Source: Saprospirales bacterium (lineage in GTDB: Bacteria > Bacteroidota > Bacteroidia > Chitinophagales > Saprospiraceae). Taken from it: 33,663 nucleotides of DNA. The DNA lies in contig RECS01000134.1 in the NCBI GenBank assembly GCA_007693915.1, positions 1-33,663 on the forward strand, in the 5' to 3' direction. Each line of letters opens with the position of its first letter. The first letter of the stretch is position 1. The translations under genes were made by a program, and so were the position numbers. The notes beneath the pieces are model-generated. The model was given only the letters and a program-made list of their open reading frames with translations, did not search any database and was not told the origin of the DNA. Positions 1 to 33,663 of this stretch are shown in pieces.

Positions 1-168
1 AATCCACAATCCGCAATCTGAAATCATAAATCATAAATCATAAATCAAAAATCCACAATCTGAAATCCACAATCCGCAATCTGAAATCATAAATCATAAA
101 TCCACAATCTGAAATCCACAATCCGCAATCTGAAATCATAAATCATAAATCAAAAATCAAAAATCAAC
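1..168. repeat. Heptanucleotide tandem array (AATCNNN x 24)
   Basis: From base 1 the sequence reads as twenty-four consecutive 7-bp units, each AATC followed by one of only six trinucleotides (CAC, CGC, TGA, ATA, AAA, AAC), with no phase slip. The order is not random: the series CAC-CGC-TGA-ATA-ATA occurs three times, and a seven-unit block (49 bp) at 50-98 is repeated exactly at 99-147. The array runs off the left edge and stops about 40 bp before the der promoter. Seven is not a multiple of three and no gene is seen across it, so it is read as non-coding. The function is unknown. Confidence 0.95.
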
Positions 169-207
169 ACAATCCACGCTAAAATAGGATATCTCATACA
201 TCTTATT

Positions 208-215
208 TAATTTTG
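208..215 (+). promoter_or_regulatory. -7 promoter element of der
   Basis: TAATTTTG is an exact match to the Bacteroidota -7 consensus TAnnTTTG and lies 20 nt before the der ATG. No convincing -33 TTG is seen at the usual distance. The heptamer array ends 39 bp upstream, so it borders this promoter. Confidence 0.6.
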
Positions 216-235
216 CAGCGAATTAGAATTAGCTT

Positions 236-1537
236 ATGAGCAATATCGTAGCCATAGTAGGCCGACCCAATGTAGGAAAATCCACGCTCTTTAACCGTTT
301 GATCGGTCAGAGAAAATCCATTATTGATGATATAAGTGGAGTTACCCGAGATAGAATCTATGGGGATTCCCATTGGAATGGAAAAGACTTTATCGTCATA
401 GATACCGGAGGTTTTGTCAAAGACTCCGATGACATCTTTGAAGCAGCAATCAGAGATCAAGTAAATATCGCAATAAATGAGGCTTCCGTGATTGTTTTTG
501 TTGTAGATGTAACAACCGGCATTACTGATTTGGATAGTGAAGTTGCAGATATGCTCCGAAAAGGTAAAAAACAGGTAGTACTGGCAGTCAATAAAGTTGA
601 CAACACCAAAAGACATCTGGATGTACCCGAGTTTTGGGGGCTTGGGCTAGACGAACCTATTCCCATCAGCTCAGTTTCAGGATCCGGAACCGGTGAACTG
701 CTGGATAAAATCACCGAACTACTGCCAGAAGAAACTATTGAACAAAAAAAACTTCCCAAAATAGCTATTGTAGGCCAACCTAATGTAGGTAAGTCTTCAC
801 TTACAAATGCCTTGCTGGGAGAGGAACGAAATATTGTGACCGATCAGGCAGGAACAACCAGAGATTCCATCCATACCGAATTCAATAAGTTTGGTCGTGA
901 GCTGCTGCTAATTGATACTGCCGGTATCAGGAAAAAATCAAAAGTCCACGAGAACCTCGAATTTTACTCTGTCATGAGGGCTGTTAAGGCGCTGGAGGAG
1001 GCAGATGTGTGTATTGTAATGGTTGACGCTAAAGCAGGTCTGGAATCTCAGGATGTAAACTTAATCTGGTTGGCCCACAGGAAACACAAAGGTGTGGTAA
1101 TCGTCGTCAACAAATGGGATTTGGTAGAGAAGGAGACCAATACCGCTAGAGATATGGAGCAGCGAATCAAAGAAAAAATTGCTCCATTTTCAGATGTACC
1201 CGTTGTTTTTACCTCTGTACATGAAAAACAAAGACTGTTGAAAGTCCTGGATTTGGCTATTGAAGTTTACGATAGGAAAACCACCGTCATTTCTACCTCC
1301 AAGCTCAATGATATCATGCTCAAGGCCATTGAAAGAAAACCACCTCCAAGTCACAGGGGTCTTTACATCAAGATTAAGTACGTAACCCAATTGCGGGCAG
1401 CCCATCCTGTCTTCGCTTTTTTCTGTAACCATCCTACTCATGTAAAAGACAGCTACAAATCTTTTTTGGAGAATCAGTTGCGAAAAAACTTCGACTTTTG
1501 CGGTGTACCCATCAGTATATTTTTTAGAGATAAATAA
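236..1537 (+). CDS. der: Ribosome-assembly GTPase Der (EngA)
   Basis: Der is a tandem-domain GTPase needed for maturation of the 50S ribosomal subunit. The 433-residue protein has the family's normal length and order: a first G domain with the P-loop GRPNVGKST near residue 9 and DTGG, a second G domain with GQPNVGKSS near residue 179, DTAG and NKWD, and a C-terminal KH-like domain ending in the typical GVPISIFFR tail. Both G domains look intact. The ATG at 236 puts the P-loop at the usual distance from the N-terminus and follows a TAnnTTTG promoter. It is the first gene of a tightly spaced plus-strand series; the next start is 8 nt after its stop. Confidence 0.98.
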   Translation: MSNIVAIVGRPNVGKSTLFNRLIGQRKSIIDDISGVTRDRIYGDSHWNGKDFIVIDTGGFVKDSDDIFEAAIRDQVNIAINEASVIVFVVDVTTGITDLDSEVADMLRKGKKQVVLAVNKVDNTKRHLDVPEFWGLGLDEPIPISSVSGSGTGELLDKITELLPEETIEQKKLPKIAIVGQPNVGKSSLTNALLGEERNIVTDQAGTTRDSIHTEFNKFGRELLLIDTAGIRKKSKVHENLEFYSVMRAVKALEEADVCIVMVDAKAGLESQDVNLIWLAHRKHKGVVIVVNKWDLVEKETNTARDMEQRIKEKIAPFSDVPVVFTSVHEKQRLLKVLDLAIEVYDRKTTVISTSKLNDIMLKAIERKPPPSHRGLYIKIKYVTQLRAAHPVFAFFCNHPTHVKDSYKSFLENQLRKNFDFCGVPISIFFRDK

Positions 1538-1545
1538 GCTTGCTC

Positions 1546-2097
1546 ATGAAAGTTTCACCTGGCAAAATTCCCGGACTGCTCATTATACAACCTTCAGTAT
1601 TTGAGGATGACAGAGGCTATTTTTTTGAAAGTTTTAATGAAAAAAAACTGGAAGAATACACCGGTCCCATGAATTGGGTACAGGATAATGAGGCGGGCTC
1701 AGCAAAAGGGGTTTTCAGAGGCTTTCATTATCAAATCCCCCCTTTTGGACAAGCCAAACTGGTGCGGGTAAGTCGAGGTGAAGTTTTGGATATAGCTGTA
1801 GATATCCGACCGGGATCATCCCATTTCGGACAAGTGGAAAGCATTGTGCTTAGCGAAAAAAACAAAACTCAGTTTTTAATACCGGAGGGTTTTGCACATG
1901 CTTATCTTGTTCTGAGTGAGTACGCTGTATTTAATTACAAGTGCAACAATTACTATGCTCCCGGCAAAGAAGGCGGCATTCATTATAAAAGCATTCAGCT
2001 GGACACTAATTGGCCAATCCATCCGCAGGAATTAATCTTAAGTAAAAAAGATCTGGAATTACCTGAATTTGGTAGTCATCTCCCCTATTCTGAATAA
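1546..2097 (+). CDS. rfbC: dTDP-4-dehydrorhamnose 3,5-epimerase
   Basis: RfbC/RmlC epimerises dTDP-4-keto-6-deoxyglucose at C3 and C5, the third step of dTDP-L-rhamnose synthesis for surface polysaccharide. The 183-residue cupin carries the family hallmarks: an N-terminal FEDDRGYFFESFN segment, the catalytic-histidine motif RGFHYQ (His61), the strand VLDIAVDIR, and the PEGFAHAY and YKCNNYY motifs. I prefer the ATG at 1546 to an in-frame TTG at 1540, because only two residues differ and ATG is the stronger codon. It lies 8 nt behind der and 10 nt before rfbD, so it is probably co-transcribed. The genes for the first two steps (rfbA, rfbB) are not in the window. Confidence 0.96.
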   Translation: MKVSPGKIPGLLIIQPSVFEDDRGYFFESFNEKKLEEYTGPMNWVQDNEAGSAKGVFRGFHYQIPPFGQAKLVRVSRGEVLDIAVDIRPGSSHFGQVESIVLSEKNKTQFLIPEGFAHAYLVLSEYAVFNYKCNNYYAPGKEGGIHYKSIQLDTNWPIHPQELILSKKDLELPEFGSHLPYSE

Positions 2098-2107
2098 ACC
2101 TTCATCC

Positions 2108-3010
2108 ATGAAAAAGAAAATCCTGATTAGTGGTGCCAATGGGCAACTTGGAAAAACCTTCGGGATTTTATCCGATAAATACAGTAATTGGGAGTGGTAT
2201 TTTTTAACAAAAAAAGTATTTGATCTCGAAAGCAAAAGTTCAGTAAGCGCATCCCTTAATCATATCAAACCTGATGTCATTATTAACTGTGCGGCTTATA
2301 CTGCTGTAGATCAAGCGGAGTCAGAAATAGAAAAAGCCATGCTGATCAACAACACTTCACTTGGGTGGATTGGAGAATATGCAAAAAAGAATGACTGCAA
2401 AATTATCCACTTTTCTACAGACTATGTTTATCACAACTCCTGCAACAGACCATTAGTCGAAACGGGTGAATGTTCACCGAAATCTGTTTATGGAAAAAGC
2501 AAATTGGCAGGTGAAAAAACTTTGCTATCCTCTCAGCCGGATTCCTTGATAATAAGAACCTCATGGGTTTACTCCCCTTTTGGAAAAAACTTTTTTTTGA
2601 CCATTCAAAAACTGGCTGAAGAAAGGGAGGAATTGAAAGTGGTCAATGATCAGATCGGCAGTCCTACTTATACTTTTGATCTGGCAAAAAGTTGCTTACA
2701 AATAATGGATGACCACCTCAGTAATAATAAATCCTTTCCGACAGGAATATTCAATTACAGCAATGAGGGAGCTTGTAGCTGGTATGATTTTGCCCATGCC
2801 ATTCTGGAGTTATCCGATAAAAAAGTCAGATTAATCCCTGTGAGTTCGGAAGAATTTCCGGCAAAAGCACCGCGCCCGGCTTTTAGTCTGATGAGTAAGA
2901 AAAAAATTGGGAGTTTACTAAACCAGCCCATTCCTCACTGGAGGGATGCGTTAAAAAATTGCATCGATCTAGCATATTCCAAACTAATCAGACAGAATAA
3001 GCGTTCGTAA
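2108..3010 (+). CDS. rfbD: dTDP-4-dehydrorhamnose reductase
   Basis: RfbD/RmlD catalyses the last step of dTDP-L-rhamnose synthesis, NAD(P)H-dependent reduction of the 4-keto group. The 300-residue short-chain dehydrogenase has the Rossmann motif GANGQLG near the N-terminus, INCAAYTAVD, the STDYVY strand, the catalytic YGKSK (YxxxK) and the rhamnose-reductase segment RTSWVYSPFGKNF. The open frame extends upstream to 2069, inside rfbC, but the ATG at 2108 gives the standard MKKKILISGANGQLG start and a 10-nt gap from rfbC. The pair rfbC-rfbD is adjacent and in pathway order. Confidence 0.97.
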   Translation: MKKKILISGANGQLGKTFGILSDKYSNWEWYFLTKKVFDLESKSSVSASLNHIKPDVIINCAAYTAVDQAESEIEKAMLINNTSLGWIGEYAKKNDCKIIHFSTDYVYHNSCNRPLVETGECSPKSVYGKSKLAGEKTLLSSQPDSLIIRTSWVYSPFGKNFFLTIQKLAEEREELKVVNDQIGSPTYTFDLAKSCLQIMDDHLSNNKSFPTGIFNYSNEGACSWYDFAHAILELSDKKVRLIPVSSEEFPAKAPRPAFSLMSKKKIGSLLNQPIPHWRDALKNCIDLAYSKLIRQNKRS

Positions 3011-3065
3011 TTGTGTCTATTTGTTAGACAACCATCAATTATTGAAAAAAATCAGGGTACTTCAA

Positions 3066-5807
3066 ATGTCCTATTGCCTAAAAATTTTATTAGTTTTATT
3101 GCTGGCAGCAACTGCTTTTAGTTCGCTTCATGCTACGCACAATCGAGCTGGAGAAATAAGAGTGGAACAAATAGGCGACCTGACAGTTCGAGCTACAGTA
3201 GTAACATACACCAAGGCTTCCTCAGTGGCAGCAGACAGAGACAGTGTACCAATTGCCTGGGGTGATGGAAATGAAACCTGGGCACCGAGAGTGAACAATG
3301 GAGGGGTGGGAGAAATAGTAGGTGACGATATGAAAATGAATATCTACATTGCTGAGCACACTTATCCTGGTCGCGCAACCTACACCATATCCATGACCGA
3401 CCCCAATAGAATAGCCAATATCCAAAATATTAATTTCCCCAACTCAGATCTCATTCTCTTTTATATTGAAACGCAATTCACCTTTTTAAATCCACAATTT
3501 CAGGGATACAACAATACAGTAGTTCTACTAAACCCACCAATTGACTTCGCCTGTGTAGGGAGAAGATTCGTCCACAATCCAAATGCCTGGGATCCCGACG
3601 GTGACAGTCTTAGTTTTGAACTCATAGAGCCGCTGGAAAGTCCAGGAACACCTGTGCCTCGCTATGAACTACCTGATAGAATTGTACCCGGTCCGGATAA
3701 CCGGCTTACTCTGAATAGCAGAACAGGAGAATTGGTATGGAATTCTCCAAAAGTGAGAGGTGAATTCAATGTTGCTATACGGATAAATGAATACAGGAAC
3801 GGAAATCTCATTGGATCAACTGTCAGGGATATGCAAATAAATGTCCGAACTGATTGTGAAACTGACCCACCAATAATAGAAGCAGCGGATTTATTATGTG
3901 TCATTGCCGGAGATACCATATATGAATCAGTTGTCGCAAGGGTAAATGATGAGAGTAAATTGGTAAGACTTTCAGCTGGTGGCGGACCTATGGAACTCGA
4001 TATCAGTCCCGCTACATTTGATGTTCTCAATGGGTATCAGAATTCTCCGCTTGAGGGTACTTTCATTTGGGAAACGCATTGCAATCACATCAGAGAACAA
4101 TTTTACGATGTGATTTTCAAAGCAGAAGACAATAGCTTTCCTGCTCAGAATGCAGGTTTGGTTGATTTACATACTATGAGGCTCAAAGTATCAGGACCAC
4201 CACCTGAAAACCCCTCGACGGTATCTCAATTGCAGGGCATTGAGGTGCGTTGGGACACCCCCTACAGCTGTGAGGAGACCATAGACGACTACTTTAATGG
4301 ATTTACCATCTGGAGAAAAGTTGGCCCATCTGACATGGATGTGGACATATGCGGAACTAATCCAGCTGATTTTGGATTCACTCCCATTGGTTTTGGAGTG
4401 AATTCCTCAGATGGAGATGGGTATTTTTTTCTTGATCAAACTGCGGAAAAAGGAAAGAGGTACTGTTATGTGATTACCGCCGAGTTTGCATTGAGAACTC
4501 CTGCCGGCAATTACCCCTACAACCGGGTTAACAGTCTGCCTTCAGCAGTGGTTTGCGGACAATTAAAACTAGATATTCCCCTTGTTTTAAAAAATTCGGT
4601 TGAAGTAACTGATCTGCAAAATGGAGAAAGATTGATCCTATGGACAAGACCGCTAGCTGATGACCTAGATACACTAACTAATCCCGGGCCTTACCTATTT
4701 CAATTAATGAGCAGAACAAATCAGGAGGAAGATTTTAGTCCTGTACCAGGAGCGGATTTTACTTTTGATACTTATTCAACAATAACTGATACCTCATTTG
4801 TTGACAGCGGTATCGATACAGAAACAATAAACAGGACTTACCGCGTAGATTTCTATGCGGGAGGATCAAGCGAAATATTTGGCAGATCTCCTGATGCAAG
4901 CGGTGTTTTTTTAGATATATTAAGTGCCAATCGCGAAAATCGACTGATATGGAAACATGAAGTACCTTGGGAAAATCAATTTTATGATATTTTTCTGGTT
5001 ACAGCAAGCGGAGAAATTCTGGACAGTCTGGGCAGGAGTGATGACACTTTCTTTGTACATCAAAATCTTAAGAACTTTGAATCTTACTGCTATCTCGTAA
5101 GGAGCACCGGAACCTATTTTCTCGAGGGAATTCGAACTCCTTTCAGCAATTGGTCACAAGTCAATTGCGGAATCCCAATTGATACCATTCCACCTTGCCC
5201 ACCAATTTTAACGGTAGAAAACATATGTACCCGCGACCCTGCAAGCATAGACTCAGATCAACCATTGACCAATCAATTAACTTGGGAGATCAACATCTGC
5301 GATTTTTTTGAAGATGATATAGAACTTTTTAGGGTTTATTATTCGCCATTTGAAGGGGGAGACGCGGAACTCATTGCCGAATTACCTGCTTCTACCTTCT
5401 CATTTGAGCACTCCACTGCAGATGGCATAGTCGGATGTTATAAGATTACAGCCATAGATACAGTGGGCAATGTCAGCGATTTTAGCAATCAGGTATGCGT
5501 CAACAACTGTCCTGTTTACCGACTACCCAATGCTTTCACTCCAAACGGGGACGGATTTAATGACCTCTTCACCCCTTTCAGACCATATGCCTTCGTAGAA
5601 CGGGTGGAATTTATTGTTTTTAATAGATGGGGGAATAAGGTTTTTGAAACCAACAATCCCGAACTCAACTGGGATGGCAGGTCTATGAGTGGATCTGATT
5701 TAGCAGAGGGTACTTACCACTACATCTGTACTGTTTACTATGCAAACCTTAGTGGTGGGGAATCTTCTTTCCGCCTAAGTGGTTTTATACAATTGCTGAG
5801 AGAATAA
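3066..5807 (+). CDS. T9SS type B sorting-domain (gliding-motility-associated C-terminal) surface protein
   Basis: This is a large secreted protein of 913 residues from the ATG at 3066. That start gives a clean signal peptide (MSYCLKILLVLLLAATAFSS, then LHA before THNRAG); a TTG at 3021 would only add 15 residues in front of it. After an N-terminal beta-rich region containing WDPDGDSLSFELI, three or four fibronectin-III-like modules with paired cysteines can be made out from about residue 375. The last ~95 residues are a type B T9SS sorting domain: PNAFTPNGDGFNDLF, FNRWGNKVFE, WDGR and LAEGTYHY. The family is exported by the type IX system and displayed on the cell surface; a specific ligand cannot be named. 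The gap from rfbD is 55 nt. Confidence 0.9.
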   Translation: MSYCLKILLVLLLAATAFSSLHATHNRAGEIRVEQIGDLTVRATVVTYTKASSVAADRDSVPIAWGDGNETWAPRVNNGGVGEIVGDDMKMNIYIAEHTYPGRATYTISMTDPNRIANIQNINFPNSDLILFYIETQFTFLNPQFQGYNNTVVLLNPPIDFACVGRRFVHNPNAWDPDGDSLSFELIEPLESPGTPVPRYELPDRIVPGPDNRLTLNSRTGELVWNSPKVRGEFNVAIRINEYRNGNLIGSTVRDMQINVRTDCETDPPIIEAADLLCVIAGDTIYESVVARVNDESKLVRLSAGGGPMELDISPATFDVLNGYQNSPLEGTFIWETHCNHIREQFYDVIFKAEDNSFPAQNAGLVDLHTMRLKVSGPPPENPSTVSQLQGIEVRWDTPYSCEETIDDYFNGFTIWRKVGPSDMDVDICGTNPADFGFTPIGFGVNSSDGDGYFFLDQTAEKGKRYCYVITAEFALRTPAGNYPYNRVNSLPSAVVCGQLKLDIPLVLKNSVEVTDLQNGERLILWTRPLADDLDTLTNPGPYLFQLMSRTNQEEDFSPVPGADFTFDTYSTITDTSFVDSGIDTETINRTYRVDFYAGGSSEIFGRSPDASGVFLDILSANRENRLIWKHEVPWENQFYDIFLVTASGEILDSLGRSDDTFFVHQNLKNFESYCYLVRSTGTYFLEGIRTPFSNWSQVNCGIPIDTIPPCPPILTVENICTRDPASIDSDQPLTNQLTWEINICDFFEDDIELFRVYYSPFEGGDAELIAELPASTFSFEHSTADGIVGCYKITAIDTVGNVSDFSNQVCVNNCPVYRLPNAFTPNGDGFNDLFTPFRPYAFVERVEFIVFNRWGNKVFETNNPELNWDGRSMSGSDLAEGTYHYICTVYYANLSGGESSFRLSGFIQLLRE

Positions 5808-5922
5808 GCTTTTGAAAATAGACAGTGAAAAATTTGGAAATCTCAACTTTTTTTACTACCTTTATCCATTGAATTGGGTACACCCTACCCTCGATGTCTA
5901 TTCATCCCAAGCTTTATATTTT

Positions 5923-8900
5923 ATGTCTTTAAATGTAATTACTGCGTCTGCAGGTTCCGGAAAAACATTCAGACTAACTACTGAATATTTGAAGTTGAGC
6001 CTGACCAAATCTCCATCCTATTTCACCAGAATTCTCGGCATCACCTTTACTAATAAAGCTGCCAATGAGATGAAGGAAAACATCCTTAAAGAACTGGATT
6101 TAATAGTAAAAAATCCTGATAAAAGCAATCAGCTCGAGCATTTAAAGGACTTGCCTGAATTTGGAGGAGATGTAAAAAAGGTCAGAGAAAAAGCGGCTTT
6201 GGTTCAAAGAAATATTTTACTCTCTTATCACGATTTCAGTTTGACTACTATAGATTCCTTTTTTCAGCGAATCATCAGGGCATTTTTCAGAGATTTGGGG
6301 CTGGCAAGTAATTTTGATGTAGAGCTCAATTCAGATCAGGTGGTTTCAGATGCATTGAATCATTATTTAAAAAAAATGAAGGCTGATGATCCGCTTATGC
6401 AGATTATCAGCAACATTCAGGAAGACCTGATCAGGGATGCCAAATCTCCAAACTACAAAAACGAGCTGAAAAAACTTTCCAGAGAAATATTTAAGGAACA
6501 TAAACTCCCTGATACCCGAAAAAACAAAGACAGACTCAAGGAGATCAAAAGTGAATTGTACCAATATGTAAAAACTGCAGACGAGACTTTTGAAATCTTC
6601 AAGGATGAAGCTAGAAAGATATTAGAGAAATACAATCTTGAACCTCATGATTTTTCAGGTAAAGGAAGAAGTTTTGTGAATTACTTAATTAGACGCGAAG
6701 CTGCTGTTGCGTATGAAATACCGACGGGAAGTACGTGGTTAAAAGCTCTGGAGTCAGTTGAGGTCTGGTATGCAAAATCAGCACCTCAATCTACCATAGA
6801 CCAAATAGTTGCCTGCTCGAATGAATTGCAACCTCTTATGCAAAATATTCAAGAGCATTTATTAAAGACAAAGGAAAACTATCTTAGCAATGTGGCTATA
6901 ATAAAAAGCTTTAACAGCTTTGAAGCCATATCCTATCTCAAAGCCATTGTACGCGATTATATAAAGGAAAACAATCTCTTCTTATTGGGGGAGACCTATG
7001 AGATGCTGAAAGATTTTTTAAAAGAAACAGACAGCCCGCTTGTATATGAGCGCATAGGCAATCGCTACAATCATATTTTTGTGGATGAATTTCAGGATAC
7101 AAGTCGATATCAATACGACAACATACGACCCCTGATCTCAGAAAATATGGCCTCCGGGGATTCCAATCTTGTTGTAGGTGATATTAAGCAAGCTATTTAT
7201 CGATTCAGGAACGGAGATTGGAGGATGCTCAAATACGATGTACATGAGGATTTTCAGGACATCATTCAGGATAGCCTCAGGCACAATTGGCGATCAGATA
7301 AGGACATCCTTAATTTCAATAACGATCTATTTAAATTTTTACCCGAAAAATTAAGCACAGCTCTGGATTTGAAAATAGGGGAATCCATGCCCGAATGGTC
7401 TCAGATGAAGGAATCCAAAGCTATCAGAGAAATTTACTCAGACGCAGAACAACAGTACCCCTCTAAAGGAAACGAGAAATCAGGCTATGTGCAGTTGGAA
7501 TTTTTTGACTTAAAAGGAAGCAAAAAAGAAGATTTAGAGGCCCAACTTTTCCGAAGGATGGAGGGTGAGTTATTAGATTTGGAAAAAAGAGGTTTTAGAC
7601 CCGGGCAAATTGCCATGTTAACCCGCACACGAACAGAGGGAAGAAAACTGATAGAGTGGCTGACTGACATGCAGGCCAAATATCCTGAAAGTAAGATTTT
7701 TGAATTTTTCTCTGAAGAAGTCCTATCAATAGGTGACTCTCCGGCTGTGGAGACTGTAGTGAGCCTGATGAAACTAGTACTTTTAGGAAAATCGAATCAA
7801 CGCTACAAGCAATTATTGCTGTTGCAATTTAGCCATTTTTCCAAAAAAGCAGGACTCAGCAATCCCCTCCATAAAGATGAAGACGGTCTGTTTATCAAAA
7901 CTTCGAGCAATATCCCAAAAGAATTGGACGACTTGATAAGTACCGGCATTTCACAGGGAATCAAAGGTTTATTTAGCAGCATAGTCTCCTATCTTGGTCT
8001 CGGAAGGGAGGACCTAAAAAAACACTTTTACTACCTCGCCGCTTTTGCTGATGAGATAGATGAGTACAGTAAAAAGAACGGAGACGATCTATCGGGTTAT
8101 CTAAAATATTGGGAGGAAGACGGAAGAGAAAAGAATGTGGAGCCACCATCAAGTCCTGATAAAATCAGCATTATGACCGTACACAAATCCAAAGGACTGG
8201 CATTTGACGTAGTATTTATGCCATTTGCAGGTGTGGATTTGATGCCCAAAAATGATACCATCATCTGGGTAAAAGACGATCGGTTTACAGACGATGATGA
8301 AAAAGCGCAGATGTTCCCCATTACCGCTTCTTCAACTGCACCGCAGTCCCGCTTCAAAAGTGAATACTGGACTGAGGTCATGTACAATTGGCTGGATCAG
8401 CTGAATGTCTTTTACGTAGGATGCACCCGCCCCAGAAATGCGCTTTTTATTTATGCCTATGGCAAAGAAGACAAAGAATCCAGTCTGATTCCTTTCTTGA
8501 AAGCTTTTGCCAAAAACAAGCTCATTCCTATGCCTGTGCCACCAAATGAACACGAAGAAATTGAGGTGTATTCCTTTGTAGAAAATCCACGAAAAAATCT
8601 GGTACCCAAATCATCAGAGGCAAGTACTAATAAAACCATTACACTGGAAAATTACAACTCTGCCCAACAACTACCGCAAATAAAAACAACAGAAATCAAA
8701 GCCGGTATCGCCTCCGCAGAAGCAGGTGATCGTACCGCTATTGAAGAGGGCTTATTGATGCACAGAATTTTGGAACTGGTCATCCGTAAATCCGATCTTC
8801 CAAAGGCTTTACTGCAGGTCATTGAAGAAGGACATATGGCAGAAAATGAGTACGATGAATGGAAAAGTCGGATACAGGCTGCTTTTGGTCTCGATCCCGT

Positions 8901-9159
8901 CGCCAATTGGTTTGAAGATGGGATAGAGGTACTGAATGAAAGGGATATCCTGCTGCCGGATGGCAGGCGTTACCGACCTGATCGCGTAGTACTAAAAGGT
9001 ACCAAAGCCATAGTAATCGACTACAAGACAGGTCGTCCTTATGCCCATTATCAAAAGCAGATGGGAGTTTATTGCGCTGTTCTCCATGAAATGGGATATG
9101 ATGAAACCGAGGCGTGGCTTTTTTACACAGATGCCATGAAAACAGAAAAGGTCAATTAA
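5923..9159 (+). CDS. addA: AddA-type helicase-nuclease (UvrD-like helicase with RecB-family nuclease)
   Basis: AddA is the motor and 3'-strand nuclease of the AddAB complex, which resects double-strand breaks for RecA loading. The 1078-residue protein starts with Walker A ASAGSGKT (residues 8-15) and carries the SF1A helicase motifs in order: FTNKAANEM (Ia), VDEFQDTS (motif II, 387-394), VGDIKQAIYRFR (III), LRHNWRS (IV), MTVHKSKGLAFD (V) and YVGCTRPRNAL (VI). The C-terminus has a RecB-family PD-(D/E)XK nuclease with RPDRVV, IDYKTG (near 1030) and the QMGVY segment, so the nuclease looks active. The ATG at 5923 is preferred to a TTG at 5812, since the P-loop should be near the N-terminus. addB starts 26 nt downstream. 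Confidence 0.93.
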   Translation: MSLNVITASAGSGKTFRLTTEYLKLSLTKSPSYFTRILGITFTNKAANEMKENILKELDLIVKNPDKSNQLEHLKDLPEFGGDVKKVREKAALVQRNILLSYHDFSLTTIDSFFQRIIRAFFRDLGLASNFDVELNSDQVVSDALNHYLKKMKADDPLMQIISNIQEDLIRDAKSPNYKNELKKLSREIFKEHKLPDTRKNKDRLKEIKSELYQYVKTADETFEIFKDEARKILEKYNLEPHDFSGKGRSFVNYLIRREAAVAYEIPTGSTWLKALESVEVWYAKSAPQSTIDQIVACSNELQPLMQNIQEHLLKTKENYLSNVAIIKSFNSFEAISYLKAIVRDYIKENNLFLLGETYEMLKDFLKETDSPLVYERIGNRYNHIFVDEFQDTSRYQYDNIRPLISENMASGDSNLVVGDIKQAIYRFRNGDWRMLKYDVHEDFQDIIQDSLRHNWRSDKDILNFNNDLFKFLPEKLSTALDLKIGESMPEWSQMKESKAIREIYSDAEQQYPSKGNEKSGYVQLEFFDLKGSKKEDLEAQLFRRMEGELLDLEKRGFRPGQIAMLTRTRTEGRKLIEWLTDMQAKYPESKIFEFFSEEVLSIGDSPAVETVVSLMKLVLLGKSNQRYKQLLLLQFSHFSKKAGLSNPLHKDEDGLFIKTSSNIPKELDDLISTGISQGIKGLFSSIVSYLGLGREDLKKHFYYLAAFADEIDEYSKKNGDDLSGYLKYWEEDGREKNVEPPSSPDKISIMTVHKSKGLAFDVVFMPFAGVDLMPKNDTIIWVKDDRFTDDDEKAQMFPITASSTAPQSRFKSEYWTEVMYNWLDQLNVFYVGCTRPRNALFIYAYGKEDKESSLIPFLKAFAKNKLIPMPVPPNEHEEIEVYSFVENPRKNLVPKSSEASTNKTITLENYNSAQQLPQIKTTEIKAGIASAEAGDRTAIEEGLLMHRILELVIRKSDLPKALLQVIEEGHMAENEYDEWKSRIQAAFGLDPVANWFEDGIEVLNERDILLPDGRRYRPDRVVLKGTKAIVIDYKTGRPYAHYQKQMGVYCAVLHEMGYDETEAWLFYTDAMKTEKVN

Positions 9160-9185
9160 TTAAAAAAAAACTCAATCAGAAGTCC

Positions 9186-12086
9186 ATGCGAAAAGATTCA
9201 TTTTTATATAAAATTGCAGAAGATGTCCACCACAGATACGGAAAAGATGTCCGGAATCTGGTATTGGTTTTTCCGAACAGAAGAAGTGGTCGTGTTTTCC
9301 AAAGGCACCTCGCACAACTATCGGACAGCCCCATATGGTCGCCCATGATCACCACTATTGACGATTTTTTTAGAGAAAAAAGTGATCTCGTTTTGGCAGA
9401 CCCGCTAACCCAACTCAACATACTGCATCGGGTGTGGAATGAAACCTATCAATTTGAGGAGCCCGAGCCTTTTCAGCAGTTTTACTTTTTTGGAAAAATA
9501 TTAATAAGAGATTTTGACTTGGTCGACAAATACCTGGTTTCTGCAGACCGGATATATGGACAAGTTCGCGACATTAAGGAGATTGATCTGAGTTTTCAGC
9601 CGGATTTCGAAGAACATGAAGCGCTCAAAGACCTAATTGAATATCTTTCAAAAAAACATGACGAAGGCAGTCCCGGGCAAAAATTCATGAAAGTCTGGAA
9701 CAAGTTGAGTGTGCTTTACCATGCATTTAAAAAAGAGCTTTCGAAAAAAGGACTGGCCTATTCCGGCATGCTATACAAAGAGGTTGCCATTCGTCTGGAA
9801 AAAATGTCCATTCCAGAGGAGCAGCATTTTATTTTTGCCGGATTTAACAGGATTAACCGCTGCGAGAAAAAACTCTTTAGTCTGTTAAAAGAAGGTGGAA
9901 AAGCAGATTTTTACTGGAATGAAGATCCTTTCCTACTGAATGAGTTGAAAAAGGAAGGCGGTAAATTCCTATCTGAGAACCTTCAACTTTTTCCCCCTGC
10001 AAAGAAGACATCCACAGACCTTGTACAAGAACATAAAAAGCTGGAGATTATCCCCCTGCCCTTTCGCAGTTTACAAGCACAAACTGTAATAAAATTAATG
10101 GTGAACACCAACCCAAAAGAGACCTCAGGAGTTGTTCTTAGCGATGAAGAAATGCTATTGCCACTGCTATGGTCTTTACCAGAAAACCGCCCTGCTATTA
10201 ATGTATCAGCAGGTATAAAAATTTCCGTGACTTTTGCCTACGACCTCATGCGCGATTTGATTGAACTCTATGATGAGGCAGAATTAAATAACGGAGAATT
10301 TTACTATTCTCATCTGCAAAAAATATTTTTCAACCCTTGTTTTCCCGGCTTACAAAGTAAATGGTTAAAAGCGGTCAAGATATATAAAGAAGTGGATGGA
10401 AAACGAAAACTGGTGGATTTAAGAGCTGATGTCTATTTTTCACCGGATCAGATAAATACCATACTTCCCCATCCTCTTTCGGAATTGCTTAGCCATACCC
10501 CCTCCGGTTCAGCGGAATTACTGGAAAAGATGTTAAAAATCCTGGAGCTGGCTTATGAAATGAATACAGAAGAAAATCGAGACAACGATCAGGAAACTGT
10601 CAATCTAACTCAGGAATTAATTCGTTCTGCCCATCAGTTGCTAATCAGACTTAAGGATACTTTATCGGAATGGCCGGAGCATCCCGATTTTCAATTGTTA
10701 AAAAATATGTTGAGGGACCTTGCTCAAAGCAGAAGGCTCCCATTCAAAGGTGAGCCACTGAGTGGTATTCAGCTCATGGGTGCTCTCGAATCCAGAAATG
10801 TGAGTTATGACAGACTCATTTTACCATCTATGAATGAAGGAATACAACCTTCTAACCCCGGTCAGACACTCATTCCTTTTACCTTAAAAAAATACTATGG
10901 ACTACCGACTGCCGAAGACGAAATGGCGGATCAGTCCTATTATTTCTGGACATTGATAGCAGGAGCTAAAAACCTAACCATATTGTACGACAATTCTTCC
11001 GGTGGTGGACTTAATAAAGCAGAACCTTCGCGATTTATTCAACAGATCAAATACGGAAATTTCACCAACTGGGATTTCGCCTCTGAGACTCAGCTCTCGC
11101 TTCCTTTGGAAAACAATCAGGCGGGAGAAATATCGATAAAAAGGACTACGGAAATTCAAAATCAGCTATTGAAGCAATTAAAAGACAGAGGATTATCGCC
11201 TTCTTCATTTTTAAACTTTCTAAAATGCGAACTCAAGTTTTACTTCAACTTTGTGATTGGTGCAGGAACTGAAGAAGAAATAGCAGAGGAGGTTGATGCT
11301 CGTATTTCCGGGAGTATTCTGCATGACCTTATGGAGGAATTGTACAAACCATATGAGAATAAGGAAGTAGCTACCAGGGAGATAGAAGAAATGAAAACCA
11401 AGCTTCCTTTAGAATTAAGAAAAAAACTAGACAAGTATCGCAAAACTAAGGGAAAAGAAATACCAGGGCATGATTTGGTGGCTATTAACTATCTCACCAA
11501 AATTGCAAAAAATGCACTTGATTTTGATTCCCGGAATACACCTTTCACCATGCGGGGGCATGAAAAAAAGTTGAAATTTACAAAAGAAATAAAGGGTCAG
11601 GAAGTAAAATTTACCGCGAAAGTTGATCGTATTCATGAGAAAAACGGAAGTAAAATAATTGTAGACTATAAAACAGGAGGTGATAATCCAGAGTTTAAGC
11701 CGGAAAACGTCATGCCACTTCCCGGCAACGAACAAGAAAAACCTTATCAATTGAATTCTGCTGCTATACAGCTTTTCCTTTACTGTTGGATGTTGCAACA
11801 ACAAGAGGAAGACTACCGGACTTCAGTTTTACACCCTGCTGTCTACGCCACCCGAAAGTTTTCGGAAAGTTTTGACCCTTATCTTGGCATTGACAATGGG
11901 AAGGATAAGCCAAAAACAAGAATTGACACCTCAAGCGAACTGTATAAAAATTTTACGGAGCAATTTGAGAACACCTTGGAAGCACTTCTCAATCCCAACA
12001 GAACATTTGATCAGACTTCGGATGAAAAAGTCTGTAACTACTGCGAATTTAAGAATATTTGTATGCGGGAGGGAAAAAGCTGGTGA
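9186..12086 (+). CDS. addB: AddB-type subunit, PD-(D/E)XK nuclease with predicted Fe-S cluster
   Basis: This is the partner of the upstream AddA-like protein. The 966-residue protein begins with a helicase-like region (LVLVFPNRRSGRVFQRHL) in which the usual Walker A GxxGxGKS is absent, so ATP hydrolysis is not expected here. The C-terminus is a RecB-family nuclease with VDYKTGG (Asp827, Lys829) and the QLFLY segment. Four cysteines, Cys681 and the Cys950-x2-Cys953-x5-Cys959 cluster, match the iron-sulfur staple that brackets AddB-type nuclease domains. The frame is open to 9114 inside addA, but the ATG at 9186 gives a natural N-terminus. Two nuclease domains across the pair point to AddAB rather than RecBCD. 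Confidence 0.9.
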   Translation: MRKDSFLYKIAEDVHHRYGKDVRNLVLVFPNRRSGRVFQRHLAQLSDSPIWSPMITTIDDFFREKSDLVLADPLTQLNILHRVWNETYQFEEPEPFQQFYFFGKILIRDFDLVDKYLVSADRIYGQVRDIKEIDLSFQPDFEEHEALKDLIEYLSKKHDEGSPGQKFMKVWNKLSVLYHAFKKELSKKGLAYSGMLYKEVAIRLEKMSIPEEQHFIFAGFNRINRCEKKLFSLLKEGGKADFYWNEDPFLLNELKKEGGKFLSENLQLFPPAKKTSTDLVQEHKKLEIIPLPFRSLQAQTVIKLMVNTNPKETSGVVLSDEEMLLPLLWSLPENRPAINVSAGIKISVTFAYDLMRDLIELYDEAELNNGEFYYSHLQKIFFNPCFPGLQSKWLKAVKIYKEVDGKRKLVDLRADVYFSPDQINTILPHPLSELLSHTPSGSAELLEKMLKILELAYEMNTEENRDNDQETVNLTQELIRSAHQLLIRLKDTLSEWPEHPDFQLLKNMLRDLAQSRRLPFKGEPLSGIQLMGALESRNVSYDRLILPSMNEGIQPSNPGQTLIPFTLKKYYGLPTAEDEMADQSYYFWTLIAGAKNLTILYDNSSGGGLNKAEPSRFIQQIKYGNFTNWDFASETQLSLPLENNQAGEISIKRTTEIQNQLLKQLKDRGLSPSSFLNFLKCELKFYFNFVIGAGTEEEIAEEVDARISGSILHDLMEELYKPYENKEVATREIEEMKTKLPLELRKKLDKYRKTKGKEIPGHDLVAINYLTKIAKNALDFDSRNTPFTMRGHEKKLKFTKEIKGQEVKFTAKVDRIHEKNGSKIIVDYKTGGDNPEFKPENVMPLPGNEQEKPYQLNSAAIQLFLYCWMLQQQEEDYRTSVLHPAVYATRKFSESFDPYLGIDNGKDKPKTRIDTSSELYKNFTEQFENTLEALLNPNRTFDQTSDEKVCNYCEFKNICMREGKSW

Positions 12087-12123
12087 GTTTGAAATGGATT
12101 ACAAAATCATCTTTATGTCCACT

Positions 12124-12657
12124 TTATTGGCTTGGTTCATCCCCGCCATACTCTATAATCAGGTCCGAAGCCAGCGTAATAAATTCCTTGATTTCCTTTT
12201 CTGAACGACGCCCAACCCCCTCCATGGAAAGGGGATCAAACGTGGGGTTCGATAAAATTTTGCTATACAATTGATCTACATTGACCTCTCCATCAAAAAA
12301 CCTAAAAAAGGAGTTTCTGCTGCGGAGGGAAATTTTTGTAATTTCGTGGCGAAGTATGTTACTGAGTTTCTTTCTGGAATCTTTGCTTAGATTTTCATAG
12401 GCACCTTTCAATTTGGGATTGACCTTAGACCGTAAACTTTCAGTACCATTGCTCCCCATTTGACTTTTAAGATGTTCGCACAAAATTTTTAGCTCCAAAT
12501 TCGATTTGATACCACAGTTGGTTAGATCAAGAAAATCACCATTTTTATGGTAATAACTCAATAAGGAATCGACATCCTTTAAGTCATTTATCATACAAAT
12601 ATTTAACGCCCTGGCTGACATACCAATGGATTTGTTAATTTCATCTATGCTTATCAT
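12124..12657 (-). CDS. Small protein with two RNA polymerase alpha-CTD-like helix-hairpin-helix regions
   Basis: I do not recognise a named gene. The 177-residue protein has two regions that resemble the C-terminal domain of RNA polymerase alpha. Region 1 (about residues 12-64) has SARALN, a DLKDVDSLLSYY helix, then NCGIKSNLELKILCEHL. Region 2 (about 112-163) has RSRN, a VNVDQL helix, then MEGVGRRSEKEIKEF. The patterns S.RALN and GxGxKSxxEL are the helix-hairpin-helix features of alpha-CTD, which binds DNA. There is no signal peptide or membrane segment. It converges on addB with 37 nt between the stop codons and lies 202 nt from the symporter stop. DNA binding is inference; the function is unknown. 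Confidence 0.75.
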   Translation of the reverse strand: MISIDEINKSIGMSARALNICMINDLKDVDSLLSYYHKNGDFLDLTNCGIKSNLELKILCEHLKSQMGSNGTESLRSKVNPKLKGAYENLSKDSRKKLSNILRHEITKISLRSRNSFFRFFDGEVNVDQLYSKILSNPTFDPLSMEGVGRRSEKEIKEFITLASDLIIEYGGDEPSQ

Positions 12658-12859
12658 AATTTCAACTTTTAGCCCCCTTTAAAAATTAGCAAAAAAGAGT
12701 ATTTGGGCGTAAGTGCAGGAAGATCAAAATTACCTTAAAAAAATTTTAATCTAATAAAATTCAGGAATTTAGTATTATTTTAAGAATCGGGTAACATTTT
12801 CTATCATTTAAAAAACCGATTGATCATCTGTGGCAATGCAGGCAGAAACAAGAGCGAGA

Positions 12860-14311
12860 CTAACCTACTTTTGGTAAAACATTATACTTTTTATCTGTAA
12901 TTGAAACTACCACCATGAGAATGGCAGAAATGGTGAGACCATATACATTTGCATCAAGCCCCAAGGGAAGATTTGCCTGACTTATGATAAGTAAAAGAGT
13001 TGTCAAACCTCCTCCGAGCATAGCGGCAAAAGCCCCTTTTGCAGTAGCATTTTTCCAATAAAAGCCTGCAATCACAGGAACAAATAATCCACTTACCATG
13101 AAAGCGTATGAATACAGCATCAGCTCTAATACATTTTCCATAGAAACGGCAATGAATAGGGCTAACCCCCCAATTACCAGTGTCAACATCTGGGAAATCC
13201 GAAGAATACTTCCAGGGTCAGCAGGCATTTTGTAAATTTTATCCAGAATATCTGTAAAAATATTCCCGGAGGCAGCCATTAAGCAACTGTCTGCTGTAGA
13301 TAACACCGCAGAAAAAAATGCAGACAACATAAGTCCCATTAAACCTATTGGCAAGACCGTTCTCAAAAACAATGGAAGTCCCATTTCCGGATCAATATCT
13401 GATCCTGCAGCATATCCCAATTCAGCAAACATTCCATTTTCAAAAGCCACCCTTGCAAACAAACCTAGGATTACTCCCATAAATGCCATTAATGGCCACT
13501 CCAGAAAACCGGCAAAATACCAGGCTCGCTGTGCAGATTTCTTATCCTTGGTAGCGTATATTCGCTGGTATAACGTCATTCCGACAAACCAAATGGGGAT
13601 TATCGTAACCCCCCAATTGATAATGGTTTGCCAACTAATATTACTTAGTTTCAAAAATTCCTTTGGAAGGGTTTCAACTATTGCAGAATAGCCCCCAACG
13701 GAAACATAACCTACTGGGATACCAATGCCAATTAGGCCTGTCATTAATAAAATCCATTGAAATGTGTCGGTATAAATGACCGCTTTGAGACCTCCAATTA
13801 CCGTATAAACTACTGCAATGATACCCATTATAATTAGTGCGGATTGAAGGTCCAGTTCAGGAAAGGTGGCAGAGGCGAGCTTAGCACCTGCCAATAATTG
13901 TGAACTAGTAAACCCAAGATATCCAACTGCTGAAACAATCGCAGCCAATACAGCCACCCTTCGGGTGAAGAGAACCTCAAAAATTTGAGGAAAAGTCAAA
14001 AAGCGATATTTTTCATTCATCACGGAAACTTTGGGAATGAGAAACACAGCACTCAGCCATGCGCCCACTAAACCCGTAAAGAGCATCCAACTACCAGATA
14101 TGCCCATAATAAAACCCAATCCACCCAATCCAATAGAAAATCCACCGCCCACATCTGTGGCAACCACAGATAGACCAACATGCATACTACCCATTTTCCT
14201 GCCTCCGACATAATAATCATCCATATTGTTATTCTTTCGAAGGAAGTAAAACCCCACTCCAAGAACAACAAGCATGTACACAATAAAAATTACTAAGTCT
14301 ACTATATGCAT
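12860..14311 (-). CDS. Sodium:solute symporter (SSS family)
   Basis: This is an inner-membrane secondary transporter of the sodium:solute symporter family, 483 residues from the ATG at 14311, with about thirteen hydrophobic helices across its whole length. Family features seen are the N-terminal helix followed by DDYYVGGRKMG, the loop VATDVGGGFSIGLGGLGF, the motif GGLKAVIYTDTFQW, and the signature around STADSCLMAASGNIFTDI, where sodium-site hydroxyl residues lie in known members. The substrate cannot be told from the sequence: sugars, amino acids and carboxylates are all possible. A TTG four codons upstream (14323) is a weaker start. A near-match -7 element lies 9 nt upstream of the ATG. Confidence 0.92.
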   Translation of the reverse strand: MHIVDLVIFIVYMLVVLGVGFYFLRKNNNMDDYYVGGRKMGSMHVGLSVVATDVGGGFSIGLGGLGFIMGISGSWMLFTGLVGAWLSAVFLIPKVSVMNEKYRFLTFPQIFEVLFTRRVAVLAAIVSAVGYLGFTSSQLLAGAKLASATFPELDLQSALIIMGIIAVVYTVIGGLKAVIYTDTFQWILLMTGLIGIGIPVGYVSVGGYSAIVETLPKEFLKLSNISWQTIINWGVTIIPIWFVGMTLYQRIYATKDKKSAQRAWYFAGFLEWPLMAFMGVILGLFARVAFENGMFAELGYAAGSDIDPEMGLPLFLRTVLPIGLMGLMLSAFFSAVLSTADSCLMAASGNIFTDILDKIYKMPADPGSILRISQMLTLVIGGLALFIAVSMENVLELMLYSYAFMVSGLFVPVIAGFYWKNATAKGAFAAMLGGGLTTLLLIISQANLPLGLDANVYGLTISAILMVVVSITDKKYNVLPKVG

Positions 14312-14320
14312 ATCGGTGGG

Positions 14321-14328
14321 CAAGTATA
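14321..14328 (-). promoter_or_regulatory. Near-match -7 element before the symporter
   Basis: On the minus strand this reads TATACTTG, one mismatch from TAnnTTTG, 9 nt before the ATG at 14311. It is weaker than the other promoters in the window. If used, it would exclude the TTG start at 14323. Confidence 0.3.
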
Positions 14329-14434
14329 GTAAAAAAATAGCAGACTAAAAATTACTGGTCTATTCTTCATTGGAAAATCAATTCTATACCCCCAATTTGG
14401 CAAGTTTATTCATCTTTTTGTCTAAAAAGCAGCA

Positions 14435-15145
14435 TTAAATTAGATAATGTTCTTTCAAGCCTGAGACTTCAATTCCCTTTATAAAGTGCTCATCAGGTGG
14501 ACAATGAATTTTTAGTTCTTTCTCAAAAAAGGGGTGATTAAATGAAAGTTCAAGGGCGTGCAAAAACATACGATTCAATCCGAATTCCTCACTAAAATAC
14601 TTATTCTGCTTTACATCTCCATGTCGTTTGTCTCCTATGACAGGGTGACGCAAATGAGCAAAATGCTTTCGAATTTGATGCCTGCGCCCCGTTAATGGAA
14701 CGACTGAAACAAGAGAAAACCGAGCTGTTGGATAACGTAGACCAATCGCTGCATCTATTACTGACCTGCCCAAGCACAAATAATGAGTAACCGCCTGCTG
14801 AGGAACTATCCTTCCGGTTTCTTGGTCTGATAGATTATAATCAATTACCCCCTTATCAGGAACCCAACCCCTTAAGATGGCAAGATATTTCTTGTCTATA
14901 CTTTGCTTGCGAAAAAGAGCACTGAGTTCATTTGCACTGGATTGTTTTTTTCCAAAAAGAACAATTCCGGAAGTAGCCCGATCAAGCCTATGGACAGTAT
15001 AAACCCTATACCCTAACTGATCCCTTAAGAGCTGCATTAGAGAGATTTTGTCCTCGCTCATTTTCGTGCGGTGCATTAAAATGCCAACCGGTTTTTGGAC
15101 TATTACAAAAAACTCATCCTCATATAGAATTTCCAATTTTTCCAT
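14435..15145 (-). CDS. truC: tRNA pseudouridine(65) synthase TruC
   Basis: TruC isomerises uridine 65 in the acceptor-TPsiC region of some tRNAs to pseudouridine. The 236-residue protein is an RluA-family member with the catalytic motif HRLDRATSG (Asp55). It follows the TruC subgroup closely rather than RluA/RluD: LEILYEDEFFVIVQKPVG at the N-terminus, MHRTKMS, RDQLGYRVYTVHRLDR, QQAVTHY, LTGRRHQIRKHFAHLRHP, IGDKRHGD and FGLNRMFLHALEL. It lacks the N-terminal S4 domain of RluC/RluD, as expected for TruC. It is flanked by same-strand genes with 42-nt and longer gaps. Confidence 0.94.
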   Translation of the reverse strand: MEKLEILYEDEFFVIVQKPVGILMHRTKMSEDKISLMQLLRDQLGYRVYTVHRLDRATSGIVLFGKKQSSANELSALFRKQSIDKKYLAILRGWVPDKGVIDYNLSDQETGRIVPQQAVTHYLCLGRSVIDAAIGLRYPTARFSLVSVVPLTGRRHQIRKHFAHLRHPVIGDKRHGDVKQNKYFSEEFGLNRMFLHALELSFNHPFFEKELKIHCPPDEHFIKGIEVSGLKEHYLI

Positions 15146-15187
15146 GCCTTAAAATATTGGATAAAATTAAACTTAGTTAGGGTCGTC

Positions 15188-15856
15188 TTAACCTCTACTT
15201 CTCAGTCTTTCAAGCCGCAAGCGATAATTCTGTATCATGGCTTCTTCCTGCCCATATAAATCCGCCAACATTGCATAAAAAACCCGATAAGTCTCTTCTA
15301 CTCGATCGAGATCCATTGCAGCTCTTTCGTAACTCATTTCAATCAATCGTTGGAGCGCATTTTCAACATATTTCTGTTGTTCATAAATCATAATTATATC
15401 CATCCGGTCTTGCAGTGAAAATTGAACATTAGGAGTTTTAATCAATTCTTGTGCATGACGGGTAAGAATTTCTCGCATTATCCCCATGTAGTCATCTACC
15501 AATACAGATGGATCAAAAAATTCCAAAAATCGAACTGAATCCTTAGCAAACAAATCTTCAAGGCGGTTTAACATATCTAAATGATAAGGCACCCAACGCT
15601 CTAAAGTTGCCAAATTATTCTCCACCTCACTAATAATCACCTCCATTGCCCTCTCTGAATCCCCAGCCTGTATTTGCTTCTGTCTAAAATCATTTAACCA
15701 AAAAGCCATAAATACACTTGTAAATATAAGGATTGCATTGATGAAGTGATCATAAAAACGCGGCTTTAATGACCATTGTTTTATTGGGTATTTGCTTATT
15801 AATTGACCTTCTTCAATGAGCGCTTCTTTAGGTAAGTTTTTTCTACTTTCATCCAT
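15188..15856 (-). CDS. Unknown protein with one N-terminal membrane helix and coiled-coil-like tail
   Basis: I do not recognise a named family, although single-helix proteins of similar build (helix ending in FWLNDFRQK) are common in this phylum. From the ATG at 15856 it has 222 residues: a polar N-terminus of about 35 residues, one hydrophobic helix near 36-55, then about 165 charged, helix-rich residues with few glycines. The orientation is uncertain. An in-frame start at 15898 would add 14 residues, but an exact TATCTTTG promoter element covers 15896-15903, so that start would lie at or before the transcription start; I choose 15856. No enzymatic motif is visible. Confidence 0.8.
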   Translation of the reverse strand: MDESRKNLPKEALIEEGQLISKYPIKQWSLKPRFYDHFINAILIFTSVFMAFWLNDFRQKQIQAGDSERAMEVIISEVENNLATLERWVPYHLDMLNRLEDLFAKDSVRFLEFFDPSVLVDDYMGIMREILTRHAQELIKTPNVQFSLQDRMDIIMIYEQQKYVENALQRLIEMSYERAAMDLDRVEETYRVFYAMLADLYGQEEAMIQNYRLRLERLRSRG

Positions 15857-15895
15857 AAAGCAGGATATTTTATTATTTAAATGGAATGCATGGAT

Positions 15896-15903
15896 CAAAG
15901 ATA
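15896..15903 (-). promoter_or_regulatory. -7 promoter element of the one-helix membrane protein gene
   Basis: The minus strand reads TATCTTTG, an exact TAnnTTTG match, with its G 39 nt before the ATG at 15856. It decides the start of the gene, since the alternative ATG at 15898 overlaps it. No -33 TTG is seen. Confidence 0.6.
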
Positions 15904-15950
15904 GTTAATTCAGAAATCTTTACCATTTCTGGTTTACACCAATATATATA

Positions 15951-16164
15951 TGAGTCTACTCCGAACACTCTTTTCGTCATGAAAATGAGCGAAAAATTCA
16001 AGATTGAAGAAGAGAGAAAATCGCGAAGCGGGAGGACTGGCACACAGACGTATTGTCTCGTCATTTGGGATGAGACGATACGTTGAGGAAAGATTTTTCC
16101 CGATGACAAAGAAATTGTATTTTGCAGCAATTTGTAATAAAAAGGGGTTTTTAAGGTGGACTCA
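15951..16164. repeat. 214-bp inverted-repeat element (MITE-like or structured RNA)
   Basis: The ends form an imperfect inverted repeat: TGAGTCTAC at 15951 faces GTGGACTCA ending at 16164, and similarity continues for about 24 bases, with nearly all differences being transitions. The dinucleotide TA flanks both ends (15949-15950 and 16165-16166), as expected for TA target duplication of IS630/Tc1-like elements. Inside is a strong hairpin (16049-16059 with 16072-16082). There is no convincing ORF. Several mismatches would pair as G-U, so a folded RNA is an alternative reading. No second copy is in the window. Confidence 0.45.
16049..16082. other. Hairpin inside the inverted-repeat element
   Basis: CGTATTGTCTC at 16049-16059 pairs with GAGACGATACG at 16072-16082: eleven pairs including one G-U wobble, with a 12-base loop; an adjacent A-T pair extends it. 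There is no T-run after it, so it is not a classical terminator. Confidence 0.7.
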
Positions 16165-16205
16165 TAAATAAATAAGCTCAAAAAAAATTTTAGAGAACTC
16201 CCCTC

Positions 16206-16235
16206 TTTGTCATAACGTTAAAAATAGTATCTTTG
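16206..16235 (+). promoter_or_regulatory. Promoter of queA (-33 and -7 elements)
   Basis: TTTG at 16206-16209 and TATCTTTG at 16228-16235 are separated by 18 bases, which fits the Bacteroidota -33/-7 consensus. The predicted transcription start near 16240 leaves a leader of about 34 nt before the queA ATG. This is one of the best promoters in the window. Confidence 0.75.
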
Positions 16236-16273
16236 CGCCCTTATTGTAAAATCCTTATCAATAATCAATTACA

Positions 16274-17338
16274 ATGCGAACTAAATTATCTCAATTCAAC
16301 TTTAAGTTACCTCAGAATTTGATTGCTCAGTATCCTGTAGAAAACAGGGATGAGTCCCGTCTGATGGTCGTCCATAGAGATTCTGGAAAAATAGAACATA
16401 AGGTATTCAAGGACCTATTGGACTACTACGATGAAAAGGATGTCTTCGTGGTAAACAACACCAAAGTTTTTCCAGCTCGACTTTTTGGAAACAAAGAAAA
16501 GACAGGAGCTAAAATTGAAGTTTTTTTACTAAGAGAACTCAATCCACGCACCAAATTATGGGATGTTATGGTAGACCCTGCCAGAAAAATCCGTGTTGGT
16601 AACAAATTGTATTTTAAAGATGATAAGGGAAAGGACGCCCTAGTTGCCGAGGTTATCGATAACACTACAAGCAGGGGAAGAACTATACGCTTTTTTTATG
16701 ATGGGGATAATGAAGAATTTCACAATGAATTGTTCAGGTTAGGAAAAACACCTCTTCCAAAATACATCAAAAGAGATTTGCAACCCATTGACAAAGAGCG
16801 TTATCAAACTATTTTTGCTAAGGAAGTTGGTGCCGTAGCAGCCCCAACTGCTGGTTTACATTTTAGCAGAGAAATGCTAAAAAGAGCTGAATTAAAAGGG
16901 ATAGATTTTGGCGAATTGACACTTCACGTAGGTTTGGGTACTTTCAGAAATATTGAGGTTGAGGATTTATCCAAACACAAAATGGACGCTGAATACTACC
17001 AAATCACGGAGGAGACGGTAGCTAAGGTAAACAAAGCTACTGAAACCGGTGGAAAAAACCTGGTAGTTGGAACTACTTGTATGCGCGCCTTAGAGTCTGC
17101 AGTTTCTGCAACAGGTAAGTTAAAAGCAAGTTCAGGGTGGACAAATTTATTTATATTCCCCCCTTATGATTTTTTTATTGGCTCTAGTATGGTTACTAAT
17201 TTCCACCTTCCTAAATCAAGTCTATACATTATGGTATCTGCTTTTGCTGGTAAGGAATTAATCAGTGATGCCTATCAAGAAGCAATCAAAGAGAAGTACA
17301 GGTTTTACAGCTATGGCGATGCCATGTTGATTATTTAA
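16274..17338 (+). CDS. queA: S-adenosylmethionine:tRNA ribosyltransferase-isomerase QueA
   Basis: QueA transfers and isomerises the ribosyl group of S-adenosylmethionine onto 7-aminomethyl-7-deazaguanine in tRNA, giving epoxyqueuosine at the wobble position of GUN-anticodon tRNAs. The 354-residue protein has the normal length and motifs: [10 protein letters not shown] at the N-terminus, [78 protein letters not shown], and [19 protein letters not shown] near the C-terminus. The start is preceded by a good promoter. The other queuosine genes are not in the window. Confidence 0.98.
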
Positions 17339-17423
17339 AAAAAAAAGAACCCAATCGGGAACTTTCGAACATTCGTTCTGATTTGTTATTTATTTACAGC
17401 TCAATTTATTTTTTGAAGTAGTA

Positions 17424-17455
17424 TTTGAATATTTCAATGTCTCTTCTTACTTTTG
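17424..17455 (+). promoter_or_regulatory. Promoter of the DUF2795-like gene (-33 and -7 elements)
   Basis: TTTG at 17424-17427 and TACTTTTG at 17448-17455 are 20 bases apart, within the accepted spacing. The leader to the ATG at 17503 is about 43 nt. Confidence 0.6.
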
Positions 17456-17502
17456 AGCGCTGAAATGACATATTCTTAATTTTAATATTTAATAGTCACA
17501 AT

Positions 17503-17724
17503 ATGTACTGGACATTAGAATTGGCCCACCACCTTGAAGAGGCTCCTTGGCCTGCTACTAGAGATGAACTAATAGATTTTGCTATTAGATCGGGTGCACC
17601 TTTAGAAGTAATAGAAAACCTTCAACAGATGGAGGACGAGGGAGAGATATACGAAAGTATAGAAGACGTATGGCCCGATTATCCAAGAAAAGATGATTTT
17701 CTTTTCAATGAGGATGAATACTAA
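17503..17724 (+). CDS. DUF2795-like small acidic protein
   Basis: This 73-residue protein is strongly acidic at its C-terminus (EDEGEIYESIEDVWPDYPRKDD). Its N-terminal half (WTLELAHHLEEAPWPATRDEL, then IDFAIRSGAPLEVIENLQQM) has the layout of DUF2795 proteins, which are widespread small proteins without a settled biochemical role. In Bacteroidota a protein of this form is highly conserved. It has its own promoter and lies 72 nt before cmk. The family assignment is from memory of its pattern. Confidence 0.85.
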   Translation: MYWTLELAHHLEEAPWPATRDELIDFAIRSGAPLEVIENLQQMEDEGEIYESIEDVWPDYPRKDDFLFNEDEY

Positions 17725-17784
17725 AATATTCAAGGTAAGATAATATAAATTCAATAGTCCTATGCTACTTTGCATCAGGACTAT

Positions 17785-17792
17785 TATTTTTG
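17785..17792 (+). promoter_or_regulatory. -7 promoter element abutting cmk
   Basis: TATTTTTG matches TAnnTTTG exactly and ends only 4 nt before the cmk ATG at 17797, so the predicted transcript would start at or next to the start codon. No -33 element is seen at normal spacing; a TTTG at 17769-17772 is too close. Confidence 0.5.
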
Positions 17793-17796
17793 CAAA

Positions 17797-18504
17797 ATGC
17801 CGACAATTCCTGAAAAAAGAATAAATATTGCCATAGACGGATATTCCGGTTGCGGAAAGAGTACTCTTGCAAAAGAAATTGCGGACTGTCTTCACTATAT
17901 TTACTTGGATAGTGGAGCTATGTACAGAGCGGTTACCCACTACTTTCAGGAGAATAAAATTGATTACCTGCAAGAAGATCAACTCCTAAAGGCATTGGAA
18001 AATATAAATATAAGGTTTGAAAGAAAAAATGTTGAATCTCTCATTTTTCTCAATAACGAAAACATTAGCAAGCAAATCAGAACGCTTAAAGTAAGTAATG
18101 AAGTAAGCAAAACAGCTGCACTAAGTCCTATCAGAAGATTTTTGGTTGCCAAACAAAAAAAACTGGCTATCAACAAAGGAGTCATTATGGAAGGTAGGGA
18201 CATAGGGACAGTGGTTTTGCCTGATGCAGAATACAAGTTATTTTTAACTGCTCAAACCGAAGTAAGAGTGGAGAGAAGGTTTCGCCAGTTGAAAGAAAGT
18301 GGGTCAAAGGTCTCAAAAGAAAGTATCCGAAAAAATCTTGAACAACGGGATTTTATTGATAGTTCGCGTAAAGACAGTCCACTAAAGTGTGCAGATGATG
18401 CATTGATTCTGGACAACACCAACTTTACCCGAGAAGAACAACTGAATTTTGTTTTAAATGACCTTCGGAAAAAATTTCCTTTTATCGTAAATTACTGCGA
18501 GTAA
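17797..18504 (+). CDS. cmk: Cytidylate kinase
   Basis: Cmk phosphorylates CMP and dCMP with ATP in pyrimidine nucleotide salvage and synthesis. The 235-residue protein has the P-loop GYSGCGKST at residues 15-23, the substrate-side LDSGAMYRA, the conserved EGRDIGTVVLPDAEYKLFLTA segment, and the lid region with RQRDFIDSSRKDSPL-type spacing (EQRDFIDSSRKDSPLK). I use the ATG at 17797; an upstream TTG at 17770 would add nine residues but overlaps the -7 box at 17785-17792. The nucleoside phosphorylase gene follows 30 nt after its stop. Confidence 0.97.
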   Translation: MPTIPEKRINIAIDGYSGCGKSTLAKEIADCLHYIYLDSGAMYRAVTHYFQENKIDYLQEDQLLKALENINIRFERKNVESLIFLNNENISKQIRTLKVSNEVSKTAALSPIRRFLVAKQKKLAINKGVIMEGRDIGTVVLPDAEYKLFLTAQTEVRVERRFRQLKESGSKVSKESIRKNLEQRDFIDSSRKDSPLKCADDALILDNTNFTREEQLNFVLNDLRKKFPFIVNYCE

Positions 18505-18521
18505 ATCAATTTCTCAAAAAT

Positions 18522-18529
18522 TAATTTTG
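18522..18529 (+). promoter_or_regulatory. -7 promoter element abutting the nucleoside phosphorylase gene
   Basis: TAATTTTG is an exact TAnnTTTG match, 5 nt before the ATG at 18535. A GTG at 18529 overlaps the box, so the ATG is the better start. The transcript would be leaderless or nearly so. Read-through from cmk is also possible. Confidence 0.5.
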
Positions 18530-18534
18530 TGGTC

Positions 18535-19419
18535 ATGAATCAACAATGGAACCCAGCCAGTTTAATTATCAATGAAAACAAACGCATCTATCACCTAGAT
18601 CTACAAGGTGACGATATTGGAGATATTATTTTTCTGGTGGGAGACCCTGAAAGAGTAGATTTGGTCTCCAAACAGTTCGATCAAATTGAAATAAAAAGGA
18701 GCAAAAGGGAATTCCTCACACATACGGGAATTTTGGGTTCAAAAAGGGTATCAGTAATGTCCACGGGCATCAGTACTGCTAATATTGACATTGCCCTCAA
18801 TGAACTTGATGCTGTTGCCAATATAAATTTAGAAACCAGGGAAGCCAATCCGGACTTTAGAAAACTTACCCTAATCAGATTAGGCACCTCAGGTAGCATT
18901 CATCCTGAAGTAGGCGTCAATACCATTCTTGGTTCTCAATGGGCTGTTGGATTTGACGGACTTATGTTGATGTATGAGAAAATGGAAAATCACCCACAAG
19001 ACTTTTATTCTCTGGACTCTGAATTAAAAAAATGGTTCCACCTAAAAGGCTTATCCTATCCAATTTATCTTACAAAAGCATCAGATGATTTAATTCAGTT
19101 TTTTGGGCAGAAATACAGAATGGGAATGACTGCTACAATGCATGGGTTTTATGCACCGCAGAGCAGAGAGCTTAGACTTAAAAGCCGCTATCCACATTTG
19201 ATGGAAGTACTTTCAGGCTTTGAGCATGAAGGCATCCAATTTTCCAATATAGAAATGGAATCATCAGCTATTTTTGGGTTGAGTCACTTATTGGGTCACA
19301 GAGCAATATCGTTTAACTCTATAATTGCCAATAGGACAACCGGTGAGTTTTCTCAAAACCCCTACGATGCAGTTGAGGATATGATAGGAAAAATTTTGGA
19401 CGATATTCGGATTTGGTAA
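18535..19419 (+). CDS. Uridine-phosphorylase-like nucleoside phosphorylase
   Basis: The protein belongs to the hexameric (NP-I) nucleoside phosphorylase family, which splits nucleosides with phosphate into base and ribose 1-phosphate. The 294 residues include FLVGDPERVDLVSKQFD (phosphate-binding GDPxR), FLTHTGILGSKRVSVMSTGI, LIRLGTSGSIHPEVGVNT (typical RxGTxGS motif) and IEMESSAIFGLSHLLG near the C-terminus, where the conserved Glu-Met-Glu binds ribose. The layout is closest to uridine phosphorylases, but a purine substrate cannot be excluded, so no symbol is given. It sits after cmk, consistent with pyrimidine salvage, and converges on the next gene. Confidence 0.88.
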   Translation: MNQQWNPASLIINENKRIYHLDLQGDDIGDIIFLVGDPERVDLVSKQFDQIEIKRSKREFLTHTGILGSKRVSVMSTGISTANIDIALNELDAVANINLETREANPDFRKLTLIRLGTSGSIHPEVGVNTILGSQWAVGFDGLMLMYEKMENHPQDFYSLDSELKKWFHLKGLSYPIYLTKASDDLIQFFGQKYRMGMTATMHGFYAPQSRELRLKSRYPHLMEVLSGFEHEGIQFSNIEMESSAIFGLSHLLGHRAISFNSIIANRTTGEFSQNPYDAVEDMIGKILDDIRIW

Positions 19420-19489
19420 TCTCAGAATCTCAATTACATAAGTAATTCATCGGCGATGACCCTTCGTGAAGTATTCAAGACCAAATGGC

Positions 19490-20434
19490 TCAATCCATCC
19501 TGTGGATTTCAATTCTTTTATCTTTCAACATTTTTACCAATAAGTCTGTATCCTGCTTATTTAGGACTATACTCATAAAGTTTTTGTAGCTATAATCTTT
19601 GAACTCAATAATGAGGTAGCTGACTCCTCCCTTTCGATTGATTATAGCTTTCCTAATATCCCTCAATTTCCAGTTCTCTGCATGAGCCCGGCTCAAGTAG
19701 TTTCTGACCAAAAAGTGTTTACCTGTAAATCCGAAAAAAGTAGTCTGATTACCAAAGTTGATATAACTTATTAAAGTCATTATTAAAAATGCAAAAGTCA
19801 GCAAGCCTACTCCACTTGTGTAGTACTGGAATCCGGTTAAAAACAACATGGCCAAGATAATGAGGAGATAATACATTGACTTTCCTTCAAAAAGTGAGGT
19901 TTTTACCCAGAAAACCTCTTTTTTGTCAATTTTAGAAGACTCCACTTTTTCGACCTCAGGGGGATAACCGCTTTTCCCTTTCATGGTGTTGAATAACCAC
20001 CATTTTAGCTCATCCATATTCTTATAAAAAGCATCCTCTAAAATCACTTCTTTATTTTCTTTAGGTTGAATAAGAATTCCGGGAGACCCCTCGAAAAAAC
20101 TGAAGTAAGCTGAACCAATGCTGTAAAATGCATCTATTCCCTCAATACTTTCCTGAGAGAAAGATTTCTTTCCAACAAAAAATTTTCCTGAAACCAAATC
20201 CACCTTTACAGGAGGAGCCTTTTTCATGAAACGTATTATAAAGAATACACTGATAGCGACAAGTAAAACTCCAGTAATCCACCCCAAATAAATCTCGGAA
20301 CCGGTCATACCATTTAAATATTCCCCAATAGCTAGAAATAGCACCCAGGCACCACTTAATCCCATTAGTGGAAAAACAAAATAAACCATCAACTGAAAGC
20401 GAAAAGGATGTCTTTCTAAGACAAGTACACTCAT
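19490..20434 (-). CDS. Unknown membrane protein with internal duplication (helix pair plus PH-like domain, twice)
   Basis: I do not recognise a named gene. The 314-residue protein has two similar halves, each made of two membrane helices followed by a soluble domain of about 85 residues. The helices lie near residues 14-37 and 48-69, then 187-204 and 206-227. The soluble parts (about 76-152 and 230-312) have the strand-rich, helix-ended look of bacterial PH-like domains: VSGKFFVGKKSFSQESIEGI in the first, TGKHFLVRNYLSRAHAENWK in the second. The PH assignment is inference. It converges on the phosphorylase gene with 70 nt between them. Confidence 0.8.
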   Translation of the reverse strand: MSVLVLERHPFRFQLMVYFVFPLMGLSGAWVLFLAIGEYLNGMTGSEIYLGWITGVLLVAISVFFIIRFMKKAPPVKVDLVSGKFFVGKKSFSQESIEGIDAFYSIGSAYFSFFEGSPGILIQPKENKEVILEDAFYKNMDELKWWLFNTMKGKSGYPPEVEKVESSKIDKKEVFWVKTSLFEGKSMYYLLIILAMLFLTGFQYYTSGVGLLTFAFLIMTLISYINFGNQTTFFGFTGKHFLVRNYLSRAHAENWKLRDIRKAIINRKGGVSYLIIEFKDYSYKNFMSIVLNKQDTDLLVKMLKDKRIEIHRMD

Positions 20435-20500
20435 ATTTTAATTTATGCTTTTTTAAAAAAATTAAAAATACTGGGTAGTCAAATCAAACTTTGCTCCATT

Positions 20501-21679
20501 TCACGGAGTCTTAACCATATTCTGCATAAACCTCCTAAATGGCACTGACTTATCAACCATCAGTCGATATGTATGATGTGTCTTTTGGTGTGTTGCCCCT
20601 ACTGCTTCGTATATAGCTTGCATTTTAGGATTAAAATCCCCAACCCAGGACAGATCTACTTCGGTAATATGAGACTTTTTCTCCATTACACCCTTTAATT
20701 GGTAAAAAATGGCAGACTCAACACCTGAATTTTGAAAATCCGGTACCACCCCCGCTACCTGTGCTCTGGCTCGAGTAATCGTATTGGTTTTTTTATAATA
20801 ATAAAAACGCAGTTTATTCCAAAAGTTAAGTTTCCCATTGAGTTTTTTCAAAATCTGATTTACATCGGGGAACATCACATAAAAAGCAATGGGTCTATCC
20901 TTATAGTATGCAAACCATACCATTTCCGGGTCAATAATTGGTTTTGCTTTCTCCATGTATTTTCGCAACTCATCCAGTTGCATTGGATTAAACTCCTCTT
21001 TGAAAGAGGACCATGCCTCATTGTAAATGCTAACAAGATCCTTTAGATACTTTTCTGATTTGTCCCAGCTAAAATGCTCAAAATTATAGCCGGGTTTATT
21101 GTTCACCCATTCAGCAATCTTCCAAAAGCGCTCGGGAAATTTTTTAGTCATATCTAAAAGATAACTATATTGCTTGAAGTACAGTTGAAAACCATAGCCT
21201 TCAAATAATTGCTGATAATATGGATAATGGTAATTCATCCCAAAAACCGGCTGAGTGAATCCCTTTACCAAAAGCCCCCAATCATTATTATTCTCCCCAA
21301 AATTAACTGGGCCATCTACAGCCTGAATAGAATACTCCTTTAGCCATTCTATAGCTGTATCAAACAATATGTTTGCTGCTTTCTCATTATTTATACACTC
21401 AAAATGCCCAATCCCTCCGGTCCTCAATTTTTCCTCCATTCCATAAAAAGGATGAATAAAAGCAGAAATACGTCCACAAACAACCTTTTTATCATCGTAT
21501 AAAAGCCAACGTCTTGCTTTTCCGCCTTTTTGTAAAAGGGGATTCAATTCTAAATCAAACAGAGCTTTAATATCAGCATCAAGTGGACAGACCCAATTGG
21601 GGTCATTCCTATAATGTCGTTTAGGAAATTGGATAAACTCCCTTTCTGAATTAGCATCACTTACGACCACGGTTTTCAT
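20501..21679 (-). CDS. GNAT-like N-acetyltransferase-family protein, specificity unknown
   Basis: The 392-residue soluble protein looks like the large GNAT-like proteins common in Bacteroidota. An N-terminal part (FIQFPKRHYRNDPNWVCPL, later RISAFIHPFYG and GGIGHFECI) resembles an acetyltransferase fold, followed by GPVNFGENNNDWGLLVKGF. The C-terminal part has the GNAT-like run VAGVVPDFQNSGVESAIFYQL and the ending LSWVGDFNPKMQAIYEAVGA, where acetyl-CoA-binding loops usually lie. The substrate is unknown. It has its own -33/-7 promoter. The following membrane-protein gene starts 66 nt after its stop and could be co-transcribed. Confidence 0.8.
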   Translation of the reverse strand: MKTVVVSDANSEREFIQFPKRHYRNDPNWVCPLDADIKALFDLELNPLLQKGGKARRWLLYDDKKVVCGRISAFIHPFYGMEEKLRTGGIGHFECINNEKAANILFDTAIEWLKEYSIQAVDGPVNFGENNNDWGLLVKGFTQPVFGMNYHYPYYQQLFEGYGFQLYFKQYSYLLDMTKKFPERFWKIAEWVNNKPGYNFEHFSWDKSEKYLKDLVSIYNEAWSSFKEEFNPMQLDELRKYMEKAKPIIDPEMVWFAYYKDRPIAFYVMFPDVNQILKKLNGKLNFWNKLRFYYYKKTNTITRARAQVAGVVPDFQNSGVESAIFYQLKGVMEKKSHITEVDLSWVGDFNPKMQAIYEAVGATHQKTHHTYRLMVDKSVPFRRFMQNMVKTP

Positions 21680-21712
21680 AGCTGTATAGCATTATTTTTT
21701 TATCCAACCTTT

Positions 21713-21741
21713 CAAAGGTAAGGAAAAGGTCTTAAACCAAA
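21713..21741 (-). promoter_or_regulatory. Promoter of the GNAT-like gene (-33 and -7 elements)
   Basis: On the minus strand TTTG (21741-21738) is followed after 17 bases by TACCTTTG (21720-21713), an exact -7 match. The leader to the ATG at 21679 is about 28 nt. This promoter lies within the short gap after maf. Confidence 0.6.
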
Positions 21742-21759
21742 CAGAAAAGCGATATGAAT

Positions 21760-22356
21760 TTATTCTTCCTCGTCTGAGTTTTGCAAGCTTTTGATCATCT
21801 CATACACAAGATGCATTGGAAGCCCCATAATATTGGAGTAACTCCCCGAAATTTCCGAAACCCTGCACAGTCCCAACCATTCCTGGATCCCATAGGCACC
21901 TGCTTTATCTAAGGGTTGATAGTTTTTAATATAAAAGTCTATTTCTTCTTCGTGGAGTTTATCCATAGTTACATGGGCAGTTTCAGAGCCCAACGACTGA
22001 TGGGTCTCGCTAAGAATACAAACCCCTGTAATAACCTGATGCTGACGTCCGGAAAGTTTACGTAAAAAGGACTTGGCCTCTTTATCATCTTTTGGTTTTC
22101 CAATAACTTCTCCATCTAAAACCACTATACTATCTGCCGTAAGAATGAACTCTCCAGGCAGCATAGAAGCCTCTACCGCTTCAGCTTTAAGTCCGGCTAA
22201 ATACTCGGGAATTTCTTCTGCCTCCATTTCTTGGGGCCATTGTTCCTCTACCATTGGAACAATCTGCCTGAACGTAAAGCCCGCTTTGGTAAGTAATTCT
22301 GCTCGTCGCGGTGATGCACTAGCTAATAAAATAGGTGGAAAAGAAAGCCTGCTCAT
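21760..22356 (-). CDS. maf: Maf-family nucleoside triphosphate pyrophosphatase
   Basis: Maf proteins hydrolyse non-canonical or excess nucleoside triphosphates to monophosphates, a house-cleaning role; some members affect septation. The 198-residue protein has the signature SASPRRAELL (residues 13-22), the central LTADSIVVLDGEVIGKP and the SGRQHQVITGV segment. These features are closest to the dTTP/UTP-specific (YhdE) branch, but the specificity is inference. It lies 68 nt after trhO on the same strand and may be co-transcribed with it. Confidence 0.94.
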   Translation of the reverse strand: MSRLSFPPILLASASPRRAELLTKAGFTFRQIVPMVEEQWPQEMEAEEIPEYLAGLKAEAVEASMLPGEFILTADSIVVLDGEVIGKPKDDKEAKSFLRKLSGRQHQVITGVCILSETHQSLGSETAHVTMDKLHEEEIDFYIKNYQPLDKAGAYGIQEWLGLCRVSEISGSYSNIMGLPMHLVYEMIKSLQNSDEEE

Positions 22357-22424
22357 ATTGAAGAAAATTTAATAATTATGAAGAAAAAACTGTCGTCTGG
22401 ACAATCAAGAGGTTCTACTGGAAC

Positions 22425-23483
22425 TTAATCTGTCAATACCCCGTCTTTAGATTTATGAGCTTTGTACCTTCCTTTTCCAAATCTAGTTCCATTAAACACC
22501 TCAGTTTTCCTCAGCGAAATCTGCTGATCCTTTGGCAACTGAATAAAATCTGAACATTTACCTGAGCAACAATTATGATATTTCTCAGCGCAATCAGGAC
22601 ATTGGATGAATAAGATATGACAAGCGTCGTTTGCGCAATTGATATGTGTATCACAGGGAACTCCACACTGATGGCACCTTGCTATCACCTCATCACTAAT
22701 TCTCTCCCCTAATCTTTCGTCAAAAACAAAGTTCTTTCCCACAAACTTATTTTTCAGCCCCTTTTGTTCCACTTGACGCGCATATTCAATTATTCCTCCC
22801 TCTAACTGATGTACCTTCCTAAATCCTTTATGCTTGTAATATGCACTTGCTTTTTCACAGCGGATACCACCGGTGCAATACATAACTATATTTTTGTCTT
22901 TTTTATCGGAAAGCATATCTTCCACAAGCGGAAGGGCCTCTCTGAAGGTTTCAACATCGGGACAAATTGCCTTCTCAAAGTGACCAACTTCACTTTCGTA
23001 GTGGTTACGCATATCAATAACTATAGTATTGGGATCTTCTGTTAATTGATTAAATTCTTCAGCAGACAGGTGTTTACCTCTGTCAGAAGGGTCAAAAGTT
23101 TTGTCATCAAGACCATCTGCAACAATTTTATGTCTAACCTTTATGGTTAGCTTGAAAAATGATTTTCCATCGTCTTCAATAGCTACATTAAGGCGAATAC
23201 CATCCATTGGAGGATAGCTATAAATCAATTCCTTTAATTTATCAAATCGCTCCTTTGGAACAGATATCTGTGCATTGATACCTTCTTCCGCAATATAAAT
23301 TCTACCCAACACACCCAGTCTATCCATTTTACGAAAAAGCTCATCCCTTAAATCGTAGGGATTATCAATCTTGAAGTATTGATAAAAGGATAAAGTCTTT
23401 CGCGGGGTTTTGTCCTCCTCTATATTTTTTTTAAGAACATCTCTGTTTACACGATTAATCAATCTGGTCATTTTCGCAAGCAT
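22425..23483 (-). CDS. trhO: tRNA uridine(34) hydroxylase TrhO (rhodanese-domain YceA family)
   Basis: TrhO makes 5-hydroxyuridine at the wobble position of tRNAs, the first step to 5-methoxy- or 5-carboxymethoxyuridine. The 352-residue protein matches the family along its length: LSFYQYFKIDNP, AEEGINAQISVP, the rhodanese domain with VIDMRNHYESEVGHFE and the active-site loop CTGGIRCEKA (Cys203), EGGIIEYAR, KNFVFDERLGERIS, and a cysteine-rich C-terminal region (CHQCGVPCDTHINC and CPDCAEKYHNCC). An ATG four codons in (23471) is an alternative start. A -7 box lies 10 nt upstream. Confidence 0.95.
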   Translation of the reverse strand: MLAKMTRLINRVNRDVLKKNIEEDKTPRKTLSFYQYFKIDNPYDLRDELFRKMDRLGVLGRIYIAEEGINAQISVPKERFDKLKELIYSYPPMDGIRLNVAIEDDGKSFFKLTIKVRHKIVADGLDDKTFDPSDRGKHLSAEEFNQLTEDPNTIVIDMRNHYESEVGHFEKAICPDVETFREALPLVEDMLSDKKDKNIVMYCTGGIRCEKASAYYKHKGFRKVHQLEGGIIEYARQVEQKGLKNKFVGKNFVFDERLGERISDEVIARCHQCGVPCDTHINCANDACHILFIQCPDCAEKYHNCCSGKCSDFIQLPKDQQISLRKTEVFNGTRFGKGRYKAHKSKDGVLTD

Positions 23484-23493
23484 TCTTTTTATG

Positions 23494-23501
23494 CAAAAAT
23501 A
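23494..23501 (-). promoter_or_regulatory. -7 promoter element of trhO
   Basis: The minus strand reads TATTTTTG, an exact TAnnTTTG match, 10 nt before the ATG at 23483 and 22 nt before the ATG at 23471. The leader would be only a few bases if the first ATG is used. Confidence 0.5.
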
Positions 23502-23601
23502 AGAAAATTCAGGGTAATAAAGGGATATAGAAATAATAAGCTGCTAACATTAATTATAAAAATTAGTGAAGTCATCCAGCGCAAATAAAATCCCGGTACA
23601 A

Positions 23602-24501
23602 TTAAAAATGTATCCCTAAACTAAACTCATGCGAGCCATTGGAATAATCCTGAAATGGTTGAAAAGACAAATCATAGCTGTAGTAAAACCTGATATTATC
23701 CAGACGGGTTCCAAGTAAGAAACCCATTCTGTCTCCACGTCCTGCAGAATAAGACAAGCCTGCCATAAGGTGATCATCAAACATTTTGGCAAGAATATTG
23801 AAATCAACCTGAAAAGGTACATTTCGGAGTCGCTTAATAAACACTGAGGGTTCTAAAGTGATCCTGTAATTGGGAACATCAAAGCTATAGCCCAAAAGGA
23901 GATTAAAATACTGAAACAAACTCAGATTATCGTCATCATCAAAATCTACGTCATCTATTCTTGCTCTGACCATTTGTGGAGATGCTAAACCAAAGAAAAA
24001 AGATTCTCTGTAAGACCCAAAAACACCTGCCGAAAGATCAAAATAGTTGATTCCATCTGCTGCTGCCTGTACCACAGGATCTCCCGGATCATACAAATCA
24101 CTCAGAAAAGCGTCATTTGAAAGTGAGAATCTTTCGTATTCAGTGGAAAGACCAACTGACCATTTCCAATCTTCATCTCCAAATCTGTAGCTGTAAGACA
24201 ATCTGGCTTTGAATTGATTTTCTACTCCAAAAGTTCGGCCAGAAAAAATGGCTCCAAGACCAACTCGGTCGTCCATAAAGCTACCGTCATAACTAAGTGT
24301 ATAAGCTCTGGGAGCTCGCTCAAAACTACTCCAATTATTTCTATAATTCAAAAAGACTTGATGGCCATTGTGCATGCCGGCAGCAGCCGGATTAATGAGT
24401 ACAGGATTCAAGTGATATTGAGTGTAATCTATCTGTTCCTGCGCCTGAGTAAAGGGAGCAAAAATTAATGCTGCGAAAAGAGTTATTAAAATATACTTCA
24501 T
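23602..24501 (-). CDS. PorP/SprF-family outer-membrane protein
   Basis: PorP/SprF proteins are outer-membrane beta-barrels linked to type IX secretion and to anchoring of large adhesins. The 299-residue protein has a signal peptide (MKYILITLFAALIFAPFTQA, cut before Gln21) and the family opening DYTQYHLNPVLINPAAAGMH, then YRNNWSSFERAPRAYTLSYD and alternating strands ending in EFSLGIHF. It starts 29 nt after the stop of the large adhesin gene on the same strand. Adhesin-plus-PorP/SprF pairs are a known arrangement (SprB-SprF), so it probably serves the upstream product. Confidence 0.94.
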   Translation of the reverse strand: MKYILITLFAALIFAPFTQAQEQIDYTQYHLNPVLINPAAAGMHNGHQVFLNYRNNWSSFERAPRAYTLSYDGSFMDDRVGLGAIFSGRTFGVENQFKARLSYSYRFGDEDWKWSVGLSTEYERFSLSNDAFLSDLYDPGDPVVQAAADGINYFDLSAGVFGSYRESFFFGLASPQMVRARIDDVDFDDDDNLSLFQYFNLLLGYSFDVPNYRITLEPSVFIKRLRNVPFQVDFNILAKMFDDHLMAGLSYSAGRGDRMGFLLGTRLDNIRFYYSYDLSFQPFQDYSNGSHEFSLGIHF

Positions 24502-24530
24502 GATTAGTGATTTTCAATTTTTTTAAATGA

Positions 24531-27500
24531 TTAGCGTAGTTCTCTTAAGATGGTGACAGTTCCATTAAATTGATCTACAACCCGACCGTTCTCAATGATT
24601 TCCAAAACCCAGAGATAGGTATCTTCATTGAGGTCGCTGCCACTATCTGATATTCCTTCCCAGGTATTTCTGTAGTTGACCTCCTGATAAACCTGCTGTC
24701 CTCCTCTATTAAAGATTCTAAGGATATTTTGAGTATTCTGAGCACATTTTATTATTAGGTTATCATTCAGACCATCACCGTTTGGAGTAATAACCAGCCT
24801 ACCCTCAAAACAATCATCAAAAATACATCTCGGGATTTCAACTTCTATTTCTCTTACACATCCTGCATCATCTCTGACGCAAACCACTTCCTTTCCATCA
24901 AATAAGCCAAAGAATCCATTTGTAGATTGAAACTGCACGCAACCCACACTGTAGGAATAAGGCGCAACGCCACCTGAAGCCACTAAAGTCAAATCAGCTC
25001 TATTGGTCTCCTCATTGCACTCTAAGGACATTATTTCAAATTCCAGGTCTGTTTCAGGCTCATTCACAACATATTCCTCTTCAACTTGAACTCCGGTTTC
25101 ATTGTCGGTAACTAATACCCTGCATGTCCCCGCAGACACATTGCTTATCGTAAACTCAGTTCCCGACTGACCTCCATCACAGATCCACTGATAACTATAG
25201 TCGCCAGAACCCCCTGATACATTCAGGCTAATACTTCCTGATGCTTCTCCTCTACATGCGACATGAATGACATTTGCTCCCAATTCAAGTGCACCACCAA
25301 CTTGGAAATTCTGAGATATTGAACATCCGTTGGCGTCGACTACCTCTAAGCTATAGGCACCACCACCAATGTTTTGAAGATTTGGAGAGTTGGGCAAATC
25401 ACCGGGAGACCAATTGTAAGTATACGGGGAAGTACCTCCGCTAACACTTACAGAAATAGATCCTGAATTGGTTCCTTCATCATCATCTATTACTGTAAAA
25501 TCATCGATGCTAAGTGCAGCCGCAGGTTCGGTTATCTCAAATTCAAATACAAGTGAGCAATTAGCCTCTGTATCGGTAACGGTAACAATACATTCTCCGG
25601 GTGCCAATCCGGTTGCAACCGGTCCGGTATTGCCCTCATCACAAGACCATTCAAACTCAATATTGGAATCATCACCTTCAAAAATAAACATGATACTACC
25701 ATCGTCAAAACCAAAACATGTAACATTATCCACTTCCGGACTAGCAGGAATCCCACAAACAATAAATTCATCGATAATCTCACACCCATTTTCATCAGTG
25801 ATGGTAACCTGATAAGTACCTGATTCCAGACCTTCGATTGTAGATCCTACCGCGCCATTACTCCATGCATAGCTCAATTCTCCGGTTCCTCCGCTTACGG
25901 TCAGAGCAATTGAGCCACTTGCTGTACCGGGAGGATCAGGAAGCACTATTTCTAAATTCTCGATAATAATTTCATCAGGCTGACCAATTTGAACTGTCAA
26001 TTCAGTTTCTCCAAGGCTTGTTGTAATTACAACCGTATAAGTCCCTGCAGCCAGTCCCGTTGGATTTATGTTACCATCCGGGATTTCTGTCGCATCGCTT
26101 GTCCAAACTAGACTTTCAAAAGGGGTGCAAAGTGCAGAAAGTTCTAAATCTATTACTCCATCTTCACCACCGAAACATGCGACATCAGTAATAGTAGCTT
26201 CAATTTTACATTCACATTCTATCTGGATGGATCCAGAAACACCAACTGCAGGAATGGGGTTGAATTCAGCGTCAAATACTTCTATTCCTTGAGGACCACC
26301 AGTTATAGTTACCGGATAGCTTTGTTCACATTCTCCAATGACATTGAAACAAATACTTGCAATAACTGTATTGTCAGCTAAATTAATCCCGAGTCCTGTA
26401 GGATCATCCCAGACTGTACTGGGAATTCTACCTTGATCTACCTGATCTAAAGAAGTCTCAATATTCCCAGGTAAATCTACAGTTGCGAAACTTTCAAATT
26501 CGAGTCCTGTAGGATCCCACTCAAACACCAAAAATTGAAATGCCAATACATCTTCAAAGTTTCTAACAGTAATATCCATGCAGACAGTCTCACCCAAGGG
26601 ACCGATCACACCCTCCTCTCCAACAAATGTCAATCCATCAAATTCACCCTCTATAGTTACTCTTCCATTAGAAAGTACTGGCGTCACTGATTCTGCCACT
26701 CCATCTATTTCAACAACTACATCGATAATAACAGGTGTTGACGAAAAATTAACATTTGCTACTTGACCAATGCTACCCGTCACTTCATAACAAATTTCGT
26801 ATATGATGGTATTATCCGGTACAGATATCGGATCACCTGCAGGGTTATAGGAGAATCTCAACACACCATTACTAGTCTGTCCAGTCTCAAAATTAGAGGC
26901 ATTCATTCCGGGTAAATTAAAATTTCTAAGCTCCACGTACGAAAGCAGATCGGGATTCCAGTTTTGAGAAAACTGAACTGAAGCTACATCATTAAATCCT
27001 CTAACTCCTACACCAACGCAGACCATATCACCCGGTCCTGCAAACTCTCTGGTAGCAAAAAGCTCAAGATCTCCGGTCCCTCCTCCATTACAATCAGTGC
27101 CATCAATCTCTACTCTTCCACTATTAAAAACTGTTGATGCAGTAACTTCTATGTCATTTTGTACAACCTCAATAGGAACAGATGGCTGAATACTGGAAAT
27201 AAAATCGATAGAAGACTCTGAACAGGGCTGACCGATAGCCTGAAATTCAATAGAGAACAATCTGGTGCCATCTGACAAAGTACGACCATCAAAATCAGGA
27301 TTGCTAACTGATACCGTTACCACCTCCAAATTGGGATTGTCGTTTGGCGTTTGAAAGCTTGCTGGAGTAATATCCGCACCAGCGTTTAAATTGGTAACCT
27401 GTTGAAATTCAAGAACGGTCAGGTCCCAACTAATTGCATACTGGTAGGTATTCATATTAGTAAAACTCTCAACAGTAACATCCACTGTCACCGTTTGACC

Positions 27501-27602
27501 TTGTTGTGCTGTGTGTTGACTAATGTTAAAAACCGGTTGTGCTTCTAATAAGTGGGCGACAATCAGAAATGCTAAGATTGTAATCGTGTGTAAAATCCTC
27601 AT
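24531..27602 (-). CDS. Large T9SS cargo protein: cohesin-like domains, SprB-like repeats, type B sorting domain
   Basis: The 1023-residue secreted protein starts with a signal peptide ending near HLLEAQ. Residues ~22-165, ~178-318 and ~322-455 are three cohesin-like beta domains; each has the start pattern G-x-x-V-x-V-x-V-x-V-x-x-F and a later WDPTGLEF-type strand. From ~457 come about six Ig/SprB-like repeats with recurring elements such as VACFGGEDGVIDL, SGGTGELSYAWSNG and GTYQVTITDENGC, rich in paired cysteines. The last ~88 residues (ITPNGDGLNDN, FNRGGQQVYQE, DLNEDTYLW) form a type B sorting domain. It is probably a surface adhesin; the ligand is unknown. It forms an operon with the PorP/SprF gene. 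Confidence 0.92.
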   Translation of the reverse strand: MRILHTITILAFLIVAHLLEAQPVFNISQHTAQQGQTVTVDVTVESFTNMNTYQYAISWDLTVLEFQQVTNLNAGADITPASFQTPNDNPNLEVVTVSVSNPDFDGRTLSDGTRLFSIEFQAIGQPCSESSIDFISSIQPSVPIEVVQNDIEVTASTVFNSGRVEIDGTDCNGGGTGDLELFATREFAGPGDMVCVGVGVRGFNDVASVQFSQNWNPDLLSYVELRNFNLPGMNASNFETGQTSNGVLRFSYNPAGDPISVPDNTIIYEICYEVTGSIGQVANVNFSSTPVIIDVVVEIDGVAESVTPVLSNGRVTIEGEFDGLTFVGEEGVIGPLGETVCMDITVRNFEDVLAFQFLVFEWDPTGLEFESFATVDLPGNIETSLDQVDQGRIPSTVWDDPTGLGINLADNTVIASICFNVIGECEQSYPVTITGGPQGIEVFDAEFNPIPAVGVSGSIQIECECKIEATITDVACFGGEDGVIDLELSALCTPFESLVWTSDATEIPDGNINPTGLAAGTYTVVITTSLGETELTVQIGQPDEIIIENLEIVLPDPPGTASGSIALTVSGGTGELSYAWSNGAVGSTIEGLESGTYQVTITDENGCEIIDEFIVCGIPASPEVDNVTCFGFDDGSIMFIFEGDDSNIEFEWSCDEGNTGPVATGLAPGECIVTVTDTEANCSLVFEFEITEPAAALSIDDFTVIDDDEGTNSGSISVSVSGGTSPYTYNWSPGDLPNSPNLQNIGGGAYSLEVVDANGCSISQNFQVGGALELGANVIHVACRGEASGSISLNVSGGSGDYSYQWICDGGQSGTEFTISNVSAGTCRVLVTDNETGVQVEEEYVVNEPETDLEFEIMSLECNEETNRADLTLVASGGVAPYSYSVGCVQFQSTNGFFGLFDGKEVVCVRDDAGCVREIEVEIPRCIFDDCFEGRLVITPNGDGLNDNLIIKCAQNTQNILRIFNRGGQQVYQEVNYRNTWEGISDSGSDLNEDTYLWVLEIIENGRVVDQFNGTVTILRELR

Positions 27603-27639
27603 GGTTAAAATTTAATTAAATATAACATCAAAATTGGTG

Positions 27640-27647
27640 CAAAGATA
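27640..27647 (-). promoter_or_regulatory. -7 promoter element of the adhesin-PorP operon
   Basis: The minus strand reads TATCTTTG, an exact TAnnTTTG match, 37 nt before the ATG at 27602. No -33 TTG is present at standard spacing, so additional regulation is possible. Confidence 0.55.
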
Positions 27648-27911
27648 GTAAATTCTATAAGTGAATTATTTTTTTTGGCTAAAATTGTTAAGTCCAATAA
27701 TCTTAGGTTTTTAGCAAAATTGATTGGCATAAAAAATTAGGCACTTAATCTAATTTGATCTATACCAACAACAACTCTAAGAGTCTTTCTTAAAAATGAA
27801 TCAAATGCAACATCTTCACCGAAAACCAATCCTGCTTAAATTTCGTTTCAAAGCAGTCTGTATTTAATACTAAAAATGGATTATTATCTCCTCAAAAAAA
27901 TCTGCAACAAC

Positions 27912-27919
27912 TATCTTTG
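27912..27919 (+). promoter_or_regulatory. -7 promoter element abutting mfd
   Basis: TATCTTTG is an exact TAnnTTTG match, 5 nt before the GTG start at 27925. The predicted transcription start therefore falls at the start codon. Confidence 0.55.
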
Positions 27920-27924
27920 CAAAA

Positions 27925-30900
27925 GTGGAAAATCAAAACCTTAAAAAAATCATTGCAGACTATGTCGCGGCTAGTCAGCTAAAAAATATTTGCTCCCTGA
28001 TTGGAAGTGATGAGGTGAATGCAATACAAATCAATGGATTAAGTGGTGCTCTAAGTAGCTTCGCTACCATTGGTCTCTCTCAACATCTTCCTCATCTTTT
28101 CTGTATATTGCCCACAAGAGAAGAAGCGGCATACTTTTATTCCAACTTGGAGAGCCTTGCCCCGGAACTCAATAAGGGCTTCCTCCCTGATTCATTTAAA
28201 AAGCCTGGCGATTTTACACGATTAAAAAAAGAGCAACTCAAAGACCGAACAGAGGTCATCAACCGGATCAGTACAACAGATCAAAAGTTTATTCTCGTAT
28301 CTTATACTGAAGCCCTTTTTGAAAAAGTAATCTCACCGGGAAAACTTCGAGAAAAACAAATCAGGTTGATCAAAGGAGAAGAAATTGACGTCGAATTTTT
28401 GTTGGAAATACTAATTACTTATGGTTTCAATAGGGTTGATTTTGTTTCAGAACCCGGTGAATTTTCTATCAGAGGAGGCATAGTGGACCTTTTTTCATAT
28501 GGTAGCGAATGGCCATACCGGGTAGAACTATTCGGGGATGAAGTGGAAAGCATCCGACTTTTTCATCCCTTGGATCAACTCTCTATAAAACAATTAGAAC
28601 GTGTAAGTATAGTACCCAATGTCGAAAGTCAAATGGATCAATCCGACCGTGTTAGTCTCTTCAGTGTGCTGCCGCAAGACAGTCTGATAATTCTTGAGGA
28701 AGAATCAGCCATTATCGACAATATTCAGCAATTATTTGAAATCAGTCAAAAAAAACTCTCCACTATAAACACCGGAGATGAAGATGAGGCAGTAATCAAT
28801 TACCTGAGAACCCAACCTTTTGTCACCACTCGGGAGATAGCAGATGGGTTGCAGAAATTCAAAAAAATCAGATTGGGCAACTATCCGGAGCTTGAAAATG
28901 AAAAAACCATAAGTTTCAATTCCGAGCCGCAACCCAATTTCAATAAAAATTTCAAATTGCTGATTGAAGATCTGGGGCGTAGAGAAAAGGAGGGTTACCA
29001 ATGTTTTTTATTCACAGATAATCCACGACAATACAATCGGATAACTGCCATTCTTAAAGATATGGAAGTGGAGATTAAACTGCATCCGGTTATAGCCTCA
29101 ATAGACAGGGGGTTTACTGATAAAGACCTAAAAATAGCATGTTATACAGATCATGAGATTTTCCGGCGCTTTCACAAGTACAAAGTAAAAAGAGGTTTTT
29201 CTAAAGATCAGGCGATTCAGTTGCGGATGATTAAGGAAATGCAAGCCGGCGACTATGTCACACACATGGATCACGGTATTGGAAGATATTCCGGTCTCGA
29301 AAAAATAGACATCAACGGACATATACAGGAATCTGTCAGACTAATCTATAAAAACAATGACATCCTTTATGTTAGCATTCATTCCTTACACAAAATCAGC
29401 AGGTATATTGGAAAGGATGACAGTCCGCCAAAACTCAGCAAATTGGGTAGTGATGTCTGGGCTAAAACGAAGGCTAAAACAAAAAAGAAAGTCAAAGACA
29501 TAGCTTCCAAACTCATTAAATTATACGCAGTTCGAAAAGGATCAGATGGATTTGCTTTTCCCGAGGACGGCTATCTGCAAAATGAATTAGAGGCATCTTT
29601 TATTTATGAGGACACACCCGATCAGGTTACAGCAACCGAAGCAGTTAAAGTTGACATGCAAAAACCTCACCCTATGGACAGACTCATTTGTGGGGATGTT
29701 GGTTTTGGAAAAACCGAAGTAGCAATCAGGGGAGTTTTTAAGGCTGTACTTGGAGGGAAACAGGTCGCTGTGCTTGTGCCTACTACCATCCTTGCCCTTC
29801 AGCATTTCAATACCTTCAATGATCGGCTTAGTCACTTCGGTGTCAAGATTGATTATCTCAACCGCTTTAAAACCACAAAACAAAAAAAAGAGATTCTTGA
29901 AGGTTTAAAGGAAGGCAGCATAGATGTTATAATCGGTACTCATGGACTTCTAAATAAAAAAGTAATATTCAAAGATCTCGGACTACTGGTTGTAGATGAG
30001 GAACAAAAATTTGGAGTTACTGCAAAGGAAAAACTAAGGGCTATGAAGGTCAATGTGGATACCCTTACCCTGACTGCGACGCCCATTCCCAGAACACTCC
30101 AATTTTCTCTCATGGGTGCAAGGGATATGTCGATTCTCAGGACAGCTCCACCCAACCGTCAGCCCATACATACTGAAATGCGTGCATACAATCCCGATGT
30201 AATTCGCGATGCCATTTACTACGAAATAGAACGCGGAGGTCAGGTCTTTTTTGTTCACAATAGGGTAAAGAACCTACCTGATATTTTGGTGATGCTAAAA
30301 AAAATGTGTCCTGATGTAGATTTTTCCATAGCTCATGGGCAAATGGAAGCAAAAAAACTGGAAGAAACGCTAATGAATTTCATCCACGGCAAATCCGATG
30401 TTTTACTCTGTACCAATATCATCGAAACAGGACTTGACATAGCAAACGTAAATACCATTATCATCAATAATGCACATCACTTTGGACTATCAGACCTGCA
30501 TCAACTTAGAGGAAGAGTTGGAAGATCCAATACCAAAGCTTATTGCTATCTTATCACCCCTCCTTTTTCTGCCCTTACACCGGATGCCAGAAAACGACTC
30601 AAAACAGTGGAAGAATTTTCCGATCTCGGCAGTGGGATTCACATTGCGATGCGGGATCTGGACATCCGTGGCGCGGGAAGTCTGCTCGGCGCGGAGCAAA
30701 GTGGTTTTATTTCAGACATTGGGTATGATGCCTACCAAAAGATACTAGAAGAAGCTATTATTGAGCTAAAGGAAACAGAGTTCAGCGCGCTGTTTGAAGA
30801 AGAGTTGGCCGACACTAAACGTACTTATGTCCGAGAGGTAGAACTAGATATGGATATTGAAATGCTGATTCCTGATAAGTACATCTCCAACACCAAAGAG

Positions 30901-31299
30901 CGATTAAAAATCTACAAAGAGCTGGATGACCTTAGTACAGAGGATGAACTAATAGAGTTTGCTAAAAAATTGAAGGACAGATTTGGACCCCTGCCCAAAG
31001 AAGTGGATAATTTAATGGAGGCATTTCGCATCAGATGGGTATGCAAAAAACTCGGTATCGAGCGTTTGATTTTGAAAAACAAGGTAATGAAATGCTTTTT
31101 TCCATCCAACCCCCAATCTGCCTATTATAACTCTCCTCAGTTTTCTGCCATCATGCAATTTGTAGCAGAAAAAGGAAGAAATTTAGAAATGCAGCTCAAA
31201 CAATCAAGAGAAAGTTTAATTTTGATGCGTAAAAACATAAAAAACCTTGAACAGCTAAAGGGTTTAATTGATTCTTTAATGAAAGCAGCGAAAGTTTAG
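27925..31299 (+). CDS. mfd: Transcription-repair coupling factor Mfd
   Basis: Mfd removes RNA polymerase stalled at lesions and recruits UvrA. The 1124-residue protein has the UvrB-homology region at the N-terminus (PTREEAAYFYSNLE, EPGEFSIRGGIVDLFSYG), the RNA-polymerase-interacting domain near residue 443 (GDYVTHMDHGIGRYSGLEKI), and the RecG-like translocase with GDVGFGKTE (Walker A near 590), DEEQKFGV (near 691), TATPIPRTLQFSLMGARDMS and LRGRVGRS, then the C-terminal regulatory domain. The start is GTG: no in-frame ATG lies upstream, and the N-terminal sequence fits the family from here. The next gene begins 14 nt after its stop. Confidence 0.97.
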   Translation: MENQNLKKIIADYVAASQLKNICSLIGSDEVNAIQINGLSGALSSFATIGLSQHLPHLFCILPTREEAAYFYSNLESLAPELNKGFLPDSFKKPGDFTRLKKEQLKDRTEVINRISTTDQKFILVSYTEALFEKVISPGKLREKQIRLIKGEEIDVEFLLEILITYGFNRVDFVSEPGEFSIRGGIVDLFSYGSEWPYRVELFGDEVESIRLFHPLDQLSIKQLERVSIVPNVESQMDQSDRVSLFSVLPQDSLIILEEESAIIDNIQQLFEISQKKLSTINTGDEDEAVINYLRTQPFVTTREIADGLQKFKKIRLGNYPELENEKTISFNSEPQPNFNKNFKLLIEDLGRREKEGYQCFLFTDNPRQYNRITAILKDMEVEIKLHPVIASIDRGFTDKDLKIACYTDHEIFRRFHKYKVKRGFSKDQAIQLRMIKEMQAGDYVTHMDHGIGRYSGLEKIDINGHIQESVRLIYKNNDILYVSIHSLHKISRYIGKDDSPPKLSKLGSDVWAKTKAKTKKKVKDIASKLIKLYAVRKGSDGFAFPEDGYLQNELEASFIYEDTPDQVTATEAVKVDMQKPHPMDRLICGDVGFGKTEVAIRGVFKAVLGGKQVAVLVPTTILALQHFNTFNDRLSHFGVKIDYLNRFKTTKQKKEILEGLKEGSIDVIIGTHGLLNKKVIFKDLGLLVVDEEQKFGVTAKEKLRAMKVNVDTLTLTATPIPRTLQFSLMGARDMSILRTAPPNRQPIHTEMRAYNPDVIRDAIYYEIERGGQVFFVHNRVKNLPDILVMLKKMCPDVDFSIAHGQMEAKKLEETLMNFIHGKSDVLLCTNIIETGLDIANVNTIIINNAHHFGLSDLHQLRGRVGRSNTKAYCYLITPPFSALTPDARKRLKTVEEFSDLGSGIHIAMRDLDIRGAGSLLGAEQSGFISDIGYDAYQKILEEAIIELKETEFSALFEEELADTKRTYVREVELDMDIEMLIPDKYISNTKERLKIYKELDDLSTEDELIEFAKKLKDRFGPLPKEVDNLMEAFRIRWVCKKLGIERLILKNKVMKCFFPSNPQSAYYNSPQFSAIMQFVAEKGRNLEMQLKQSRESLILMRKNIKNLEQLKGLIDSLMKAAKV

Positions 31300-31313
31300 G
31301 GCCGCAGAACCTT

Positions 31314-31910
31314 ATGATTCAGAAATTTTCAGTTATGATCGAAAATACAGAGTTACCCAATGAGACAGAAATCATTAGTCCATTATTGGATTTTGAAAAC
31401 AATCAGTTATCTATAGATCAAATCCCTCGTATCGATCAGGTGAATTATGAGCAGCTCGAAAAAAATTATCTGTGGATGACATTGGTTCAAAATGCTATTT
31501 TTCTGGCAGTACTATTTGGTGTGGGGATGATTTTTTTAGTCACTGTTTTTTTGGATAACTTTTTCATAAACTTAATCAAGTTCATGGGTGGGTGGTTACT
31601 TTTTGCCATAGCACTTGTATCGCTTAGCTGGTTGGGTTTTTACAGAAAAGGCTTTGCCCTGAGAGAAAGGGACATAACCTACAAAACGGGTTTGATTTTC
31701 AAATCAGTTACTACGATCCCTTTCAATAGAGTGCAGCATTGTGAGCTAAAAAAAGGCCCTTTTGAAGAGATGTTCACTCTTTCGCGCCTGCGCGTATACA
31801 CAGCAGGGGGTATGGCTTCAGATTTAAGCATCCCCGGTTTGGAGCCTAAGATAGCCGAAAACATGAAGCAGTTCATTCTGAAAAAAACGGAGGAGGATGA
31901 AGAAGAATAG
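31314..31910 (+). CDS. Membrane PH-domain protein, YdbS-like
   Basis: The 198-residue protein has a polar N-terminus, two membrane helices (about residues 53-80 and 86-109) and a C-terminal bacterial PH-like domain (bPH2) with LRERDITYKTGLIF, TTIPFNRVQHCEL and RLRVYTAGG. These are the hallmarks of YdbS-type proteins, which occur with YdbT partners; in Bacillus the pair is linked to resistance to antimicrobial compounds, but the mechanism is not settled. An alternative ATG at 31335 would remove seven residues. The gene follows mfd by 14 nt and overlaps the next gene by 14 nt, so the two products are probably made together. Confidence 0.88.
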   Translation: MIQKFSVMIENTELPNETEIISPLLDFENNQLSIDQIPRIDQVNYEQLEKNYLWMTLVQNAIFLAVLFGVGMIFLVTVFLDNFFINLIKFMGGWLLFAIALVSLSWLGFYRKGFALRERDITYKTGLIFKSVTTIPFNRVQHCELKKGPFEEMFTLSRLRVYTAGGMASDLSIPGLEPKIAENMKQFILKKTEEDEEE

Positions 31911-33399
31911 CCAAAATCCCTTTCCGGAACCTCGCAGACAGCACATTTCCGCAATCATTATCCGAATAGTAGATTTTGTTCGAGGCTTGATCGTTCAGTT
32001 TCTGCCAGTACTTATCGTTCTACTTTTTGCCGGGGGCAGAAGTATAGAATTAGTCTTTTTGGTTTTTGCTTTAGCAACAGGAACGATCTCAATTTTTCTT
32101 TCCATACTCCATTACTTTCGCTTTGATTTTCATATCAAAAAAGATGCACTTGTTATCAACAGGGGCTTATTAAACAGAACCCATACTTCTGTACCTTTTG
32201 ACAGGATTCAGGTCATTAATTTTGAAGCCTCGGTTGTGCACAGACTACTCAATGTAGTAAAGATAGTTGTAGAAACAGCAGGCTCCAAATCCAGTGAATC
32301 TGAGATTTATGCACTTAGCAAATCAGATGCACATGCCTTGAGAGATTACCTTTTAGAAATGCGTGAAGACGCCCTTCCTGAAGGGGAAGAAATGGAAGAC
32401 ACCCAAATGGATTTGGCTGAAAAGCCACCACTTTTCTCATTAAATGTTTTGGATCTGATTAAAATAGGTCTAACCCATAACCATTTGCGCTCAGCTTCTG
32501 TCATGATAGCGGTAACCTTTGGTTACCTTTCTCAGTATTGGGTTTATCTGGAAGATCTGGATGATCTGCCTGTACTTGGAAATGCTTTAACTGCTATTGA
32601 CAATATTGTTCCCTCGCTTGTCCTTATGGTCATTTTTGCCGTCTTGATACTTGCTGTTTTACTTTCCATAGTGACCACCATCATCCGCTTTTTTGCACTA
32701 AAGGTAATCAACATCAAAGACGGCCTGAAAACATCCTCCGGATTGTTCAGTCGAAGGGAATTTTCAGCAAGAAACAACAAATTACAGATATTTCGATGGA
32801 ATACCAATCCCCTAAGAAGGTTGGTTGGTTATTATTCAGTCACAATGGCACAGGCATCAAGCGATGAAGCAATTGACAGTCAATCTATAATCATACCCGG
32901 ATGTAAAAAGTCTGACTTAGAGTTACTTCGAAATCAATTTTTTGGTGGCGTAAATTTAAAACCCAATCTATTGTTTAAACCTGACAAGCGAATGGTAGGT
33001 AGGTACTTTATCTTTTTCGCATTACTTCCGGTCGGCATCGCAATTGGTATCAACTACTTCATCTTTTCGATATGGAACTGGTGGCTTCTTCTCTTTCTTC
33101 CCTTTATTTTCCTTTTAATTTTTGTTTATTACCGAAAATTCGAAATGCGCATCAATGAAGATATCATGTTCATCAAAAGAGGTATAATTGAAGACAGCTG
33201 GAAATTAATCTACCTTTACAAAATTCAAAGTATCAGCCTCCATCAAACACCATATATGCAACAAAAGGATCTCGTCAATGTGCATATCCACACCGCTGCC
33301 GGAAGTTTATCAGTGCCATACATTAAAATTGATGAGGCATCAGCACTCCGGGATTTCATCATGTATAAGGTAGAGAGCAGCAGGAAGAGTTGGATTTAG
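31897..33399 (+). CDS. Membrane protein with three PH-like domains, YdbT-like
   Basis: The 500-residue protein repeats a module of membrane helix pair plus bPH2 domain three times. Helix pairs lie near residues 28-72, around 200-265 and around 370-405. The three PH-like domains carry the shared pattern of INRG/SSG/IKRG followed by an IxxFDRIQ-type strand (INRGLLNRTHTSVPFDRIQ; then the ISxQ-like FSRREFSARNNKLQIFRW; then IKRGIIEDSWKLIYLYKIQ). This length and architecture match YdbT. The start overlaps the end of the YdbS-like gene (ATG at 31897 within its last codons), typical of translational coupling. The substrate or partner is unknown. Confidence 0.9.
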   Translation: MKKNSQNPFPEPRRQHISAIIIRIVDFVRGLIVQFLPVLIVLLFAGGRSIELVFLVFALATGTISIFLSILHYFRFDFHIKKDALVINRGLLNRTHTSVPFDRIQVINFEASVVHRLLNVVKIVVETAGSKSSESEIYALSKSDAHALRDYLLEMREDALPEGEEMEDTQMDLAEKPPLFSLNVLDLIKIGLTHNHLRSASVMIAVTFGYLSQYWVYLEDLDDLPVLGNALTAIDNIVPSLVLMVIFAVLILAVLLSIVTTIIRFFALKVINIKDGLKTSSGLFSRREFSARNNKLQIFRWNTNPLRRLVGYYSVTMAQASSDEAIDSQSIIIPGCKKSDLELLRNQFFGGVNLKPNLLFKPDKRMVGRYFIFFALLPVGIAIGINYFIFSIWNWWLLLFLPFIFLLIFVYYRKFEMRINEDIMFIKRGIIEDSWKLIYLYKIQSISLHQTPYMQQKDLVNVHIHTAAGSLSVPYIKIDEASALRDFIMYKVESSRKSWI

Positions 33400-33494
33400 T
33401 GACTATGATATAAAGTAATCAGGAAGAATTTTAATCGAAGGCTGAGAATTAGTTAACAGTGTACAAGTGAAAAAACTAATAACACCCTTTATTT

Positions 33495-33663
33495 ATTAAC
33501 CACATAGGCACATAGGGGACATAGAAGAATGGATTTTTCTTGCTAATAGCTTGATGAATTCTCTATGTCATGCCTAGGGCTTGATAAACTCTCTATGTGT
33601 TTCATAAAATTAACCACATAGGCACATAGGGGACATAGAAGAATGGATTTTTCTTGCTAATAG
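33495..33663. repeat. 114-bp-period repeat with exact 55-bp direct copies, running off the window
   Basis: Bases 33495-33549 recur exactly at 33609-33663, a match of 55 bases that ends with the window. The 59 bases between hold two related 29-30-base units, both starting CTTGAT (33550-33579 and 33580-33608), sharing CTCTATGT. CATAG occurs in forward and reverse orientation throughout. It is non-coding in all frames as far as I can see and begins 95 bp after the YdbT-like stop codon. More copies are expected beyond the edge. Confidence 0.9.
33505..33576. other. Long imperfect hairpin within the terminal repeat
   Basis: GACATAGAAGAAT at 33518-33530 pairs with ATTCTCTATGTC at 33558-33569 with a single bulged A, and TAGGCA at 33505-33510 pairs with TGCCTA at 33571-33576, leaving an unpaired bulge between. 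A second smaller hairpin joins CTATGTG at 33593-33599 to CACATAG at 33615-33621. There is no T-run, so it is not a simple terminator. Confidence 0.65.

What the first reader, a model, noticed from the sequence alone, without database searches (positions are those of the whole stretch)
1..168. Phase-perfect heptanucleotide array with a limited code of six unit types
Twenty-four consecutive 7-bp units AATCNNN are seen with no insertion or deletion, yet the three variable bases take only six values (CAC, CGC, TGA, ATA, AAA, AAC). A simple slipped repeat would tend to be uniform or random; here unit types recur in a fixed order. Three units make 21 bp, about two helical turns, so a protein could read every third unit on one face. 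It lies just upstream of the der promoter, and no known element type explains it. Roles to consider are a protein-binding array, a regulatory tract or a family of dispersed repeats.
Basis: partly seen in the sequence, partly recalled or inferred. Interest (0 to 1): 0.65.

Follow-up and report, generated by a model that had tools for sequence, protein, structure and literature searches.

The report
Inverted seven-base repeat element, one arm
The 24 seven-base units are probably one arm of a two-armed repeated DNA element found at several places in this bacterium and in some relatives; it most likely spreads and stretches by copying errors, and nothing shows that a protein reads it as a code.

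Summary
The array is real: 24 gap-free AATCNNN units at 1-168, six unit types, 0 expected by chance. The window starts at a contig end, so the array is cut by the assembly. The "fixed order" is a 49-bp higher-order duplication; there is no 21-bp signal.

Fifteen other regions of the genome hold such arrays, drawn from one small lexicon. Seven arrays or pairs show an inverted plan: (GATTNNN)n - core of 26-34 bp - (AATCNNN)m, with similar cores and different unit types on the two sides. The window array is inferred to be the der-side arm of such a pair: an opposed array follows era on another contig, and era-der adjacency is common in relatives.

Among 199 family genomes, 20 have three or more such pairs, each with its own lexicon; six have the opposite polarity. 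Examined intergenic pairs mostly abut gene 3' ends. In one relative, pairs built of stop-free units lie in frame inside proteins (PheT, FadH, SNF2, NRPS).

The closest published parallel is the GGGAATC heptamer arrays of Xanthomonas, often in inverted pairs. I read this as a new variant of known heptanucleotide repeats, partly like Rickettsia palindromic elements; the copying agent is unknown.

The parts
1..168 (+). 24 tandem AATCNNN units: inferred right (der-side) arm of an inverted heptamer element, cut at base 1 by the contig end
1..63 (+). first higher-order block: CAC CGC TGA ATA ATA ATA AAA CAC TGA
64..112 (+). second block (49 bp): CAC CGC TGA ATA ATA CAC TGA
113..161 (+). third block (49 bp): CAC CGC TGA ATA ATA AAA AAA
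162..180 (+). last unit AATCAAC and a degenerate edge (ACAATCCACGCT), outside the alignment to the nearest relative
181..235 (+). der upstream region where alignment to the array-free relative G001 resumes; TAATTTTG at 208-215 resembles the Bacteroidetes -7 box (motif recalled, not tested)
236..1537 (+). der (EngA GTPase), 433 aa; in G001 the neighbour upstream beyond a DUF2442 gene is era, same strand

Best explanation
The array is the der-side arm of a non-coding, two-armed repeat element lying between era and der (inferred: the two arms are on separate contigs). An element is a core flanked by inverted arrays of AATCNNN heptamers; in seven copies of this genome the cores are 26-34 bp and look related. 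Most likely the elements spread as units into tolerated places (gene 3' ends, intergenic gaps, protein linkers), and the arms then lengthen and shorten by slippage or unequal exchange of one or several 7-bp units. That gives perfect 7-bp phase, a small shared lexicon and array-specific higher-order repeats. Selection against stop codons and lost function decides where they survive. Shown: arrays, inverted pairs, shared lexicon, core similarity, arm asymmetry, position near 3' ends, array-free allele at era-der in one relative, in-frame copies in another. Inferred: that copies move, the slippage step, and the absence of a host function. Unknown: the enzyme.
For: Own genome: four-unit pattern 46+23 matches against control 1+0; inverted pairs 9 matches per strand at five loci against control 0, plus a truncated pair at C42 with the same core as C20 and a second, degenerate core on C20. 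The six distinct cores, picked and trimmed by eye, score above shuffles at p<0.05 in 13 of 15 pairs. With cores oriented alike, left arms use ATA/ACA/AAA/AGA in 18 of 19 units and right arms in 1 of 27 (set chosen after inspection; 2 of 128 flips as extreme, 4 two-sided; three arms are empty). Window site: C136 begins with 55 bases and then an opposed array of 10 units ending 5 bp from the era stop. In G001 (Der 93-94%, Era 92% identical) era and der lie on one contig with a DUF2442 gene between and no array; DNA homology resumes at window 181. Era lies upstream of der on the same strand in 29 of 80 named loci, 27 of them within 430 bp, none with a three-unit AATC array in the gap. Position: within 40 bp of 11 own arrays there are 8 ORF 3' ends (at 6 arrays) and no 5' end; of 29 intergenic elements of five relatives, 23 have a 3' end, 10 of them two, and 4 a 5' end. 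In G182, 14 of 22 examined elements lie in ORFs of 200 aa or more: 13 of 13 with CGA/CGC/CCA units, 1 of 9 with GTA/GTC units. Congeners carry other heptamers, or none, at some of the same linkers.
Against: No transposase, target duplication or autonomous partner was sought or found. Only one allele without array was compared at the window site, and it holds another gene, so loss in G001 is not excluded. Four other congeners (G002, G004, G005, G006) show no Era within the loci fetched around der, so adjacency is not universal. The stretch between C136 and C25 is unassembled, and C136:1-55 does not resemble the other cores. The window arm fits the side rule only in part: 10 of 24 units are ATA or AAA. 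Several own arrays have no core that I could recognise (C2, C64, C80, C84, C134). Cores of other genomes are not related to the G000 core: a shared 13-mer (L267) is taken as chance, as 0 of 60 flanks around 30 other occurrences are heptameric. Two own elements do not fold better than shuffles (z -1.05 and -0.01).
Confidence: 0.6

Rival explanations
1. Purely local expansion: each array arose where it stands by 7-nt polymerase slippage, as proposed for heptanucleotide repeats in general, and inverted partners arose by template switching at a small palindrome.
For: Heptamers are reported as the most abundant long simple repeat category in most genomes of an earlier survey, with a slippage explanation (PMC4679880 section 3, PMC4692102 section 16). 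In 80 der loci not chosen for arrays, period 7 has 8 segments; of the other periods tested from 4 to 14 only 12 (5), 8 (2) and 9 (1) have any. Block duplications in the window array fit slippage. FadH of G182 gains only about 12 residues against 1ps9, so arrays may partly overwrite native loops.
Against: One lexicon shared by dispersed loci, related cores in several copies and side-specific arm types are hard to get from independent events.
Confidence: 0.25
2. Selected RNA structures at gene 3' ends: bidirectional terminators or mRNA-protecting hairpins whose stems are built of heptamers.
For: Bias to gene 3' ends, often between convergent genes. One G156 and one G182 element fold far better than shuffles (z -16 and -10).
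Against: The two G000 elements tested fold no better than shuffles and the first 149 bases of the window arm are unstructured (z +2.3). 14 G182 elements lie inside ORFs. 3' ends are also where insertions do least harm.
Confidence: 0.15
3. The array is a code read by a DNA-binding protein on one helix face.
For: Fixed AATC and a restricted set of NNN types.
Against: No 21-bp periodicity of unit types (2 of 21), order differs between arrays, lexicons differ between genomes, the nearest relative has no array at der.
Confidence: 0.03
4. Terminal addition: broken ends are extended with G/T-rich heptamers by a template-bearing enzyme and then joined, leaving a G/T-rich array, a junction core and an A/C-rich array.
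For: Polarity: the 20 genomes with three or more GATT..AATC matches hold 416 of these against 14 AATC..GATT (overlapping matches). A second lexicon behaves alike: TTAG..CTAA reaches three or more matches in 23 genomes, CTAA..TTAG in one (control columns). Genome-wide lexicons would follow from a template.
Against: Six genomes have three or more of the opposite order (G188 14, G020 7, G120 4, G097, G183 and G184 3 each). Related cores in G000 argue for copying, not random joining. No enzyme was sought.
Confidence: 0.08

Closest known systems
G-rich heptameric SSRs GGGAATC of Xanthomonas (and GGGGA(C/T)T of Nostoc), PMC4692102 (sections 10 and 16 read, other passages seen)
   Same: Heptamer units, partly heterogeneous ((GGGANTN)n), dispersed, mostly intergenic (89% and 93%), nearer the 5' neighbouring ORF (28 nt against 160 nt on average), 70 and 75 cases of two opposed arrays close together, lengths differ between close species, no function found. 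GGGAATC read in another register is AATCGGG.
   Different: Own unit types have no run of three or more G, so they lack the quadruplex-forming tracts studied there; own arms flank a related core and have side-specific unit types; copies in frame inside conserved proteins occur in the relative G182. The paper counts 11% and 7% of its repeats as intragenic, at least partly overlapping an ORF.
Rickettsia palindromic elements (passages in the review PMC10969869)
   Same: Palindromic repeats inserted in frame in unrelated protein genes, as in G182.
   Different: RPEs are about 150 bp in ten families; no heptamer arrays are mentioned in the passages seen. The window element and the own elements examined are intergenic.
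TAACTGA heptamer direct repeats of Beggiatoaceae, Cyanobacteria and some Bacteroidetes, PMC4679880 (abstract, sections 3, 12, 24 read)
   Same: Heptamer period, intergenic, long arrays in several Bacteroidetes, intergenic regions without obvious repeats in close relatives, contigs ending in repeat regions.
   Different: One fixed heptamer, in BOGUAY mostly just upstream of a start codon, only one indirect repeat reported there; own arrays lie nearer 3' ends.
MITEs and REP sequences (recalled, apart from the review passages)
   Same: Short, dispersed, palindromic, non-coding.
   Different: No transposase, target duplication or fixed terminal repeat shown here.

Membership tests
Heptanucleotide long simple sequence repeats | tandem units of exactly 7 bp, longer than chance | tested here: met
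   21 matches against 0 in shuffles
Heptanucleotide long simple sequence repeats | near-uniform unit | tested here: not met
   four fixed and three variable positions, six types in the window; the published Xanthomonas arrays are partly heterogeneous too
Xanthomonas-type inverted heptamer pairs | two arrays on opposite strands close together | tested here: met
   five complete loci in the own genome; for the window element inferred across a contig gap
Xanthomonas-type inverted heptamer pairs | runs of three or more G able to form quadruplexes | tested here: not met
   no unit type listed gives GGG or CCC within own arrays of the usual types
Rickettsia-palindromic-element-like | in-frame insertion in protein genes | tested here: not met
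   not met for the window element, which lies upstream of der; met in the relative G182
MITE | terminal inverted repeats with target-site duplication | tested here: inconclusive
   arms are inverted arrays, but the edges at era-der could not be defined to the base
MITE | mobilised by a transposase of the same genome | not tested
   no transposase search was run
Intrinsic terminator | stable hairpin followed by a T run | tested here: inconclusive
   two own elements z -1.05 and -0.01; T runs were not scanned

The most novel reading that the evidence does not exclude
A bacterial end-healing or copying system adds G/T-rich heptamers, in a lexicon set by a genome-specific template, at breaks or nicks. 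The result is polar inverted arrays whose vocabulary turns over species by species and which invade both 3' ends and protein linkers: a telomere-like process inside bacterial chromosomes.
Probability: 0.08. Interest if true: 0.92.

Novelty: new variant of a known kind. Interest (0 to 1): 0.6.

Why it matters
Heptanucleotide repeats are reported as over-represented in many bacteria, and the papers I read offer a slippage hypothesis but no shown mechanism or function. A family in which the same linker of PheT or FadH carries different heptamer lexicons, or none, in congeneric species, with a strand polarity that is consistent within most array-rich genomes, gives natural replicates to test slippage against copying, and shows repeats altering the linkers of essential proteins.

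Tried and rejected
Protein-read code: no 21-bp signal. Shared core across genera: the 13-mer TGCCCAAAATTAC was seen in L267 and occurs in 76 of 298 family genomes, but none of the 60 flanks of the 30 fetched occurrences is heptameric, so the L267 match is taken as chance. Universal polarity: rejected, six of 199 genomes have three or more matches in the opposite order. Stable RNA hairpin in own elements: not seen in the two tested. C136:1-55 as a repeated sequence that explains the contig break: a 21-base piece of it occurs once with up to 2 mismatches. Simple insertion inside proteins: FadH of G182 is only about 12 residues longer than 1ps9 there, and the FadH and PheT linkers of plain congeners are not much shorter, so arrays may have replaced part of native loops.

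Not in print: I found no description of such elements in Saprospiria in the listings (CC-licensed PMC papers only). Passages of PMC6749651 and PMC4060949 name heptamer satellites and inverted repeats in general. Subscription papers, among them Mrazek 2007, were not seen.

Full report
Observation. The 24 AATCNNN units at 1-168 are exact and in phase, with six unit types. The window is the start of contig C25 of a 3.43-Mb, 197-contig genome, so the array is truncated by assembly. Unit types repeat at 49 bp (9 of 17, p 0.001; best of 12 lags), not at 21 bp (2 of 21) (TRF period 49). The recurring order is therefore a higher-order duplication of blocks of seven units (nine in the first block).

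Family in the genome. The three- and four-unit patterns give 80 and 69 matches against 3 and 1 for the reversed pattern. I fetched 15 regions besides the window; they hold 16 arrays of three units or more. C13, C52 and C76 have only three units, and the C98 array (AAA only) lies beside a different heptamer array of AATAGTC/AACAGTC type. In the 16 arrays the nine commonest NNN types make up 94% of 80 units, against 18% of 872 AATC sites outside arrays. One window type (AAC) is not among those 80 units.

Anatomy. Arrays at C20, C52, C85 and twice on C95 are arms of inverted pairs. C42 shows the C20 core, one arm and the start of the other at a contig end, and C20 carries a second, degenerate core. 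Six distinct cores (26-34 bp between GATT and AATC, picked by eye) were compared: 13 of 15 pairs align better than shuffles at p<0.05, the exceptions being C52-C20a (0.076) and C95b-C20a (0.126). With cores oriented alike, left arms use ATA/ACA/AAA/AGA in 18 of 19 units and right arms in 1 of 27; the set was chosen after seeing the arrays, and three of 14 arms are empty. I recognised no core at C2, C64, C80, C84 or C134.

The window element. Contig C136 begins with 55 bases, then an array of 10 AATC units on its + strand, which is opposed to the direction of era; the array ends 5 bp from the era stop (Era by Pfam). A 21-base piece of the 55 bases occurs once in the genome. In G001, the nearest of seven congeners searched, era is followed by a 99-aa DUF2442 gene and der. 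Homology to G001 resumes at window 181 on the der side and runs through the era stop on the other side. Among 80 named der loci, 29 have the Era C-terminus upstream on the same strand, 27 of them within 430 bp, and none has a three-unit AATC array in the gap. I infer that C136 and C25 are the two arms of one element between era and der; the stretch between them is not assembled. The left arm has ATA, AAA and ACA units apart from one edge unit (AAC). The right arm has CAC, CGC and TGA in 13 of 24 units but ATA or AAA in 10, so it fits the side rule only in part. Four other congeners with a der locus (G002, G004, G005, G006) show no AATC array in the 150-500 bp upstream that I printed and no Era in the loci held; G005 has a different heptamer array (GTCAACT/ATCAACT). 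G003 and G007 gave no der locus.

Relatives. 19 of 60 genomes (own one included) have four-unit arrays, with lexicons that differ by genome, for example AAA/GCA in G026, TTA/TCA in G050, ATA/TAA/TCA in G053. In 199 family genomes, 58 have at least one GATT..AATC inverted match and 20 (own one included) have three or more; the reversed control reaches three in one genome (G218, 7), and about twenty genomes have one or two control matches, so single matches are near chance. The opposite order AATC..GATT occurs in 46 genomes and reaches three in six. TTAG..CTAA and CTAA..TTAG, the control patterns, reach three in 23 and one genomes. These counts include overlapping matches and were read from the printed tables. 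Polarity is thus strong within array-rich genomes but not universal. In a scan of fetched loci for other 7-bp pairs, six were G/T to A/C, none the reverse, six ambiguous; the 34 AATC-type pairs (33 and 1 ambiguous) were mostly selected by a pattern that fixes polarity.

Position. Within 40 bp of 11 own arrays there are 8 ORF 3' ends, at 6 arrays, and no 5' end (mechanical ORFs). The eleven leave out C13, C76, C98 and C134 of the 15 regions, and the window arm, which lies 67 bp from the der start and has no ORF end within 40 bp on its own contig. Of 29 intergenic elements of five relatives, 23 have a 3' end within 40 bp and 4 a 5' end.

Elements in proteins. I fetched 20 G182 regions, covering the 22 elements listed among 157 matches, and 20 regions of four other genomes. 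In G182, 14 of 22 elements lie in ORFs of 200 aa or more, two of them (L217, L231) of doubtful coding status; none of the 21 elements of the other four genomes does. All 13 G182 elements with CGA/CGC/CCA units are in ORFs, against 1 of 9 with GTA/GTC units. CGA and CGC arrays have no stop codon on either strand, while GTA arrays have stops on one. The proteins include PheT, FadH, a SNF2 helicase, an acyltransferase and NRPS domains. In congeners, the PheT linker carries heptamer units in 4 of 5 sequences examined and the FadH linker in 4 of 5; the fifth is plain (G090, G229). Other linkers show other heptamers, such as TCATCCC (L272), CCAATAC (L259) or ACAACGA (L275). Only 30 loci were returned of many more matches, and three of ten sequences of one gene escaped the DNA extraction.

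Mechanism. Slippage of 7-bp units explains phase and block duplications. A shared lexicon, related cores and side-specific arms in G000 suggest that whole elements are copied. Stop-free lexicons inside ORFs and stop-bearing ones outside suggest selection after insertion or growth. The copying agent is unknown and was not sought. A host role is not shown: the two own elements tested do not fold better than shuffles, although one G156 and one G182 element do.

Known parallels. Xanthomonas GGGAATC arrays match most closely in period, dispersal, inverted pairs and location (PMC4692102). Rickettsia palindromic elements match the in-frame insertion seen in G182 (PMC10969869 passages). TAACTGA repeats (PMC4679880) are heptamers with a different anatomy. 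Hence: new variant of a known kind.

Noticed in passing
L153 (G000:C98:23400-25900), 1150-1251: A second heptamer lexicon, AATAGTC/AACAGTC, directly beside an AATCAAA array in the same genome.
   Followed up: no
G122, G150, G164, G021, G208 (control columns): Strong excess of TTAGNNN..NNNCTAA inverted pairs (140, 61, 49, 30, 26 matches), a telomere-like heptamer family not searched for on purpose.
   Followed up: no
G182 loci L218-L236: Palindromic heptamer elements in frame inside conserved proteins, including two sites in one NRPS adenylation region and two in one SNF2 helicase.
   Followed up: partly
G188: A genome with the opposite arm polarity (AATC array left, GATT array right, 14 matches against 0 of the usual order).
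   Followed up: no
L041, L102, L032 (der loci of named Bacteroidota): der loci not chosen for arrays hold heptamer arrays of quite different units (TTGTTCG, CTTACAA, CAGTGGT, TCAACTG); period 7 is the commonest.
   Followed up: partly
window 3021-5804: 928-aa protein whose only Pfam match at E<=0.001 is a C-terminal type IX secretion signal domain.
   Followed up: no
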